From Steroidobacter denitrificans (GTDB taxonomy: Bacteria > Pseudomonadota > Gammaproteobacteria > Steroidobacterales > Steroidobacteraceae): DNA of 64,000 bases. Position 1 is the first letter of the stretch, and every line of letters begins with the position of its first letter. The notes under the pieces are model-generated. The model did no database searches, was not told the origin of the DNA, and worked only from the letters and a program-made list of their open reading frames with translations. Made by a program: the position numbers and the translations under genes. Below are positions 1-64,000 of this stretch, piece by piece. The stretch is from NCBI RefSeq assembly GCF_001579945.1, contig NZ_CP011971.1, positions 620,001 through 684,000 on the forward strand. Reading direction: 5' to 3'.

Positions 1-67
1 CACTTATCGGGCGTAGCCCTATAGAGGGGGTACTCATAGAGTCATTTCTCTTTAAGAAGAGAGAAAT

Positions 68-316
68 ATGGCCCTTGATCCCCGACTACGCTTCGGCCTG
101 AAGCTGATAGAAATCAGAAAGACCAAAGGGTGGTCGCAAGAGCGCCTGGCGTTGGAGAGCGGCTTGGCCCGTAGCTATTTGGGTGGGGTTGAGCGCGGCC
201 AGCGCAACATCGCGCTGCTCAACATCTTCAAGCTGGCCGAAGCGCTGGAAGTGGGGCCTTCGGTACTGCTGGAGGCGCCTGCAGCTGGACAGGAGGCAAC
301 ATCAGTAGCACCGTAA
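68..316 (+). CDS. Small XRE-family transcriptional regulator
   Basis: An 82-aa protein that is almost entirely one Cro/C1-type helix-turn-helix domain, roughly residues 8-68. The recognition-helix region reads LALESGLARSYLGGVERGQR, the usual pattern for XRE regulators of plasmids, phages and restriction-modification controllers. Its size matches stand-alone C-protein-like regulators. The ATG at 68 follows a purine-rich stretch (AAGAGAGAAAT) that forms a short dyad with ATTTCTCTT just upstream, so the gene may regulate itself. It lies next to the iterons and disrupted repA and probably belongs to that replicon-like module. The regulated promoter is not known. Confidence 0.75.
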   Translation: MALDPRLRFGLKLIEIRKTKGWSQERLALESGLARSYLGGVERGQRNIALLNIFKLAEALEVGPSVLLEAPAAGQEATSVAP

Positions 317-351
317 CATCGTAGCGCTACGTTATCGTAACGTTACGATGT
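316..351. repeat. Nested palindromes after the XRE gene
   Basis: ACATCGTA (316-323) pairs with TACGATGT (344-351). Inside lie two perfect palindromes, GTAGCGCTAC (321-330) and CGTAACGTTACG (336-347). The structure starts at the last base of the XRE stop codon and has no T-run. It could be a binding site or part of the replication control region rather than a simple terminator. The role is inferred. Confidence 0.5.
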
Positions 352-617
352 CATCTGACAGGGGGTGAGTTGCCCCGGCAGGCCTGTCGATAGCATGTTG
401 AGAAAACCGACGCCAAGTAGCCCTGTTTTTTGAGTAACGAGTAGCCGCGCAGCGACCGGAGGGAGCAAAGGATTTTCCACAGCCGCAGGGCGGTAGCTAC
501 TAGGTATTTATAAATACTAGGAAAAACCTAAAAGCAGAACTACTAGAGGCGGTCCCTCCATTTCGCTGAATTCCCGCTCCAGTGGGACTTACAGGCGATT
601 TCGCTCGTCAGTCTTGA
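352..617. other. Non-coding origin-like region with AT-rich palindrome
   Basis: No convincing gene is visible between the XRE gene and the iterons. A 14-bp perfect palindrome GTATTTATAAATAC lies at 504-517 in a locally AT-rich stretch. TTTTCCACA just upstream (about 473-481) is one mismatch from the DnaA box TTATCCACA. An AT-rich segment beside iterons and repA is the expected layout of a theta-type plasmid origin, and this could be the unwinding element. That reading is inferred. Confidence 0.4.
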
Positions 618-746
618 CTAGCGATGTCACGTAAAACGGCTAGTGATGTCACGTACCGATGACTAGCGATGTCACGTGGATAACTTGCAGAAATGGCACC
701 AAAGCCAGTTCTGGCAAGGGTTTTAGCCTTGCTAGTGATGTCACGT
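618..746 (+). repeat. Iteron array, four copies of CTAGYGATGTCACGT
   Basis: Four 15-bp direct repeats occur at 618-632, 640-654, 663-677 and 732-746. They alternate C and T at position 5. The first three start 22 and 23 bp apart, two helical turns, so they face the same side of the DNA. This is typical of iterons bound by plasmid Rep proteins. The array ends 24 bp from the repA stop codon. CGTGGATAA directly after copy 3 is one mismatch from a reversed DnaA box. The array is probably the origin of the replicon whose repA is now disrupted. Confidence 0.7.
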
Positions 747-770
747 GGACAACCCGAAAAGCCCACAGGC

Positions 771-1211
771 TTACCCCCTCCTCTTGGTGGCTGCGATATG
801 CAGGCGTGCAGGGGTGAGGATCAGGTGATCTTTCGTTTCCTCGATGTGGCTCCGAGCCTCGGGATAGAACAGCAGCGCTTCGTTTAGTCGGAGGCGGAAA
901 TTGGTCTTGAAGTTGGCCAGCCCCTTGGGAGTATTCGCATAGCCAGAGCCGAACTGCATCATTAGGCCAGTCCATGGCACGTGAACAAGCCGTTTGCCTC
1001 CTTTGCTTGCCCCAACGTTCAAGGTGAACATGCGGTAGACCAGCCATGTGTAGATGTCCATCGCCAGAGGCGACTTTCTGAGCGCGCGTAGTGCCTCCAT
1101 CTTGATTGGTACGGGGGCACTGATCAGACGTTTAAAAAAGTCTGTGCTCAAGGTGATCGAGCTTTCCCATGCCCCTCGTCGCACCGTATCGCGAGAGCTC
1201 CAGAAGACGAA
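771..1211 (-). pseudogene. repA: repA 3' fragment, plasmid replication initiator
   Basis: This is the C-terminal part of a plasmid RepA protein (RepA_C family), visible from GTG at 1184 as 137 aa. The segment ALRALRKSPLAMDIYTWLVY and the following TGLMMQFGSGY are characteristic of the family. Reading the same frame upstream gives FVFWSSRDTV up to the insertion sequence at 1212. The 5' part of the gene lies beyond the element at 3982-4568. Joining 4568-3982 to 1206-771 gives one open frame of about 340 aa, a reasonable RepA length. The gene is therefore interrupted by transposition, and the fragment alone should not start replication. Confidence 0.85.
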
Positions 1212-1228
1212 TGCAGGATTTCCTGTGA

Positions 1229-1315
1229 TTGGACCCGCCTAATTTCCTAGGAATGGGACCACTCGATTTCCTGGGAATGGACCCACCCAATTTCCTCGCA
1301 ATGGGACCACCCGCC
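1229..1315 (+). repeat. IS21 left-end transposase-binding repeats
   Basis: Tandem units with a 24-25 bp period start at 1229 (TTGGACCCGCCTAATTTCCT), 1254 (TGGGACCACTCGATTTCCT), 1278 (TGGACCCACCCAATTTCCT) and, as a partial copy, 1302. The right end carries two inverted copies, the outer at 3946-3964 and the inner near 3929-3942. Multiple end repeats of this kind are the known IstA binding sites of the family. Confidence 0.8.
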
Positions 1316-1578
1316 GGAGCTGCTTTTCGAGCCCGGCGGCGCGCGCTGTTGCGCGCCGCCGCGGCCTCAGGAGCGAAACGGCGATGTCAACCCAGGCGAT
1401 GTCCTATTCGGGGGTAAGCCCCGGAGCGAGCCCCGCCCCCCGGGCGCTCGATCGTGGCGCAGCGCCTTCTACGGCGAGCACCGTCGTTTCCGCAATCACC
1501 ACCCAGTCGCGGGCGCCGGCCCGCTCACACAGCCAATCCGCTTATCGTCGTGCAATTTGCTCGCACGGGGAGAACTGG

Positions 1579-3138
1579 ATGGCGCGGAGGGAATTGACGG
1601 TGCAGAGATATGAAGAAATCAAACGACGGCTCGCCGAGGGCCGCAGCGTACGTGAGATCGCGAGCGCGTTGAGTTGCTCACGCCGCCTGGTGCGCGAGAT
1701 CCGCGACGGCGTGCGCGTGACACACGCGATCGCCGCGAGTCCGGATCCACTGTGGATGTCGCAGCTGGATTGGCCGGTGATCATTCACGATCTGGGGCTG
1801 GGTCATCCGCTGAAGTTCATTTGGGAAGAAAAGGCGCAGACGCTGACGACGTACTCCAACTTCTGGAAGCAGTTTTATCGCAAGTTCCCGCAGTGTCGCA
1901 ACGCCAGCGTTACCGCCCGAACGTTCGAGCCCGGGGAGCGCGTCGAAGTCGATTACGCCGGCGATCCGATCGAGTGGTACGACATCAAGACCGGCGAAAT
2001 CCACAAAGCTTATGTGTTCGTGTCCGGCCTGGGCTTCAGCCAATTGCTGTTTGCCTGGGCGGCGGAGGATATGAAGAGCCGCAACTGGATCGCCAGCCAT
2101 CGACGCATGTACGCCTATTACAACGGCGTGCCTCACGTCACCGTACCTGATTGTTTGCGGCAAGGGGTCGTCAAATGTCACTTGTACGACCCCGATCTGA
2201 ACGAAAACTATGCACACATGGCCGCGCATTTTTCCACGGCAATCGTTCCGGCGCGCGTCAGAAGGCCGAAGGACAAGGCGATCGTCGAGGGACTGGTAAA
2301 AATCCTCGGTCGCTACTTTCGCTTCCGCTTTCGTCACTCACGATTTACCTGCATCGCCGAGATCAATCGAGCGCTCATGGTATGCGTTGAGCGGATCAAT
2401 GACCAGCGGCACCGACGCTTTGGCGTCTCGCGCCGCGAACGCTTCGAGACAATCGAAAGGGCCGCGCTCAAGGCGTTGCCCACAGCCGAGTACGATGGCG
2501 GGGAGTGGAAGGAGGCGAAACTGCATCCCGATTGCTTCCTCGCCGTGGAAGGCGATTACTACAGCGCGCCGCACATCCATCGTCATAAAACGCTACGAAT
2601 CAAGCTCACCGATAACCAGGTCGAGATCTTCCTGAACCTGGAACGCCTGGCGGTCCATCCACGCTGCCGCATGAAATCCGGCCAGCGGATCAAGATCAAG
2701 GAACACTTCCCGCCGAACTCCGATGCCTATTACGAGTCGACACCGCAGCGGCTGTTGTCACAGTCGCGTTTTATCCACGCCGATCTTCACGCGCTCTTCA
2801 TCGAGTTGTTCAACGACGACGTTTTTGCACATATCCGTCGCGCCATGGGGCTGGTCTCGGCATGCACCAAAGAGATCAATCTTGTTGGACACGAACTTGC
2901 CAGCGTACGTATCGCCGCAGCCATTGCCGCCATGCGCCGCTACAACCGGATCCGTGTCCCGTACTTCAAGGAATTGCTCGCTCAGGCGCGTAAACAATCG
3001 ATGAACTCCCAGCCCGAGCGCGACATCGTGCGCAAGCCCGGCAATCCCATGCTCCGGTACGTTGGCGGCGCAGCGCTGCAGGCCGCTGACAAACCTTCTC
3101 TCTCATCTACTGCAGCCCAGGAGAATCTACCGCTATGA
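1579..3138 (+). CDS. istA: IS21 transposase IstA
   Basis: DDE-type transposase that cuts and joins the IS ends. From ATG 1579 the protein has 519 aa. GGGGAG sits seven bases upstream; an open frame reaches back to 1384 but lacks a comparable ribosome site and family similarity. The N-terminus holds a helix-turn-helix (EIASALSCSRRLVREI). The catalytic core starts with VEVDYAGDPIEW (first Asp), and DKAIVEGLVKIL probably holds the catalytic Glu. The C-terminal beta-barrel and tail follow. The stop codon overlaps the istB start as ATGA, giving the translational coupling usual in this family. Confidence 0.92.
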   Translation: MARRELTVQRYEEIKRRLAEGRSVREIASALSCSRRLVREIRDGVRVTHAIAASPDPLWMSQLDWPVIIHDLGLGHPLKFIWEEKAQTLTTYSNFWKQFYRKFPQCRNASVTARTFEPGERVEVDYAGDPIEWYDIKTGEIHKAYVFVSGLGFSQLLFAWAAEDMKSRNWIASHRRMYAYYNGVPHVTVPDCLRQGVVKCHLYDPDLNENYAHMAAHFSTAIVPARVRRPKDKAIVEGLVKILGRYFRFRFRHSRFTCIAEINRALMVCVERINDQRHRRFGVSRRERFETIERAALKALPTAEYDGGEWKEAKLHPDCFLAVEGDYYSAPHIHRHKTLRIKLTDNQVEIFLNLERLAVHPRCRMKSGQRIKIKEHFPPNSDAYYESTPQRLLSQSRFIHADLHALFIELFNDDVFAHIRRAMGLVSACTKEINLVGHELASVRIAAAIAAMRRYNRIRVPYFKELLAQARKQSMNSQPERDIVRKPGNPMLRYVGGAALQAADKPSLSSTAAQENLPL

Positions 3139-3893
3139 GTATTGCCATGGTAAAAAATCAGTTGGCCGAGATGAAGCTGCTCGGTATGCTCGGCGTGCTG
3201 GACAACGCACTCGCCGAGGCCACCCGCGATCAGCTCAGTAGCAGCGAGTTGCTCAATCAGTTGGTGCAAGCCGAAGTCGATTACCGGCAACAGCGTAAAA
3301 CCGCTAATCGCATCAAAGCCGCCCGGTTCCGCGATCGTCCGGCCTTCGAAGACTTCGACTTCACCGCGAAGCGTTCGCTCACTCGAGCACAGATCAAAGA
3401 GATCCAAAGCCTCGACTGGCTCGCAGATGCACGGCCACTGATGCTCCTCGGACCCACTGGCGTCGGCAAGACCTTCGTGGCGCAGGCCGCGGGACTTCAC
3501 GCGTGTGCTACCGGGAAATCCGTCATGTTCACCAGCATCACCAAGTGGCTCGAGAATCTCAATCTGGCACGCTCCAGCGGCACGTATCTGCGCTATCGGG
3601 ACAAGCTCGCCAAGTTAGATCTGATCATCTTTGATGAGATGGGCAGCCGCAAACTGACCGCCACCGAGGCTCAGGATCTATGCGAGATCCTGGAAGAGCG
3701 ATCGAGCAGCAAATCCGTGGTGTTCACCTCCCAGTTGCCCCTCGCTCACTGGAGCGAGGTGATCGCGGACACCGTCATCGCAGACGCCATCTTCGATCGG
3801 CTGCAGCACTCGGCGCTGACCATCGAGGTCACCGGCGAGAGCTACCGCGGTGTCAAGGCCAAGAAACTTGCTTCGCGCAAAAAGGACGCGTAA
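3135..3893 (+). CDS. istB: IS21 helper ATPase IstB
   Basis: AAA+ ATPase of 252 aa that assists IstA in target selection. It is related to DnaC. The Walker A motif GPTGVGKTF lies near residue 110 and the Walker B segment LDLIIFDEMG near residue 160. Length is normal for the family and no frameshift is seen. The start overlaps the istA stop by 4 bp. Together with intact ends this suggests the element could still be mobile. Confidence 0.92.
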   Translation: MSIAMVKNQLAEMKLLGMLGVLDNALAEATRDQLSSSELLNQLVQAEVDYRQQRKTANRIKAARFRDRPAFEDFDFTAKRSLTRAQIKEIQSLDWLADARPLMLLGPTGVGKTFVAQAAGLHACATGKSVMFTSITKWLENLNLARSSGTYLRYRDKLAKLDLIIFDEMGSRKLTATEAQDLCEILEERSSSKSVVFTSQLPLAHWSEVIADTVIADAIFDRLQHSALTIEVTGESYRGVKAKKLASRKKDA

Positions 3894-3981
3894 AACTCCT
3901 CGCCAGCGGCTCCGCCGGTAACCCACGCAAGGTGGGTCCAATCAGAGGAAATCGGGCGGGTCCATTGCGCGAAATCCTGCA

Positions 3982-4568
3982 ACGAACGCCTCCTCCGCGA
4001 TGAGGATGTTTCTGACGTGCGACGCATCTCCATCTGCGCCACCGACGGTAATCATCGAATGCACCAGTCGCAAGCTCTGGTCACGCACTCGCGCGATGTA
4101 CCGGCCATCATTGTGCAGATCAAGACTTTGCAAGAATGCCGCCTGGGAACGCCCAAGCGATAGATCGGGACTACCTGTGCGAACGGCTTCAGTACACATC
4201 CACGCCAGCAGTAGGCGCGGCAGCCCGCCATACGGTACGCCATAGTCTGGGTTGGCTACGATGGAAAGGCTTAGCTTGCCCGTGCCGCGTTTGAAATGGT
4301 TGGTCTTGGGGTCTGTATGAGGAAGCGTGGCCTGCGCCAGAAAGTGTGCGATGTAGCCTGTAGCGCCTGCATTGCGGGCCTGCTCGATCTCCAGCTCCAC
4401 AGCTTCGCCGATCAAGTGGCGCACCCGTGGAGTCAATGCATGGGCGGCGTCGTGCTGCTCCGCCTGCTTCGCCACCTCAGTGGCATTCTGCCTGATCCGC
4501 TCCAGCGGATCGCGCTTGAGCGTGGCTTCTGCCACACCAGCGTCCAGCAAATTGCCCACGCTGCGCAT
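3982..4568 (-). pseudogene. repA: repA 5' fragment, plasmid replication initiator
   Basis: N-terminal part of the disrupted RepA, reading from ATG 4568 (a TTG lies two codons upstream at 4574). Family-typical segments are YIAHFLAQATLPH, GVPYGGLPRLLLAWMCTEAV and the winged-helix region SQAAFLQSLDL. The native frame runs to NILIAEEAFV at 3982 and then enters the insertion sequence, adding a short foreign tail (AGFRAMDPPDFL). AGGA upstream of 4568 is a plausible ribosome site. The gene follows the AlpA-type gene with a gap of about 38 bp, so the two were probably one transcription unit. Confidence 0.88.
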
Positions 4569-4606
4569 CGCCAAATCCTGACCCTTGACCTGCGAGATCG
4601 CGGCGA

Positions 4607-4819
4607 TCAGGGATGGACAGCGTTGTTGCTGGCAGTGCGGGCGGCAGCGGCCTTCTGTCCGAGCCAGGTATCAATCTCGTGCTCCAGCCATCCGACAACC
4701 CGCTTGTTGATCTGGATGCATACCGGGAATGTCGGATCATCGCGCGTGATCCGCCAGAGCGTTACGTCGTTGATACCGCCAAGCTTTTCGCAGACGGCCT
4801 TGCGGCGTAGAATTTTCAT
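4607..4819 (-). CDS. AlpA-family excisionase-like regulator
   Basis: A 70-aa winged-helix protein of the AlpA/MerR-like excisionase family. The pattern is LRRKAVCEKLGGINDVTLWR followed by FPVCIQINKRVVGWLEHEID, the standard AlpA arrangement. GGAGGTGAGG lies just upstream of ATG 4819 and fixes this start over the longer frame to 4837. Such proteins regulate integrase or excision functions in integrative elements. Here the gene sits directly upstream of repA, an arrangement seen in replicating integrative elements. No integrase gene is present in this left segment. Confidence 0.8.
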   Translation of the reverse strand: MKILRRKAVCEKLGGINDVTLWRITRDDPTFPVCIQINKRVVGWLEHEIDTWLGQKAAAARTASNNAVHP

Positions 4820-5066
4820 CGTCCTCACCTCCTGCACATTGAAAGTCGATGCAGGAAGTTTCAGATGGCGACCCGGCAGCGGTCACGGATTCCCAGAAGG
4901 GAATTTTTGCAGTAAAAAATCCGACGGCTGCGATGCAGGACAGGCAAGCGATGCACGGGCCGCGCTCCGGGTAGCAGCTGCTAAAGTGTATATGAAAGTG
5001 ACTACAAGATGAGTGATAACAGAGACAATACCGCTACCACACACACTTTCCGGCCAAAATTCCTGT

Positions 5067-5142
5067 TCAACGTCTGATCAACGTCTGATGACTGTCTGCA
5101 TGCCGAAAATGGGCTTGTAGACGTTAAAAGACGTCAATAGAC
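5067..5142. repeat. Dyad array of 10-11 bp AACGTCT repeats
   Basis: Two exact tandem copies of TCAACGTCTGA lie at 5067-5088, followed by a degenerate third (TGACTGTCTGC). After a 20-bp spacer the motif returns in opposite orientation as AGACGTT (5119-5125), AGACGTC (5129-5135) and AGAC (5139-5142). A second degenerate pair lies at 12424-12445. Head-to-head short repeats like these are typical of recombinase or repressor arm sites. The protein that binds them is unknown. Confidence 0.55.
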
Positions 5143-5145
5143 ACA

Positions 5146-5172
5146 AAAAAGGCCCGAAACGGGCCGTTTTTG
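5146..5172. terminator. Bidirectional rho-independent terminator
   Basis: GGCCCG (5151-5156), loop AAA, CGGGCC (5160-5165) form a perfect 6-bp GC stem. An A-run lies before it and GTTTTTG after it, so it can stop transcription from both sides. It separates the alpA-repA module from the AbiE operon. Confidence 0.75.
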
Positions 5173-5509
5173 TTGATAAATTTCCGTTTTCGTATTTTGA
5201 CGAGTTGTCAAAAGCTTTCCCCCCTTACGCCTCAGATGAATTTGATAACTTATTATAAATCAATATCATAGGTCAATTTTTGGGATATACCCCTTCTACT
5301 AAGCAAAGACATTTAGGGGTATATATGAGGGTACAGGGGAAAGAAGTTGGGGGTATCGAACTAGGCGGGAAAACATCGTATCTGGACATGGATGACTGGA
5401 GAAAAATCAGTACATAGCTGGCCGCCAATGATTAGATTTTGATATAAAAATCAAACAAAATAGTATTTTTAATGCAGAAATCATGTCACGACCTTCTGAT
5501 TGATTAAAT

Positions 5510-5531
5510 CATGTGCTATTTTTCGCACATG
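5510..5531 (+). promoter_or_regulatory. Inverted repeat over the abiEi start
   Basis: CATGTGC (5510-5516) and GCACATG (5525-5531) are perfect inverted repeats separated by 8 bp. The right arm contains ATG 5529, the preferred abiEi start, and the left arm contains an alternative ATG at 5511. AbiEi proteins are known to repress their own operon by binding inverted repeats. This dyad is a candidate operator, or an RNA hairpin that limits translation. Confidence 0.45.
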
Positions 5532-6287
5532 GACAGAAGTTCTAGGCATCAGGTAATCAAGCGCCTGCAGGCGGAGCTACCGCGCGGGGCGCCGTTCGAC
5601 CTTGCCACCCTGAACCAATTCGGGGTGTCGCCCCAGCTCGCCGCTCACTATGCGGAGGGAGGGTGGCTCGTGCGCCTGGCCCAAGGCGTCTATGCCTTTC
5701 CGAACGACGACTTCGGCGTCTACGGGGCGTTGAAGCTCCTGCAACAGCGTGTGCCCGGCCTGCATGTCGGCGGCAAGAGTGCCCTGGCCCTGCAAGGCGT
5801 GCGGCACAACTTGGGCAGCCGGGACACGCTGGTACTGTGGGGCGACAGCCGCTTCGCGTTGCCGGTATGGTTCACCTCACGCTTTCCGGCACGCTACGTC
5901 TACGCTCGCCTGTTCGATTGGCCAGACACCACTCTGGCCAACAAGACTCTGACCACGCCGCCGGGCCTGCCCGAGCACCTGCAGGTCGCGGTTCCCGAGC
6001 GCGCCGTCCTGGAGCTGCTGTACGAGGCCGGCGTCAAGCAAAGCCTCGAAGAAGCTCGCAATCTCTTCGATGGGCTGCGCTCACCCCGCAAGGAGTTGTT
6101 CGGGCAACTGCTGTCCTGCTGCACCAGTGTAAAGGCCGTGCGCCTGTTCCTCACCTGGGCGCGCGAGACGAGCCTCGTGGATATCGATGCCCTGCTGGAA
6201 CAGTACCCGGTTCGCACCGGCAGCGCCGCGCGCTGGATGAGCCGGCTCGATGACGGCAGCCTGTTGAGCCTGAACCCCCATGGATAA
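5529..6287 (+). CDS. abiEi: AbiEi-type antitoxin, type IV toxin-antitoxin
   Basis: A 252-aa antitoxin and autorepressor of the AbiE family. The N-terminal winged helix covers roughly residues 1-80, with the typical QGVYAFPNDDFGVYGALKLL segment followed by VGGKSALALQGV. The C-terminal domain mediates antitoxicity. ATG 5529 is preferred because it starts near the family N-terminus; ATG 5511 adds six residues. Neither has a clear ribosome site. The 3' end overlaps the toxin gene by 8 bp. AbiE systems protect against phage by abortive infection and stabilise mobile elements, which fits this position. Confidence 0.85.
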   Translation: MDRSSRHQVIKRLQAELPRGAPFDLATLNQFGVSPQLAAHYAEGGWLVRLAQGVYAFPNDDFGVYGALKLLQQRVPGLHVGGKSALALQGVRHNLGSRDTLVLWGDSRFALPVWFTSRFPARYVYARLFDWPDTTLANKTLTTPPGLPEHLQVAVPERAVLELLYEAGVKQSLEEARNLFDGLRSPRKELFGQLLSCCTSVKAVRLFLTWARETSLVDIDALLEQYPVRTGSAARWMSRLDDGSLLSLNPHG

Positions 6288-7200
6288 GGCCTACGCAGAC
6301 ACCGTTCGCCTGCTGCTGGCCATCGTGCCCGACGTGTTCGCCAACGACATCTTTGCGATGAAAGGCGGCACGGCGATCAATCTCGTCGTGCAGGACATGC
6401 CGCGTCTGTCCGTGGACATCGACGTGGTGTATCTCCCGTGGCAGGTACCGCGCGAGGAAGCGCTACAGGCGATCAACCAGGAGTTGGCCGCCATCGCCAC
6501 GCGCGTTGCGCCGCTCGGCGTACAGACACGTCTGGTCCGCAGCAAGGATCTGGGGGATACCAAGCTGATCGTCGAGAACGAGAGCAGCCAGGTGAAGATC
6601 GAGGTCAACGTCGTCTTCCGCGGCACCGTGCTGCCCGCCGAACGGCGGCCGCTGAGCGCCAGGACCAGCGACCTGTTCGGTGTCGAGTTGGAAGTGCCGA
6701 TCCTGGCGCCGGACGAGCTGTACGCCGGCAAGCTGGTGGCCACGCTGGACCGGCAGCACCCGCGCGACCTGTTCGACGTGTGGCAGCTCTACGAATCGGG
6801 TGGTATCAGCGACGGCATGGTCGAATGCTTCGTGGTCTATCTGGCGGGGCACAACCGGCCGACCCATGAGGTGCTGTTCGGCAACGACAAGGACATCGCC
6901 GGCGAGTACGGGCGGGCCTTCGTCGGCATGACCGAAGTGGACTGCTCCCTGGAGACGCTGCTGGAGGCCCGCGCCCGGTTGAGGCACGAACTGCCGCGAC
7001 GGCTGAGTACGCAGCACAAGCAATTCCTCAGTGGATTGACGCGCGCACAGCCCGACTGGTCCCTGCTGCAATGCCAGCACGCCGCGCAACTGCCGGCGCT
7101 GCGCTGGAAGCTCAGCAACCTGGAAACCTTCCTCAAGCGACGTCCCGAGGACTTCGCAGCCCAGGCCGACGCGCTCGATGCCGGCTTGAGTCAAACCTGA
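6280..7200 (+). CDS. abiEii: AbiEii-type nucleotidyltransferase toxin
   Basis: A 306-aa toxin of the AbiEii/AbiGii nucleotidyltransferase family. The polymerase-beta-like active-site signature is visible as MKGGTAINL (about residues 27-35) and LSVDIDVVY (about 43-51, Asp46 and Asp48). Characterised members bind GTP or add nucleotides to tRNA and arrest growth reversibly. The segment LAPDELYAGKLVATLDRQHPRDLFDV is also typical. It is translationally coupled to the antitoxin gene. All key residues appear to be present, so the toxin should be active. Confidence 0.88.
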   Translation: MDKAYADTVRLLLAIVPDVFANDIFAMKGGTAINLVVQDMPRLSVDIDVVYLPWQVPREEALQAINQELAAIATRVAPLGVQTRLVRSKDLGDTKLIVENESSQVKIEVNVVFRGTVLPAERRPLSARTSDLFGVELEVPILAPDELYAGKLVATLDRQHPRDLFDVWQLYESGGISDGMVECFVVYLAGHNRPTHEVLFGNDKDIAGEYGRAFVGMTEVDCSLETLLEARARLRHELPRRLSTQHKQFLSGLTRAQPDWSLLQCQHAAQLPALRWKLSNLETFLKRRPEDFAAQADALDAGLSQT

Positions 7201-7342
7201 CTGCATACGCTGGAAAGATTTGATCGTCAGACTGCTCGCGCCTGGCCAGCTCTGCCAGCATATGATCATCGTCGTGACGACTTGCGCGTGACGGCGACGG
7301 CCATAGGGCGTCCTTACTTGGAGTGCGCTCCCTTCTAGGCGT

Positions 7343-8071
7343 CTACTTCGTCAGCCACTCCGCATATGCATTCACGTCGATCATCGGGACTGTGCCACTG
7401 AACTGCAGCATCGAAATCAACTTGAACAGAAACGCGGTCGCGGGCTTCCCCTCGCGCGTGAACTCGTACTTGCCATGCGTAGTGTCCAGGACAAAGTGTC
7501 CGTGTGCAGCCACGCACCCGATGTCCAGGCGGTCCACTTCGACGCTGCCGTCACCTAGCGCCTTCCACAATGCGTCGCCGCAGCACGGCGTCCAATCGCT
7601 TTCGAACGTCAGGATACCGCCCAGGATTGGAATCAGCGGCTTGGGTGGATAGGTTCCCTTCGCATAGGGTATTGGAAGGCTCGTACGGTGCAGCCTGCGC
7701 ACCGTAGCCACCTTTTGCCGCGCATACGCCACATGCTGCGCGTTGATCGTCTGCTTGGCTTCGAAGACCGCGTAGACGCTCTCCGCTGGGATGATCGTCT
7801 GTCCCTCGTACTGGAAGATGAACGGCGAGTATTGCCTGTCGTAGACCACGACATCGATCTGCTCGCTGAAGACGCCCTTGCTATCGACCACGAACGCTTT
7901 ATCGGCGCGGTAGCGCTGCGGGAGATAGGTGCTGAGCATCTGGAGCCAAACCGTCTCACTCGCGTCCCCCTTCGTTCCCGGATGAGCAAACGATTTTCGC
8001 GCGATCTGCAGGCGGCTTTGGATGTCATCATGCAGATTGGCCAGAAGAACTGGCAACGACCAATCGCTCAT
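7343..8071 (-). CDS. nucC: NucC, CBASS effector DNA endonuclease
   Basis: A 242-aa effector nuclease of type III CBASS. NucC trimers bind cyclic tri-adenylate, pair into hexamers and cut double-stranded DNA, killing the infected cell. The restriction-endonuclease-like site is complete: QID (Asp73) and FEAK (Glu104, Lys106) fall at the positions known for characterised NucC. The N-terminus (MSDWSL) and C-terminus (FSGTVPMIDVNAYAEWLTK) also match the family closely. The ATG overlaps the stop of the TRIP13 gene by 4 bp, so it is the last gene of a coupled four-gene operon. About 140 bp without a gene separates its end from abiEii. Confidence 0.93.
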   Translation of the reverse strand: MSDWSLPVLLANLHDDIQSRLQIARKSFAHPGTKGDASETVWLQMLSTYLPQRYRADKAFVVDSKGVFSEQIDVVVYDRQYSPFIFQYEGQTIIPAESVYAVFEAKQTINAQHVAYARQKVATVRRLHRTSLPIPYAKGTYPPKPLIPILGGILTFESDWTPCCGDALWKALGDGSVEVDRLDIGCVAAHGHFVLDTTHGKYEFTREGKPATAFLFKLISMLQFSGTVPMIDVNAYAEWLTK

Positions 8072-9012
8072 GGCTTTTGCTCCTCGAACGGCGGTGTCGG
8101 ATGCATCTGCTGCGCGATCTCCAGCGCTCGCGCAGGATCAACTCCGCGCGCGGGATACGCATCAAGGACGATGGCCGGAAGAAGACGCTGCGTCAAATCG
8201 GAGAACGTGAACCCGTGACAACCTTTTCCCTTCCCGGTTACGGCCACAAACTTCTCGATCTGCCCGCTGGTCAACCCCAGCGCCTGGAGCGCCCCGCCGA
8301 GGACTGCTTTGCGCTGCGTTTCGTTTGGCCTGTCGAACGACAAGATGTCGGCCGCCCGGCGCTTGACGGCGGGATCGAGCGCGCCGAGGCGGTTGGTGCA
8401 CATGACCACGGCAGCCGGTAGCTGGCCATTGGCCAGCCGATCAATGCCGCGGATGAATGCGTTGACGCCGGCACGGTCTTCATGGTGCATCTGCGCCGAT
8501 TCGCGCGATTGCGCGAGTGCGTCCGCTTCGTCTACCAGCAGGATGACAGCGCCGCGTGCCCTGCCATTCGTGCTCTTCAGCTTTGCGGCGGCCTCGACCG
8601 TGTAGTCGAACGCCGCCGACAACAATTGCGTCATCTCCCCGACGCGTCCCTGCCCTCTGCTCGACAGGCTCAGCGGGAACAGGGTGATCTCGATCTTTTC
8701 CTGACGGGCGACAGCATCGCCGATCGTCTCTGCAAGTTCGGTCTTTCCCGATCCAACATCGCCCGCCAGCACCACGAGCGGCGGTCGGCGAAGCACATGT
8801 TTCAGCAACGCCTTTGCGTCCGGATGGTGCCTCTGCGCCCAGGCATCGAGACCTGCGGGGTTGACGAGCAGGCCAAGGATCTTGGTGAGACGCGCCTTCT
8901 GGTCGTCGAGCCCGACGAGACGCGCCAGCCGTTCCTGCGGCTCGAAGTCCGGGAACGTAAGGCGGCGCTCAAACAGCTCATCGAGTCCCGGTCTCGTATG
9001 TGCGGTCATCAT
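8068..9012 (-). CDS. cap6: TRIP13-like AAA+ ATPase of CBASS (Cap6)
   Basis: A 314-aa AAA+ ATPase related to eukaryotic Pch2/TRIP13. It unfolds the closed HORMA protein and so turns off cyclase activation. Walker A is GDVGSGKT (about residues 84-91) and Walker B is ILLVDEADAL (Asp161-Glu162). A sensor-like CTNR follows. The start at ATG 9012 shares one base with the HORMA stop (TGATG), and a second ATG lies directly behind it. The longer open frame to 9174 lies inside the HORMA gene. The end overlaps nucC by 4 bp. Confidence 0.92.
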   Translation of the reverse strand: MMTAHTRPGLDELFERRLTFPDFEPQERLARLVGLDDQKARLTKILGLLVNPAGLDAWAQRHHPDAKALLKHVLRRPPLVVLAGDVGSGKTELAETIGDAVARQEKIEITLFPLSLSSRGQGRVGEMTQLLSAAFDYTVEAAAKLKSTNGRARGAVILLVDEADALAQSRESAQMHHEDRAGVNAFIRGIDRLANGQLPAAVVMCTNRLGALDPAVKRRAADILSFDRPNETQRKAVLGGALQALGLTSGQIEKFVAVTGKGKGCHGFTFSDLTQRLLPAIVLDAYPARGVDPARALEIAQQMHPTPPFEEQKP

Positions 9013-9524
9013 CAGTAGGCCCTCACGCTGGCGCGGCTCAGCGCCCGACCGCCGGCTGAATACGTCTTGTCGTCCACCAGGTACCCGTGCACTGTCGGTT
9101 GGGTCATGCCGGAGCGATAGAACGGCATGCGCTTCTTGAATGCATCTTTCTCGCTGCTGGAAAGGGCGTCCCACGCGGGCGAGTAGGTGAGGTAGTTGTG
9201 GAATTTCGCGCCGGAAACATCCAGCCCCGGCCGAAGCCGACCCGGATCATCGTCGTTTGCCGCCATGCCCGCGAGATCACGCGCGGTGTAGCGAAGTGTG
9301 GGCTCGATCCACTCACCGTCACGCAGAAAACCAACCGTGAGCGTCCCGAAATAGCCTGCTTTCAGAAGTTCGATAGCCTCGGTTTCGTAGTCCGCAATTT
9401 GGCTGTCGCTCGGACGGCCGTAGAACCGCTGCATGCGCTTGAGGTCAGCCGCAACCTTCGCCGCCATATGCCGCGCATGCGTGATGGTGAACGTCGTTGA
9501 TTCGGTGATGGTGAAGCTCGACAT
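9012..9524 (-). CDS. cap7: Bacterial HORMA protein of CBASS (Cap7)
   Basis: A 170-aa HORMA-domain protein. In type III CBASS it senses infection by binding peptides in its closed form and then activates the cyclase. The sequence fits the bacterial HORMA-1 family: an N-terminal beta strand and helix (TITHARHMAAKVAADLKRMQ), a central GTLTVGF strand and a C-terminal safety-belt region around VHGYLVDDKTYSAGGRALSR. It lies 7 bp behind the cyclase gene and overlaps the TRIP13 gene. The family has few invariant residues, so the call rests on overall similarity plus the diagnostic neighbours. Confidence 0.88.
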   Translation of the reverse strand: MSSFTITESTTFTITHARHMAAKVAADLKRMQRFYGRPSDSQIADYETEAIELLKAGYFGTLTVGFLRDGEWIEPTLRYTARDLAGMAANDDDPGRLRPGLDVSGAKFHNYLTYSPAWDALSSSEKDAFKKRMPFYRSGMTQPTVHGYLVDDKTYSAGGRALSRASVRAY

Positions 9525-9531
9525 ATTTCCC

Positions 9532-10497
9532 TTACCCTTGGAACGATGTTCCGAAAACCTTCTGCCAGTAGTACACCGTCTCCTGCTTGGTCGGCGCCGC
9601 TAATGCGGAATCGATGGCGTCGCCCGCATCAAGCGCAGCTTCGTAAATCGCACTCGCATTGGCATCGGTGTACAGCTGGCTCACGTTGTTGGCGGCGTTC
9701 ACCGGATCGATGATCTGGATACGATGATTGAACGCTTCCACCGACGAAGCCGGATAGTTGTCCGTGAAGACGATCTTCTCGCGCAGGTCAGTCCGAGCCA
9801 GATAGGTGAAGAAGTGCTGCAAGGCCTCAGGGTAGTCGGCGAACGACAAGCCTTGGTCGCACAGATGTGCAAGGATGAGTTCGATCATGAAGGACTTGAA
9901 CCTGAAGCCTTCGTCAGCCGCCTTCATCCGCGCGGCCCAGAACTTGATCAGCCGAACCACCTGGGAGAAGTGGTCCGGCTGCGCCCTCTTGCGCTTACGG
10001 ATGAATTCGAGATGAAGCGGTATGTTGGTATTCAGAAATGAGCCGTCGTCTTGGCTCACCAGATTTCCGTACCAGTTCGGATCTCCGTCATACAGGATCG
10101 GCACCACATCAACATCCAGCCCCGTGCCGCGAAACGACACGGTGACGCTGTAGGTCTGCGGCTGCACCTGATCCGGTGAAAAGTTTGGGAACGCCTTACG
10201 CAACCGCACCGCGAGGTATTCCAGAAGCGCCACCACGTCGCGCGGCGCATCGGTACCGCTGATATAGCAGGCCACATCGATGTCGTTGAGGGAGCGCAGC
10301 GCCGTACCCTTCGCAAGGCTGCCCGCCAACATCATCTTCTTGAGGGTGAAGTCCGGGTGCTCGCTCAGGTAGGTCTCGAGCCGGTCGCGAAGGCGCTTGG
10401 CTTGCGCGCGGAACTCGTCCGCCTTCTCCTTCGGCAGGTTGACCCTGTTCTGGGCGAAGCGCGCGATCTCTGTGTGGCTGACGTGTCCTCGGCTCAT
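9532..10497 (-). CDS. cdnC: CD-NTase, CBASS nucleotide cyclase (CdnC-like)
   Basis: A 321-aa cGAS/DncV-like nucleotidyltransferase. The active site reads GSLAKGT (59-65) and LNDIDVACYI with Asp72 and Asp74, followed by LDVDVVP (Asp128, Asp130), completing the metal-binding triad. Paired with HORMA, TRIP13 and NucC it should make the cyclic trinucleotide that activates NucC, as in clade C enzymes. This product assignment is inferred from the neighbours. It is the first gene of the minus-strand operon, starting about 50 bp from the likely -10 element of its promoter. Confidence 0.92.
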   Translation of the reverse strand: MSRGHVSHTEIARFAQNRVNLPKEKADEFRAQAKRLRDRLETYLSEHPDFTLKKMMLAGSLAKGTALRSLNDIDVACYISGTDAPRDVVALLEYLAVRLRKAFPNFSPDQVQPQTYSVTVSFRGTGLDVDVVPILYDGDPNWYGNLVSQDDGSFLNTNIPLHLEFIRKRKRAQPDHFSQVVRLIKFWAARMKAADEGFRFKSFMIELILAHLCDQGLSFADYPEALQHFFTYLARTDLREKIVFTDNYPASSVEAFNHRIQIIDPVNAANNVSQLYTDANASAIYEAALDAGDAIDSALAAPTKQETVYYWQKVFGTSFQG

Positions 10498-10541
10498 CGG
10501 CTGTTTTCCGTAGGTTGCATGCCTAACTCGACATGATGTGA

Positions 10542-10600
10542 ATGTCTAGTTTATACTGGACCAATAAAAGGAGTCAACATTCTTATGGCGAACTAGACAT
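10542..10600. promoter_or_regulatory. Divergent CBASS/capH control region with operator
   Basis: A perfect 10-bp inverted repeat, ATGTCTAGTT (10542-10551) and AACTAGACAT (10591-10600), frames the region. On the minus strand TTGACT (10577-10572) and TATAAA (10555-10550) are separated by 16 bp, a good sigma70 promoter directed at the cyclase gene. The left repeat abuts and overlaps the -10 box; the right repeat overlaps the capH start codon. A repressor bound at both arms would shut the CBASS promoter. CapH, encoded at the right arm, is the obvious candidate. Confidence 0.72.
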
Positions 10601-10946
10601 GACCGAAGAACGCCCGCCTTCCGAGCGCTTTCAGGAACGACTGAAGGCCGCCCGAGAGCTTCGCAAGTGGAGCCAGAGCGACCTGGCCATTCAGGCAAGC
10701 ATGCCGCCCAGCTCGATCGCCCACTTCGAGTCCGGCTCACGCAAACCCTCCTTCGACACCCTACGGCGTCTGGCGAATGCGCTGGAAGTGACTACGGATT
10801 ACTTACTGGGCAGGGTCGAAGATCCGTCGCTTTCGGAAGCGGCCGATCCGCTCTTCCGGGATGTCAGTAAGCTGACGGGTCACGATCGAGAGCTGGCGAA
10901 GGACTTCCTGAAAATGCTCGCCGACCGAAACAAGCAAGGGAAATAG
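10599..10946 (+). CDS. capH: CapH-like XRE repressor of CBASS
   Basis: A 115-aa regulator with an N-terminal XRE helix-turn-helix (about residues 10-66: SQSDLAIQASMPPSSIAHFE, then KPSFDTLRRLANALEVTTDYLLG) and a short C-terminal helical domain. ATG 10599 lies inside the right operator arm; the open frame extends to 10542 but has no better start. In known CapH-CapP modules CapH represses the CBASS genes and is cleaved by CapP after single-stranded DNA signals damage. The divergent position, the operator and the metallopeptidase gene 3 bp downstream all support this role. Confidence 0.85.
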   Translation: MTEERPPSERFQERLKAARELRKWSQSDLAIQASMPPSSIAHFESGSRKPSFDTLRRLANALEVTTDYLLGRVEDPSLSEAADPLFRDVSKLTGHDRELAKDFLKMLADRNKQGK

Positions 10947-10949
10947 GCA

Positions 10950-11834
10950 ATGAGTCGCCTGCTGCGCCTCAAGCTCGCCAAGCAACGGGGGGAGGCCCTT
11001 CTCGCCGAGGAGGGCATCACCAGCCTGGCAGTCGATCCATTCGACATTGCTGCGCGGCACGACATAGTTGTGCAGGCCAAGCCTGACGTGGCCTCCGGGG
11101 TCTCAGGCATGCTGTTACGGCACGGAAACTCCTTCGGCATCCTCTATGCCTCCGACATTCCCAGTGAGGGATTTCAGCGCTTCAGCGTTGCGCACGAGCT
11201 GGGGCACTACTTCCTCGATGGCCACATTGATCACGTCCTTCCGAAGGACGGCATGCACGCCTCACATGCTGGTTTCTCATCCGCAGACCCCTATGAGCAG
11301 GAAGCTGACAATTTCGCAGTCGGTCTGTTGATGCCTGCCGGCTTTTTCAAGCGCTTGATAGGCCGATCCGCCCTTGGTCTGACGGATATCGAGTCCGCCG
11401 CCGAGGCATGTAAAACGTCGCTGACAGCGACGGCGATCCGTTATGCTGAGCTAACGGACGACGCGGTTGCGATCATCATGAGCACGGGCCACACGATCGA
11501 CTACTGCATCATGTCCGAGGCGATGAAGTCGCTGCCGGACCTGTCGTGGCTAAGGCGTGGCTCTCCGGTGCCGTCGAATACCGAGACGGCGCGATTCAAC
11601 GCCGATCCTTCCCGGGTATCACGCGGTGAGCGGGCAGATGACGAAATAGACGTGCTTGACTGGCTTGGCGGCAAGCGGTCAAGCATCGTCACGGAAGAAG
11701 TGGTCGGCCTTGGTCGCTACGGAAAAACGCTGACGGTGCTTTCGTCACGAAAGATCGGCCACGAGGCCTACGCGGACGAGGGCGACGACGACGAAGATCT
11801 TGTCGAGAGGTGGACGCCACGGTTCCGAAGGTAG
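10950..11834 (+). CDS. capP: CapP-like ImmA/IrrE metallopeptidase
   Basis: A 294-aa zinc peptidase of the ImmA/IrrE (M78) family. The HExxH motif is in VAHELGHYF (His82, Glu83, His86), and the downstream YEQEADNFAVGLLMP segment supplies the third ligand region. The C-terminal part is a further sensing domain that in CapP binds DNA; here it ends in an acidic stretch (DEGDDDEDL). It is 3 bp behind capH and almost certainly co-transcribed. Expected role: cleave CapH and derepress CBASS under DNA stress. Confidence 0.87.
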   Translation: MSRLLRLKLAKQRGEALLAEEGITSLAVDPFDIAARHDIVVQAKPDVASGVSGMLLRHGNSFGILYASDIPSEGFQRFSVAHELGHYFLDGHIDHVLPKDGMHASHAGFSSADPYEQEADNFAVGLLMPAGFFKRLIGRSALGLTDIESAAEACKTSLTATAIRYAELTDDAVAIIMSTGHTIDYCIMSEAMKSLPDLSWLRRGSPVPSNTETARFNADPSRVSRGERADDEIDVLDWLGGKRSSIVTEEVVGLGRYGKTLTVLSSRKIGHEAYADEGDDDEDLVERWTPRFRR

Positions 11835-12655
11835 GACAACGCGTCGAACCCGCCTGCACAAGGGGTGCTCCTGAGCGTAAACCCCGAATGGAGGCACTAT
11901 CTCTTCTCCCCTGATCTGCCCTCCACCCATAACCGACAGCAGCCGCTGAACCTGGCTGATGAACACTGCAATCAGCCAATCATGGTTCGTTGGCTCTACT
12001 AGCGATCATGTCAATCGGCGCTTGCAACCTGGTGGGAATCCAGCAGTGTTCCCGTCTTGCAGGGTTGCCCCATGCCGCATTGATCGTGGCGCCCGCGAAG
12101 TAACGGCGGCTGCATGGTTACTTGCTAACTCACCCCGACACACTGTTTCACGAAGTTCCCTCGAACAATGTATACCTATATCTTTAAGATGACAGAACAT
12201 CGTATATCTCGACAGAACAAGGAATCTCATGGCGGCACATTTATTATTTCCATTTCAACGAACATGAAACAAAACTTGCTACGCAACGTCCACTGGGCTC
12301 TTCCATGATCCGTTCAGAACCACTGCGAAAGGGGGTACTCTTGGGGGTACCAGCCGGGATGCGCCGAACCCTACCAAACCCGAAACCCGCATGAAACCTG
12401 GGCTCCAGCCCACCTTCCATCACTAAACGTGTGATCAACGTCTGACTTGAAGAGTCATGCCACGCAAGCGAACCTCGATCCCATGCTCCTTGCTCACGAG
12501 CCGAAGATGGGGATTGCCGCCGGGTTATTCGCAACAACCCGGCGGGATCGGTCGGCACATGGCCATCACCGCCTGAACTTTCGAGACTCCCGACTTCGCG
12601 GGCCGGATGTTCAGCCTGTCGTTCCACGACAGGCGGCGGTTCTCGCAAGGATTAT
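11835..12655. other. Non-coding junction region right of CBASS
   Basis: About 820 bp without a convincing gene. It contains two short motifs GGGGGTACTC and GGGGGTACC at 12331-12351, a TGGGCT-CC-AGCCCA hairpin near 12400, and a tandem repeat TAAACGTGTGA/TCAACGTCTGA at 12424-12445 that matches 20 of 22 bases of 5067-5088. Strong hairpins lie at 12517-12545 (10-bp stem) and 12615-12633 (8-bp stem). GGGGGTACC-type motifs are common near integrase genes. The region probably marks the right end of the mobile segment. No integrase frame was found. Confidence 0.5.
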
Positions 12656-13126
12656 TTATTTACCGGATTTATTGCCGGCCAGCCTGTAGGTTCCAGGAAC
12701 GGTGCGAAAGGCGACGTTGATACGGTTCCAGCCGTTGATGGCGATGATTGCCATGGTGAGTTCCACCAGTTCCTGATCGCTGAACTGTGCCTGTGCCGCC
12801 GCGAAAACCTCATCGGATACGCCGCCGTCCGCCAGGCGAGTCACGGCTTCGGTCCAAGCGAGAGCGGCTCGCTCCCGCTCGCTGTAAAACGGACATTCGC
12901 GCCAGGCGCTGAGAAGATAAAGCCGCTGCTCCGTTTCGCCGGCTGCGCGGGCGTCCTTGGTGTGCATGTCCATGCACCAGGCGCAGCCGTTGAGTTGAGA
13001 TGCGCGATATTTGATCAATTCGAGCAGTTCGTGTTCCAACCCGCAGCCATTGACATGGGTTTGCAGTCCCAGCAATGCCTTCATCGCTGCAGGCGCTGCC
13101 ATATTCGCGTTGAGTCGAGCTTTCAT
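12656..13126 (-). CDS. AhpD/carboxymuconolactone decarboxylase-family protein
   Basis: A 156-aa alkylhydroperoxidase-like protein. The CMD signature appears as GCAWCMDMHTKDAR: Cys48, Cys51 and His55 form the redox site of AhpD-type enzymes. Members reduce peroxides or act as thiol-dependent antioxidant enzymes; the substrate cannot be read from sequence. Length and single-domain structure are normal. It is the first chromosomal gene right of the mobile segment. It lies about 115 bp downstream of the flavoprotein gene on the same strand. Confidence 0.85.
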   Translation of the reverse strand: MKARLNANMAAPAAMKALLGLQTHVNGCGLEHELLELIKYRASQLNGCAWCMDMHTKDARAAGETEQRLYLLSAWRECPFYSERERAALAWTEAVTRLADGGVSDEVFAAAQAQFSDQELVELTMAIIAINGWNRINVAFRTVPGTYRLAGNKSGK

Positions 13127-13242
13127 GGTGGTGGTCTGTCTTTATGAATGGATTGATTGGTGCTCCGGCCGATGAAAAACTGCTCAGCGGCTCGAAGGCA
13201 TCCGGCGAATGAAGATCCGTTGCGGGATTGCGTTAAATCAGC

Positions 13243-14544
13243 TCAGGACGGGTTGCGGGCCGAAAATCCATCGGCGTCGGCCAGCGTGGCCTTATGCCGG
13301 TATGACAGTGGGCCTGAACCCAAGCGGACGATGCTTCGCGTCAGTCCAAGCAGCGTCTCCTGCGGCGAGGCGTCCACCACGGCTGCGGCCAGAATATCGC
13401 GTAACGGCCGCAGTCGTCGCATGCCGCCCATGAGTACATGACGCAGTGGCTGCATGAATGCGCGATCGTCGGTGTAAAACCCGACCACCATGCCGGTTCC
13501 CAGAAACAACGGCAGCGCGCCCGCCCGGTGCTTGCGCTGATAGCGTGCCAGCACAGCTGAATCGGCAATGCCGCGATGATGGGCGAGCGCATCGCCCAGC
13601 GTAGTTGCGAGGCGGTCGACGCTGGCCAGGCCGAGATTGAAGCCGTGCGCGGTGACGGGATGCATTCCGACTGCGGCATCTCCCACCAACGCGAAACCGG
13701 GACCGACAAACCGTTTGGCCCAGGTCGCGACCAGGGGGTATGCGTGGCGGCTACCGATGAGTCGCATCGCTCCGAGTCGGTGTTCCAGTCGCATTTCGAT
13801 ATTATGTGCGAATGCGTCCTCGTCCAGCGCCTGCAATTCAGCTGCTTCTCGTCCGGTCACGGTGAGCACGAGCGAGACGTTGTATTCGTCCAGCGGCAGC
13901 AGCGCGCGGGTCTGGCCACGGCCGAACCACTCACGTGCAACACCCTTGTGCGGAACTTCGTGATGCATCCTGCAGACCAGCATGGTTTTGCCGAAATCAT
14001 GCATGGCGACCGGAACCCCCAGTAGCCGGCGCGTCTGCGAAAACCGGCTATCGGCGGCAACCAACAATGAAGAGGTGAGCCGGCGACCGTCTGCGAGATG
14101 CGCGGAATAGATTTCGCCCTTGCGCTCGACGGCCTTGACCTCGGCGTCGGTATGAACGCGTATCGCCTGCGTGTCGTGTACCGCCTGCCAGGCGGCCGCG
14201 CGGATGACGTGGTTGGATACGAAGTTGCCGAGACGATCCTTGCCGAAGTTGTCGGCATCGATACTGAAGCCCTCAGCGCCACCGTCACTGACATGCGCCC
14301 GGCGCAGCGGATGGATTTCCGCCGTCGGGATCCGCCGCCAGATGTCCAGCCGCTCGAGAATATCGATCGAACCGTGAGAGAGGGCGATCTCTCTACCGTC
14401 GAAGGCCGGTTCGACCAAGGCTGCCGCAGGCTGACGTTCAACGACATCGACTTCAAGTCCATGGTTCGCCAGAGCGCGGGCCAGACACAGACCCGCCGGG
14501 CCCGCACCGACGATCAGCACGTTGCGAGGGTTGGGGCTGTCCAT
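13243..14544 (-). CDS. ubiM: FAD-dependent ubiquinone hydroxylase family (UbiM-like)
   Basis: A 433-aa flavoprotein monooxygenase of the UbiH/COQ6 group. It has the N-terminal FAD-binding GAGPAG (about residues 13-18), an AFDGREIALSHGS segment characteristic of UbiM-like members, and the second FAD motif FALVGDAAVGMHP. Members hydroxylate the ubiquinone ring; UbiM acts mainly at C5. The C-terminal tail is somewhat longer than usual. The next gene upstream (nor cluster) is divergent. UbiH, UbiF or UbiL activity cannot be excluded without a phylogeny. Confidence 0.7.
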   Translation of the reverse strand: MDSPNPRNVLIVGAGPAGLCLARALANHGLEVDVVERQPAAALVEPAFDGREIALSHGSIDILERLDIWRRIPTAEIHPLRRAHVSDGGAEGFSIDADNFGKDRLGNFVSNHVIRAAAWQAVHDTQAIRVHTDAEVKAVERKGEIYSAHLADGRRLTSSLLVAADSRFSQTRRLLGVPVAMHDFGKTMLVCRMHHEVPHKGVAREWFGRGQTRALLPLDEYNVSLVLTVTGREAAELQALDEDAFAHNIEMRLEHRLGAMRLIGSRHAYPLVATWAKRFVGPGFALVGDAAVGMHPVTAHGFNLGLASVDRLATTLGDALAHHRGIADSAVLARYQRKHRAGALPLFLGTGMVVGFYTDDRAFMQPLRHVLMGGMRRLRPLRDILAAAVVDASPQETLLGLTRSIVRLGSGPLSYRHKATLADADGFSARNPS

Positions 14545-14923
14545 GTCACGTTCTCCAGTTGCAAGACCAGGTTCTGAGTGTTACGAGAATACTCTCGGGA
14601 AGCGGTCATCGTTCCCGGATGCGTATGCGCGATATTGTGAACTTCTATTTCGCGGATTAATATGCACTCGTAATACCAATTAGGCAACGGATATCGTGCA
14701 AGAGACATCGTGCAATGAGCATCCGATTTCCTTACAGCCGATCTTCTTAATCGGTATTTACAATGCATATTGACCGTGATACGAATTAGTATCACGAATA
14801 CCCGTTCAAACAGTGCCTGTTCGATCAGGTGCAGTGGCGAGGGTCCGAGGGAGCGATCGGCATGACGTGGCGCATGGTGCGCAACAGCGTCGTGCCGACG
14901 ACGATCCTGTCGAGGGAGGGAGT
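14545..14923. promoter_or_regulatory. Divergent control region of ubiM-like gene and nor cluster
   Basis: About 380 bp without a gene. A perfect dyad CGTGATAC-N6-GTATCACG lies at 14775-14796. A related half-site, CGTAATACCAATTAG, occurs at 14669-14683 in the same orientation as CGTGATACGAATTAG at 14775-14789. A 9-bp direct repeat ATCGTGCAA occurs at 14693 and 14707. These are candidate binding sites for an NO- or oxygen-responsive regulator of nor. The dyad does not clearly match the FNR/DNR consensus. GAGGGAGGGAG before 14924 is a strong ribosome site. Confidence 0.5.
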
Positions 14924-15199
14924 ATGTCCGCGCAACGCATCATCCGGTTATCGGTCGCTGTTTTAGCCAGTGGCGTGAGCTTCGCGCTATCCTGGCCCTA
15001 TTGGCGCAACTTCGAGTATTGGGCGGAATCACGCACCCTGTGGTTGGGTTATTTCATCGTCGGCTTCCTGCTTGCCGTCTATGTTTTTTACGTCTTTTTC
15101 AACAGTCTGGGCACACTGTTTGCGCATGACGCACTCGAGCGGGCGGAGCGGGCGGCATCCACCGGCGAGGTTTCGGCGGACGGGGAGGAGGCGTCATGA
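14924..15199 (+). CDS. Small two-helix membrane protein of the nor cluster
   Basis: A 91-aa protein with two hydrophobic segments, about residues 7-24 (LSVAVLASGVSFALSWPYW) and 41-65 (LGYFIVGFLLAVYVFYVFF), and an acidic, Glu-rich tail. ATG 14924 follows a strong GAGGGAGGGAG site. The stop overlaps norC as ATGA, so translation is coupled to the nitric oxide reductase subunits. I do not recognise a named family. The position suggests an assembly or accessory role for the NorCB complex in the inner membrane, which is inference only. Confidence 0.7.
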   Translation: MSAQRIIRLSVAVLASGVSFALSWPYWRNFEYWAESRTLWLGYFIVGFLLAVYVFYVFFNSLGTLFAHDALERAERAASTGEVSADGEEAS

Positions 15200-16164
15200 G
15201 CTGCAACCCTGGAGAGCAGTGCCATGAAGATGTAAAGCGCCGCCGCGCGCTCCTGGTTCTAGCGCTGATGGCTCTCATTTTCTTGGCGCTTTCAGCTGTT
15301 TCTTTCCTCGATTCACGCGGCCAGACGGTGCCGTCCGCCGTCCAATATGCCGGTTTCGATGCCATTGCGGGCAAGCGCGTGTTCCAGTCCTATAACTGCA
15401 TGGGCTGTCACACCATCGTCGGCAACGGCGCCTATTTCGGACCGGATCTCACCAAGCTCTATGATCGTGCCGGACCTGCCTGGCTCGCAGCGTTCCTGCC
15501 TTCGGCCGGCAGTTGGCCGACGAACGGCGCAGTGAGGCTGCAATTGTTGGATAAGGCCGTCGCTGTCGAAGCGGGTGTCGAGTCCATGGAAGCCTATCTA
15601 GAAAAATACCCGGCTGCCGCCGAGCGTATCGCTCGACGCGGCGGCCAGGCATCCCATATGCCGAACCTGCCGATCAGCCGGCAGGAGGTGCATGAATTGA
15701 TTGCTTTCCTCAAATATACATCCGCCATGAACACCGAAGGGTGGCCGCCGGTACCCAAAGTCGACGGGTTGACCTTCCCGATGGCGACACCGATGCCGGT
15801 TGCGGCGCAAAAAATTACGTTTACGTCGTCCGAAGGGGCGGGCCAAGCCGTCACATCACCGGTATCGACGGCTGCGCGTGGCGCCGAGCTGGCCGAGGAT
15901 AACGGCTGTACGGCCTGCCATGCGCCGACCGCGGCAAAGGTCGTCGGCCCCGGCTGGGGTGGTCTCTATGGCTCGACTGTGCAGCTTGCCGACGGATCGA
16001 GCGTGATCGCCGATGACAGTTACCTGACCGAAAAGATCCTGAACCCCGACGCCAGAGTCGTTGCAGGCTACCAAGCCGGACTCATGCCGGCCTTTGCCGA
16101 GATCCTCGACAAAAATCAGGTAGGCGACATCGTTGCCTATATCCGCAGCCTTGGGGGGAATTGA
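15196..16164 (+). CDS. norC: NorC-like subunit with a second cytochrome c domain
   Basis: Membrane-anchored cytochrome c subunit of nitric oxide reductase. It has one N-terminal transmembrane helix (about residues 18-36) and a NorC domain with haem site CMGCH (68-72) and an axial Met candidate in SHMPNLP (155). After a linker of about 50 aa comes a second cytochrome c domain with CTACH (238-242) and GLMPAF (Met297). This second domain resembles the C-terminal cytochrome of caa3-type oxidase subunit II. Normal NorC has about 150 aa and one haem, so this 322-aa form is extended. The ATGA overlap upstream and the 3-bp gap to norB place it in one operon. Confidence 0.87.
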   Translation: MSCNPGEQCHEDVKRRRALLVLALMALIFLALSAVSFLDSRGQTVPSAVQYAGFDAIAGKRVFQSYNCMGCHTIVGNGAYFGPDLTKLYDRAGPAWLAAFLPSAGSWPTNGAVRLQLLDKAVAVEAGVESMEAYLEKYPAAAERIARRGGQASHMPNLPISRQEVHELIAFLKYTSAMNTEGWPPVPKVDGLTFPMATPMPVAAQKITFTSSEGAGQAVTSPVSTAARGAELAEDNGCTACHAPTAAKVVGPGWGGLYGSTVQLADGSSVIADDSYLTEKILNPDARVVAGYQAGLMPAFAEILDKNQVGDIVAYIRSLGGN

Positions 16165-16167
16165 GTC

Positions 16168-17856
16168 ATGTTCAGGATCGAATACCAGACCCAGCGTCTT
16201 TCCCTGCGTTTCTTCATGGTCATGCTGGTGCTGTTCTTGTTCCAGACTGCTCTCGGTCTGTTACTGTCGGCTCAGCATATCGACCCGACGCTGCTTGCCG
16301 GCACACTGAACTTCAATGTCATCCGCACTCAGCATCTCAACCTGGCGATCTTCTGGGTTTTGTGCGGCTTCATCGGCACGATCCTGTTCGTCGGTCCGTT
16401 GCTCTCGAAGCGCGAGCTGGCTGCACCGTGGCTGATCAAGGTCCTGTTCTATGCGCTTCTGGCCATCGTCGTATGGAATCTGGCCACGCAAATGCTGGCG
16501 CAGCAGGGTATCGCCGGCTGGTGGATGGGACAGCCCATGTTCCAGGAGGGGTTGGAATACTTGGAAGCCGGCCGTATCGCCGATATCGTCATCCTGATCG
16601 GTTTCGCCATCCTTTGCTATGTGGTGCTGCGTACCTTTCCGCCGGTGTCGCAATGGAATGAAATCCATTGGGGGCTCGGGATTGGTGTATTGGCACTGAC
16701 ATTGGTTTGGATATTCGGCATGTTTTTTGTCGAGCGGCTCGATCTACAGGAATATTTTCGCTGGTATGTCGTTCACTACTGGGTCGAAGGCGTGTGGGAG
16801 GTGATTCACATCTCGCTGGTCGGCTTCCTGTTGGTGCTGTTGTTCAAGGCCAATGTGAAATCGGTCGGCTATGCCGTGTTCTGGGGTATTTCCCTGGTAT
16901 GGCTGTCGGGTTTGATCGGTAATGCGCACCACTATTTTTGGGTGGGCACGCCGGAATTCTGGCAGTTCTGGGGCTCGCTGTTCAGCGCGCTGGAACCATT
17001 GCCGTTGATCTTCTGCTTCTGGCACATCTATCTCGACGCCCATCAGGATGCCAAGCCGATCCCCAATATGCCGGCTTTCGCCTTCCTGCTGGGTTCGGTG
17101 GTGCTCGAGCAGGTCGGTGCCGGTATCCTCGGCTTCACCATGACCTTTGCACTCACCAATGTATGGTCGCACGGCACCTGGGTGACGGCAGCGCATGCGC
17201 ATCTTGCTCTGTTCGGTACCTTCGGCATGCTCGGTCTGGCCGCCGCCTACTATGCCGTACCGATCATGCGCGGCGTGACGAATTTCGATCAAAGATTGGG
17301 CAAGTTGGCCTTTTGGCTGGTCTTTACCGGTATCTTGGGGCTTGGCTTCGCCTTCGCCATCGGCGGTACCGTCCAGGTGTTCGTCTATCGCGCGTTGGGG
17401 CTGGACTGGTTCGGTGGCGATGTGGCGCCCGCCATGCTGTTCGCCAAGGCTCTGGTATCGCTGTTCGGCATCATCTTCATCGTCGGCGTAGGATTGCTTG
17501 TCTACGATCTTGTTACGCTCGGTCTGCGTGAGAATGCAACCGTTCCACAGGATGCTTTTCCTGCTTCCGCAGGCTGGGGTCGACGGCTGAGCGGCTGGGA
17601 GACCGGCATGTGGCTGCTCGGCATGTGGATCTTCGGCGGGTTCATCACGCTTGGGCTGCTGTCCTTCAATCTGGACACCGTGCAGCAGGGTAGCGCGCTG
17701 TTGTCTTATTTACTGGGGGGTATCGGCTATCCTGGTCTGTTGCTGGTGACGCTGTTCTTTGTCTGGCGCTTCCTGCGCTCGCTGGAGGCGCGTAGTCATA
17801 TCCACGCTGCCGTACCCCCTGCAGCAGCGGTACCCGCGCCGGCCGGTACGCCCTGA
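16168..17856 (+). CDS. norB: Nitric oxide reductase catalytic subunit NorB
   Basis: A 562-aa haem-copper superfamily protein with about 12 membrane helices that reduces NO to N2O. All active-site residues of characterised cNOR align with a constant offset of -4 from the Pseudomonas numbering: haem b ligands His56 and His345, haem b3 ligand His343, FeB ligands His203, His254 and His255, and glutamates Glu207, Glu211 and Glu276. Motifs seen are VHYWVEGVWEV, GNAHHYFW and SALEPLP. The C-terminus carries an extra Ala/Pro-rich tail. No norQ or norD follows; the next gene is convergent. Confidence 0.92.
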   Translation: MFRIEYQTQRLSLRFFMVMLVLFLFQTALGLLLSAQHIDPTLLAGTLNFNVIRTQHLNLAIFWVLCGFIGTILFVGPLLSKRELAAPWLIKVLFYALLAIVVWNLATQMLAQQGIAGWWMGQPMFQEGLEYLEAGRIADIVILIGFAILCYVVLRTFPPVSQWNEIHWGLGIGVLALTLVWIFGMFFVERLDLQEYFRWYVVHYWVEGVWEVIHISLVGFLLVLLFKANVKSVGYAVFWGISLVWLSGLIGNAHHYFWVGTPEFWQFWGSLFSALEPLPLIFCFWHIYLDAHQDAKPIPNMPAFAFLLGSVVLEQVGAGILGFTMTFALTNVWSHGTWVTAAHAHLALFGTFGMLGLAAAYYAVPIMRGVTNFDQRLGKLAFWLVFTGILGLGFAFAIGGTVQVFVYRALGLDWFGGDVAPAMLFAKALVSLFGIIFIVGVGLLVYDLVTLGLRENATVPQDAFPASAGWGRRLSGWETGMWLLGMWIFGGFITLGLLSFNLDTVQQGSALLSYLLGGIGYPGLLLVTLFFVWRFLRSLEARSHIHAAVPPAAAVPAPAGTP

Positions 17857-18019
17857 AAGGACCATACCGGCTTTCTTCCGTTGATCGCGAGCAGAGAGCA
17901 GAGAGCAGAGAGCTGGGAGGAAGGGAGCTGGGAGAAGCGCCGATCAGCCGGCTATATTTTAGAGTTGCCGGAGTGGGCGAGCCAGTGAAGCGGTTCGGAG
18001 AGCGGCTGCGACGGTCCCT

Positions 18020-19345
18020 TCATAGCTCGCCCACCGCTCGTGCCAATCTCAGCAGCGCCATGGATTCATCGAGCAGCGCGTTATCCTGGTTGTTCCTGGC
18101 AGCGACCTGCAGGGTGACGGCATCGAGAACCTGGGTGTTAGTGCCCAGTTCCGCACGGTAAAGCTTGCGTGTGATACGCAGATTCTCATCGGCTTGAGCG
18201 GCGGCTTCACGGGCGGCCTCGATCCGGGCGCGCGCCTCCCGCACGTCGAGCCATGCTTGTCTGACCTCCAGTGAGATGCGTGTCTGCAGATCATCGAGAC
18301 GGCGGCGGGCCGCTGAACTCGCACTGCGCAGCGCAGCGCTGCGATTGCGAATCTGTCCGCCGTCGAACAGGCTCCAGGTCACACCGATGCCTATGCTGGT
18401 GAAATCCTTTCTATCCAGAATTTCGTTATCGAAGTAGGTGTAGTTTCCGGTGACGGCGAATTGCGGCAAAAGGGCTCCGCGCTCCGATTTGGACTGCAGG
18501 GCCAGGGCCTCCGCCTGGGCGGCCAGCGCGCCGATCTCGCTGCGATTCTTCAGTGCGCGTTCGACCAGCACCTCGATGGATTCCGCCGCCAGCGTCGAGT
18601 CCACCATAATGGTATCGGCAAGTTCGGGTACTCGGTCGAGCGGCTCGCCAAGCCGTCGATTGTAGGTGGCATAGGCGACCTCGACACCGTTTTCGGCGTG
18701 AACACGCTGCTGTTCGGCATTGGCCAAGGCGACGCGTGCAGCCAGCAGATCGTTACGTGCCACGAGTTCATGCTCGAACATCCTTTGGACGTCGCTCGCA
18801 TGCGCACTGAGACTGGCGACGCTCGATTGCGCGGTGTGCAGCAACCGCCGGGCGCGCAATACGCCGACATAGGATTCCGCAACGTCCAGACGCAGTGTCG
18901 AGCGTGCGGCGCGTTCCATCTCCGCTGCGCCGAGGCTCGCTTGATGAGCGGCGGCGATCCCCCTGGAGATCCGGCCGCCGGTATACAAGGGCAGCGTCAG
19001 TTGCAGATTCGCAGCCGCGTAGTCATCACCCGGAAAGATGGGTGCTTGCAGGATCGTACCCAGAGCACCGAAACGGAATTCGGGCGCCGCATCGAAGCGC
19101 GTGACCCCGGCGCCTGCAGTCAGGGATGGCCAGCGCGCCGCGCGTGCCGCCTGTTCCGTGGAGCGAGCACTTTCGACCTCGGCGAGCATCGCCGCCAGAC
19201 CATGATCGTTCCGAGCTGCAAGTTGCCAGGCGTATTCAAGCGTTTCGACAGCCGCACTGGCCGAGGATGATTCGGCCGCCGACGCGAGCGGACAGGCCGC
19301 CAAAATACTCGCCATCATGATGGACAGGGGCACGGTACGCATCAT
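18020..19345 (-). CDS. TolC-family outer-membrane efflux protein
   Basis: A 441-aa outer-membrane channel for tripartite export. It starts with a signal peptide (about residues 1-23, ending near SAA) and has two repeated outer-membrane efflux domains. LQLTLPLYTGGRISRGI and GIGVTWSLFDGGQIRNRSAA are the paired beta-strand motifs. GGAGG precedes ATG 19345. It is the last gene of the DUF2892-MFP-RND-TolC series, 79 bp behind the pump gene. The substrate is not visible in the sequence. Confidence 0.9.
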   Translation of the reverse strand: MMRTVPLSIMMASILAACPLASAAESSSASAAVETLEYAWQLAARNDHGLAAMLAEVESARSTEQAARAARWPSLTAGAGVTRFDAAPEFRFGALGTILQAPIFPGDDYAAANLQLTLPLYTGGRISRGIAAAHQASLGAAEMERAARSTLRLDVAESYVGVLRARRLLHTAQSSVASLSAHASDVQRMFEHELVARNDLLAARVALANAEQQRVHAENGVEVAYATYNRRLGEPLDRVPELADTIMVDSTLAAESIEVLVERALKNRSEIGALAAQAEALALQSKSERGALLPQFAVTGNYTYFDNEILDRKDFTSIGIGVTWSLFDGGQIRNRSAALRSASSAARRRLDDLQTRISLEVRQAWLDVREARARIEAAREAAAQADENLRITRKLYRAELGTNTQVLDAVTLQVAARNNQDNALLDESMALLRLARAVGEL

Positions 19346-19424
19346 GAGTAACCTCCCTTAGCGAAACAGCACCGGGTGGAAAACCTGCCATCCGCCGGCG
19401 CCTCGATGACGACCTGCACTGCGT

Positions 19425-22400
19425 TCACGACTCCTGCTGCATCAGGTGCGTCGGGTTGCGCTCCAGGTAGGCGTAGTAGAGGACCGGGACCACCACCAAG
19501 GTGAGTACGGTCGACACCAGAATGCCGAAGATTAGCGACACGGCCAGCCCATTGAAAATCGGATCATCGAGAATGAAGAAGGCACCCGCCATGGCGGCCA
19601 CTGCAGTCAGCGCGATGGGCTTGGCGCGAATTGCGCCGGCGCGAATCACGGCATCCTCGGGGCTTGCACCGGCACGCAGTTCTCCATCGACGAAGTCCAC
19701 GAGCAGGATCGAATTGCGCACAATGATACCGGCGAGCGCGATCATGCCGATCATCGAAGTGGCGGTAAATTCCGCGCCGAGCAAGGCATGCCCGGGCATG
19801 ACGCCGATGATGGTGAGCGGAATCGGTACCATGATGATGAGCGGTAGCGCATATGAGCGAAATTGTGCGACCACCAGCAGATAGATCAGGATCAGACCGA
19901 CCGAGTAAGCCATACCCATATCGCGAAAGGTTTCGTAGGTGATCTGCCATTCACCGTCCCATTTGATCGCCGGCACGTCGGCGTCGTCCGGCTGACTCAC
20001 GAATCGTTGCTGGATGCGGATTCCATCGGGCGGATCGTGGTTGATGCGCCCGACCATGGAAAACATCCCGTAAAGCGGACTGTCGAGCCGTCCCGCCATG
20101 TCGCCCGTGACATAAGTCACCGGCAGGAGATCCTTGTGATGGATGGCTGCATCCCGGCGTGTGGCGGAGATCGTCACCAGTTCGGAGAGCGGCAGGGTGG
20201 TGCCGTCCGCGGCGCGTACTTCGAATGACAGCGCGGCATCGGGGTTCGCCTTGTCGGGGATGCCCAACTCGAGCCGAACCGGGATGGGCGAGTGTTCGTG
20301 GCCACCGTGTATGTAGGTCGCATCCGTCCCGGAAAGCGCAGTGGAGAGCGTCTGTACGATCTGATGCTGTGAAACGCCGAGAAGCGCCGCTTTTTGACGA
20401 TCCACCGTTACGACCCATCGCTGTGCCGGCGCTTCGAGACTGTCGTCCACATCGACGATGTCGGGTGTGGATTCGAATATTTTGCGTATACCGGCGGCTA
20501 GGCGCTGGCGCTCCTGCGGATCGGGGCCGTAGATCTCGGCGACCAGCGGCGCGAGCACCGGTGGACCGGGAGGGACTTCGACGACTTGCACCGAGGCTCC
20601 GTATTTCTTGCCGATCTCGGCAAGCTGCGGCCGGATGGCGCGCGCGATATCGTGACTCTTGCGCGAGCGGTCATGCCGTTCGACGAGATTGACTTGCAGG
20701 TCGCCGAGTTCGGCGCCCGTGCGCAGGTAATACTGACGCACCAAGCCGTTGAAGTTGATCGGGGCCGCGGTTCCGGCATATACCTGATAGTCGCTAACCT
20801 CGGGTGTCTGCGCGACGGCATGCGATAGTTCGGTGAGCACCTGTGCCGTGGTTTCAAGCGTAGTGCCCTCCGGCAGGTTCACGATGATCTGGAATTCGGA
20901 TTTGTCGTCGAAGGGCAGCATCTTCAACACGACGAGTTGTATGACGACGAGCCCCATCGCGATCAGGATGGCGCCGCCTACGGCGGCATACAGGCGATGT
21001 CGACGGTGCCGTGCGGATGCCGAGCCGAGAAACGGGTGCAGCAACCGTTCAAAGACTCTGCGCAGCCCGCCGCCCGCGGCATCTTGGTCCTGGCCCGGCG
21101 CATGTTCCAGCAATTTACGGCAAAGCCAGGGAGTGAAGACGAGTGCGACGGCTAAAGAAATGAGCATTCCCATACTGGCGTTGATGGGAATGGGGCTCAT
21201 GTAGGGACCCATGAGGCCGCTGACAAAGGCCATGGGCAACAAGGCTGCGATGACGGTGAAGGTTGCGAGAATGGTCGGTCCGCCGACTTCGTCTACGGCA
21301 TACGGGATGATCTTGCGCAGGGGGGCGCCCTCGAGGCGCATATGACGGTGGATGTTTTCGACGACCACGATGGCGTCATCGACCAGGATACCGATAGAGA
21401 ATATAAGCGCGAACAACGAGACTCGGTTGATCGTGAAACCCCATGCCCATGAGGCGAAAAGCGTGGCGGCGAGTGTCACGATGACTGCAGCGCCCACCAC
21501 CAGAGCCTCGCGCCGTCCCATTGTCAGGACGACCAGCAAAACCACGGATGTGGTGGCCAAAAGCAATTTCTGAATGAGCTTCTTGGCCTTGTCGTTGGCG
21601 GTGACGCCGTAGTTGCGCGTCACCGTGGCCTCGATCCCTTGCGGTATGTAACTGCCCTTCAGTTGTTCGATGCGCCGGATGACGCCGTTGGCGACATCGA
21701 TGGCGTTCTCTCCCGGTTTTTTCGAGACTGCGATCGTGACGGCGGGGGCATGCTCGATTTCCGGTAATCCCCGGGCGGCGGCACCCGGCCCGGTTCCAAA
21801 CCATACGTATGCATCGGGCTGATCGGGTCCGGTGGTGACACGGGCGACATCTTCGAGAAATATCGGTTTTCCGTCGACGGAGCCGACGATCAGAGAAGCC
21901 ACCTCGTCGCGATCCGCCAGGAACTGTCCGGCGTCGACGAGAGTCGTCTGATTGTTGCCGACCAGGGTGCCGGCGTGGCGCACGATGTTCGCCGCCTGCA
22001 GCGAACGCAACAGATCGTCGACAGTCAGGCCGTGACCGGACAGCTTCTGCGGATCGAGCTCCACCCGTACCACGCTTTGCGGATCGCCCACGGTATATAC
22101 ATTGCGGGTGCCGGGCGCGCGTTTGATCTGCGCCTCGATGGAGCGGGCCACTTGGCCCAACTCATGGGCACTTCGCGTTGTGTCCTGTGTCCACAGGGTG
22201 AGGGTGAGAATCGGAACGTCGTCGATGCCTTTGGGTTTGATCAGCGGCTGAAGAATGCCTGCATCGGCCGGTTGCCAGTCCTGATTGGAGTAAATGGCAT
22301 TGTAGAGCCGGACGATGGCCTCGGTTCGGGGTTCACCGACCTCGAATTGCACACTGAGGACGGCCATGCCGGGGCGGGATACCGAGGAGATATGTTTGAC

Positions 22401-22649
22401 GCCGGATATCTCCCCGAGCACTTTCTCCAACGGCGAGGCGACGAGATTCTCGACTTGCACGGCCGAGGCCCCGGGAAAGGGTACAAAAATATTGGCGAAG
22501 GTGACATCGATCTGCGGCTCTTCTTCGCGCGGCGTCACCAGCACGGCGAACAATCCCATCAGGAGCGCGCCTATTGCCAGCAATGGCGTGATTTGATTGT
22601 CGAGAAACCGGCGCGCGATCCGGCCGCTGAGCCCAAGTCGTTCGCTCAT
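19425..22649 (-). CDS. RND-family efflux pump, inner-membrane subunit
   Basis: A 1074-aa proton-driven transporter with the AcrB/CzcA layout: 12 predicted helices and two large periplasmic loops after helices 1 and 7. The proton-relay helix 4 contains FSIGILVDDAIVVVENIHRH with the paired Asp residues of drug-type pumps rather than the metal-type motif. The length is complete. Its start overlaps the MFP gene by 4 bp. With the adaptor upstream and TolC homologue downstream it should form one envelope-spanning pump. The ArsR regulator with redox cysteines next door suggests induction by sulfur or redox stress. Confidence 0.92.
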   Translation of the reverse strand: MSERLGLSGRIARRFLDNQITPLLAIGALLMGLFAVLVTPREEEPQIDVTFANIFVPFPGASAVQVENLVASPLEKVLGEISGVKHISSVSRPGMAVLSVQFEVGEPRTEAIVRLYNAIYSNQDWQPADAGILQPLIKPKGIDDVPILTLTLWTQDTTRSAHELGQVARSIEAQIKRAPGTRNVYTVGDPQSVVRVELDPQKLSGHGLTVDDLLRSLQAANIVRHAGTLVGNNQTTLVDAGQFLADRDEVASLIVGSVDGKPIFLEDVARVTTGPDQPDAYVWFGTGPGAAARGLPEIEHAPAVTIAVSKKPGENAIDVANGVIRRIEQLKGSYIPQGIEATVTRNYGVTANDKAKKLIQKLLLATTSVVLLVVLTMGRREALVVGAAVIVTLAATLFASWAWGFTINRVSLFALIFSIGILVDDAIVVVENIHRHMRLEGAPLRKIIPYAVDEVGGPTILATFTVIAALLPMAFVSGLMGPYMSPIPINASMGMLISLAVALVFTPWLCRKLLEHAPGQDQDAAGGGLRRVFERLLHPFLGSASARHRRHRLYAAVGGAILIAMGLVVIQLVVLKMLPFDDKSEFQIIVNLPEGTTLETTAQVLTELSHAVAQTPEVSDYQVYAGTAAPINFNGLVRQYYLRTGAELGDLQVNLVERHDRSRKSHDIARAIRPQLAEIGKKYGASVQVVEVPPGPPVLAPLVAEIYGPDPQERQRLAAGIRKIFESTPDIVDVDDSLEAPAQRWVVTVDRQKAALLGVSQHQIVQTLSTALSGTDATYIHGGHEHSPIPVRLELGIPDKANPDAALSFEVRAADGTTLPLSELVTISATRRDAAIHHKDLLPVTYVTGDMAGRLDSPLYGMFSMVGRINHDPPDGIRIQQRFVSQPDDADVPAIKWDGEWQITYETFRDMGMAYSVGLILIYLLVVAQFRSYALPLIIMVPIPLTIIGVMPGHALLGAEFTATSMIGMIALAGIIVRNSILLVDFVDGELRAGASPEDAVIRAGAIRAKPIALTAVAAMAGAFFILDDPIFNGLAVSLIFGILVSTVLTLVVVPVLYYAYLERNPTHLMQQES

Positions 22650-23776
22650 CGGGCTGAATCCGGTGAATCCGGCCCTGCTAAATCCGATCCGGCGGGGGGC
22701 GGCTGGCTGGAATTCGGCCGGACAGACCCATGTCCATGTCTTGCCGCGAACGGCTCCAGCGCGATTCGTTCGCCTGCTGCCAGGCCGGCAAGTACTTCGA
22801 GATGATCCTCGAAGCGATGTCCAAGCCGTATCTGACGCAGGGAAGCGCGCTGATCGGCAGCGATCACGTAGACCGCGGTGACTTCACCGCGCTCGACGAG
22901 TGCGCGGGCAGGAACGAGCAGTCGCTCGGCCTCGCCGACGACCAGCGCGACTTTCACGAACATGCCGGGACGCAGATCTGTCGAGTTTTCCGGTAGATCG
23001 ATCCGCGCGCGGAAGGTGTTCGATGGCACGGAAGCTTCCGGAAACAGAGTGAGCTTGCCGGCTTCCATGCGCCGCTCGCCGATATAGATGGCTGCTTTGC
23101 CGATGCGCCGTACCGGCTCGACGATCGATTGTGGAATATCCACCGTTACACGCAACTGTTGCAGCGACATGCCGCTCAGCAATGGCGTTCCGGGACCGAC
23201 CGTCTCGCCTGGCTCGACATGGCGGCGGGTGACGATGCCTGCATAGGGGGCACGGATTTCCGTGTAAGCGATGCCTTCCCGTGCGCCGGCCAATGCAGCG
23301 CGGGCCGCGGCGGCTCGTGCGACCGCCGCATCGCGGGCGGCAGTCGCCTCGTCATATATCGCCCTGGCCACGACTTTTTCTTCATACAGGCCGGCAATAC
23401 GCCGATAGCGGCTTTGCGCCTCGACTTCATGTGCGCCGGCCTCGCGCAGGGCCGCTTCCGCCTGCTGCAGTCCCGCACTGCGCTCCACGGCGCGCAGACG
23501 CACGATGACGGCGCCGGCCGGCACGAAATCATCGACATCGAAGAGAACCGCATCCACCCGGCCGGCCGTCTGAGCTGCAACAGTGCTTTGGTTGACCGCC
23601 TCGACGAGGCCATCGAGGCGGCGCTCCAGCGGCATGCGCACCGGTGTGAGGATGATGGATTCGAGAGTGAGTGGCGGCGGAGACGGTGAAGAATGTTTCG
23701 AATCTGTGCAACCGGACAGGAGCAGCCCTGCCATCGCGATGCTTGCCCAGGCAGCGATGCGAGTCAGGTAAAGCAT
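22646..23776 (-). CDS. RND periplasmic adaptor lipoprotein
   Basis: A 376-aa membrane fusion protein. The N-terminus has a hydrophobic signal and a lipobox LLLSGC, so it is probably a lipoprotein. A biotinyl-lipoyl half-motif (TAGRVDAVLFDVDDFVPAG) is followed by a helical hairpin rich in Ala/Arg, the return lipoyl half (IRAPYAGIVTRRHVEPGETV) and beta-barrel domains. ATG 23776 is chosen because the signal and lipobox begin there; the frame continues to 24091 but only as the antisense of DUF2892 and its promoter. The gap to the DUF2892 gene is 2 bp. Confidence 0.9.
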   Translation of the reverse strand: MLYLTRIAAWASIAMAGLLLSGCTDSKHSSPSPPPLTLESIILTPVRMPLERRLDGLVEAVNQSTVAAQTAGRVDAVLFDVDDFVPAGAVIVRLRAVERSAGLQQAEAALREAGAHEVEAQSRYRRIAGLYEEKVVARAIYDEATAARDAAVARAAAARAALAGAREGIAYTEIRAPYAGIVTRRHVEPGETVGPGTPLLSGMSLQQLRVTVDIPQSIVEPVRRIGKAAIYIGERRMEAGKLTLFPEASVPSNTFRARIDLPENSTDLRPGMFVKVALVVGEAERLLVPARALVERGEVTAVYVIAADQRASLRQIRLGHRFEDHLEVLAGLAAGERIALEPFAARHGHGSVRPNSSQPPPAGSDLAGPDSPDSAR

Positions 23777-23778
23777 GA

Positions 23779-23982
23779 TCAAGCAAATGCGGCGCCTGGC
23801 TTGCAGCCGAGCTTTTTCAGCATCATCGCCAGCGGGCAGAAACCCGTGAAAGCCGCCTGGAACAGGTTCAGGCCCACGAAACCGGCAAGGATCAGCCAGT
23901 AGATGCTCACGAAGTAGCCAAGTACGATGCTCGCCAGGATCATGGCGCCGGCGAATGCAAGCACGATTCGATCTATCGACAT
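23779..23982 (-). CDS. DUF2892 (YgaP-like) inner-membrane protein
   Basis: A 67-aa protein consisting of two membrane helices (about residues 7-24 and 26-47) with the family pattern GLNLFQAAFTGFCPL followed by MMLKKLGCK. In E. coli YgaP this domain is fused to a rhodanese and handles sulfur transfer at the membrane. Here it stands alone without a rhodanese. The cysteine in GFCPL is the conserved one. It is the first gene of the efflux operon and divergent from the ArsR regulator, the same pairing as ygaV-ygaP. Confidence 0.85.
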   Translation of the reverse strand: MSIDRIVLAFAGAMILASIVLGYFVSIYWLILAGFVGLNLFQAAFTGFCPLAMMLKKLGCKPGAAFA

Positions 23983-24165
23983 GACGCGTACCTCGGTTGA
24001 AAGTTCTACGGCTGCACCTGGTTGCCCGTGTCGGCATCGATTCTAATGAACGAATGCAGGCAGGGATACAAGGGTACTGGAACAATTGCAATTATATTAG
24101 TACTTGCAAAATTAGCAATAGGTTAATTAGAATAAAACAATGTTCAATCGAGTTGGAAAGAGGCC
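23983..24165. promoter_or_regulatory. Divergent AT-rich control region, arsR and efflux operon
   Basis: A strongly AT-rich stretch (24080-24145) separates the two divergent starts. ATTGC (24085-24089) and GCAAT (24115-24119) form an inverted pair around TATATTAG, and TTGCAA and GCAAT elements repeat. ArsR-type sulfur sensors bind AT-rich dyads at such positions. No precise -35/-10 pair could be assigned with confidence. Confidence 0.4.
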
Positions 24166-24510
24166 ATGACAGCACGAGCCACCTTGCGCACGGGGCGCGC
24201 TGCGAGGCTTGCGGGATCGGTGCATGAAATCAAGCCGCATGCCGAGGAAGCGGCGACGTTCCTGAAAGCGCTGGCCAACGAGCAGCGGCTCGTGATCCTG
24301 TGTAATCTGGTGGCGGGACCATTGACAGTGGGCGAACTCAACGAGCGGGTGGATTTGAGCCAATCCGCGCTATCGCAGCATCTCGCCGTGCTGCGCGAAT
24401 CGAATGTGGTCACGACGACACGGGAGTCACAGAGTATCCGGTATGCGTTGCCGCCGGGCGCCGCGACACGGATCATCGAGGTTCTTTACGACGAGTTTTG
24501 CGAACGTTGA
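24166..24510 (+). CDS. ArsR-family regulator, BigR/YgaV-like thiol sensor
   Basis: A 114-aa winged-helix repressor. The core reads LKALANEQRLVILCNLVAG followed by a recognition helix SQSALSQHLAVLRE. It lacks the CVC metal box of ArsR. Instead it has one cysteine in helix 2 (Cys46) and one at the C-terminus (Cys112 in DEFCER), the pair used by BigR, SqrR and YgaV to form di- or polysulfide bridges. It is divergent from a DUF2892 gene, as ygaV is linked to ygaP. It probably represses the neighbouring efflux operon and senses sulfide or persulfide. Confidence 0.82.
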   Translation: MTARATLRTGRAARLAGSVHEIKPHAEEAATFLKALANEQRLVILCNLVAGPLTVGELNERVDLSQSALSQHLAVLRESNVVTTTRESQSIRYALPPGAATRIIEVLYDEFCER

Positions 24511-24712
24511 TGTAGCCGATGTAAAGATTTGGCGGGCAGCAGTTTCAGAGTCGACGAAGACCGAAACGGTATAGCCAGGGCAGGGATGCGCGGCGCAAAC
24601 CGGTGTCGGCGATCTGGACTGCGGGATCCGGACGACGATGTGCCGATATCGTTTCGTCGTCGAGCGGCAGGCTGAGCGTGCCTGAATCCATAGATTAAAA
24701 AGAGGAGATCGG

Positions 24713-25417
24713 ATGATGAAGTCCTCGTACCGGAGGCGGCTGGCGCCGGCTGGAGCCGCCCTGTTGGTATTGGCGGGCTGCGCCGATGCCGCCTTGGAGC
24801 CGAACGCAATGAAGCCCGATATCGGAAGCGATGCCGATACGCCGATCGTGACGACGGCGAATCCCGATGGGCGCGATCCGGAGGTTCGCGCCAGGGCGGC
24901 GGCGCTGGATTTCAGCGGAAAGTTACGCGGCACCTTGCAACAGGCCATACAGAGCGATGGGGTGGAGGCAGCGGTCGATGTCTGCAAGATCGCCGCGCCG
25001 CAGATTGCCGAGCAGGTCATGCTCGAACATGGCGTGCGCCTCGGACGAGTGGCGTTGCCGGGCCGTAATCGTAATCCCCGACAAGCGGCCGATGGCTGGC
25101 AGCTCGGGGCGCTACAGGACTTCCAGGCCGCAGTGGAACGCGGTGGAGCCGCGGCAGAGCAGGTCATGGTGCAGCGTGACGGGCTGCCGGACGGTGTCGT
25201 TTTGCGCATGATTCGCGGCATCGAGACCGAAACAGGCTGCCTGGCCTGTCACGGTAGCGCCGTGGCACCGTCCGTCCGCGAGGCGATTGCCCGGCATTAT
25301 CCCGGCGATGCCGCGACCGGTTTCGAGATAGGCGATCTTCGTGGCGCATTATGGGTCGAGGTGCTGCCCGGCGCTGCGCAGGATGGAAGTGATCGTCATC
25401 GAGGAGATGCTAGATGA
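24713..25417 (+). CDS. DUF3365 haem-binding lipoprotein
   Basis: A 234-aa exported protein. The N-terminus has a signal with lipobox LLVLAGC (Cys23). The body is a DUF3365 (Tll0287-like) sensor domain, and CLACH (176-180) is a c-type haem attachment site. The order GLPDGVVLRMIRGIETETGCLACHG is typical of such domains. AGAGGAG precedes ATG 24713. The stop overlaps the OsmC gene by 4 bp. It may act as a periplasmic redox or gas sensor or electron carrier; the exact role is unknown. Confidence 0.8.
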   Translation: MMKSSYRRRLAPAGAALLVLAGCADAALEPNAMKPDIGSDADTPIVTTANPDGRDPEVRARAAALDFSGKLRGTLQQAIQSDGVEAAVDVCKIAAPQIAEQVMLEHGVRLGRVALPGRNRNPRQAADGWQLGALQDFQAAVERGGAAAEQVMVQRDGLPDGVVLRMIRGIETETGCLACHGSAVAPSVREAIARHYPGDAATGFEIGDLRGALWVEVLPGAAQDGSDRHRGDAR

Positions 25418-25893
25418 GTGGGTCGGAACCGATTCGGATTACTCTGGAGCAGCAGGAGGATTACGCCTTCCGCGTGAGCTTCGACGAGACGTCGCTGGCG
25501 CCGCTGCTCACCGATGAGCCGCCGCCGCTGGGCAAGGATCAGGGGCCGAATCCCTCGCGCTTACTGTTGACGGCAATCGTCAATTGTATGGCTGCCAGCC
25601 TGCTGTTCTCGTTGCGCAAGTTCAAGAACACGCCGGGCAAGTTGCGGGCGACGATCAGTGCGGCGACTGAGCGCAATGCCGATGGGCGCTGGCGGATTCC
25701 GACGGCACAGGTGATCTTGCAGTTGGCTGATGCCGCGGCGGACTACCAGCAACTACCGCGTATTCTCGAGCAGTTCGAGAATTTCTGCGTAGTCACTCAG
25801 AGCGTGCGCGCCGGCATCGATGTGCAAGTGATGATTCAGGATGCCGAAGGCAGAGTAATACACGATCAGAGCGGGAGCGTAGCGACCTCATGA
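25414..25893 (+). CDS. OsmC-family peroxide/thiol stress protein
   Basis: A 159-aa OsmC/Ohr-fold protein. The two conserved cysteines are visible in IVNCMAASL (Cys58) and ENFCVVTQSV (about Cys123), the reactive pair for reduction of organic or sulfur hydroperoxides. A conserved GPNPSRLLLTAIVNC run supports the family. It overlaps its neighbours by 4 bp on both sides, between the haem lipoprotein and thioredoxin TrxC. The latter could recycle its disulfide. Distinguishing OsmC from YhfA-like members needs alignment. Confidence 0.85.
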   Translation: MSGSEPIRITLEQQEDYAFRVSFDETSLAPLLTDEPPPLGKDQGPNPSRLLLTAIVNCMAASLLFSLRKFKNTPGKLRATISAATERNADGRWRIPTAQVILQLADAAADYQQLPRILEQFENFCVVTQSVRAGIDVQVMIQDAEGRVIHDQSGSVATS

Positions 25894-26324
25894 GCCAGAC
25901 CCTGCAGGTGGCATGCCCTCATTGCCACGCAGTCAACCGCCTGCCGTCGACGCGTCTTGGCGATGCGCCGCGCTGCGGCGGCTGCCACCGTGCGCTGTTC
26001 GAAGGTCATCCAGTGGCCTTGGACGAAGCGGCCTTCGCTGCCCATGCCGTCAAAAGCGATCTGCCGCTGGTGGTGGATTTCTGGGCGCCGTGGTGCGGTC
26101 CCTGCCGCACGATGGCGCCGCATTTCGAGGCGGCGGCTGCGCGGCTGGAGCCTCAGGTCCGGCTGGCCAAGATCGATACCGAGGCGCAACCGGTGCTGGG
26201 CAGCCGCTTCCAGATCCGCAGCATTCCCACCCTGGTGCTGTTCCGAGGCGGCCGTGAGCAAGCCCGTCAGTCCGGTGCCATGGGCACTGCCGATATCGTC
26301 CGTTGGGTGCAAGCTCACGTTTGA
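25890..26324 (+). CDS. trxC: Thioredoxin 2 (TrxC)
   Basis: A 144-aa thioredoxin with the N-terminal zinc finger specific to TrxC (Cys9, Cys12, Cys29, Cys32 in CPHC and CGGC) and the active site WCGPC (Cys69, Cys72). It is a cytosolic disulfide reductase typically used under oxidative stress. Length is standard. The start overlaps the OsmC gene by 4 bp, so a DUF3365-OsmC-TrxC operon is translated as a coupled unit. The 3' end converges on the FMN reductase gene with 12 bp between. Confidence 0.93.
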   Translation: MSQTLQVACPHCHAVNRLPSTRLGDAPRCGGCHRALFEGHPVALDEAAFAAHAVKSDLPLVVDFWAPWCGPCRTMAPHFEAAAARLEPQVRLAKIDTEAQPVLGSRFQIRSIPTLVLFRGGREQARQSGAMGTADIVRWVQAHV

Positions 26325-26336
26325 ACGCCAGAGGCA

Positions 26337-26804
26337 TCAGAAGATGCCGAGTGCGACGCCGGCAGCCATCGATTGGCCCAGTTCATTGCAGCGTCGGCGG
26401 TCGTCATCGCCGATGTCGCCGACGACGATGATCGGTTCGCTGATCCTTTTCCAGCGATACCCCGGCACGATACGCTCGATGGAGTTCACGGCGCCGGTGC
26501 CGTCGTTGCCGGCGCTGACGACCAGTGCGTAGGGTAGCCCGTTGACTTTATCTTGCGTCGGATAGAACGTTCGGTCGAGGAAATCCTTGACCGCGCCTGA
26601 CATGTAGCCGAAGTGCTCGGGTGTGGCGATGATCAATCCCTGCGCCCACAACAGATCATCTACGCCTGCCGTCAGGGCGGGCAAGGAGCGCAGTTCGATC
26701 GTTTCACCAGATTGCTCGAGACCCTGCTTCACTGCCTCGACAAGTTCATAGGTGCGCCCGCTTTCATGGCCGCCATAGATCAGCAGAATACGGGGGGTTG
26801 TCAT
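26337..26804 (-). CDS. NADPH-dependent FMN reductase/flavodoxin-like protein
   Basis: A 155-aa flavodoxin-fold protein. It starts RILLIYGGHESGRTYELVEAV, the phosphate-binding loop, and has IIATPEHFGYMSGAVKDFLDR, which matches the FMN-binding loop of NAD(P)H-dependent oxidoreductases. It probably reduces FMN, quinones or similar acceptors in the cytosol. GGAGCG lies before the ATG. It stands alone and converges with trxC. The natural substrate is not visible. Confidence 0.82.
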   Translation of the reverse strand: MTTPRILLIYGGHESGRTYELVEAVKQGLEQSGETIELRSLPALTAGVDDLLWAQGLIIATPEHFGYMSGAVKDFLDRTFYPTQDKVNGLPYALVVSAGNDGTGAVNSIERIVPGYRWKRISEPIIVVGDIGDDDRRRCNELGQSMAAGVALGIF

Positions 26805-27144
26805 TTGGTCGCTCCATTGGCGGGCACTGAAGCATAGAATACAGATTCGGGATCATGGATGACGTTGCAGCGCACCATCATGAATCGCGCCCTTTTGCGG
26901 TGCCACCGTCACATGCCAGTGGAGTAAGCCTTTTTGGTGCCTGGCCGGTGACGGTGCAGCAAGGCGCTGATAGACTTCGCGGTAACCTGCACAGGACGTG
27001 GATGCCTTGCAGCTGGATGACTTTTCATTCCAGTGAAGAGCCCGGACTTGCGAGCCCGGACTTGAACCCGCACGAGGAATCCCGCGAGTGTGTTGCCCTG
27101 GCCGGACGACCGGGTCGAATGATTCGAGGAGATAAGGATATCTC
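26805..27144. other. Non-coding region before the phosphoribosyltransferase
   Basis: About 340 bp without a gene that can be supported. It contains a 13-bp tandem repeat GAGCCCGGACTTG (27038-27050 and 27052-27064, one base between). GAGGAGATAAGG at 27127-27138 is the likely ribosome site of the next gene. Nothing else stands out. Confidence 0.4.
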
Positions 27145-27828
27145 TTGCTGCCGCAACGTCTCACATGGATCGACGAGACCAGCCGACACTCGCACAGCTT
27201 CCTGGAGCAAGCCGATCGGTGCCTTTTCTTTGGCGAATTCGACGCGGGTGCGGGTTTCGAAGCCAGCCCGACAAATGATCTCATCGCCAATTACAAGAGA
27301 ACGCCTGGGGAGATCGCGTCCAGTGCGCATGCCTCACAGCTCCAGCGCTACAAGAACCTGGCCATTCGCGACATCGCCGCAGGTCTTCGGCGGCAATTCG
27401 GCCCGGCCGACGTCGCGCACCTGACATTCGTGCCGATACCCCCTTCGAAGGTCGTTGGCGATCCGGATCATTGCGATCGCCTGGAGCGCACGCTGTGGAT
27501 GGCTTTCGCCAGCCCGCCAGCACGAGAACTCGGGTACGCAGATGCCGACATCCGTTGCCTGCTGCGCCAGACCCGCAGCACGAATCCCGACCATCGAAGC
27601 CACGGCGACCGATGTCATTACAAAGCGCTGCTGGCCATCACCCGGATCGACGCCACGCAGTTGACCTCACCAGTGCGGGATCAGATCGTGCTGTTCGACG
27701 ACGTGCTGACTTCCGGCAAGCACTACAAGGTAGGCAAGACTCGTATTCTGGAAGTGTTGCCGGACCACCCGGTGATCGGCTTGTTCGTGGCGCGCGTGCC
27801 GCATCGTGGCGGCCGAATACCGACATAG
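27145..27828 (+). CDS. ComF-like phosphoribosyltransferase-family protein
   Basis: A 227-aa protein beginning at TTG 27145 behind GAGGAGATAAGG. The C-terminal half carries the PRPP-binding loop IVLFDDVLTSGKHY, and FVPIPPSKVVGDP matches the upstream conserved block of ComF-type phosphoribosyltransferases. The N-terminal part (CLFFGEFDAGAGF, NDLIANYK) matches proteins often found in genomic islands. No zinc finger like that of ComF is present. It may end early: the +1 frame after its stop stays open and protein-like (FAFITWGQHLG) for about 45 codons, so a frameshift is possible. Its substrate is unknown. Confidence 0.65.
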   Translation: MLPQRLTWIDETSRHSHSFLEQADRCLFFGEFDAGAGFEASPTNDLIANYKRTPGEIASSAHASQLQRYKNLAIRDIAAGLRRQFGPADVAHLTFVPIPPSKVVGDPDHCDRLERTLWMAFASPPARELGYADADIRCLLRQTRSTNPDHRSHGDRCHYKALLAITRIDATQLTSPVRDQIVLFDDVLTSGKHYKVGKTRILEVLPDHPVIGLFVARVPHRGGRIPT

Positions 27829-28137
27829 ATGCCAAGCTGCCCGACGGCCGTGGCCGCTTCGCCTTCATAACCTGGGGGCAGCACCTCGGCGTCTGCGGGT
27901 TCTCCTACTGCGAGCATCTGTTTGCAGTCGGGGTGACCAGCCGCAGCGCGCCGGTATTTGACCGGGGGTGGACTGCGGACTGCGGACTGCGGGCTACGGG
28001 ATCGGGCTGCGGGAGCGGGGCTTCGCCCGGAATGATCGCGGCTTCTGGCGCAAGCCGGCCCATCAAGTCCTTCGGCAGTCACCATATCGGCTGGTATAGC
28101 TCTTGTAAGCCGCTGATTTATAAGGGCCAGGTGCATA
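27829..28137. other. Flank outside the island, short tandem repeats
   Basis: About 310 bp with no supported gene. Tandem CGGACTG-type repeats occur near 27972-27990. The beginning may hold the frameshifted tail of the phosphoribosyltransferase gene. It ends at the left attachment repeat of the tRNA island. Confidence 0.35.
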
Positions 28138-28161
28138 TGGTGGAAGGGAGGGACTCGAACC
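28138..28161. repeat. Left attachment repeat (tRNA-Met 3' end copy)
   Basis: This 24-bp segment equals the acceptor stem, CCA end and T-arm half of the tRNA-Met gene at 43247-43271 apart from one missing A in the GGAAAGGG run. After 28161 the similarity stops, as expected for an attachment-site duplication created by a tRNA-targeting integrase. Confidence 0.82.
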
Positions 28162-28213
28162 GGCATCCCAACCACATGACCTGACGAGAGAATTTCCCGG
28201 TCGGCGTAAGTCG

Positions 28214-28231
28214 GTACCGTAAGAAATACCG
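28214..28231 (+). repeat. Putative integrase arm site, left end
   Basis: TACCGTAAGAAATACCG matches 15 of 17 bases of the site at 43115-43131 near the integrase. Both lie 50-120 bp inside the island ends, so integrase or AlpA binding is likely. The role is inferred. Confidence 0.5.
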
Positions 28232-28318
28232 TCATGAGCCTAGCCCGGGGCAATCTCGAATCTCAACAAAGCTCAGGCGGGCTCGACGAAGCTCTGTCGC
28301 GCTCACCGACGGGACATT

Positions 28319-31060
28319 CTAGCCCAATTCCGTCTTGCCTCTGATCTCATACCGCAGGAAATCCGAGAGCCTTTTCGCTTCGCCAATGTCGTCGTGGGGT
28401 ATCAGCAGGTACTTCCACGGATTGGTGCCAACTGCCGCAGCGTGTTCCGACGCGTACTTGCACCAGCGCACCGCAGCGGCGGCCTTGGCCTGTACTTCTT
28501 GGGTATTGATTTCGCCCCTGGCCTTGGTTTCAACCATGAGGGTTACCGTATCCGTCTCTGCCACGAAGTCAGGCACGTACTCCGGCTGCTCGGTTCCGAG
28601 CTTGTAGTAAATCTGGAACTGCCCTTTCGCCGGCTTGAACCACTTCAAGGCATCCCGCTCCAGAATCACGGCAAAGCGCCGCTCTGTGTCCGAATCGAAC
28701 TTCTGCACCGGATAAAGACACTTCGAGAATCCGCCAAACAGCATCTGCTTGATGCGACTCAACTCGGTGATGGTTTCCCGGTAGTTCTGGATGGCCTGAC
28801 CGGCAGTGACCGTGTAGTTGCACGGCTTCAGTTCCGTGAACCCGCGACTGACCTGCGCTTCGTAACGGGTCGCGGACTCCCAGAAGTGGGCCATCATCTG
28901 GGCATGGATTTCCCGCGCGATCAGCCGGCGATCCCGGTCCAGTACGCTGACGGCCTCCGACTCAGAAAGGTAGCTGTGCAGGTGCTTCACCATCTGGCCG
29001 GCCAGGTCGTAAAGCAGCTCCGAATGGGTGAAATAGTCGATATCGTCGAAATCGACCAGGGCGTGGACGATGTAGTCCTCAGGGCGTTGCTCCTTGAGGC
29101 CGATTTCGCTGGCGAGCGTGAACTGCTCGTTGGTGCGCAGCATCTGACCCACGATCTCGCGCTGGCCGGGCTGCAAATGAAGCTGGCTCACGTCCAGCAT
29201 AAACGGATGAAAGCCGGTCGTGACCTCGCCAGCAGGAACAACCGCAATGCGGGGAATATCGATAGTCTGCTGCGCAACGACTTCCGCGGTCTTGGCTACG
29301 ACAGCCGAGATGTCGACGGGCGGCGTGGCCGAATCTGCGCCGGTCAACAGATTTCCCTGAATCGGTTTCAGCCGCGCAGAGACTTCAGCCGCGATTTCCT
29401 TCTGAACCTCCGGCTTGAGAAGGGCGCCACTGGTCGGCACCAGGTCCGGCCTGGATTCGTACTTGCCGATGATCTCCAAGGCAACTCGCGCGGCCTGCTT
29501 CTCGGCTTCGGTCGTGAAGGCAGGCGCTGGTTCCGCGGAGGAACCGCCGGGCGTGGATGCTGGCCCCGGGCCAATCTCCCGAACCGGCCATCCCGAAAAT
29601 CCCAGCCGCAGCGATGCGCTGGATTCCACCTGAACGCTGACCTTCTGGTCATCGGAATCCGGCGCTTCCAGGATGACCTGCTTCAACCGGATCGGCGAAT
29701 CGCCACGGTTGGCTTCGTCGATGATCTCCTGAAAGCGGTCATGGGCCACGATATTGAGCCGGTCCACGGCCGCCACGCCGGTACGCCTGCCGTAAGGCAG
29801 ACGCAGGCCTCGCCCGATGCTCTGCTCGATCAGTGTCCGGGCATTGGCCGCGCGTAACGGGACGATAGTGTAGAGATTGGTCACGTCCCAGCCTTCCTTG
29901 AGCATGTTGACGTGAATGACGATCTCGGTTGGCTCGTCCACGCTCTCCACAGCCAGCAGGCGCGTAATCATCGCTTCCTCTTCTGCGCCGCTGCGGCTGG
30001 AATCGACCTGGATCACCTTGCCCTTGTAGCGTCCTTCGTAGAAGGCCTCGGACTCCAGCAGCGCCAGCAGTTGCCCCGCGTGCGTGGTGTCGCGAGCGAT
30101 TACCAGCATGAACGGCTTCACTGGCTTCAGACCGCTCTCGCGAGCGTAAGTAAGCAATTCGACCTTGGTGGTTTCGTGCAGGCGCACGCCGTCTTCCAGC
30201 TTGGTCTTCTCAATCTCATCTGGCGTGTGAGACCTGGCATCGAAATTGCGCTGGGTTATGACCGCCGGCTCCTTGACGAAACCATCCTCCATTGCCCGCG
30301 CCAGTGGGTAGTCCATCACCACGTTCTTGAACGGCACGGGACCGCGACTGGATTCCACGAACGGCGTCGCGGTGACTTCAAGGCCGAACAGCGGTTTCAA
30401 CTCGTTGATGGCGCGCACACCGGCGCTGGCCCGGTAACGGTGCGATTCATCCATCAACAGCACCAGATCTGGCAGATTTGCCAGACGGTTGAAGTAGCTA
30501 TCGCCCAGCACTTCGCGCATCCGCTTGATGCGCGGCTCCTTGCCGCCGCGCACTTCGGAGTTGATCTTGGATATATTGAAAATATTGACGTGAACCTCGC
30601 CGAACAGCTCTCCGCCTGTGAGGTTCTGCTGATCGTAGTCATCCCCGGTAATGACCCTGGGGGCATTGACCAAAAATTCGCCAATCCCCTTGAATACATA
30701 CTTCGGCGTATTCGGTGTGAAGTCCGCAATCAGCTTGTTGTAGATGGTCAAATTCGGCGCGAGTACGAAGAAGTTGTTGATGCCATGCGCCAGGTGCAGG
30801 TAGGCGATGAATGCGCCCATCAGTCGCGTCTTGCCTACACCCGTGGCCAGCGCAAAGCACAGCGACGGGAACTCGCGCTCGAAGTCCTCCAGCGTCGTGA
30901 ACTGCGCCTTGAGCGTCGCCAGCACCGCCGCCACGTCGCGCTCGTGGGTGAGCAGCTCAGGCGCGGTGTCCAGTGCCCGCTTCAGTCGCACCAGCGATTC
31001 CGTCTGCGGCGGGCGCAGGGAAAGCCGCCCGGTCACATGGTTCTGCACCCGGTCGCTCAT
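28319..31060 (-). CDS. res: Type III restriction Res subunit (helicase-nuclease)
   Basis: A 913-aa superfamily 2 translocase-nuclease. Walker A is ATGVGKT (72-78) and motif II is LLMDESHRYRASAG. VTATPF and the IEQSIGRGLRLPYGRR segment give motifs III and VI. The C-terminal PD-(D/E)xK nuclease reads VPDFVAETDTVTLMVETKA (Asp831, Glu844, Lys846). With the Mod protein this would cut DNA after ATP-driven communication between sites. The start overlaps rhuM by 4 bp. It is the last gene of the eight-gene unit, about 160 bp from the left attachment repeat. All key residues are present. Confidence 0.9.
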   Translation of the reverse strand: MSDRVQNHVTGRLSLRPPQTESLVRLKRALDTAPELLTHERDVAAVLATLKAQFTTLEDFEREFPSLCFALATGVGKTRLMGAFIAYLHLAHGINNFFVLAPNLTIYNKLIADFTPNTPKYVFKGIGEFLVNAPRVITGDDYDQQNLTGGELFGEVHVNIFNISKINSEVRGGKEPRIKRMREVLGDSYFNRLANLPDLVLLMDESHRYRASAGVRAINELKPLFGLEVTATPFVESSRGPVPFKNVVMDYPLARAMEDGFVKEPAVITQRNFDARSHTPDEIEKTKLEDGVRLHETTKVELLTYARESGLKPVKPFMLVIARDTTHAGQLLALLESEAFYEGRYKGKVIQVDSSRSGAEEEAMITRLLAVESVDEPTEIVIHVNMLKEGWDVTNLYTIVPLRAANARTLIEQSIGRGLRLPYGRRTGVAAVDRLNIVAHDRFQEIIDEANRGDSPIRLKQVILEAPDSDDQKVSVQVESSASLRLGFSGWPVREIGPGPASTPGGSSAEPAPAFTTEAEKQAARVALEIIGKYESRPDLVPTSGALLKPEVQKEIAAEVSARLKPIQGNLLTGADSATPPVDISAVVAKTAEVVAQQTIDIPRIAVVPAGEVTTGFHPFMLDVSQLHLQPGQREIVGQMLRTNEQFTLASEIGLKEQRPEDYIVHALVDFDDIDYFTHSELLYDLAGQMVKHLHSYLSESEAVSVLDRDRRLIAREIHAQMMAHFWESATRYEAQVSRGFTELKPCNYTVTAGQAIQNYRETITELSRIKQMLFGGFSKCLYPVQKFDSDTERRFAVILERDALKWFKPAKGQFQIYYKLGTEQPEYVPDFVAETDTVTLMVETKARGEINTQEVQAKAAAAVRWCKYASEHAAAVGTNPWKYLLIPHDDIGEAKRLSDFLRYEIRGKTELG

Positions 31061-32154
31061 TCCTCGCCTCCAGGTCTCTTCTTCGGCAAGGCTTTCCTGC
31101 TCTTTTCGATCCGCTTCACCGGCTGCGCAATCGCCGCCTCGAAGTCCTTTTCCGCCTGAGAAGGCAGTGCGCGTATCTGCTGCTGGTATTCGGCATACAC
31201 TGCCTGCGCCTTCGACAAGGCAGCCTCGGCGGAAACTGTCCCCGCGTTGGTCAGGATGTCCTTGCGCGTCAATCGCAGGAAGTCATCCAGTTCCTTGGCC
31301 CAATCCCGCATGGTCATCGGCTGCCGCGCCTGTGCCTGCAATTCGGCCACTTCGATGTAGGCCGTCACGATGCGGTTGAGCGTGTCCAGTTCTTCCGCGT
31401 TGAGGTAGTTCTTTGCGACGCCCACATCGGCCTTGCGCACCGGCGCACCCCTGGAGGCACCCGCCCAACTGGTCAACCCCATGTGCGGCGCCTGCGCATC
31501 CACGCGCTGCACGATCAGTTCGGCGGCGGTGTGACCATGCGCGGCCCAGTGCATCTTGTTCTGCACGGTGGCGAAGAACTGCTGTGAGGTTTCCGCGTGG
31601 GGATCGTAGTCGATGCTGGTGGCGTAAATGTCCAGCACCTTGCGCCAGAACTCCTTCTCGGAAGAACGGATGTCGCGGATACGCGCCAGCAGTTCCTCGA
31701 AATAGCCGCTGTCCTGCTCGCCCTTGAAGCGTTCGTCGTCGAGCAAAAAGCCCTTTCCCAGATAGCTTTTCAACTGTTCCGTCGCCCATCGCCGGAACTG
31801 CGCGCCCCGATGCGAACGCACCCGGTACCCCAAGTGCAAGATCACCTCGAGATTGTAGTGATCGACCAGCCGTTCCACGGCCCGCGTCCCTTCGCGGGCA
31901 ACTATTAGGAATTTCCTAATAGTTCGATCCGCTGCCAACTCCCCGTCCCGGAACAGGTTTTTAAGGTGCGCATTGATGGTCGGAACCCTAACCTGGTACA
32001 GGTCGGCCAGCTGCTTCTGGCTCATCCAGACCGTACCTTCATCCAGCCGAAGCTGGATGCGCGTCTGGGCATCCTCCGTCTGGTAGAGCAGGAACTCGCC
32101 TTGCCCGACCATTTGTCCAGCAGGCTGCCGGGCAATTTCCTTGTCTTTGCTCAT
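31057..32154 (-). CDS. RhuM-family protein
   Basis: A 365-aa RhuM (virulence protein RhuM) family member. The N-terminus LDEGTVWMSQKQLADLYQV, then INAHLKNLFRDGEL and YNLEVILHLGYRV, is diagnostic. It resembles a DNA-binding Bro/KilA-like region, followed by a helical C-terminal half. RhuM proteins are frequent next to type I and III restriction genes, but their activity is not established. Here the gene lies between mod and res and overlaps both by 4 bp, which separates the normally adjacent subunits. A regulatory or toxin-like role is possible. Confidence 0.87.
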   Translation of the reverse strand: MSKDKEIARQPAGQMVGQGEFLLYQTEDAQTRIQLRLDEGTVWMSQKQLADLYQVRVPTINAHLKNLFRDGELAADRTIRKFLIVAREGTRAVERLVDHYNLEVILHLGYRVRSHRGAQFRRWATEQLKSYLGKGFLLDDERFKGEQDSGYFEELLARIRDIRSSEKEFWRKVLDIYATSIDYDPHAETSQQFFATVQNKMHWAAHGHTAAELIVQRVDAQAPHMGLTSWAGASRGAPVRKADVGVAKNYLNAEELDTLNRIVTAYIEVAELQAQARQPMTMRDWAKELDDFLRLTRKDILTNAGTVSAEAALSKAQAVYAEYQQQIRALPSQAEKDFEAAIAQPVKRIEKSRKALPKKRPGGEE

Positions 32155-33842
32155 TCCACCCCCTCGCCGCCAAACAGGTCCAGCTCGGGCGCTGTTTTTC
32201 GCCCTTTCCCGCGCGTGGGTGGGGCGTGGAAGGAGAGCGTTTCCGGTTCGGGCGCCGCCATCGGCAGATTCGCCACGTTCAGGCTGTAGTCGTCATGCCC
32301 CCATTCGCAGCGGGCCAGCACCATCTTCGGAATCTTCTTCAGCGTCAGGTTCGGCCAGCGTTCTGCCGTCTTCGCCGCCGTCACGCCGTGAAAGGCCGAG
32401 CAGCACACCAGCAGGCTTTGCTCCGCGCCCACTTCCTCGGCCAGCGCCTGCAACTGCTCTGCGGAAAGGTTCTGTGTGGTGACATAGATGAAATCCCGCT
32501 CGCTGCTGTGGCCGTGTTGCCACCAGCGCGTTTCCGACGGCGCGTAGGCAAAGCCTTCCAGCTTGGCCAGCGCCTCTGCCAGCTGCGCCGAGTTGTAGGC
32601 CGGATTGATGACGGGATTGCCCCAACGATCGTTCACGATGAGGCTGGGCGCGAGTTTGTAGTAGCGGAACCCGCCACCGCCCCGCCAGCCCACGCTCTCG
32701 GTAATTCCGCCCTTGTCTTCGCCATCAATCACCTTCTTCAGGCGCGGGAGGATGTGCGTGTGGATGTGCTCACCCAGCTCCACCATGATCCAGCGGCGGC
32801 CCATCTTGTGCGCGACAGCGCCTGTTGTGCCGGAACCGGCGAAGGAGTCGAGAACGAGGTCGCCTGAGAGAGTTGCTACTTCTATAACTCGCTGAATGAT
32901 TTTTTCAGGCTTAGGTGTATCGAAAGCCTTTTCGCCTGCGAACAAGCCTTTCATTTCTGCGCTGGCGTTGCGGGTACTTCCCGCAAACTCATACGGCCAC
33001 CATGTCTGTGGAACTACGCCACTTTTCACTTCCGACAGAAACTTCTTCTCAACAGGAAACTCTGCATTCCCGTCTTTCCCCCAATAAATACGTTTCTCAC
33101 TTTGAAGTTTCTTGATTTCGCCCGGCGGTCTGCGCCATGAACTGCCTTTGGGTGGAAATACTCGACGACCAGCATCATTGGTTAGCGCGTAGTAATCTCG
33201 TTCACGAAACTCTGCCCGTGTCAGTGGCGTACCAAGCCAAGGACCCCGTGAGTCCTCATCAGGGTTCTTGTAGTTAGCAATCTGTTTCTCGCTTCGCGGA
33301 ACCAAGAATGGCTTCCATGACTCGGACCTCCTGAAGACAAGAAGCATGTTGTGCGTCTGTGCAATCGTAGAAGCGTTGTTTCCAGGCGTATCCTTTGATT
33401 GCCAAACGATGTTCGCAACAAAGTTCGCTCGCCCAAACACCTCATCACACAACACCTTTAGATAGTGAGCCTCATTGTCATCAATCGTGATCCACAGCGA
33501 GCCATCGTTCGCCAGCAGCCGCTTGATGATCTCCAGCCGGTCGCGCATCAACCCCAGCCAGATGGAATGCTCCAGCCCGTCGTCGTATTGAGCAAACGCA
33601 CTGCCCGTGTTGTAGGGCGGATCTATGAACACGCACTTCACCCTGCCCGCGAACTCCGCTTCCAGCGCCTTCAATGCCAGCAGGTTGTCCCCGAAGATCA
33701 GTCGGTTGTCGAACAGGTCGTTCTCCGTCACACGATGCTTCGCATGATAGGACTTCGCGGGATCTTCGAGTAGGATTCTCGGCTCCAGCTTTGGCCGTCT
33801 GTCCTTACCTATCCATGTCAGTTCTAGTTTCTGCTTGCTCAC
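32151..33842 (-). CDS. mod: Type III DNA methyltransferase Mod subunit
   Basis: A 563-aa N6-adenine methyltransferase of the beta class. Catalytic motif DPPY (74-77, in FIDPPYNTG) precedes the AdoMet-binding motif DSFAGSGTT (332-340), the order expected for Mod. The target recognition region lies between (about 150-300), and a C-terminal extension covers about 400-563. It should recognise a short asymmetric site, methylate one strand and direct Res. The gap to the upstream AIPR gene is 10 bp. The 3' end overlaps rhuM by 4 bp. The recognition site cannot be read from sequence. Confidence 0.92.
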   Translation of the reverse strand: MSKQKLELTWIGKDRRPKLEPRILLEDPAKSYHAKHRVTENDLFDNRLIFGDNLLALKALEAEFAGRVKCVFIDPPYNTGSAFAQYDDGLEHSIWLGLMRDRLEIIKRLLANDGSLWITIDDNEAHYLKVLCDEVFGRANFVANIVWQSKDTPGNNASTIAQTHNMLLVFRRSESWKPFLVPRSEKQIANYKNPDEDSRGPWLGTPLTRAEFRERDYYALTNDAGRRVFPPKGSSWRRPPGEIKKLQSEKRIYWGKDGNAEFPVEKKFLSEVKSGVVPQTWWPYEFAGSTRNASAEMKGLFAGEKAFDTPKPEKIIQRVIEVATLSGDLVLDSFAGSGTTGAVAHKMGRRWIMVELGEHIHTHILPRLKKVIDGEDKGGITESVGWRGGGGFRYYKLAPSLIVNDRWGNPVINPAYNSAQLAEALAKLEGFAYAPSETRWWQHGHSSERDFIYVTTQNLSAEQLQALAEEVGAEQSLLVCCSAFHGVTAAKTAERWPNLTLKKIPKMVLARCEWGHDDYSLNVANLPMAAPEPETLSFHAPPTRGKGRKTAPELDLFGGEGVE

Positions 33843-33852
33843 AGCATCACTC

Positions 33853-35658
33853 TTAAATCTGTGGTGCTTTGCTCGACAAGTAGTCTATCAAGCGCTTGCG
33901 CGGATACACGTCCGCCGCATTCTGAATATTGCGTAGTGGAGCTATCGCCCGGTCGTTGTCCAACGCGAAGTGCGTCTCCATCAAATCGGCCAAAAACGAC
34001 GCGACGCTGCCCTGATTGCGGAAGTAAGCCAGTGGCCCCTGATAGAGCAGCCTTTGCTGCCCAAGATCGAATGTCTGCTGCCGCAACTGATCGAGTGGTT
34101 GGCTAAGCAGTTCAGGAATCTTACCTTGGTCGATGGCCGCCGTGGCACTGATACGTTGGCGCAAGCGCTTCATGGTCACTGTCGTGATGACATGAATGGC
34201 GTGGCGGTAAATCAACTTCTCTTGGCTGCGCGCTGCCGCCTTCTGTTCGTAATCCACTACCAGCGCGCGGATAGCCCGGTGGCACAACACCGCATTGACC
34301 AAGGCAGTACCCGTGAGAGTAGCCGGGAACAGAGTCTGGTATTCGGCGGATTCCGGGTTGGCTAGCCGCGCTGGTTCACTCTTGAGCCAAACGGCATAGC
34401 GCGGATCATCCTGCCGCGAGGCGAGCACACGCAGCGCCTCGTCGAGCGAAACAGCATTGGGTCCGGTCGCCGATGCTTCGGGACGATAGTGGTAGGCGAA
34501 TCCGAGATGGGCAATTTCCTGCCGCAATCGCTCCTGATTCTCGTCCAGCGAGGCGAAGTTCGCCGTCTGCACCGGATTCTGGTGGTTACGGGCCTTGGTA
34601 ACGCGCTTGCCGAACGGGCCATCCGCCGGTGCCTTGATCAGGGTGAGCATCACCTTGGCATCCTCTATGCTGCTGCCTGGATGCTGGGCCACAAACTCGG
34701 CTGCCGACGCGACCGTCTGCGCGCCATTGATGACGGACAGACCGCGCACCTTGAATTTCCTGAAACCGTTTCCGGGATTCTTGCCCTTCGGCTCAATATC
34801 GTCGCAGACTGCCGTCACTCCGTTATTGAGGTAGAAGAAGCTGCCCGGATCGTCGCGCAAGGTTGCCTTGATGGCCCTGTTGACATCGGATCGGCTGCTG
34901 CCGAGGAAGTAGCGGATATTGCGCTCATAGAGCGCTTTCCCCTTGTCCTTGTGCAGCGTAGCCAGATCGGCCAAGCGGGCAATTCCATAGTACGTCGTGC
35001 GGGGGGATTCGATCCTAACGTGCTTCTGCAAGGCGATGTCGGTGTGAACGGGCGGATAGGCCTGTTCCGCCAGCAGATCTCGCGTGATCTCGGCTGCAGC
35101 GTAATACTCCACTTGCTTGTCGAGACGCTCTTCGTCGAGATCATCGTCTTCTAGCAGCAGTTGCAGCGCGTCGATAGCGGACTTGGATACGCTGTCCCCG
35201 GTATAGGGAACAACCAGTTTAATATGACTGCATACATCGAGCGCGCTTTCAATCTCGGCCTTGCGATTCTGGACGTTCTCGTTGAAACTTGTGAAATCCT
35301 GCTTCAACAAAAAGCGAACGCCGCTGCAGAACGACTGGGCTTCGTCCTGTTTGAACTGCTCGGATTCCTTCAGCTTGGTCTGCAGCAGATACAGCGTTTG
35401 TGTTGGCGCATGGTAGTGGATCGCATCCAACCCCTTGTCGTTGAAGTCATCCACGACGGATGCTGCTGCATCTTTGGGAGCAAGGTTGAGCAGCTTGTTC
35501 AACGCAAAGGCACTGAAAGCACGCGAAAGCTGCTTTGCGGCTTGTTCCTCCGGCTTCCCTGCTCCCAAGAGGGGTGGAAGGAGAGGCACGAAGCGTTCCG
35601 CCAGGATCTTCTGCAGGATTGCCATGTAGTGAGGCTCAAGCGCTGGCATGTCACTCAA
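33853..35658 (-). CDS. AIPR-family (abortive infection) protein
   Basis: A 601-aa AIPR protein. The family hallmark is YLNNGVTAVCDDI followed by LSVINGAQTVASAAEFV, with KVMLTLIKA further on. AIPR was first seen in phage-resistance loci and may carry a nuclease-like core; its reaction is not settled. The N-terminal half (LYLLQTKLKESEQFKQDEAQ) includes a Q-x-K pattern like that of PD-(D/E)xK folds. It overlaps the ATPase gene by 4 bp, which suggests the two proteins are made together. Confidence 0.88.
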   Translation of the reverse strand: MSDMPALEPHYMAILQKILAERFVPLLPPLLGAGKPEEQAAKQLSRAFSAFALNKLLNLAPKDAAASVVDDFNDKGLDAIHYHAPTQTLYLLQTKLKESEQFKQDEAQSFCSGVRFLLKQDFTSFNENVQNRKAEIESALDVCSHIKLVVPYTGDSVSKSAIDALQLLLEDDDLDEERLDKQVEYYAAAEITRDLLAEQAYPPVHTDIALQKHVRIESPRTTYYGIARLADLATLHKDKGKALYERNIRYFLGSSRSDVNRAIKATLRDDPGSFFYLNNGVTAVCDDIEPKGKNPGNGFRKFKVRGLSVINGAQTVASAAEFVAQHPGSSIEDAKVMLTLIKAPADGPFGKRVTKARNHQNPVQTANFASLDENQERLRQEIAHLGFAYHYRPEASATGPNAVSLDEALRVLASRQDDPRYAVWLKSEPARLANPESAEYQTLFPATLTGTALVNAVLCHRAIRALVVDYEQKAAARSQEKLIYRHAIHVITTVTMKRLRQRISATAAIDQGKIPELLSQPLDQLRQQTFDLGQQRLLYQGPLAYFRNQGSVASFLADLMETHFALDNDRAIAPLRNIQNAADVYPRKRLIDYLSSKAPQI

Positions 35659-37973
35659 CTCGGCTTCTTCAGAGGATGCAGACGACGGGTCTCCCCGGTC
35701 GTGGCCCAGTAGCTTCCGGACCTATCGTTCCGGGGCCAACCGACGTCGTGATCCACCAGCGCGTCGATCAGGGTGAGAACTTCCTTCCCGAACGCTATCG
35801 AGTCGCTGTCGAGAAGCGCGAAGGACAAAGCATTGAAATGACATCCAGTGACATTCCGAACCTGGGCTATGCGCGCAAGTTCGCTTAGGTGTGGTTCAAG
35901 CCTCTTTTCAATGTAGTTTACCGTCCCTGACGGATCTTCCTGCCGGTGCTCAACGCGCAACGCCTTCTTCAGCTTGCTGTCCACGGCAGGCAACAGATCG
36001 CCAAGCGTATACGTGGCGCCGGCGCGCCTCGAAACGCTGCATTCATACAGCTGAGTAAGGAAGTCCAGAACAGCTTCCAGAATCACGCCTGATTTGGCAC
36101 AGATCGCTTGGTGATCCGGAGATGACTCGCCAAGCAATTGCCGCAGCCTTTCGGTCTCCGGGATGCTGCGGCTATGCGAAATCCCCGAGCTGAACGACCA
36201 GCGGACGAGTTCGAGGAACTGGCATTGCCCGCTCTTCAGCCAACCCCATCTGAACTTATGCCGCCACGGTCCGTAATGGGTCGTAATCAGGCAGTGCCGA
36301 AACTTGCTGGTTTCCTCATAGAGCATCTCGACAATGCGATCAACGTGCGGTTCGTCGACGCTCCCGAGCACATCATCAAGTACCAGAATCTTCTCCTCTG
36401 GCACTTCTCTCTCCGCCAGGGCGAGAAAGACACAGAGGCCAAGCGTGTCAAGGTGGGAGTCGCTGAAATAGGCTTGGGGCGGTGCATCCTGCTGACCGCA
36501 GAACTCGGTTGATATTTCCAGTGATGCGCGCTTGGCGGCATCCATTGCCAAGCCGATCTTGTTCAGCCCTTCGCCCAGATGCACTGCCTCATACAGCACA
36601 CCGACCCGGTTTGATATCGCCTCCAGGATTCCATCCGTGAACTTCCTGCGTTCGTTCTCGACCAGTTCCAGGGTCTTCATCAAACGAGGAATCAGCGCTT
36701 CGAGATCTTTCGCGCGCTTCTCATTGTTCTGTAGTGCCGTCAGCGCCCCTCGGAGAGCGGCGACGTACCTCTCGTCGGCCACGCAAGCGTCGGAAATGCT
36801 CTTCCACTTATCCCGTTTACCTTGATGGCCTGACCTCCACGCTTCCCACTGCGCAGTGTCCGGGGGCACAGGGAATGCAGGAATCTCCATGTCAGCAGGA
36901 ACCTGGCCGCTGTTACAGTAATTCTCGAGGGCCGCTGCAGCATTGGCGGCGTCAGATTTTGCATCCTCCCATCGCTGCTTGGCTTGCTGGGCATCAGTTT
37001 CCCGGCTTCCTACGGTCTTCTTCGCCGCTTCCAGCTTGTCGTACAGTCCCTGCGACTGCATGCGCTTGTTCACTTCCTCGACCAAGCCGGCCGCTTTCTC
37101 GCTGCTTTCGCACAAAGGACAGACCGAAGGGTTCGGATGCCTATGAAAATGAGCCTGCGCAGCCTTCAGAATGTCCAGCACTTCCAGGTAGTCGCTGGCG
37201 ACAGATTCTGTCAGTGCGGCCAGTTCTGCATGTGCCCCTTGCAAAGAGTCTTCTGCACTACTGAGCTGGGTAGCCAGCTCAGCAATCTTGGACGGATGCG
37301 CAGCAAGTCCGTCCCAAAGAGCAATCATGCGATCAATAGCTGATTTTCGTTGACCGAGGTGACTCCTATCCTTCTGAACCTCCTGCGCTGCCCATGTGAT
37401 GGCTCCGGGGGCGGGACTTCCCGCCTCAATCCAAAGCCTTTCGATCTGTTCCGTGTTCTCGGATACACGAGTCGATGCCGTGCTGAATTCAGAACTCTTG
37501 TTGCGAATCAATTCGCGCAATGTACCTTCGGATGCCTCCACTCCGGAAACATCCACGAATCGACTGATTTCCTTGTAGCGATCGGCCGGTTTTGCCTCAA
37601 TCAACCTTAGTATTTCGCTTCTTCTCAGGACTGCCACCTTGGGGCGGAGCGCCTGATTGCTTACGGAGACATCAGCCTTCCCCAAAGCGACAATGCAGTC
37701 ACCCGAGGACGTCTCCAGCGTCACCTTGATATCAGCAGCCTTCTTGCCAACGGAGTGCCAATATCTCCTCGTTTGGCCTAGACCTCTGGTATCGAGCGAC
37801 CCTACGTTTCCATTTCCCAACAGATCAAAGGCATCGCATACGGTAGATTTTCCGGTGCCGTTTTCGCCGTAGATGATAGTGAGCTTTTTTCCTCTCTCGA
37901 ATCCCAGCCTGAATGGCGTAACAGAGCCTCGGAGATTCTCAATTAGCAGAGCAGCCAGAGAAGGCACCGTCAT
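35655..37973 (-). CDS. SMC/RecF-like ATPase with CxxC hook
   Basis: A 772-aa ABC-type ATPase. Walker A is GENGTGKST (36-44). Coiled coils flank CPLC (285-288), which resembles the Rad50 zinc hook but occurs once. The signature region FSDSHLDTLGLCVFLAL (503-519), Walker B KILVLDDVLGSVDE (528-541) and the switch histidine in TTHYGPW (566) follow. A C-terminal domain of about 200 aa comes after the ATPase. Such proteins serve as DNA-end or damage sensors in OLD, Lamassu, Gabija and similar defence systems. Coupled by 4-bp overlaps to the 58-aa protein upstream and AIPR downstream. Confidence 0.87.
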   Translation of the reverse strand: MTVPSLAALLIENLRGSVTPFRLGFERGKKLTIIYGENGTGKSTVCDAFDLLGNGNVGSLDTRGLGQTRRYWHSVGKKAADIKVTLETSSGDCIVALGKADVSVSNQALRPKVAVLRRSEILRLIEAKPADRYKEISRFVDVSGVEASEGTLRELIRNKSSEFSTASTRVSENTEQIERLWIEAGSPAPGAITWAAQEVQKDRSHLGQRKSAIDRMIALWDGLAAHPSKIAELATQLSSAEDSLQGAHAELAALTESVASDYLEVLDILKAAQAHFHRHPNPSVCPLCESSEKAAGLVEEVNKRMQSQGLYDKLEAAKKTVGSRETDAQQAKQRWEDAKSDAANAAAALENYCNSGQVPADMEIPAFPVPPDTAQWEAWRSGHQGKRDKWKSISDACVADERYVAALRGALTALQNNEKRAKDLEALIPRLMKTLELVENERRKFTDGILEAISNRVGVLYEAVHLGEGLNKIGLAMDAAKRASLEISTEFCGQQDAPPQAYFSDSHLDTLGLCVFLALAEREVPEEKILVLDDVLGSVDEPHVDRIVEMLYEETSKFRHCLITTHYGPWRHKFRWGWLKSGQCQFLELVRWSFSSGISHSRSIPETERLRQLLGESSPDHQAICAKSGVILEAVLDFLTQLYECSVSRRAGATYTLGDLLPAVDSKLKKALRVEHRQEDPSGTVNYIEKRLEPHLSELARIAQVRNVTGCHFNALSFALLDSDSIAFGKEVLTLIDALVDHDVGWPRNDRSGSYWATTGETRRLHPLKKPS

Positions 37974-38146
37974 TGGCCCTCTCCCTTGCTAGACGCCTTC
38001 TCCACGGCGAGCAGCCAGTCCTCGGCCTTCATGCTGCCACTAGCGATCTTGGCTTTGTATTTTCCAGCATCACCGGGTAGCAGAAGACGGCGCTCCACTA
38101 ACTGAGGCGCAATGATCTCTACCAACTCCTCGGACGGCGATTTCAT
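37970..38146 (-). CDS. 58-aa protein of the defence operon
   Basis: A short gene starting at ATG 38146 with GAGG eight bases upstream and ending in the ATGA that starts the ATPase gene. The 58-aa product begins MKSPSEELVEIIAPQLVERR and contains a central LPGDAGKYKAKIASGSMKAEDW segment with a charged tail. No family is recognised. Good ribosome site, four-base overlap and a seven-base gap from the KTSC gene support that it is real. It could be a small partner of the ATPase. Confidence 0.65.
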   Translation of the reverse strand: MKSPSEELVEIIAPQLVERRLLLPGDAGKYKAKIASGSMKAEDWLLAVEKASSKGEGQ

Positions 38147-38153
38147 GACATCC

Positions 38154-38384
38154 TCACCATTTCCTAGCGTAGCTGTCTTTCACAACCGAGGCGATGTACG
38201 AATTCAGACCGCGCCCCTGCGCGGCGAGAATCTTCATTCTCTCAACGACCGTTTTCCCAGGCCGGTTGGCATCGTAGAGGTAGTTGCGGTACGTCCCACT
38301 CCTGAAAACCACGAGGATGGATTCTTCCGTTGCCTCATAAGACACGACATTGGAATTCCCATTGAGATTCCGGTAAGGCGTCAT
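38154..38384 (-). CDS. KTSC-domain protein
   Basis: A 76-aa protein made of one KTSC domain (SNVVSYEATEESILVVFRSGTYRNYLYDANR). Such domains occur alone or fused to lysyl-tRNA synthetase or helicase-like proteins and may bind nucleic acid. ATG 38384 is chosen because it forms ATGA with the SNF2 stop; an upstream start at 38396 is also open. The terminal Cys of the name-giving motif is not conserved here. Its position between helicase and ATPase genes suggests a structural or nucleic-acid-binding partner. Confidence 0.82.
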   Translation of the reverse strand: MTPYRNLNGNSNVVSYEATEESILVVFRSGTYRNYLYDANRPGKTVVERMKILAAQGRGLNSYIASVVKDSYARKW

Positions 38385-41254
38385 TTCAGGTCCCACTCGA
38401 TAGTGAACAGCGTCCGTTCGTCCACGTATTGCTGAAGCTGCACTTCCAACTGACCGATCAGACCATTGCGCTGTGACTCGACCTCATCCTGCCGGACAAA
38501 CAACTCGCGCCGCAGCTTGCTGCGTTTGCCTTCCAGTTCGCGCTGCTGTTTCTGGTGGGCCAGCTTTTCCTCCAGCGTTGGCGATATCGCCGCCGTGCGG
38601 CGAACTTCCTTGATCTCCCGGTCGATCTCCTTGATTTCCTGCTCCAGCCCGAGTTTGAGATCGTCCGCCCAAGCGTCCAGCTTCTGGACCTCCTGCTCGA
38701 AATAGCCGAGGTTGCGCTGGTTGATCTCCCGCAGCAACGTAACTTTGCGGGTTTCTACATCGGCCACCAGCGTCGGATCGGCCGCATTGCTGAACAGGCC
38801 TGCCGATTGCGTGGTAGCCGGTAGGCGCAACAGTTTCTCGGGGTCTTCCTCCGCAAGCACAGCACCATCGCTAGTGCTGGCCGCAACCAGCAGGTGCTGC
38901 TCCTGACTGCCCAGCGTCTCGACGGATACCAGCTTTAAGGTAAGCCATCCGGTTTTGCCACGATACGGCTCCAGCGTACTGATCCTTGTGCCATATCCGT
39001 CGTAGTTAAATACTAGCTTGGCGCTGTCGAGCGCACGGTCCTTGGCCTGGCTGGTTATCCACAGCGCCAGCGGATGATTGACGCGGTACAAGTGCGCTTC
39101 ACCGGACCGGCGCGGCAACTCATAGCGCCCCAATTCAATGCCCCCGCCGCCATCCACCATGCCATCCGGCAGGCGCAGAAGGTCGAAGCCATTGTCGTCG
39201 AACGTGGCACAACCGCCAAGCTCCGCGCGGGTCAGCTCCATCAACATTCGCTCGAAGCGGTTACGCGCGTTCTTGCTGTCTTCGGCGCTGATGCGCAGCC
39301 TTTCCTGCACCTGCTCGTCGAAGTTCTCCAGCAGCACCTGGCGCGTCCTGACCATTGCGTCATTGATTTCGCCGGAAAGATCCAACTGAAGCTGCTCGAA
39401 ACTGGCCCTGATTTCGCCGGGGCTACGGCAATTCCGGTAGATGTCGGCAATGCGCCGTTCGAAATCCACGCCAGAGCCGATGGCGCCCAGCACTTCATCG
39501 CTGGCTCCGAAAACACCCTCGAAAAGCTGGAACTTCTGGTCCAGCAATTCGTACACACGGGCGTCGGCCTCGTTGCTGCGATCCACGAAGTTCACCACTA
39601 CCACATCGAACTTCTGGCCGTAGCGATGGCAACGGCCAATGCGCTGCTCGATGCGCTGCGGGTTCCACGGCAGGTCGTAGTTGATGACTAGCGAACAGAA
39701 CTGAAGATTGATGCCTTCAGCCCCTGCTTCGGTGGCAATCATGATCTTGCCGCGTTCCTTGAAGTGCTCGACCAGCGCGGCGCGGGTGTCTGCCGTTTTG
39801 GAGCCAGTGATGCGATCGGTGCCTTCGTGCGTTTTGAGCCACGCCTTGTATATGGCCTGGGCACGCGCATCGCTGTTCGTGCCATTGAATAGCACGATGC
39901 CCTCGCCGTAGTGGGTATCTGCCAGCAGACTGAGGAGATATTCCTGGGTGCGCCGGGATTCGGTGAAGATGATTGCCTTGTGCGCGGCGCCCAATCTTTC
40001 CAGTTCGGCGAAAGCTCGGTCCAGGGCAATTAGCAGCGCCTTGCCTTTGGCGTTGTCCCGAATGCTGGTCGCCAGCGCTTTGAACCGGCGCAGCTCGTCG
40101 ATTTCCTCCGAGATAGCATCCCGCTCGCCCTGGGTCGGGACTGGAACTTCAGCGTCCTGAACGCCCCATTCGTCGGCCGTTTCATCGAGCGATTCGTAGT
40201 CCTGGTCCAGTTCGTCAGTGAGGTCTGGAACTGCCTTCGTATTCTCCAGCACCCCTTGCAAGCGCGTAGCCATCGTTTCCAACGCGCCGGCGATGGCATG
40301 GGTGCTGGACGCTAACAGTTTCCACAGGATCAGCGAGATCAGTTGCCGCTGGGCATTGGGCAGCGCGTTCAGATTGGGGCGACGCAAGTACTCGGCGACA
40401 AGCCGGGAAAGCTCCTGTTCCTCGTCCGAAGGCGTGAACTCCTGGACGATGGCTTTGCGGGCCGTGTAGGAAACATACGGCTGCACCTGCTTGCGCAGCG
40501 TGCGCTTGCATACCGACCCAAGGCGCTCGCGCAGGCCGGCAAATGCCGCTTCTCGCCCGTTGTTGGTGAACTGCGCCCGGAAACTGTCGATGTCGCCGAA
40601 TACCCGGTCATCAATGATGCTGACCAGGCCATACAGTTCCAGCAGCGAGTTTTGTAGCGGCGTCGCGGTCAGCAGCACCTTAGAATGGACTCGTGCCAGC
40701 GATTCCTTGAGGGTCTTGGCGATGACATTGCTGGGCTTGTATACGTTGCGCAGGCGGTGCGCCTCGTCGAGCACGACCAGATCCCACGCAATGTCCTTGA
40801 TGTCGTTAGCTTTGGCCTTGGCGAACTGGTAGGAACAGATCACCGGACTGGAGGATTGGAAGGGGTTCTGCTGCTGCTTGCGGATGGCGTTGTAGCTCCT
40901 GGCTTCCAGAATCACGCCCTGCAAACCGAACTTGTCCTGTAGCTCCTGGTGCCACTGCTTGCGCAGGTTGGCCGGAACGATGATGAGGATGCGCCGGCGC
41001 CGCTCCGCCCACCGCTGCGAAATGACCAGGCCCGCCTCGATGGTCTTTCCCAAGCCCACTTCGTCGGCCAAAATCACCCCACGCGAAAGCGGGTTGCGGC
41101 AGGCGAACAGGGCGGCATCGACCTGATGCGGATTCAGGTCCACCTGGGAATCCACCAAGGTCGATGCCAGGGATTCGACCGAATCACTGGCGGTCCGCCG
41201 GGTCAGCAGCCAGGCGAAGTATTGGGCTTGGTGTGGCGTGAGGTTTGCCGTCAC
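38381..41254 (-). CDS. SNF2-family helicase/translocase
   Basis: A 957-aa superfamily 2 ATPase of the SNF2/RapA type. The order is Walker A DEVGLGKTIE, LIIVPANLRKQW (Ia), LVVLDEAHRLRN (II), LLTATPLQNS (III), AIIFTESRRTQEYL (IV), MIATEAGAEGINLQ (V) and QRIGRCHRYGQ (VI). A long C-terminal part ends in a charged coiled coil. GTG 41254 is preferred because GGGAG lies just before it and homologous sequence (LTPHQAQYFAWLL) starts there; the frame is open to 41368. It is the first gene of the unit. RapA- and DrmD-like enzymes in defence loci move along DNA. Confidence 0.87.
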   Translation of the reverse strand: MTANLTPHQAQYFAWLLTRRTASDSVESLASTLVDSQVDLNPHQVDAALFACRNPLSRGVILADEVGLGKTIEAGLVISQRWAERRRRILIIVPANLRKQWHQELQDKFGLQGVILEARSYNAIRKQQQNPFQSSSPVICSYQFAKAKANDIKDIAWDLVVLDEAHRLRNVYKPSNVIAKTLKESLARVHSKVLLTATPLQNSLLELYGLVSIIDDRVFGDIDSFRAQFTNNGREAAFAGLRERLGSVCKRTLRKQVQPYVSYTARKAIVQEFTPSDEEQELSRLVAEYLRRPNLNALPNAQRQLISLILWKLLASSTHAIAGALETMATRLQGVLENTKAVPDLTDELDQDYESLDETADEWGVQDAEVPVPTQGERDAISEEIDELRRFKALATSIRDNAKGKALLIALDRAFAELERLGAAHKAIIFTESRRTQEYLLSLLADTHYGEGIVLFNGTNSDARAQAIYKAWLKTHEGTDRITGSKTADTRAALVEHFKERGKIMIATEAGAEGINLQFCSLVINYDLPWNPQRIEQRIGRCHRYGQKFDVVVVNFVDRSNEADARVYELLDQKFQLFEGVFGASDEVLGAIGSGVDFERRIADIYRNCRSPGEIRASFEQLQLDLSGEINDAMVRTRQVLLENFDEQVQERLRISAEDSKNARNRFERMLMELTRAELGGCATFDDNGFDLLRLPDGMVDGGGGIELGRYELPRRSGEAHLYRVNHPLALWITSQAKDRALDSAKLVFNYDGYGTRISTLEPYRGKTGWLTLKLVSVETLGSQEQHLLVAASTSDGAVLAEEDPEKLLRLPATTQSAGLFSNAADPTLVADVETRKVTLLREINQRNLGYFEQEVQKLDAWADDLKLGLEQEIKEIDREIKEVRRTAAISPTLEEKLAHQKQQRELEGKRSKLRRELFVRQDEVESQRNGLIGQLEVQLQQYVDERTLFTIEWDLK

Positions 41255-41670
41255 GACCACGACTCCCTGTTCCCTTTGGCTGCCGAAATGACCCGTCCTC
41301 CTGTCAGCACAGCCTTCGCGGTTGAAGACCTTTACCCTATTGATTTTTAAAGACGATCCGGGGCCCAATCATACCCGAACTTGCCGCCGAGCGGCCCGTG
41401 AAACCATCACAGTATCCTTGCCTCCCGCTGCCACGCCCAGACCTGCGCCCCTTGCACGCGCAGGTGCCGCGCGAAATGTCCTCGTGGCCACAATGTGGCC
41501 TATGAGCAAGCGCGTAGCTATCCTGCAAGACAAGGAGAATGCTCCCAATACCTCGACATGGGCCGGCAACGCGTCGTTCAGAGGGTTGGCCGATCCCGGA
41601 GCAGTAAACGGGGATTTTTCCCCGAATACCTGCTGCTGCTTTCGCAGCCGTGTTGGCGGATTATCGCCAC
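41255..41670. promoter_or_regulatory. Divergent region between SNF2 operon and alpA
   Basis: About 415 bp that must hold the promoters of the defence operon and of alpA. It includes the 15-bp palindrome GGCCACA-A-TGTGGCC at 41486-41500. A TTTAAAAATCAATAGGGT stretch (minus strand, about 41349-41332) is the only AT-rich candidate for a promoter of the SNF2 gene. No strong sigma70 pair was found. Confidence 0.4.
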
Positions 41671-41952
41671 ATGCCGGCTACCGAAAACCCCAACCACAGC
41701 AATCTGCCGGGACCGGCCTTCTACCGCCTTCGAGACGTGCTGAGAATCACGGGCCTGAGCCGCCCGACGTTGTATCGACGGATCGCAGCCTGCCGATTCC
41801 CTCGCCCCGTGCACCTGGGTGGCCGGGCCTGCGGATGGGCACATGCAGCATTGCAGGACTGGATTGCGGATCCGGAAGGCTACTGCGCCCCGGGTACTCA
41901 GGCGGCCTTTTGGCCTTCCCCCACGCCTTGCAACCGCAAGCGATCCAGGTGA
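41671..41952 (+). CDS. AlpA-family regulator of the tRNA island
   Basis: A 93-aa AlpA-type winged-helix protein: FYRLRDVLRITGLSRPTLYRRIAA followed by FPRPVHLGGRACGWAHAALQDWI, the standard pattern of island regulators and excision factors. ATG 41671 follows GGCGGA; a GTG at 41650 is possible. The 3' end overlaps the convergent integrase gene by 55 bp, so strong transcription of one could reduce the other. Probable role: control of integrase or excision of this island. Confidence 0.85.
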   Translation: MPATENPNHSNLPGPAFYRLRDVLRITGLSRPTLYRRIAACRFPRPVHLGGRACGWAHAALQDWIADPEGYCAPGTQAAFWPSPTPCNRKRSR

Positions 41953-43082
41953 TCGGCCCACGCCTGCATCATCTTTGCACGCGGCTCCAGATACAGGGCA
42001 TGGTTGTAGGCTGCACTGACTTCATTGCGCTCCTGGTGGGCAAGTTGCAATTCGATGTGCTCGTGCGGCCAGCCCTGTTCGTGCAGGATGGTGGACGCCA
42101 CTCCCCGGAAGCCATGCCCGGTCATCCGTCCCCGATAGCCCATGCGGTACAGGGCGAACAGCAGCGTGTTGGTGCTCATCGGTTTGCTGGGATTGATGTC
42201 ACCGGGAAACACCAGCTCGCGGTCAAAGGAAATCTCCTTGAGACGTTTCAAGATCGCCTGAGACTGCGTGCTCAACGCCACGACATGCGGCGTCTTCATC
42301 TTCATGCGTTCTGCCGGAATGTCCCACTGAGACGCTTTGAAATCGAACTCCGGCCAGCGGGTGCCGATCAGTTCGGAAGTGCGCACGAAAGTCAGCGCCA
42401 TCAGCTGCAGGGCCAACCGTGTGTGCTCGCCGCCCACGTAGCTGTCGATGGCGTGCAGCAGGTCCGGCAGCTCCTTCGCCGTGACGCGCGGGTGGTTGCG
42501 CCGCTTGCGCGGGATCAGGATGTCGGCAGGCCGCACCTCCGCCACCGGGTTGCGCAGCGCGAGGTCGTTTGCCACCGCATAGCGCATGATCTGCCCGCAG
42601 TTCTGCAACAGCCGCCGCGCAATCTCGAATGCGCCGCGTTTCTCGATCTTGCGCACGGCATCGCGGAAGTCCGCTGGCGAAAGCCCGGCAATCGGCCGGT
42701 GGCCGATCTGCGGAAAGATGTCCGTCTCCAGACGTGTCTTGACGGACTGCGCGTAGTGCTCGGTGCGTCCGGCCTTCCAGTGGTCGTGCCACGCGCGGGC
42801 CACAGCCTCGAAATCCTGGCTGACAGCCTGCTTCGCTGCGGCAGGGTCCACCCCCTCCGCCAGCAGCCGCCTGGCCTCGTGGTGCCGCTCCCTGGCCCGG
42901 ACCAGCGGCACGTCGGGGTATACGCCCAGAGCCAGCGTCCGGCGCTTCCCGTGGAAACTGTAGTCGTAGCGCCAGTACCGGCCGCCGCCCGGCGTCACCA
43001 GCAGGTACAACCCACGGCCATCGGTCAGCTTCTGCGGACGGTCGGACGGCTTCGCGCCGCGAACCTGGGTATCGGTCAGCAT
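41898..43082 (-). CDS. int: P4-type tyrosine integrase
   Basis: A 394-aa integrase. It has the N-terminal DUF4102-type DNA-binding domain (LTDGRGLYLLVTPGGGRYWR), a core-binding domain and the catalytic domain. Catalytic residues are Arg234 (FVRTSEL), His323 and Arg326 (GHGFRG), His349 (AHQERN) and nucleophile Tyr359 (AAYNHA). Length and motifs are intact, so it is probably functional. The gene starts 165 bp from the 3' end of tRNA-Met and reads into the island, typical of tRNA-targeting islands. A TTACGGTAT/ATACCGTAA dyad lies directly upstream. Confidence 0.93.
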   Translation of the reverse strand: MLTDTQVRGAKPSDRPQKLTDGRGLYLLVTPGGGRYWRYDYSFHGKRRTLALGVYPDVPLVRARERHHEARRLLAEGVDPAAAKQAVSQDFEAVARAWHDHWKAGRTEHYAQSVKTRLETDIFPQIGHRPIAGLSPADFRDAVRKIEKRGAFEIARRLLQNCGQIMRYAVANDLALRNPVAEVRPADILIPRKRRNHPRVTAKELPDLLHAIDSYVGGEHTRLALQLMALTFVRTSELIGTRWPEFDFKASQWDIPAERMKMKTPHVVALSTQSQAILKRLKEISFDRELVFPGDINPSKPMSTNTLLFALYRMGYRGRMTGHGFRGVASTILHEQGWPHEHIELQLAHQERNEVSAAYNHALYLEPRAKMMQAWADHLDRLRLQGVGEGQKAA

Positions 43083-43131
43083 TTACGGTATCTCCCACAG
43101 TCACCGGCGCCGATACCGTAAAAAGTACCGC
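43083..43131. promoter_or_regulatory. Integrase upstream dyad and arm-type site
   Basis: TTACGGTAT (43083-43091) and ATACCGTAA (43113-43121) form a 9-bp inverted repeat touching the integrase start. TACCGTAAAAAGTACCG (43115-43131) recurs at the other end of the island (28215-28231). It may be a binding site for integrase autoregulation and recombination. Confidence 0.55.
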
Positions 43132-43246
43132 CGCCTTGTTGAGACAAGGTGAGAGCTTGGGAGATGCCAAGAACGCCGGAAACCCTGAGTTTCCCAGTAT
43201 TTGTGGCAGAAACCGAGACCGCCTGAGCCGGCGCGAGATCAAGAAT

Positions 43247-43323
43247 TGGTGGAAAGGGAGGGACTCGAACCCTCGACCCCGGCATTATGAGTGCCGTGCT
43301 CTAACCGGCTGAGCTACCTTTCC
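43247..43323 (-). tRNA. tRNA-Met (CAT), elongator
   Basis: A 77-nt tRNA read on the minus strand, 5' end at 43323. Acceptor GGAAAGG pairs with CCTTTCC, D-arm GCTC/GAGC, anticodon stem CGGCA/TGCCG with loop CTCATAA (anticodon CAT), T-arm GAGGG-TTCGAGT-CCCTC, and CCA encoded at the 3' end. The CACTCATAATG loop context fits elongator tRNA-Met; tRNA-Ile2, which also has CAT, is less likely but not excluded. The 3' end is the island attachment site. Confidence 0.9.
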
Positions 43324-43591
43324 ATCCGGCTCAAACCCTGGAGTCGGCCCTGGCGGGCCGGGGCTGCATGACCCTTGCGGGGGCGCGATTGTCCCGGTGA
43401 GGGTCGGGCCTGTCAATACGAGCCGGATGGCGAGCCGGATATAGGCCGGCGATCTCGATGGATTCATCCGCAGGCGCAAAAGCGCTGCGGGTGGCTCCGT
43501 CCCGGAATTTGGCACGGGGTTTCACGCACCGCCGCAAACGCGGGTAAACTCCCTCTATCGGTGCCCCAGAAAGCGCCGCAGGGGAGTCGCT
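43324..43591. other. Intergenic region, tRNA to porin
   Basis: No gene is seen in these 268 bp. The region must hold the divergent promoters of the tRNA and the porin gene, but no clear consensus boxes were found. GGGGAG lies just before ATG 43592. Confidence 0.35.
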
Positions 43592-44293
43592 ATGCGTGGT
43601 ATGCAATGGTTGCTGGTCCCGGGGCTGATGCTGGCCGCCGGCACGGCGAATGCGCAGGTGTCCGCGACAGTCACCGCCGCGAGCGACTACGACTTTCGCG
43701 GCACCTCGCAGTCCGCCAAGGATCCTGTCTTGCAGGCGAGCCTGGACTATGCCATGGATAACGGCTGGTACGTGGGGGCCTGGGCGAGCAATGTCGATTT
43801 CGGGGATGACACCGATTACGAGATCGATCTCTATACCGGATTTTCCGGCGGGAGCGACGGGGGTCTGCTGTGGGATGTCGGGCTGATCTACTACGCCTTT
43901 CCCGATTCATCCGAGTACGATTTTTTCGAAGCCTATGGGAGTATCGGCAACGGCTGGCTGGAGGGCAAGCTGTGGTATGCGAATGATTATGGCGGTAACG
44001 AGACCGATGGGAACACATCCGCCTTCTACCTGGAAGGCAACGCCACGATTGCGCTGCCGCGGGACTTCTCGCTGCTGCTGCACGTCGGCCTGGCTACGGG
44101 CGATTACTGGGATGATGAGTTCGGCGACGATCAGATCGACTATTCGATCGGCGTAGGCTACACCCTGGGCAATTTCGATCTGGCGCTGAAGTATGTCGAC
44201 ACCGAAACCGACATTGTCGAACGCGGCAATGTGCTCAATAACGAGGGCCGTTTCATATTCACCGTCTCCACGACCTTCCCTTGGGGAAATTGA
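43592..44293 (+). CDS. TorF-family putative porin
   Basis: A 233-aa outer-membrane protein with a signal peptide (about residues 1-21, cleavage after ANA). It shows the family start VSATVTAASDYDFRGTSQS and alternating amphipathic strands ending in aromatic residues (FIFTVSTTFPWGN), as expected for a beta barrel. The family (TorF, TIGR02001) is widespread in proteobacteria; the transported solute is unknown. The sequence is strongly acidic. It is a single-gene unit right of the tRNA. Confidence 0.83.
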   Translation: MRGMQWLLVPGLMLAAGTANAQVSATVTAASDYDFRGTSQSAKDPVLQASLDYAMDNGWYVGAWASNVDFGDDTDYEIDLYTGFSGGSDGGLLWDVGLIYYAFPDSSEYDFFEAYGSIGNGWLEGKLWYANDYGGNETDGNTSAFYLEGNATIALPRDFSLLLHVGLATGDYWDDEFGDDQIDYSIGVGYTLGNFDLALKYVDTETDIVERGNVLNNEGRFIFTVSTTFPWGN

Positions 44294-44417
44294 TTCCGCA
44301 ACGGGTCGACGTCGTGACGACTGAAAGGGCTCTGATAACCGGACGGGCTGGCGGGCGGCTGAGAGTGGAATGAGTGGCCGGAATTTACACCGGGAAATCC
44401 GTCTCGATGATTCGTCT

Positions 44418-46328
44418 TTAGTTCAAGGTTTCACGCCAGGCCTGGAACATCAGCACGCCCCACAAGTGCGTATGCCATTTGCGTTGGCCATTGAGGAATT
44501 CGCGCCAGATCGTTCGGATCGGTACGGGTTCCAGGTGACCTTCCTCACGCAGACGCCGTTCGTCGAGTTGCGCCTCGGCCCAGTCGCGTAATGGTCCGCG
44601 CAGCCAATCCCCCACCGGCGCGCCGAATCCAGACTTGGGACGCTGCACCAGCGGTTCGGGTAGATAGCGTTGCAGCAGACGCTTGGGCAGGTATTTCAAT
44701 GTGCCTTCGTGCCACTTCAGCGTCATCGGCAGCGACCAGGCGAACTCGACGACACGCCAGTCGAGCAGCGGCGCGCGGGCTTCCAACGCAAATGCCATGC
44801 TGGCGCGGTCGACCTTGGTGAGGATGTCCTCAGGCAGGTAGCAGGCGAAGTCCAGAGCCATGAGCGCATCGGCCGGGGTGCCGGTGACCGGCATCGCCGA
44901 TGGATCGTCGTAGGCGGTAAGGGCGCGGCAGGCGCCGATCACCACGGCTTCGGGACGGCGCCAGCGGCTGACCCGGTTTCGTGCCACGCCTTGCAGCTCC
45001 CTGGCAGCCAACTCCGCGCGCAGCGCGGCCAACCCGCCCAGGCGCGCTTGCTCGCCTGGATCGCCGGCCAGGCGAGCCAGAACGGCGCGTGGCAAGCGTG
45101 CCAACCAGGCCTCGCTGCGCAGCGTGCGTGCGTAGCGGCGATAGCCAAAAAACAGCTCGTCGCCGCCGTCGCCCGATAGCGCGACGGTGACATGTTGGCG
45201 GGCGAGCCGGCACAGCAGCGCAGTGGGCAGTTGCGAGGAGTCGGCGAAAGGTTCGTCGTACATCCCTGCCATATCCGGTACCAGCGCCAGCGCGGCCCGG
45301 CCATCAGCTTGCAACTGGCTATGGTCGGTGCCCAGATGTCGGGCGACGGCGGCCGCGTGGGCGCTTTCGTCATGGGCGATGTTGTCAAAGCCGATCGAAA
45401 AGCTGCGTACCGGCCGCGACGATCGCGCCTGCATCAGAGCGGTCACCAGCGAGGAATCCGTACCCCCCGACAGGAATGCGCCCAGCGGCACGTCGGCGCG
45501 CATCCGTAACGCTGTCGCATCGCCGAGCAAGGCGTCCAAGGCGTCCAAGGCGTCCTCCTCGTCCCCCTCGAAGCCACGAGCGATCGCCTCCTGCTGGCGC
45601 TGCAGTGCGCTCCACCAGCGTTGCGGTGCGCCCGCAGGGTCATGGGCGCCGGCGCCAGCGCACACCTGCGGCAGGTCGATGCGCAACAGACATCCAGCCG
45701 GCAGCTTGTAGACTCTCCGCAAGATGGCATACGGTGCCGGGATGTAGTTTAGGCGCAGCAGCAGAGCCAGAGCGTCCGGGTTGACCTCCGGGTGCAAGGC
45801 CGGATGGGCCCGTAGCGCTGCCAGCTCGCTGCCGAACAGAAACGCGCCGTCTCCAGCCCAGCCATAGTACAACGGCTTCTTGCCGACCCGGTCGCGGGCC
45901 AGCCAAAGCACCTGTTCGCGGCGGTCCCACGCGGCCAGGGCGAGCATGCCGTTGCCGGCCGCCAAGGCGGCCGGCACGCTCCATTCGGCGATCGCGGCCA
46001 GCAATACCTCGGTATCCGAACGACCGTGGAAAGTATGCCCCAGTGTGGTCAATTCTTCGCGCAGGGCTGCATGATTGTAGATCTCGCCGTTGAATGCGAT
46101 CACCCAGCGCCCATCGGCCGAGAGCATGGGCTGATGTCCTTCCGGACTCAGGTCGACGATCGACAAGCGACGATGCGACAGCACCACTCCGGCACCCGCA
46201 TCGGCCCAGGTGCCCTCGTCGTCCGGCCCGCGATGGGCGATGGCCGAGCCCATCCTTTTGCCCAATGCATGCAATGCGTCCGCGTTTGCATTTGCGGCGG
46301 GTAACCACGCCCCGGCAATTCCACACAT
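44418..46328 (-). CDS. asnB: Asparagine synthase, glutamine-hydrolysing
   Basis: A 636-aa class B asparagine synthetase. The N-terminal nucleophile domain starts MCGIAGAW with Cys2 and contains HRGPDDEG and FNGEIYN. The synthetase domain has the PP-loop FLSGGTDSSLVTALM and the ALSGDGGDELFFGYRRY block. ATG 46328 is fixed because Cys2 must be N-terminal; the frame upstream to 46409 is only an extension. It lies 8 bp behind a glycosyltransferase gene, so it may serve a surface-glycan modification rather than general asparagine supply. Confidence 0.9.
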   Translation of the reverse strand: MCGIAGAWLPAANANADALHALGKRMGSAIAHRGPDDEGTWADAGAGVVLSHRRLSIVDLSPEGHQPMLSADGRWVIAFNGEIYNHAALREELTTLGHTFHGRSDTEVLLAAIAEWSVPAALAAGNGMLALAAWDRREQVLWLARDRVGKKPLYYGWAGDGAFLFGSELAALRAHPALHPEVNPDALALLLRLNYIPAPYAILRRVYKLPAGCLLRIDLPQVCAGAGAHDPAGAPQRWWSALQRQQEAIARGFEGDEEDALDALDALLGDATALRMRADVPLGAFLSGGTDSSLVTALMQARSSRPVRSFSIGFDNIAHDESAHAAAVARHLGTDHSQLQADGRAALALVPDMAGMYDEPFADSSQLPTALLCRLARQHVTVALSGDGGDELFFGYRRYARTLRSEAWLARLPRAVLARLAGDPGEQARLGGLAALRAELAARELQGVARNRVSRWRRPEAVVIGACRALTAYDDPSAMPVTGTPADALMALDFACYLPEDILTKVDRASMAFALEARAPLLDWRVVEFAWSLPMTLKWHEGTLKYLPKRLLQRYLPEPLVQRPKSGFGAPVGDWLRGPLRDWAEAQLDERRLREEGHLEPVPIRTIWREFLNGQRKWHTHLWGVLMFQAWRETLN

Positions 46329-46336
46329 GTATCGCC

Positions 46337-47071
46337 TCAGACGTCCAAGGCTTCGACAGAGCCGGCAGCCGGCGGCGTGGTGACCGGCTGACCGTTCTGT
46401 AGCAGCCACAGCATGATCGCCTTCTGGCGCGCGTAATTGGCACCCACATAGGCGTACACTAGTCCATGCCAGCCGTCGAGGAATCCGCCGCGCAGCAGAT
46501 AGCCGCGCCAGAAACGCCAGAACGGCGACAGCACCAGCTTGTGCAGCGAGGCGCGTTTGCCGCGTGCGAAATCGTGTTCAGCCATCATCCGCGCATAGCG
46601 TTCGGTCTTGGTCAGCTGGTGCTGCAGTGATCGATAGGGATAGTGAATGAGATCGCCGGCAAGCGTGAGCACCGGACCGTCGACACTGACGGATTCGTGG
46701 ACTTCACGTTGACCGCGCCAGCCGCCGCGGCGGCGGTCGAAGAAGCGCATCAGGCGGTTGGGGTAGGCGTTTCCGTGCCGCAGGAAGCGGCCAAAATAAT
46801 TGGACATCAGGGTGCAGCGGTAGCCGGCAGCTCCTTTGAAATTCGTCGTGCGCGCGGCCTCGATCGAGGCGCGCAATTCGTCGCCGACACGCTCGTCCGC
46901 ATCCAGGCAAAGGACCCAATCGTGGCTGGCCTGTTCGACGGCGAACTGCTTCTGACTGCGGTAGCCGTCGAATCGCCGCTGCAGCACCTTCGCCCCCATC
47001 GCGCGTGCGATAGCGACGGTCGCGTCGGTGGAGTATGAATCCACCACGATAATTTCGGCACAGAAGCTCAA
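46337..47071 (-). CDS. Glycosyltransferase family 2 (start uncertain)
   Basis: GT-A fold transferase similar to LPS core enzymes of the WaaE/KdtX type. FCAEIIVVDSYSTDAT, LCLDADERV (metal-binding DxD-like) and a C-terminal YARMMAEHDF region are visible. TTG 47071 is the only conventional start in the frame, but homologous sequence (PISACIITFNEADRIGDCL) continues upstream to at least 47131 without ATG, GTG or TTG. The true start may be a rare codon (ATC or ATT), or the gene may be damaged. It precedes asnB by 8 bp and is divergent from a transferase gene. Confidence 0.8.
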   Translation of the reverse strand: MSFCAEIIVVDSYSTDATVAIARAMGAKVLQRRFDGYRSQKQFAVEQASHDWVLCLDADERVGDELRASIEAARTTNFKGAAGYRCTLMSNYFGRFLRHGNAYPNRLMRFFDRRRGGWRGQREVHESVSVDGPVLTLAGDLIHYPYRSLQHQLTKTERYARMMAEHDFARGKRASLHKLVLSPFWRFWRGYLLRGGFLDGWHGLVYAYVGANYARQKAIMLWLLQNGQPVTTPPAAGSVEALDV

Positions 47072-47174
47072 TGACGCCAGGCAATCGCCTATGCGATCGG
47101 CTTCGTTGAACGTGATAATGCACGCCGAGATCGGTGGCGGGCTTCCGGAAGCGAATTTTTCAGAGGAAGCGTTG

Positions 47175-48236
47175 ATGGCGGAATACCTGTTGTTCGCGAC
47201 GGAGCGTTATGCGCTGCCCATCCTGCAGCCCGTGGCTGACGCCTTGCAAACCAGCGGCCAGGGTGTGCATGCCTGGCTGGTGGGCGGCGCCGCCGGCGCG
47301 CGGCTGCCGGCACCGGTGCGGATGATCGCCGATGCGCGCGCAGCCGTCGACCTGTGTCCGCGTGCGGTGTTCAGCGCTGCCAACTGGATACCGCCGTTCG
47401 TCACGGGGGCCAAGGTTCAGTTGTTCCATGGCTTCAATGTGGAGAAGCGCGCGCCGGCGCGCGGGCATTTTCGGGTGCGCGGCTTGTTCGACCTGTATTG
47501 TACCCAGGGCCCGGCAACGACCGGCCCCTTCCGCGAACTGGCCCATCAGGCAGGTTATTTTAAGGTCGTGGAGACCGGCTGGCCCAAGCTGGACCCGCTG
47601 TTCGGCCGCGATGATCCGTTGGCCGACCGGCTGCGTGCCGCCGCCGGTGGCCGGCCGGTGGTGATGTTCGCCTCGACGTTCACCCGGCACCTGAGCGCAG
47701 CGCCGCATCTGCTCGAGATGATCGCCGCCCAGATTGCCACCGGACGGTGCTACTGGCTGCTGACCCTGCATCCCAAGTGCGCGCCGGAGTGGTTCGAACG
47801 CTATCGTGCGCTGGCCGGTAGTCACGCCGAGTTCGTGGAGACCGAGCAGTTGATCAGCGCTCAGCGCGCCGCCGACGTACTGGTTGCCGACACCACCTCG
47901 GTGGTCAGCGAGTTCGTGATCCAGCGCAAGCCGGTGGTGACGTTCCGGAATCGGGCGCCCAAGCCGCATATGCTCGATTTCGATGATCCCGCCGTCTTGC
48001 CGGCCATGCTGGAGCGTGCGTTCACGCCCGACGCCGCGCTGACCGCGGCATTGGCCGCCTATGCCGACAGCATTCATCCATACCGCGATGGTCAGGCTTC
48101 GCAGCGGGTCATCGCGGCAACCGAAGCCTTGCTGGCCGGCGAACTCGGCAATTTACGGCGCAAGCCGCTGGGGTCGCTGTTGCGCGGACTGCAGATACGA
48201 CGTGAGCTGGGTTACTGGGGGCCGGCTGCCCGTTGA
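47175..48236 (+). CDS. CDP-glycerol glycerophosphotransferase-like protein
   Basis: A 353-aa protein of the glycerophosphotransferase superfamily (GT-B-like fold). LFHGFNVEKRAP and the nucleotide-binding LTLHPKCAPEWF and VLVADTTSVVSEFVIQRKPVVTF segments are typical. ATG 47175 follows AGAGGAAG at good spacing, which overrides the longer frame from 47028. Likely role: transfer of a glycerophosphate or related group to a surface polysaccharide. The donor is not certain. It is divergent from the glycosyltransferase gene. Confidence 0.75.
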   Translation: MAEYLLFATERYALPILQPVADALQTSGQGVHAWLVGGAAGARLPAPVRMIADARAAVDLCPRAVFSAANWIPPFVTGAKVQLFHGFNVEKRAPARGHFRVRGLFDLYCTQGPATTGPFRELAHQAGYFKVVETGWPKLDPLFGRDDPLADRLRAAAGGRPVVMFASTFTRHLSAAPHLLEMIAAQIATGRCYWLLTLHPKCAPEWFERYRALAGSHAEFVETEQLISAQRAADVLVADTTSVVSEFVIQRKPVVTFRNRAPKPHMLDFDDPAVLPAMLERAFTPDAALTAALAAYADSIHPYRDGQASQRVIAATEALLAGELGNLRRKPLGSLLRGLQIRRELGYWGPAAR

Positions 48237-48249
48237 CGGCATGGCAGGT

Positions 48250-49578
48250 TCAGGGGGTCGCGCGCAGGATATCCGCGAGCGTGGTGACCAACTGGTCGAT
48301 CTGCACCGGCTCGATGATCAGGGGTGGGGACAGGGCGATGATATCGCCCGTGGTGCGGATCAGCACGCCTTTCTCGAACGCAGCGACGAAGACATCGTAG
48401 GCGCGGGTACCGGGTGCGCTGCTGCGCGGCTGCAGTTCGATGCCGGCCACCAACCCCAGGTTGCGCACGTCGATGACATGCGGCAGACCGCGCAGTGAAT
48501 GCACCGCATCTTCCCAGATGCGAGACAGGTCGGCGGCTCGTGTGAGCAGGCCTTCGCGTCGATAGATCTCCAGCGTGGCGAGCGCCGCGGCACAGGCGGC
48601 CGGGTGGGCCGAATACGTGTAGCCGTGGAACAGCTCGATCGCATCTTCCGGGGCGTGCATGAACGCGTCATAGATGGACTTGCGCACGAACACCGCACCC
48701 ATCGGGACGGCACCGTTCGTCAAGCCCTTCGCCGAGGTGATCATGTCGGGAACGACATCGAAATAGTGGGCGCCGAACGGTGTTCCCAAGCGGCCGAAGC
48801 CGGTGATGACCTCGTCGAATATCAACAGGATGCCGTGCCTGTCACAGATCGAACGCAAGCGCTGCAGGTAACCCTTGGGCGGCAGGATCACGCCTGCCGA
48901 ACCGGCAATCGGTTCGACGATGACAGCGGCGATCGTCGAGGCGTCATGCAGGGCCACCAACCGCTCCAGCTCATCTGCCAGATGCACCCCCCACTCGGGC
49001 TGGCCGCGCGAGTAGGCATTGTGTTCGATGTCCAAGGTGTGGGAAAGATGATCGACGCCGGGCAGAAGGCTGCCGAAAAATTTGCGGTTGTTGACGATGC
49101 CACCGACCGAGATACCGCCGAAACCGACGCCGTGATATCCCTTTTCGCGTCCGATCAGCCGAGTGCGCGCCGCTTCGCCTCGGGAGCGATGATAGGCGAT
49201 GGCGATTTTCAATGCTGTATCGACCGATTCGGAACCGGAGTTGGTGAAGAACACATGATCCAGATCGCCGGGAACGAGTTCTACCAGCCGATTGGCCAGT
49301 TCGAATGCCTGCGGGTGTCCCATCTGGAAGGTCGGCGCATAGTCCAGCGTAGCCAGCTGGCGGCTTACGGCCTCGGTGATTTCCGGGCGGGCGTGGCCGG
49401 CGTTGACGCACCATAGTCCAGCGATGCCATCCAGGATCTGCCGGCCGTCGTCGGTCCAGTAGTGCATGCCCTGGGCGCGCGCCAGCAGCCGCGGATGGGC
49501 CTTGAAGCGGCGATTCGCCGTGAACGGCATCCAGAACGCATCCAGGGTTGCGGGCGTCGGCACGGTGGGTATGGTCAT
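48250..49578 (-). CDS. Omega-amino acid:pyruvate aminotransferase
   Basis: A 442-aa class III PLP enzyme. It closely follows beta-alanine:pyruvate aminotransferases: FWMPFTANRRFKAHPRLL, GLWCVNAGHARPEI and the PLP-lysine in SAKGLTNGAVPMGAV. IFDEVITGFGRLG gives the cofactor-binding Asp. It transfers the amino group of beta-alanine, GABA or related omega-amines to pyruvate. Close to the polyamine genes it could process 4-aminobutyrate or putrescine, which is inference. It is convergent with the transferase gene upstream (13 bp apart) and divergent from aguB. Confidence 0.88.
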   Translation of the reverse strand: MTIPTVPTPATLDAFWMPFTANRRFKAHPRLLARAQGMHYWTDDGRQILDGIAGLWCVNAGHARPEITEAVSRQLATLDYAPTFQMGHPQAFELANRLVELVPGDLDHVFFTNSGSESVDTALKIAIAYHRSRGEAARTRLIGREKGYHGVGFGGISVGGIVNNRKFFGSLLPGVDHLSHTLDIEHNAYSRGQPEWGVHLADELERLVALHDASTIAAVIVEPIAGSAGVILPPKGYLQRLRSICDRHGILLIFDEVITGFGRLGTPFGAHYFDVVPDMITSAKGLTNGAVPMGAVFVRKSIYDAFMHAPEDAIELFHGYTYSAHPAACAAALATLEIYRREGLLTRAADLSRIWEDAVHSLRGLPHVIDVRNLGLVAGIELQPRSSAPGTRAYDVFVAAFEKGVLIRTTGDIIALSPPLIIEPVQIDQLVTTLADILRATP

Positions 49579-49832
49579 GGCCTGTGGGAGATCGAGCAGG
49601 TGGCGGAAAGTCCGAGCGGGAGAATTCGCGGCGAGACGACTCGGGGGTGATGATACGCTATGCGCCGAAGGCCGATATCGCGCAGACGGGTTTCCAGGGA
49701 TGAGTCTGGCGACATGATCGGCCGGTATTGCCTATATTTCGGAACGGGCGGGCCGTTTCCCGCATCCCTCGACCCAAGAAAGGCCGGTAGACTTACGGAT
49801 CCAGTCGTCGGGGCTGCCCCCGGATCGCCATC
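49579..49832. promoter_or_regulatory. Divergent intergenic region, aminotransferase/aguB
   Basis: A 254-bp stretch with no gene. It must contain the two divergent promoters. No strong consensus or dyad was recognised. The aguB start has no obvious strong ribosome site. Confidence 0.3.
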
Positions 49833-50699
49833 ATGAAAGTTACCGTAGCCGCTACACAATTCGCCGCCGGCGAAGATCGCCGCGCCAACCTCGACAGCGC
49901 CGAACGGTTGGTCCGTCAGGCCGCCGCCGCGGGCGCGAACATCATCCTGATGCAGGAATTATTCGAAACACTCTATTTCTGCAAGGGCCACGATCCGGCC
50001 AATTTCGAACTGGCGCTGCCGATCACCGAGAATCCCGCCGTGCAGCGGTTTCAGGCGCTGGCGCGCGAGTTGAATGTGGTCCTGCCGGTCAGCATGTACG
50101 AACGCGCCGGCAACGTATTCTACAACAGCGTGGCGGTCGTGGATGCGGACGGGACGCTGCTGGGCGTATATCGCAAGGCCCATATTCCCGAAAGCCCGGG
50201 CTATCACGAGAAATTCTATTTCTCGCCTGGGGATACGGGCTTCAAGGTCTGGCGCACGCGCTTCGGGACGATCGGCGTGGCGATCTGCTGGGACCAGTGG
50301 TTCCCGGAGTCTGCGCGCGTCATGGCCTTGATGGGTGCAGAGATGCTGTTCTATCCCACGGCCATCGGCTCGGAGCCGCAGGATTCGGGCATCGATTCGC
50401 GCGACCATTGGCAGCGTGCGATGCAAGGGCATGCAGCCTCGAACGTGATGCCGGTGGTGGCGTCGAATCGCATCGGCATCGAGCGAGGGGGATCGTGGGA
50501 AGTTACTTATTACGGCTCTTCCTTCATTGCCGATCATGTCGGTGCGATCGTTGCACAGGCGCCGCGTGCGGGCGAAAGCATGGTCACTGCCTGTTTCGAT
50601 CTGGAACAGATTCGTACCTATCGGCGTGCCTGGGGCGTGTTTCGCGACCGGCGTCCCGATCTATACGGTCCGATCATGACACTCGACGGCAGGCAATGA
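49833..50699 (+). CDS. aguB: N-carbamoylputrescine amidase
   Basis: A 288-aa nitrilase-superfamily enzyme that hydrolyses N-carbamoylputrescine to putrescine, CO2 and ammonia. The catalytic triad is visible as Glu42 (LMQELFE), Lys115 (VYRKAHIPE) and Cys152 (VAICWDQWFPE). The sequence is nearly invariant in family blocks such as SPGYHEKFYFSPGD. It gives the last step of arginine to putrescine via agmatine. No agmatine deiminase (aguA) is in the window. It lies close to the polyamine uptake and catabolic genes. Confidence 0.93.
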   Translation: MKVTVAATQFAAGEDRRANLDSAERLVRQAAAAGANIILMQELFETLYFCKGHDPANFELALPITENPAVQRFQALARELNVVLPVSMYERAGNVFYNSVAVVDADGTLLGVYRKAHIPESPGYHEKFYFSPGDTGFKVWRTRFGTIGVAICWDQWFPESARVMALMGAEMLFYPTAIGSEPQDSGIDSRDHWQRAMQGHAASNVMPVVASNRIGIERGGSWEVTYYGSSFIADHVGAIVAQAPRAGESMVTACFDLEQIRTYRRAWGVFRDRRPDLYGPIMTLDGRQ

Positions 50700-50760
50700 G
50701 TCTGTCGGCTGCTCGACACGCCGGCCGCCGCGCCGTGGCGGCGGCAAACCGGTAGTACCC

Positions 50761-53121
50761 ATGCAATTCTTTGCTTCCTGTCCCCCCGGCGTTGCCGATC
50801 TGACCGCCGCGGAACTGCGCGAGTGCGGCGCGGCTCGCACGCGCGAGTTCAAGCTGGGTGTGCAATTCGACGGAGAACTGGAGAGCGCCTATCGTGCCTG
50901 CCTGTGGTCACGCACCGCGAGCCGCGTGCTGTTGCCGCTCGGGACCTTTCCCGCCGCGACCGCAGAGGCTCTTTACGAGGGTGTGGGGTCGATCGATTGG
51001 GGCGGGCATCTCGATGCTGCCGGCAGCTTGGCGATCGAATTCGGTGGTGCCTCCAGCGGTATTACGCATACACATTACGGCGCATTGAAGGTCAAGGATG
51101 CGATCGTGGATCAGTTCCGGGCCCGTACGGGGCAGCGTCCATCGATCGATCTCGATCGGCCGGACATCCGCATCGACGTACGTCTGGATCGCGAACGCGC
51201 GACTGTCAGCCTGGATTTGTCAGGTGAGAGCCTGCATCGGCGCGGCTACCGCGTGCGCGGCGTGGCGGCACCCCTGAAGGAGAATCTGGCGGCTGCCATG
51301 CTGATGCGTTGCGGCTGGCCGGCGATGGTGGCGCTGGCGGCGAGTACAGCGGTGCCGGTTGGCGCGGAGCCGGGCATGCAGTCAGGATCTGCTCCCTTGC
51401 CGCTACCGGACGGTGGAGGATCGGACCTGGCTTTCGTCGATCCTCTGTGCGGCTCGGGCACCCTGGTGATCGAGGCGGCGCTGATCGCATTGGACATCGC
51501 CCCGGGCTTGTTGCGCCGGCGTTTCGGCTTCACCGGCTGGCGCGGGCATGACCGGGTGCTGTGGCAGCGTTTGGTCGAGGAGGCGCGCGCGCGACGCACG
51601 GCCGGCCGTACGCATCGTATCGGCTTGTATGGCTACGACAGCGATGCCGGTGCGGTCCGGGCGGCGAACGAGAATGTCGAACGGGCCGGGTTGCGCGACG
51701 TGGTGCGCATCGAGCGCCGCGAACTGGCGCGCCTGGTCCGGGAGAGTGGGGCGGCGCAGGGACTGTTGGCGACCAACCCGCCCTATGGCGAGCGCATCGG
51801 CGAGCAGGCGCAACTGCAGCCGTTGTACGAAACCTTGGGCAGACAGCTGCGTGAACATTTCGAGGGCTGGAAGGCCGCCGTGCTGACGGGCAATCCACCC
51901 CTGGCGAAGGCGATCGGTATCGAGGCGCGGCGCACCCATACCTTGTTCAATGGACGTATCGAATGCCGGCTGCTGCGTTTCGATGTCCTGCCGGCACAGT
52001 ACCGTTCGCGCGAGAAGTCCGCAACGCCGCTGGAGGAGATTCTGGCGCGGCCGGGTGCACAAATGTTCGCGAACCGTCTGAGCAAGAATCTCAAGACGAT
52101 GGGCGATTGGGCACGCCGCGAATCGATCGATTGCTTCCGCATCTACGACGCCGACATGCCGGAATATGCCTTCGCGATCGATTGGTACGGGGATGGTGAG
52201 GGCAACCGATGGGCCGTTGCGCAGGAATATGCGCCGCCCCGGACGGTCCAGCCGCAGGCTGCGCGCCAGCGTCGCCAGGAAGCGCTGGCGGTGATATCGA
52301 GGGTACTGGACATTCCCGCCGAACGGCTCTTCGTGCGTGAACGGCGCCGCCAGAAGGATGGTGCGCAATATGAGAAAGTCGCACACGAACGCGAATTCGA
52401 GATCGTTCGTGAACAGCCCTATCGATTTGCGGTCAATTTCAGTGATTATCTCGATACCGGCCTGTTCCTGGATCATCGGCTCACGCGGCGTTATCTCGGA
52501 GCGCTGGCGCGCGGAAAGCGCTTCCTGAATTTATTCGCTTACACCGGCGCAGCGACGGTATATGCCGTCGGCGGCGGCGCCGTGGCCTCCACGACGGTGG
52601 ATATGTCGCATACCTACCTGGACTGGGCCAGGCGCAATCTGGCGCTCAACGGCCTGACCGGCCCCGCACATGAGTTTATACAGGCCGACTGTATGGCCTG
52701 GCTGGCGCAGCAGAGCGAGTCTTCCCCCTGGAAACGGCCGCGATCCACGCATACGGATCCCTGGGCCCGAGCGCAACTTCGGTATGGGTCGCAGTCTGGC
52801 GACGAATCGAAATTCCAGGAGAGGGTGCAGCAATGGGATCTTATGTTCATCGATCCGCCAACCCACTCGCGTTCCAAGCGTATGGAAGGTGACTTCGATG
52901 TCCAGCGTGACCATGTAGAGCTGCTGAGGATGGCGGCTAATCTGCTGGCACCGGACGGCGTCATTGTATTTTCCAATAATTATTCCCGCTTTCGGCTGGA
53001 TGCGCAGGCGCTTGCCGGCTTCGATATCGAGGATATCGGTCCCAAGACCCTGCCGCGCGACTTCGCGCGCAATCCCCGCATCCATTCCTGCCATATCCTG
53101 CGTTTTCACTCGGTGAAATGA
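50761..53121 (+). CDS. rlmL: 23S rRNA methyltransferase RlmKL (bifunctional)
   Basis: A 786-aa two-enzyme fusion. The N-terminal half has a THUMP domain and the RlmL methyltransferase (DPLCGSGTLVIEAALI, catalytic TNPPYGERIG) making m2G2445. The C-terminal half is RlmK (FLNLFAYTGAATVYA, FIDPPTHSRSKR) making m7G2069. It is longer than the E. coli protein (about 700 aa), partly from low-complexity inserts near residues 205-225 and 655-680. It is a housekeeping gene with no operon partner here. Confidence 0.93.
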   Translation: MQFFASCPPGVADLTAAELRECGAARTREFKLGVQFDGELESAYRACLWSRTASRVLLPLGTFPAATAEALYEGVGSIDWGGHLDAAGSLAIEFGGASSGITHTHYGALKVKDAIVDQFRARTGQRPSIDLDRPDIRIDVRLDRERATVSLDLSGESLHRRGYRVRGVAAPLKENLAAAMLMRCGWPAMVALAASTAVPVGAEPGMQSGSAPLPLPDGGGSDLAFVDPLCGSGTLVIEAALIALDIAPGLLRRRFGFTGWRGHDRVLWQRLVEEARARRTAGRTHRIGLYGYDSDAGAVRAANENVERAGLRDVVRIERRELARLVRESGAAQGLLATNPPYGERIGEQAQLQPLYETLGRQLREHFEGWKAAVLTGNPPLAKAIGIEARRTHTLFNGRIECRLLRFDVLPAQYRSREKSATPLEEILARPGAQMFANRLSKNLKTMGDWARRESIDCFRIYDADMPEYAFAIDWYGDGEGNRWAVAQEYAPPRTVQPQAARQRRQEALAVISRVLDIPAERLFVRERRRQKDGAQYEKVAHEREFEIVREQPYRFAVNFSDYLDTGLFLDHRLTRRYLGALARGKRFLNLFAYTGAATVYAVGGGAVASTTVDMSHTYLDWARRNLALNGLTGPAHEFIQADCMAWLAQQSESSPWKRPRSTHTDPWARAQLRYGSQSGDESKFQERVQQWDLMFIDPPTHSRSKRMEGDFDVQRDHVELLRMAANLLAPDGVIVFSNNYSRFRLDAQALAGFDIEDIGPKTLPRDFARNPRIHSCHILRFHSVK

Positions 53122-53309
53122 GCTCAAGCGTGTCTGCGCAGCGGTGCTCCCGCAACAGGGACTGCGGGTATACCGGATTGATATGAGGGGTCGATTACCG
53201 CAAAATCACAGGTTCCTTGCCCCTGTCCAGATTATTTCGAGCGGATCATTGATGTCCGTCGACGGGCTCGTGGCGGTCATAATGTTTTTCATCATTTCGA
53301 AGTACCTGT
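53122..53309. other. Intergenic region, nothing recognised
   Basis: These 188 bp separate rlmL from the zinc-ribbon gene. No hairpin with a T-run and no clear promoter were recognised. Confidence 0.3.
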
Positions 53310-53684
53310 ATGAGCGGTGATTCCTTCCAGGTCCAGTTCCATCCCAGACTGGGCATCGTCATCTACGACCCGGTGGCGCAGATGGGGCTGGCGCGTGAGC
53401 AGATGCGTCTGTTCAAATTAGGCGCGATGAGTGCGAGTACCTTCGTACGCAGCATCGTGAGCAAGGACATCGTGGCCTGCGAAGACCAGACGATGGCCGA
53501 GCATGCCGACGAGGTGGACGCCTACCGGACGGCGCGCAGCCGCCGCCGCAAGCCCTACTGCGAACAATGCCGGCGTCATTTCGGTTCGGTGGACTTCACG
53601 GTTTGCGGCGAGTGTCATGCGATCCGCTGCACCTGCGGCACCTGCGGTTGTGCCTCGAGTTCCCGCCGGCGCAAGGCCGCCTGA
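53310..53684 (+). CDS. Hypothetical protein with C-terminal zinc ribbon
   Basis: A 124-aa protein of unknown function. The first 70 residues show no recognised motif (FQVQFHPRLGIVIYDPVAQM). The C-terminal part is cysteine-rich: CEQC, CGEC, and CTCGTCGC followed by a basic tail (SSRRRKAA). The first two pairs could bind zinc as a ribbon, and the third cluster is an unusual CxCxxCxC run. It stands alone between rlmL and queD. It could be a small nucleic-acid-binding protein; this is speculative. Confidence 0.6.
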   Translation: MSGDSFQVQFHPRLGIVIYDPVAQMGLAREQMRLFKLGAMSASTFVRSIVSKDIVACEDQTMAEHADEVDAYRTARSRRRKPYCEQCRRHFGSVDFTVCGECHAIRCTCGTCGCASSSRRRKAA

Positions 53685-53786
53685 ACAAGGCTGCTTGAAG
53701 ACGCAGGCCGCCCGAAAAGGTACGGGTTCATCTCTTCGCCGCATGGCCCGCCGACGAATCCGGCGCCTTGGTTTCCCGAACCACCT

Positions 53787-54149
53787 ATGATGAACCTGTT
53801 TCGTGTCTTTACGATCGAAGCGGCGCATCGCCTGCCGAATGTACCGGCGGGGCACAAGTGCGCGCGCCTGCACGGTCACTCCTTCCGCATCGAATTGCAC
53901 CTGCGCGGCACAGTGGACGCGCATACAGGCTGGGTGATGGATTTCGCCGATGTGCGTGCGGCCTTCCAGCCGGTCTATGATCAACTGGATCACCATTATC
54001 TGAACGACATCCCGGGATTGGAGAATCCGACCAGCGAGAATCTGGCGCGCTGGGTGTGGGCGCAGACGCATCCCCGGCTGCCGTTGCTGCACAAAGTCAT
54101 CATCCACGAGACCTGCACCAGCGGTTGCGAGTATCAAGGTCCCCGATAG
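53787..54149 (+). CDS. queD: 6-carboxy-tetrahydropterin synthase QueD
   Basis: A 120-aa PTPS-family enzyme that makes 6-carboxy-5,6,7,8-tetrahydropterin for queuosine (preQ0) synthesis. Zinc ligands His14 (EAAHRL), His29 and His31 (LHGHSF), catalytic Cys25 (HKCARL), and the LDHHYLND and PTSENLARW blocks match QueD. A second ATG at 53790 is equally possible. No other queuosine genes lie nearby. It is convergent with the oxidoreductase gene. Confidence 0.93.
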
Positions 54150-54210
54150 CGGCCGACCGGAAACATTGGGTCGCAAGACGCCCAGGCCTTGCGGCAGGCC
54201 GCTCTCCGGC

Positions 54211-55488
54211 TCAGAGCAGATCGCGCAGCCGATACCAGAGCATCGCCAGCATCAGTGCCGGTGTCCGCAACAGCCGGCCGCCCGGGAAGCGGCGATGCCG
54301 CAAGCGGGAGAACACATCGAAGCGTTCGGCCTGGCCGGCGATCGCTTCCGCGATCAGCCGCCCGGCCAAGCCGGTCAGCGCGATACCGTGGCCGGAGAAT
54401 CCCTGCAGATAATAGATATGGGGAGCCAGGCGCCCGAAGTCCGGCGCACGGTTCAGGGTGATATCCACGAAACCGCCCCAGGCATGCTCGATGCGCAGAT
54501 CCGCCAGTTGCGGGAAGACCTGCAGCATACGCTTGCGGGTCGCGCGCGCCGTATCGAAGGGATCATGCCCCGAATAGCTCACGCGTCCGCCGAACAGCAA
54601 CCGGTCATCCTGGGAACGGCGGAAATAGTCGAGCACAAAATTGATGTCCGCCACGGCGATGTTTTCACGCAGCAACTGGCGCATGCGTTCCTCGCCGAGC
54701 GTCTGAGTGGCGATGATGTAAGTTGCCACCGGCATGATACGCGCCCGCAGGGCGGGTACCAGTCCGTCGAGATAGGCGTTGCAGCACAGCGCCACCTGGC
54801 GAGCCCTGACCCGGCCGCCGGTGGTGACGAGCGTGGCGGGATCCGCAAGGTCCAGCGAGACGACTTGGGTGTGTTCGTGAAGGCGTGCACCGGCCGCTTG
54901 CGCGGCTGCCGCCAGGCCGAGCGTATAGTTCAAGGGATGCAGATGGCCGCTGCCGCGATCGAGCACTCCGGCGCAGTAGCGTTGCGTAGCCAGCAGTGCC
55001 TCGACACCACTGCGTTCCAGGAACTCCAATTGCGAATATCCGTAGCGATCCTGCAACGTTCGCATGTCCTGCTGTAGTTCATCGCGCTGGCGGGGCTTGA
55101 CTGCGACATGCAGGTGACCCCATTGCAGATCGCAATCGATCGCATGGCGGCGTACCTGCTCGCGCAGCAGATCGAGGGCTTCCAGAGACATGTCCCACAA
55201 ACGGCGTGCGTCCTGTTCGTCCATCTGTTGCTCGAGCACCTGCTGGCCGCAGGCATACCCGGCGATCGCCTGGCCGCCACTGCGTCCCGAGGCACCCCAG
55301 CCGATGCGGTGCCCTTCCAACAGGGCGACGCGATAGCCGCGTTCCGCCAGGTGCAAGGCGGTCGAACAGCCGCTGATTCCACCGCCGACGACACAGACAT
55401 CGACCTCTATATCGTCCCCGAGGGGCGGATGAGCGGGGCCTGGATTGGCGGTGGCGGCGTAGTACGAAGAGACGTGGTCGTCGGACAT
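54211..55488 (-). CDS. puuB: Gamma-glutamylputrescine oxidoreductase-like (PuuB)
   Basis: A 425-aa FAD-dependent oxidase of the DadA/PuuB type. The dinucleotide motif VCVVGGGISGCSTALHLAERG lies near residue 30, then GWGASGRSGGQ typical of PuuB, and a C-terminal YYLQGFSGHGIALTGLAGRLIAEA FAD-binding block. It should oxidise gamma-glutamylputrescine to the aldehyde with H2O2 release. ATG 55488 starts the FAD domain directly; the frame reaches 55584 without support. It is divergent from puuD-puuA, which supports the Puu pathway over sarcosine or glycine oxidases. Confidence 0.83.
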   Translation of the reverse strand: MSDDHVSSYYAATANPGPAHPPLGDDIEVDVCVVGGGISGCSTALHLAERGYRVALLEGHRIGWGASGRSGGQAIAGYACGQQVLEQQMDEQDARRLWDMSLEALDLLREQVRRHAIDCDLQWGHLHVAVKPRQRDELQQDMRTLQDRYGYSQLEFLERSGVEALLATQRYCAGVLDRGSGHLHPLNYTLGLAAAAQAAGARLHEHTQVVSLDLADPATLVTTGGRVRARQVALCCNAYLDGLVPALRARIMPVATYIIATQTLGEERMRQLLRENIAVADINFVLDYFRRSQDDRLLFGGRVSYSGHDPFDTARATRKRMLQVFPQLADLRIEHAWGGFVDITLNRAPDFGRLAPHIYYLQGFSGHGIALTGLAGRLIAEAIAGQAERFDVFSRLRHRRFPGGRLLRTPALMLAMLWYRLRDLL

Positions 55489-55666
55489 GAGGATCGGAGT
55501 ATGGAGACGGCAGCATAACGACTGGTGGGCCAAGCCGGCAAGCGGCCGGCTGTCGCGTGCAGCCGTCTGGAACGGTTGCGTCACGAAAAACTCTGTTCAG
55601 ACGTGACGGCGGGATCTGTGCTTAAATGATCTGTGTTGCGGGCGTCCTCTTTATCGCCCGTTGAAG
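55489..55666. promoter_or_regulatory. Divergent puuB/puuDA control region
   Basis: This 178-bp region contains a 7-bp inverted repeat CGTCACG (55579-55585) and CGTGACG (55602-55608) with a 16-bp spacer. It is central between the divergent genes and is a candidate operator. No PuuR-like gene is in the window. Confidence 0.45.
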
Positions 55667-56455
55667 ATGCCAAACGTGCCGACACGCAAACCCCTTATTG
55701 GTATTCCAGCCGATCGACGCCTGCTGGGCAATCATTACTTCCACTGCGTGGGAGAGAAATATATTCAAGCCGTGGTGCAGGGTGCCGGCGCACTGCCTGT
55801 GCTCATCCCGTCGTTGGGCGAGGGGCTGGGCGACATGAACGAACTGCTGGAAAACTTCGATGGCATCCTGCTGACCGGCAGCCCCTCGAACGTGGAGCCG
55901 TATCGCTACCAGGGTCCGGCAAGCGCGCCGGGTACGCTGCACGATACCCATCGTGATTCGACGACGCTGGAAATGATTCCTGCGGTAGTCGCTGCCGGCT
56001 TGCCGCTGTTGGCGATCTGCCGAGGCTTCCAGGAGATGAATGTCGCCTTCGGGGGGAGCTTGTGGCAGAACCTCCATGAGGCCGGGTTGCGCGATCATCG
56101 CGAAGATCCGCAAGCGCCTCTGGATATGCAGTACGGTCCGGCGCACGAGGTTGAGCTGGTGCCGGAGGGGTTGCTGCATCGACTGGCCGGCGCGGCGCGG
56201 CTCAAGGTCAATTCGCTGCATACCCAGGGTGTGCAACGGCTGGGCGATGGCCTGGAGGTCGAGGCACGTGCCGTCGGCGACGGCCTCGTCGAAGCGTTTC
56301 GCGTACGCAACGCGCCGGGCTTCGCATTGGGCTTGCAGTGGCATCCTGAGTGGAAGTTTCAGGACAACCCGTTTTCACGCGCCTTGTTTGCGGCCTTCGG
56401 CGAGGCGGCCAGGGCACGCGTGCGTGGGAGTATTCCTCAGGGCATCTATTCATGA
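55667..56455 (+). CDS. puuD: Gamma-glutamyl-GABA hydrolase (PuuD-like)
   Basis: A 262-aa class I glutamine amidotransferase-like (peptidase C26) hydrolase that releases GABA from gamma-glutamyl-GABA. The nucleophile is Cys118 in LLAICRGFQEMN, and the partner residues are His226 and Glu228 in LQWHPEW. ATG 55667 is chosen; a TTG two codons upstream is less likely. It overlaps the glutamine synthetase-like gene by 4 bp (ATGA). Confidence 0.9.
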   Translation: MPNVPTRKPLIGIPADRRLLGNHYFHCVGEKYIQAVVQGAGALPVLIPSLGEGLGDMNELLENFDGILLTGSPSNVEPYRYQGPASAPGTLHDTHRDSTTLEMIPAVVAAGLPLLAICRGFQEMNVAFGGSLWQNLHEAGLRDHREDPQAPLDMQYGPAHEVELVPEGLLHRLAGAARLKVNSLHTQGVQRLGDGLEVEARAVGDGLVEAFRVRNAPGFALGLQWHPEWKFQDNPFSRALFAAFGEAARARVRGSIPQGIYS

Positions 56456-57786
56456 GCGTCATCCAGCAATTCTTCAAGGAACATGCGATCTCCGAGGTCG
56501 AGGCGGTCATCCCCGACATGGCCGGTGTGGCACGCGGCAAGATCATGCCGGCGGAAAAATTCGCGGAGGAGGAGGGTACGCGCCTGCCGGAAAGCATTTT
56601 TCTGCAGACGGTCACCGGCGATTACCCGGACGATGAGCGCGCGATCAACCCCTCGGAGATCGACATCGTGCTGAAAGCCGATCCGGCTACGATCCGTGTC
56701 GTTCCCTGGGCTGCCGAACCCACCGCCCAAGTGATCCATGACAGTTACTATTCCGACGGCAAGCCGGTGACGATGGCGCCGCGCTATGTTTTGCAGCACG
56801 TGCTCGAGCTGTACGCCCAGCGCGGCTGGGATCCGGTCGTGGCTCCTGAACTGGAGTTCTTCCTGGTCGAGCCGAACGTCGACTCGGACTATCCGCTGAA
56901 GCCTCCGATCGGCCGCTCGGGTCGTCCCGAGATCGGACGGCAGGCCTATTCGATCGCGGCGGTGAACGAGTTCGATCCCCTGTTTGACGACATGTATGCG
57001 TTCTGTGAGGCCCAGGACATCGAGATCGATACCTTGATCCACGAGGACGGGGCCGCGCAGATGGAGATCAATCTGCTGCATGGAGACGCACTATCCCTGG
57101 CGGACCAGGTGTTTCTGTTCAAGCGCACGGCCCGCGAGGCGGCGATGCGTCACAAGATGTACGCAACGTTCATGGCCAAGCCGATGGCGCGCGAACCGGG
57201 CAGTGCGATGCACATTCACCAGAGCATCGTGGATCGCCGCGACAGGCTGAACATTTTCAGTGATGCCGAAGGACGTCCATCGCCGCTGTTCTATGCTTAT
57301 ATCGGCGGGTTGCAGCGCTACCTGCCGGCGGCGATGTCCCTGTTTGCTCCGAACGTGAATTCCTACCGGCGCATCACTCGCCACTATTCCGCGCCGATCA
57401 ATACCCAGTGGGGCCATGACAACCGCACTGCCGGCCTGCGGGTGCCGGTGTCGAGTCCGGTTTCCAGAAGGGTCGAGAACCGTATCGCCGGAGCCGATGC
57501 CAATCCTTATCTGGCGATCGCCGCCTCCCTGGCCTGCGGCTATCTGGGCATGATCGAGGGACTCAAGCCCAGCGATCCCATCGCCGGCAGCGCCTATGAC
57601 CTGCCGTTCACCCTGCCGCGAAACATTGAGGATTCCCTGCGGCTGCTGCGGGACTGCCGGCCGCTGATCGACATTCTGGGCGAACGCTTTGTGCTGGCGT
57701 ACGCGGCGGTCAAGGAAACCGAGTACGAAACCTTCCTGCAGGTGATCAGTTCCTGGGAACGTGAGCATCTGCTGCTGAACGTCTGA
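56452..57786 (+). CDS. puuA: Glutamine synthetase-like gamma-glutamylputrescine synthetase
   Basis: A 444-aa member of the GS superfamily. Family blocks are PELEFFLVEP, a metal-binding EDGAAQMEINLLHGD segment, MAKPMAREPGSAMHIHQS and the ATP-binding NRTAGLRVPVSS with R at the usual position. The adenylylation-site region of GlnA is absent. It should ligate glutamate to putrescine (or another polyamine, as in the SpuI group). It is coupled to puuD. Specificity between putrescine and spermidine cannot be read from sequence. Confidence 0.88.
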   Translation: MSVIQQFFKEHAISEVEAVIPDMAGVARGKIMPAEKFAEEEGTRLPESIFLQTVTGDYPDDERAINPSEIDIVLKADPATIRVVPWAAEPTAQVIHDSYYSDGKPVTMAPRYVLQHVLELYAQRGWDPVVAPELEFFLVEPNVDSDYPLKPPIGRSGRPEIGRQAYSIAAVNEFDPLFDDMYAFCEAQDIEIDTLIHEDGAAQMEINLLHGDALSLADQVFLFKRTAREAAMRHKMYATFMAKPMAREPGSAMHIHQSIVDRRDRLNIFSDAEGRPSPLFYAYIGGLQRYLPAAMSLFAPNVNSYRRITRHYSAPINTQWGHDNRTAGLRVPVSSPVSRRVENRIAGADANPYLAIAASLACGYLGMIEGLKPSDPIAGSAYDLPFTLPRNIEDSLRLLRDCRPLIDILGERFVLAYAAVKETEYETFLQVISSWEREHLLLNV

Positions 57787-57936
57787 GTGGAAGCCCGTAA
57801 AGGAGCCTGCCCGGTATTCCTTGCATCGCCGTCTATCCGCACGGGCACGAGTGCGTTACGCTTTATCGTGAACAGGCTGAGCCGGTACCGGTGCAAGATG
57901 CCCGGTCCATCCGAACATCACGGGAGATTTTTGGCG

Positions 57937-59076
57937 ATGAACAACTCACAGCGCGTCGCACTGACGGTTGTGTCCGCGGCGCTGGCGCTGGGGAGCTGCG
58001 GTCAGAAGCAGGACGCCCGACAGGCGGAAGAAACCGGCGCCGCCGGGATGGAAGAGAAGGTTCTGCACGTCTTCAATTGGTCGGATTATATCGCCGAAGA
58101 CACCATCAAGAATTTCGAAGCGCAGACCGGTATCAAGGTCACCTATGACGTGTTCGATTCCAATGACGTACTGGAGACACGGCTGCTGGCGGGCAACTCC
58201 GGCTTCGATGTGGTCGTGCCTTCGGCGTCCTTTCTGGAGCGCCAGATCAAGGCGGGCGTATTCCAGAAGTTGGACAAGAACCAGATTCCGAACCTGAAGA
58301 ACATGGATCCGGATATCGAGCAGCAGGTGGCACTGCATGATCCGGGCAATCAATACTCGGTCACCTACATGTGGGGTACGACGGGGCTTGGTTATAACCC
58401 GGAAAAGATCAAGGCGGTCCTGGGCGATGTTCCGCTGGACAGCCTGGATTACCTGTTCGATCCGCAAAAGGCCGCCGGATTCAAGGACTGTGGGATCTCG
58501 GTACTCGATGCACCCGACGAGTTGCTCAAGATCGTACTGGCCTGGATGGGACGTGACCCCAATAGCGAGAAGGAAGATGATCTGAAGGCGGCCGAAGAGA
58601 AGCTGATGGCCATACGGCCGCTGATTCGCAAGATCCATTCTTCGCAATACATCGAGGATCTGGCGAACGGCGATATCTGCCTGGCGCTGGGTTGGAGCGG
58701 TGACATCCTGCAGGCGCGTGATCGAGCCGAGGAGGCGGGCCGGGGCGTGGAGGTCGAATATGTCATCCCGAAGGAAGGCACGATCATCTGGTTCGATATG
58801 CTGGCTATTCCGGCGGATGCCAAGCACCCGCGCAACGCCCATGCCTTCATTAATTACCTGATGGATCCGCAGGTTGCAGCGAGAAATTCCAATTTCGTCA
58901 ATTATGCGAACGCCAATGCGGCTTCGCTGGAATATCTGGATGATGCCGTCAAGAACGATCTGGGTATCTATCCGCCGCCTGAGGTGAAAGCCAAGCTGTT
59001 TCCGTCGCTGGCTTACAGCGAGGGATTCCAGCGACTCATGAACCGCATGTGGACCCGGTTCACGACGGGGCGCTAA
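57937..59076 (+). CDS. potF: Polyamine-binding lipoprotein (PotF/SpuD-like)
   Basis: A 379-aa solute-binding protein of the spermidine/putrescine ABC transporter. The N-terminus is a signal with lipobox ALGSC, so it is probably membrane-anchored. VLHVFNWSDYIAEDTIKNFE is the classic start of mature PotF/PotD proteins, and WSGDILQARDRA carries binding-site residues. ATG 57937 follows GGGAG; the frame to 57787 has no signal. About 150 bp separate it from puuA. It feeds polyamine to PotGHI encoded downstream. Confidence 0.92.
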   Translation: MNNSQRVALTVVSAALALGSCGQKQDARQAEETGAAGMEEKVLHVFNWSDYIAEDTIKNFEAQTGIKVTYDVFDSNDVLETRLLAGNSGFDVVVPSASFLERQIKAGVFQKLDKNQIPNLKNMDPDIEQQVALHDPGNQYSVTYMWGTTGLGYNPEKIKAVLGDVPLDSLDYLFDPQKAAGFKDCGISVLDAPDELLKIVLAWMGRDPNSEKEDDLKAAEEKLMAIRPLIRKIHSSQYIEDLANGDICLALGWSGDILQARDRAEEAGRGVEVEYVIPKEGTIIWFDMLAIPADAKHPRNAHAFINYLMDPQVAARNSNFVNYANANAASLEYLDDAVKNDLGIYPPPEVKAKLFPSLAYSEGFQRLMNRMWTRFTTGR

Positions 59077-59105
59077 CGCCTCCCTGGCGGGCCGTCTAGT
59101 GATAG

Positions 59106-59179
59106 GTAGTCTTCGCCCATGGCCCTTGCCTGCCGTGCCTTCGGATTCACGGTAGGCAAGGGCCATGGGCTGAGACTAC
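59106..59179. repeat. Large imperfect palindrome between potF and potG
   Basis: A 23-bp arm (59115-59137) pairs with 59148-59170 with one mismatch across a 10-base loop. After two unpaired bases on each side a further 7 bp (GTAGTCT/AGACTAC, 59106-59112 and 59173-59179) extend the stem. The full stem is about 30 bp. It can stabilise the 3' end of potF mRNA or attenuate transcription into potGHI; it may also be a dispersed repeat. No T-run follows. Confidence 0.75.
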
Positions 59180-59314
59180 AGTCCGCCGATCGGGCGGCCA
59201 AGACCTGATCAAGCTTGATTCCGAGGCACGGTAGTCGAGGATCATGAGCGGAATTTTCTATCCCGAAGCGCGTGCCGTTCTTGAATAATCATTTCAATTA
59301 ATCAACGGTGTTTC
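59180..59314. other. Intergenic region upstream of potG
   Basis: After the palindrome there is a short AT-rich stretch (TTGAATAATCATTTCAATTAATC, 59280-59302) just before potG. It could hold a second promoter. No gene is seen. Confidence 0.35.
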
Positions 59315-60457
59315 ATGGCGAGCAATGCGCGCCCTCAGCCGGTGCTTCCTCCCTGGAGCGATCCCCAGTCGGAACCTTACGTGCGTATCGAGCACGTCAC
59401 AAAAAAATTCGGTGAATTTCCGGCCGTCAATGATGTTTCACTGAAAATCTACAAGAAGGAATTGTTTTGCCTGCTGGGCGGTTCGGGCTCCGGCAAGACC
59501 ACTCTGCTGCGTATGCTGGCGGGATTCGAGGAACCGACCAGCGGCAGAATCTTCATCGATGGAGTCGACATGACCGGCGTGCCGCCGTATGAGCGGCCGG
59601 TGAACATGATGTTCCAGTCCTATGCGCTGTTTCCTCATATGAGTGTGGAACAGAACGTGGCATTCGGACTGAAGCAGGACCGGATTCCCAAGGCGCAGAT
59701 CACCGAGCGGGTGGCCGACATGCTGAACCTGGTGAAGCTCTCGCAGTTCGCCCGGCGCAAGCCGCACCAGCTTTCGGGCGGGCAGCGCCAGCGCGTCGCT
59801 CTGGCGCGCTCCCTGGTGAAGCGGCCCAAGCTGCTGCTGCTGGATGAGCCGCTGGGGGCGCTGGACAAGAAGCTGCGCGAACACACCCAATTCGAACTGG
59901 TGAACCTGCAGGAAAAGCTAGGTGTCACTTTCGTGGTCGTGACCCATGATCAGGAAGAGGCGATGACCTTATCGACGCGTATCGGCGTGATGAATCAGGG
60001 GGAGATCGTCCAGGTCGGCAGTCCCAAGGACATCTACGAATATCCCAATAGCAAATTCGTCGCGGAGTTCGTCGGCAACGTCAATATGTTTCAGGGCCGG
60101 CTGATCGAGGATGAGCCGGATCATGTGCGAATCGACAGTCCTGAAATCGGCGCTACGATCTACGTCGATCATGGCGTCAGCTCGGCGCCGGATGCCGTGG
60201 TATGGGCGGCGATCCGGCCCGAGAAAATGCTCATCGGTATCGAAAAGCCCGTGCAGCAGGACAATGTCGCCCGCGGCGTGGTCAAGGAGATCGCCTATCT
60301 CGGCGACATGTCCGTGTATCTGGTGCAGTTGGATTCCGGGAAGATCGTGCGCGTGACCCAGCCGAACGTGTATCGGCATGCGGACGATCTGGTGACCTGG
60401 GATCAGACCGTGTACCTGTCCTGGCACGCCTCCAGCGCCGTGGTGCTGGGCAAGTGA
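59315..60457 (+). CDS. potG: Polyamine ABC transporter ATPase PotG
   Basis: A 380-aa ABC ATPase. Walker A is GGSGSGKTT, the signature LSGGQRQRVALARSL, Walker B LLLLDEPLGALD and switch VVVTHDQEEAM. A C-terminal TOBE domain binds the permease-regulatory region. The length is normal for PotG/PotA. The stop overlaps the potH GTG start (GTGA), so the ATPase and permease are translationally coupled. Confidence 0.94.
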   Translation: MASNARPQPVLPPWSDPQSEPYVRIEHVTKKFGEFPAVNDVSLKIYKKELFCLLGGSGSGKTTLLRMLAGFEEPTSGRIFIDGVDMTGVPPYERPVNMMFQSYALFPHMSVEQNVAFGLKQDRIPKAQITERVADMLNLVKLSQFARRKPHQLSGGQRQRVALARSLVKRPKLLLLDEPLGALDKKLREHTQFELVNLQEKLGVTFVVVTHDQEEAMTLSTRIGVMNQGEIVQVGSPKDIYEYPNSKFVAEFVGNVNMFQGRLIEDEPDHVRIDSPEIGATIYVDHGVSSAPDAVVWAAIRPEKMLIGIEKPVQQDNVARGVVKEIAYLGDMSVYLVQLDSGKIVRVTQPNVYRHADDLVTWDQTVYLSWHASSAVVLGK

Positions 60458-61449
60458 GCAGGGGATCGCCGGGCATTCATCGGTACGTTGCAGGGGGGCA
60501 GGCGCTCGTACGTGCCGTGCGAGATCTGCCGGCCTGCCGCTGGGTGCGCACGCGCCTTTTGCACCAGGGAACAGGGGGCCGTACCGCGGTGATCGCCGTG
60601 CCGTACCTGTGGCTGCTGCTGTTCTTTATCGTGCCCTTCGTCATCGTTCTGAAGATCGCATTCTCCGAAACGCAGATTGCCCTGCCGCCTTATCAGCCGC
60701 TGCTGTACTGGACCCGGGACCGGGTGCTGGAGATCAAGCTCAATATAGGCAACTTCCTGTTCCTGCTGGAAGACGATCTGTACTGGAAAGCCTACCTGAA
60801 TTCGATCAAGGTCGCGGCCGTGTCGACGCTGTTGTGCCTGTTGCTGGGTTATCCGATGGCTTACGCGATTGCACGGGCCCGCGCCACCTGGCGCATCATT
60901 TTGTTGATGATGGTGGTGCTGCCCTTTTGGACCTCGTTCCTGCTGCGGGTATATGCCTGGATCGGTATCCTCAAGAACAATGGGTTGATCAATAATTTTC
61001 TGATGTGGATGGGCGTCATCGATCAGCCTATCGTGATGCTGCAAACAGACTTTGCGATCTATGTCGGCATCGTCTATTCCTATCTACCGTTCATGGTCCT
61101 GCCGCTGTATGCAGTCCTGGAGAAAATGGATCTGACCTTGCTCGAGGCGGCGGCGGACCTGGGCAGTCGTCCATTTCGCTCCTTTTTGACGATCACTCTG
61201 CCATTGTCCATGCCCGGTGTCGTGGCCGGCTCCATGCTGGTGTTCATTCCCGCGGTCGGTGAATTCGTAATTCCCGCCTTGCTGGGCGGCCCGGATACGC
61301 TGATGATCGGCAAGGTCTTGTGGACTGAATTCTTCAGCAATCGTGACTGGCCGGTCGCCAGCGCCGTGGCGATCGCATTGCTGGCGCTGCTGGTCGTGCC
61401 GATCGCGTTTCTGCAGCGATCACAAAGGGCACAGGAAGGCAGGTTCTAG
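60454..61449 (+). CDS. potH: Polyamine ABC transporter permease PotH
   Basis: A 331-aa inner-membrane permease with six predicted helices, starting VIAVPYLWLLLFFIVPFVIV. The cytoplasmic EAA loop appears as LLEAAADLGSRPFRSFLTITLPLSMPG. GTG 60454 is chosen because it overlaps the potG stop and gives the expected N-terminal length; the open frame extends to 60202 inside potG. It pairs with PotI to form the channel. Confidence 0.92.
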   Translation: MSRGSPGIHRYVAGGQALVRAVRDLPACRWVRTRLLHQGTGGRTAVIAVPYLWLLLFFIVPFVIVLKIAFSETQIALPPYQPLLYWTRDRVLEIKLNIGNFLFLLEDDLYWKAYLNSIKVAAVSTLLCLLLGYPMAYAIARARATWRIILLMMVVLPFWTSFLLRVYAWIGILKNNGLINNFLMWMGVIDQPIVMLQTDFAIYVGIVYSYLPFMVLPLYAVLEKMDLTLLEAAADLGSRPFRSFLTITLPLSMPGVVAGSMLVFIPAVGEFVIPALLGGPDTLMIGKVLWTEFFSNRDWPVASAVAIALLALLVVPIAFLQRSQRAQEGRF

Positions 61450-61451
61450 TC

Positions 61452-62285
61452 ATGTCGCCGCGCCTTCCTTTTTTTCGCCTGAGCGCCCTGGTCTTCGGTT
61501 TCGCGTTTCTGTACATCCCGATCCTGTCTTTGATCGTATATTCGTTCAACAAGTCGCGGCTGGTGACTGTCTGGGGCGGATTCTCCACCGAATGGTACGT
61601 ACGGCTGTTCAGCAACGAGCAGATTCTGAACGCCGTCTGGCTGTCCTTGAAGATTGCGGCCGTCAATGCCACGGGAGCGGTCATCCTCGGAACGCTGGCC
61701 GGATTGGCCTTGACCCGTATGGGCGGGTTCAGGGGCCGGACCTTGTTGTCGGGTATGACGACGGCACCGCTGGTGATGCCGGATGTGATCACGGGCTTGT
61801 CCTTGTTGCTGCTGTTCGTCGCCATGGAGCAGCTGCTGGGCTGGCCGCAGGGTCGAGGTGTCACGACGATCACGATCGCACACATGACCTTGACGCTGGC
61901 CTATGTCACGGTCATCGTGCAGTCGCGTCTGTCGACCCTGGATGATTCACTGGAAGAGGCGGCCATGGATCTCGGTGCGCGCCCAGCCACGATTTTTTTC
62001 GTGATCACCCTGCCGATCATTGCGCCTGCGCTCCTGGCGGGCTGGCTGCTGGCGTTCACGATTTCGCTGGACGACCTGGTGATCGCCAGTTTCGTTTCCG
62101 GCCCGGGTTCGAGTACCCTGCCGATGGTGATTTTCTCGAAGGTGCGCCTGGGTGTGAGTCCGGATATCAACGCGCTGGCGACCATCATGGTGGCGTTGGT
62201 GACCCTCGGTGTCGTCATTGCCGGTATCCTGATGGCTCGCCGGGAGGCGCGGCGTCAGCGCGACATCCAAATGGCAGCCGGCTAG
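61452..62285 (+). CDS. potI: Polyamine ABC transporter permease PotI
   Basis: A 277-aa permease with six predicted helices. The N-terminus FGFAFLYIPILSLIVYSFNKSRL and the EAA loop LEEAAMDLGARPATIFFVITLPIIAP are family-typical. It starts 2 bp after potH. It completes the PotFGHI importer, whose likely function is to supply polyamines to the Puu enzymes encoded just upstream. Confidence 0.93.
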   Translation: MSPRLPFFRLSALVFGFAFLYIPILSLIVYSFNKSRLVTVWGGFSTEWYVRLFSNEQILNAVWLSLKIAAVNATGAVILGTLAGLALTRMGGFRGRTLLSGMTTAPLVMPDVITGLSLLLLFVAMEQLLGWPQGRGVTTITIAHMTLTLAYVTVIVQSRLSTLDDSLEEAAMDLGARPATIFFVITLPIIAPALLAGWLLAFTISLDDLVIASFVSGPGSSTLPMVIFSKVRLGVSPDINALATIMVALVTLGVVIAGILMARREARRQRDIQMAAG

Positions 62286-62373
62286 GATCCGCCGGTTACG
62301 CGGTGGCACCAGCGATGCCATGCAGGGCGCCGATGGATGTCCGGCGCAGAAGCCTCGAGATTGGAGCAGGCCC

Positions 62374-63558
62374 ATGAAGAATTCGACTCGCTTGAATCAT
62401 CCGCCGATCGTTGCCGTGGCGACGGACAATCGGCCGCTGGTGGCGCCGATCTACCAGTCCGTCAAGTTCACATTCGATGATGTCGTTCAGACGCAGCGCC
62501 ACTCGCGCGGCGAGCGTGAAGGGTTCGCCTATTCGCGGGTATCGAATCCGACCTTGCAGCAACTGGAACTGACCCTGGCACAGTTGCAGGGTCGTGACGC
62601 CTGTCTGTTGACCGCATCGGGGGTTGCGGCAGTCAACCTTGCCATGTTGTCTCTATGCAAGCAGGGCGATCATGTAGTGTCGTTCGCCGAACTCTACCAG
62701 CCGACACGCTACATGATCCGGCGCCTGCTGGGACGCTATGGCGTATCCCACACGATTCTGTCGCTGGAGGATATCGAGGGTATCGAGCAACTGCTGGCGT
62801 CCACGCCGACTCGGCTGGTGATGTTCGAATCGCCGAGCAATCCGGTCCTGAAGATTGCGGATATCGGGCGTATCACGGCCGCGGCCCGTGCTCACGGCGC
62901 GCTCACGGTCATGGATAATACGTTCGCAGGATTCCATAACCACGGGCAGTTCGATATCGACGTGTATGTGCACAGTCTCACCAAATATGCGGGGGGACAC
63001 GGCGATGTCATGGGCGGCGCGGTGATCGCCCGGCAGGAACTCATCGACGCCATGCGCACGGATTTCATCGTCATGGGTGCGACGCTGGATCCGCATGCGG
63101 CCTTCCTGATCCAACGAGGAATGAAGACCTATGCGCTGCGTTACGAGCGGCAATGCGACAATGCCTCGAAGGTGGCGCGTTGGCTGGCGTCGCAACCCGG
63201 CGTGGCGCGTGTGCGTTATCCGGGTCTTGCCGCACATCCGCAATATGCGCTTGCACGGGCGCAGATGCATGATTTCGGGACCGTCGTGACCGTGGATTTG
63301 GAGGGCGGTGAGACGGCTGTGAACCGCTTCTCGGAGGCCTTGCGCCTGTTCACGATCTCGGCCAGTCTGGGTTCGACCGAATCGCTGGTGCAGCCCGGCC
63401 GGTTGATGTGGCCGTCGGATCTGGATGCGATACAGCGCCAATGGGCCGAAATCACGGCGGCGACGATGCGTTTGTCCATCGGCATCGAAGATGTCGAAGA
63501 TCTGCTCGAGGATATGCGGCAGGCGCTGCATCAGGCCGGGCGGGCAGCGCCTGTATAG
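62374..63558 (+). CDS. Cystathionine gamma-synthase/lyase-family PLP enzyme
   Basis: A 394-aa member of the Cys/Met metabolism PLP family. YSRVSNPTLQQLE, SGVAAVNLAML, the cofactor Asp in TVMDNTFA, and the PLP lysine in SLTKYAGGHGDVMGG are all present. It could be a synthase or lyase (MetB, MetC, MegL-type); the specific residues are not decisive. ATG 62374 is preferred with GGAGCAGG upstream. It is separated from potI by about 90 bp and may be independent of polyamine metabolism. Confidence 0.85.
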   Translation: MKNSTRLNHPPIVAVATDNRPLVAPIYQSVKFTFDDVVQTQRHSRGEREGFAYSRVSNPTLQQLELTLAQLQGRDACLLTASGVAAVNLAMLSLCKQGDHVVSFAELYQPTRYMIRRLLGRYGVSHTILSLEDIEGIEQLLASTPTRLVMFESPSNPVLKIADIGRITAAARAHGALTVMDNTFAGFHNHGQFDIDVYVHSLTKYAGGHGDVMGGAVIARQELIDAMRTDFIVMGATLDPHAAFLIQRGMKTYALRYERQCDNASKVARWLASQPGVARVRYPGLAAHPQYALARAQMHDFGTVVTVDLEGGETAVNRFSEALRLFTISASLGSTESLVQPGRLMWPSDLDAIQRQWAEITAATMRLSIGIEDVEDLLEDMRQALHQAGRAAPV

Positions 63559-63581
63559 TTCTGGATCAACAGCGAGGCGGT

Positions 63582-64000
63582 TCAGAAGCTGCCGAACACG
63601 TGTACCCGATGCCGATGATAGGGTAGCACCTCCAGTACGTCGCCTTCCTGCAGACGTTGCTGAATCTCACGCCACCACTGCGCCGTCATGACCTCGCCGT
63701 GCACCTCGAGGAAGACCGTTTTCAGGCGCTCGTCGAAGCCCAGGAAGTTGATGAATGTCTCCGGGAATACGTCATTCTCATTGACGTGAAACCAGGCCTC
63801 CGCGCGCATCTCGTCCTCCTCATGGCGGGCTTGCGGCACCTCCCGGAAGCGGCAGTCGGAGACCGCGCAGAGTTCGTCGTAGTCATAAAAAATCACACGT
63901 CCGTGGCGCGTCACGCCGAAATTCTTGAGCAGCAGATCCCCGGCAAAAATGTTGGTGACGGCCAGGTCGCGTATGCATTGGCCGTAATCGAGCACCGCCA
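63582..64000 (-). CDS. aceK: Isocitrate dehydrogenase kinase/phosphatase AceK, C-terminal part
   Basis: The last about 139 residues of AceK, cut by the window edge. Recognised segments are DLAVTNIFAGDLLLKNFGVTRHGRVIFYDYDELC (kinase core with catalytic-loop-like DLLLKN and the metal-binding DYDE) and VFPETFINFLGFD. AceK phosphorylates and inactivates isocitrate dehydrogenase to open the glyoxylate shunt. The full protein is about 580 aa, so about three-quarters lies outside. It converges with the PLP-enzyme gene. Confidence 0.93.
   Translation of the reverse strand, partial: AVLDYGQCIRDLAVTNIFAGDLLLKNFGVTRHGRVIFYDYDELCAVSDCRFREVPQARHEEDEMRAEAWFHVNENDVFPETFINFLGFDERLKTVFLEVHGEVMTAQWWREIQQRLQEGDVLEVLPYHRHRVHVFGSF

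Follow-up and report, generated by a model that had tools for sequence, protein, structure and literature searches.

Steroidobacter denitrificans is described as an androgen-degrading denitrifier (PMC5554518), and a 64,000-nucleotide stretch of its genome (positions 620,001 to 684,000 of contig NZ_CP011971.1; hereafter the window) carries genes for a putative nitric oxide reductase (NOR) whose cytochrome subunit, NorC, ends in a second cytochrome c domain. Such a locus raises the question of whether it encodes an ordinary cytochrome c-dependent NOR (cNOR) to which a domain has been appended, or a different kind of NOR in which the point of electron entry is built into the enzyme. The original prediction, that this NOR departs from the NorCBQD set, is upheld by three features: a NorC with two haem motifs, a small gene in front of norC, and a genome in which neither NorQ nor NorD was detected.

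Organization and distribution of the locus

Three tightly packed genes, all on the forward strand of a genome represented by one contig of 3,467,246 bases, encode in order a 91-aa membrane protein, NorC and NorB (Table 1), with the stop codon of the small gene and the start codon of norC sharing an ATGA overlap. Both neighbours that had been assigned to norC, the small membrane protein gene and norB, are real and adjoin it.

Table 1. Features of the two-haem NOR locus and of a second dihaem NorC lineage. Coordinates refer to the window unless a locus is named.
Feature	Coordinates	Strand	Basis
Palindrome GTGATACGAATTAGTATCAC, perfect; candidate regulator site of the operon	14776..14795	.	sequence
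Small membrane protein gene, 91 aa, from ATG 14924	14924..15199	+	homologue in 79/79 related loci
norC, two-haem NorC, 322 aa	15196..16164	+	ORF, Pfam, solved-structure matches
NorC membrane anchor, residues 13-42	15232..15321	+	hydropathy; helix 11-37 in model
Haem 1 motif CMGCH, residues 68-72	15397..15411	+	C, C, H invariant 48/48
Met155, presumed axial ligand of haem 1	15658..15660	+	aligned to Met of 3o0r_C; 48/48
NorC domain 2, caa3-type cytochrome c, residues 223-320	15862..16155	+	1w2l by Foldseek, VIA
Haem 2 motif CTACH, residues 238-242	15907..15921	+	C, C, H invariant 48/48
Met297 (GLMPAF), presumed axial ligand of haem 2	16084..16086	+	aligned with Met of 1w2l; 48/48
norB, catalytic NO reductase subunit, 562 aa	16168..17856	+	sequence, fold, tree
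NorB C-terminal extension, helices 476-501 and 511-543	17593..17796	+	absent from three aligned cNOR-type NorBs
Second dihaem NorC	L176:2014-2889, L177:1899-2795, L178:4947-5861, L183:2183-3070, L184:2225-3076		two haem motifs

A scan using one genome per species returned 154 stretches with relatives. From these the best 80 loci were taken, one of which (L101) was set apart as being of a different type, leaving 79 loci (L022-L100). Within these 79, drawn from the best 80 of 154, norB was found in 75, the contigs of the other four ending first, and both haem motifs lie in one frame in 75, the remainder comprising three loci cut off by a contig end and one whose frame is split. Hosts named in the record titles include Mesorhizobium denitrificans, Castellaniella, Rhodanobacter, Luteimonas and Lysobacter, together with strain HdN1, Verrucomicrobia, Gemmatimonadaceae and Trueperaceae, many of the records being metagenome-assembled genomes (MAGs) in which misbinning is possible.

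The spread of the family is patchy, a full-length match being present in 7 of 196 genomes with the window genome counted. The window genome is the only one among the 14 searched in the genus sample to carry such a match, and an evenly drawn sample of the class contained a NorB of this type in 1 of 369 genomes (1054 bits, the next match reaching 281), indicating that it is rare there. It had been allowed that the two-haem NorC might be a common variant that has already been characterised. It is common, the 79 loci spanning several phyla by title; as to its characterisation, no description of a two-haem NOR variant was found in the portion of the open-licence literature that was searched.

The two domains of NorC

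The two haem motifs reported for the 322-aa NorC are both present, and Pfam assigns two Cytochrom_C stretches to the protein (E 3.3e-20 for the whole protein). Domain 1 matches the NorC of 3o0r (E 4.4e-13) in an alignment that reaches the C-terminal WPP of 3o0r_C. When the window NorC was aligned with those of 47 loci (the rest being omitted for size or unclear starts, and the one-motif rows L091, L092 and L095, at contig ends, and L096, with a split frame, lying outside the alignment), Cys68, Cys71, His72, Met155, Cys238, Cys241, His242 and Met297 were each found to be invariant in 48 of 48 rows, so that the two-haem pattern is not due to chance. Gly78 and Tyr80 are likewise invariant (48/48). 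In the Pseudomonas aeruginosa cNOR structure, a calcium site lies between a glutamate of NorB and a glycine and a tyrosine of NorC, and the corresponding residues are kept in this family, as Glu130 in NorB (38/38) and Gly78 and Tyr80 in NorC (48/48).

Residues 13-42 constitute the sole strong hydrophobic segment of the window NorC by hydropathy. The two domains are joined by an Ala/Pro-rich linker of variable length, in which residues 201-221 have a pLDDT below 50; confidence in the predicted models of NorC and NorB as a whole is moderate (pLDDT 77.8 and 79.5). A pair of Cys residues is found in the N-terminal tail of NorC in all 44 of the aligned rows in which the N-terminus is covered; among other NorC frames, whose starts were assigned by script, no Cys is found in this tail in L077, L089 and L098, and one in L081. 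That this pair, on the cytoplasmic side, might serve in metal delivery is speculation.

Domain 2 has as its best solved sequence match 1w2l, the cytochrome of caa3 oxidase subunit II from Rhodothermus marinus (E 7.7e-18). The same structure was the sole Foldseek match at E<0.001 (E 2.1e-7, TMt 0.92) and the leading VIA-align match (Z 17.1 over 96 residues, rmsd 1.1 Å; runner-up Z 11.3), the listed VIA-align matches covering domain 2 only, so that the NorC half was barely probed there. The resemblance to a caa3-type tail, including the GLMPAF ligand region, had been part of the original prediction and is borne out by all three comparisons. NorC is a canonical NorC joined to a caa3-type cytochrome c domain, which in fold, sequence and C-terminal fusion position corresponds to the tail of caa3 subunit II (1w2l and the CoxB of relatives), with the difference that here it is fused to NorC. 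Unlike caa3 subunit II, the window NorC has no cupredoxin/CuA domain detectable by sequence or Pfam.

The suggested phylogeny of the second domain against CoxB tails gave a concordant picture: in a tree of 61 tails, 48 NorC tails and 8 CoxB tails group together (100/99), apart from five dihaem NorC tails of another type, in an alignment of 99 columns and with just these 8 CoxB tails. That the 48 domain 2 rows share one origin is compatible with the data (p-AU 0.407), which do not demonstrate it. Recent capture of a host CoxB tail was considered and rejected, since 26 of the 27 host genomes searched (the window genome and 26 chosen from the 80 loci by titles without MAG or uncultured) lack a further homologue of domain 2 at E 1e-5; the single exception is a CoxB-like protein in G213.

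NorB

The best solved matches of the window NorB, by sequence and by fold, are 4xyd and 3o0r. Nine positions were mapped from cNOR structures onto an alignment of the window NorB with those of 37 loci, the rest being omitted for size or unclear starts. His56, Glu130, His203, Glu207, His254, His255, Glu276, His343 and His345, which we take to be the ligands of haem b, haem b3 and FeB, the two glutamates (207 and 276) and the Ca-site glutamate (130), are invariant in all 38 rows, such that the window NorB carries every ligand and glutamate sought of a cNOR.

Outside these positions the protein is divergent. The window NorB shares 30.0-33.1% identity with the 60 listed out of 311 matched plasmid records, all 311 falling below 60%, and Thermus plasmids are at 32.9-33.2% identity when the family member from L098 is used as query. 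Family members are 553-588 aa in length (562 aa in the window) versus about 450-475 aa in cNOR. The NorB of cNOR has 12 transmembrane helices; the model of the window NorB has 14, a broken helix (262-275/278-293) being counted once, and the two extra helices are C-terminal. In the NorB tree the family forms its own 38-member clade (100/100, stem 4.45), outside both the cNOR and Thermus proteins and the four qNORs included; the tree is midpoint-rooted and the programme warns that long branches may join falsely, so that the attachment of the clade is unsure. Within the clade, the nearest relative of the window NorB is that of Mesorhizobium denitrificans (100/99) rather than those of Steroidobacteraceae MAGs, a pairing that suggests horizontal transfer.

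The small membrane protein

The product of the first gene contains two hydrophobic segments (residues 5-24 and 36-67). Conserved in its relatives are a loop of the form LSWPYWRDFEYWxES and an LFxH motif, with His68 invariant in the 40 aligned rows (the window and 39 loci, the rest being omitted for size or unclear starts). All 79 loci, taken from the best 80 of 154 stretches, have a homologue in front of norC, confirming that the small protein accompanies the NOR. On the strength of this conservation, it is proposed to be a third subunit or an assembly factor.

Two candidate identities were considered. A likeness by eye to NorH found no support from hhalign against the one NorH sequence compared (probability 1.8%), and a Pfam match to EI24/CysZ (E 2.9e-5, 24.7 bits) falls under the family cut-off of 32 and was set aside. 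The small proteins of two loci of the Deinococcota group (L098:7672-7965 and L089:2145-2420) have a His-rich tail, suggesting metal binding.

NorQ and NorD

NorQ and NorD have been described as essential for insertion of FeB into cNOR (PMC9976466). The absence of norQ and norD from the neighbourhood of norC, noted from the outset, holds for the whole 3.47-Mb window genome, in which queries from the Paracoccus plasmid found neither NorD nor NorQ; the two genes are therefore not simply located elsewhere. The same queries recovered their own plasmid and also, as an independent check, matched a plasmid of Azospirillum (50% identity for NorD and 72% for NorQ). The CbbQ_C profile (PF08406) likewise had no match in the window genome; among 14 control genomes, Bacillus subtilis alone was matched.

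A second NorB, with an E value in the cNOR range (8.2e-128 to 5.9e-159), is present in eight of the 27 host genomes, and in all eight the NorQ and NorD matches adjoin this second cNOR by coordinates, adjacency being seen in the four stretches that were inspected. A NorQ-like and NorD-like pair is present in only one (G196) of the 19 host genomes without a second cNOR. NorQ and NorD thus track the ordinary cNOR and not the two-haem NOR clade. The pair in G196 (Mesorhizobium denitrificans; L182:4167-8328), a NorQ-like AAA+ protein and a NorD-like VWA protein, has no nor gene within 12 kb and, by eye, an amidase-like gene just upstream, and may serve another metalloenzyme. A weak NorQ-like match (30%) stands alone in G220. 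Matches in the qNOR range were obtained in 24 of the 27 host genomes, and none in the window genome, G196 or G197.

Relationship to known nitric oxide reductases

With the cNORs of P. aeruginosa (3o0r) and Roseobacter denitrificans (4xyd) the window enzyme shares the haem, FeB and Ca-site residues and both glutamates of NorB, as well as the anchor and domain 1 of NorC. It differs from them in that their NorC has one haem c, whereas the window family has two CxxCH motifs and two conserved Met residues (48/48). Further differences are the 30-33% identity, two extra C-terminal helices and separate clade of NorB, the conserved small upstream gene, and a window genome without NorQ/NorD.

The Thermus norCBH operon, described as encoding a heterotrimeric enzyme (PMC7694296), is likewise a three-gene operon with a small membrane protein, has an adjoining Rrf2-type gene, and shows no NorQ or NorD on the nor plasmid, which alone was searched. 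The Thermus NorC, however, has one haem motif instead of two, norH is last in its operon whereas the small gene is first here, and the Thermus NorB joins cNOR (98/96), with the window-type NorB not clustering with it. A Thermus-type norC-norB-norH set (NorB E 1.3e-183, NorH E 1.1e-8) is found in a member of the window's own family (L186:3188-5541, G064).

The qNORs have the NorB fold and membership of the haem-copper superfamily in common with the window NorB, but consist of one fused chain of about 760 aa and occupy a separate branch (four in the tree), whereas norC and norB are separate genes in the window. The eNOR, sNOR, gNOR and CuANOR types, for which replacement of the oxidase tyrosine by Q, N or D and a cupredoxin second subunit are described (PMC8756737), are unlike the window NorB, which has the cNOR glutamate pattern and a cytochrome partner.

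A second dihaem NorC lineage was detected in five loci (Table 1), with open frames of 284-305 aa containing CINCH and CxACH motifs. It resembles the window NorC in having a second haem c motif at the C-terminus, but its tail is of another type and its NorB lies inside the cNOR clade. NorQ is present in four of these five stretches and NorD in three, the misses falling at contig ends (the L183 contig stops inside NorQ, and that of L184 ends 0.8 kb past norB). The L183 member (G012) comes from the window's own genus. In the locus set apart from the scan, in a Cloacimonadota MAG (L101:7917-10074), a two-motif NorC is encoded together with a NorB of cNOR type, which in the NorB tree has this second lineage as its sister. 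Dihaem NorC has arisen more than once, the second lineage being unrelated, and a two-haem NorC is therefore not in itself the mark of the new clade.

One scheme sorts NORs into cNOR, qNOR, bNOR, eNOR, gNOR, nNOR and sNOR (PMC12569097); by its active site the window clade would fall under cNOR in this scheme. The nor genes of Castellaniella have been called cytochrome c-dependent norBC (PMC11046850), and those in that account may be of the two-haem type, to judge from other Castellaniella genomes. Overall, the two-haem NOR family is probably a distinct NOR subfamily.

Regulation and denitrification context

For the 57 of 79 loci whose start could be placed without difficulty, the regions upstream of the small gene were compared. 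The sequence TTGAY-N4-RTCAA, which we take to be an FNR/DNR-type box, occurs in 20 of the 57 (mean 0.055 and maximum 1 in shuffled sequences) and is lacking in 37, and an nsrR-like gene adjoins the operon in divergent orientation in 11 of the 79 loci (from the best 80 of 154). In the window itself there is no FNR-type box upstream of the operon and, by eye, no nsrR-like gene among the ORFs beside it. The pattern of the window palindrome, TGATA-N6-8-TATCA, was found in none of 57 homologous upstream regions.

The window genome also contains nosZ, followed by genes read by eye as nosR and nosD, and encodes a NirS-type protein (731 aa; 2255489-2257684 of the genome, reverse strand; L195:5490-7685) in which two haem c motifs occur. 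This protein has an extra N-terminal cytochrome domain, such that nitrite reductase and NO reductase each have a cytochrome appended; one account describes a NirS extended by a cytochrome domain, C1, and finds it in the nir genes of Chloroflexi only (PMC8756737). Elsewhere in the window, a Tll0287-like protein (PF11845) with a CLACH motif (24713-25414) is followed by an OsmC-like gene and, by eye, a thioredoxin.

The notion that the window NorB is the genome's sole NOR was dropped, as a COX1 scan and alignment brought out two further, divergent haem-copper oxidases with NOR-type residues (L203, L204): one (2572961-2574256 of the genome, reverse strand) has Q at the tyrosine position, and the other (2586106-2587422, forward strand) has N, with an SCO/SenC-like gene just downstream by eye. 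The Q pattern is listed for eNOR and the N pattern for sNOR/CuANOR (PMC8756737). A third divergent haem-copper oxidase (2567366-2568565) has F at this position. No cNOR/qNOR-type NorB other than that of the window was found in the genome, though it is not certainly the only NOR there; given the two other NOR-type haem-copper oxidases, NO reduction in this host need not rest on the window enzyme.

Proposed mechanism and alternatives

The reading that we consider likely is that the three-gene operon encodes a membrane-bound NOR of the cNOR/qNOR branch, with electron entry at a tethered haem c, a small two-helix protein serving as an obligate third subunit or assembly factor, and insertion of FeB without NorQ/NorD. 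Electrons would enter at haem 2, the C-terminal caa3-type haem c of NorC, and pass to haem 1, the NorC haem c docked on NorB, and thence via the low-spin haem b to the haem b3/FeB centre, where 2 NO + 2 H+ + 2 e- would be converted to N2O + H2O. Because domain 2 resembles the caa3 tail, a tethered donor is its natural reading; the second cytochrome would replace a soluble donor or its docking site, in the manner of the caa3 oxidase tail. That the enzyme accepts electrons with no soluble donor, as originally suggested, is plausible by this analogy. The donor to haem 2 could be complex III directly or a small soluble cytochrome, and domain 2 taken alone fits either a direct link to complex III or a dock for a soluble donor.

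It is conceivable, more tentatively, that the enzyme represents a separate class of NOR, an obligate trimer of small subunit, dihaem NorC and 14-helix NorB operating in an NO-respiring supercomplex fed by complex III, with FeB loaded without NorQ/NorD, perhaps via the Cys pair of NorC and the His of the small subunit. An ordinary cNOR bearing a decorative fusion, in which a soluble cytochrome or cupredoxin reduces haem 1, domain 2 is a mere extra dock and the small protein is incidental, would be in keeping with a domain 1 that is a complete NorC with its ligands, and with a linker whose variable length and low model confidence would permit domain 2 to swing away. It is nevertheless unlikely, in view of the retention of domain 2 and its Met in 48 of 48 rows and of the small gene in every one of the 79 loci (from the best 80 of 154), and of the position of NorB outside the cNOR clade.

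The oxidase-type tail, and the ranking of cbb3 oxidases next after NORs in the fold search, could be taken to indicate that oxygen reduction, or the reduction of both substrates, is the main activity of the enzyme and that its caa3 electron-entry module was borrowed. This is very improbable, given that the NOR-marking Glu207 and Glu276 are invariant (38/38), that alignment finds the HPEVY-type tyrosine motif missing from the window NorB, that the closest folds and sequences are NORs, and that FNR/DNR-type boxes and nsrR-like neighbours accompany part of the relatives. In 11 of 79 loci the nsrR-like gene beside the operon is a hint that regulation is linked to NO, and haem 2 might then be thought of as an NO or redox sensor that gates NorB and carries no electrons; with a His/Met motif typical of electron carriers, and with the electron-transfer domain of caa3 oxidase as its closest likeness, such a role is very unlikely.

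Implications

NO reductase catalyses the step at which nitrous oxide is made. The two-haem family would place at this step a clade that has an electron-entry module of its own and for which no FeB-insertion machinery is known, and it is found in Rhodanobacter, in Luteimonas and in genera some of whose cultured strains bear the name of denitrifiers (Castellaniella, Mesorhizobium denitrificans). Two questions can thereby be put to the test, namely whether insertion of FeB into a cNOR-like enzyme is possible without NorQ/NorD, and whether a NOR can be coupled directly to complex III. The small gene and the two-haem norC provide markers for surveys that may otherwise pool this clade with cNOR.
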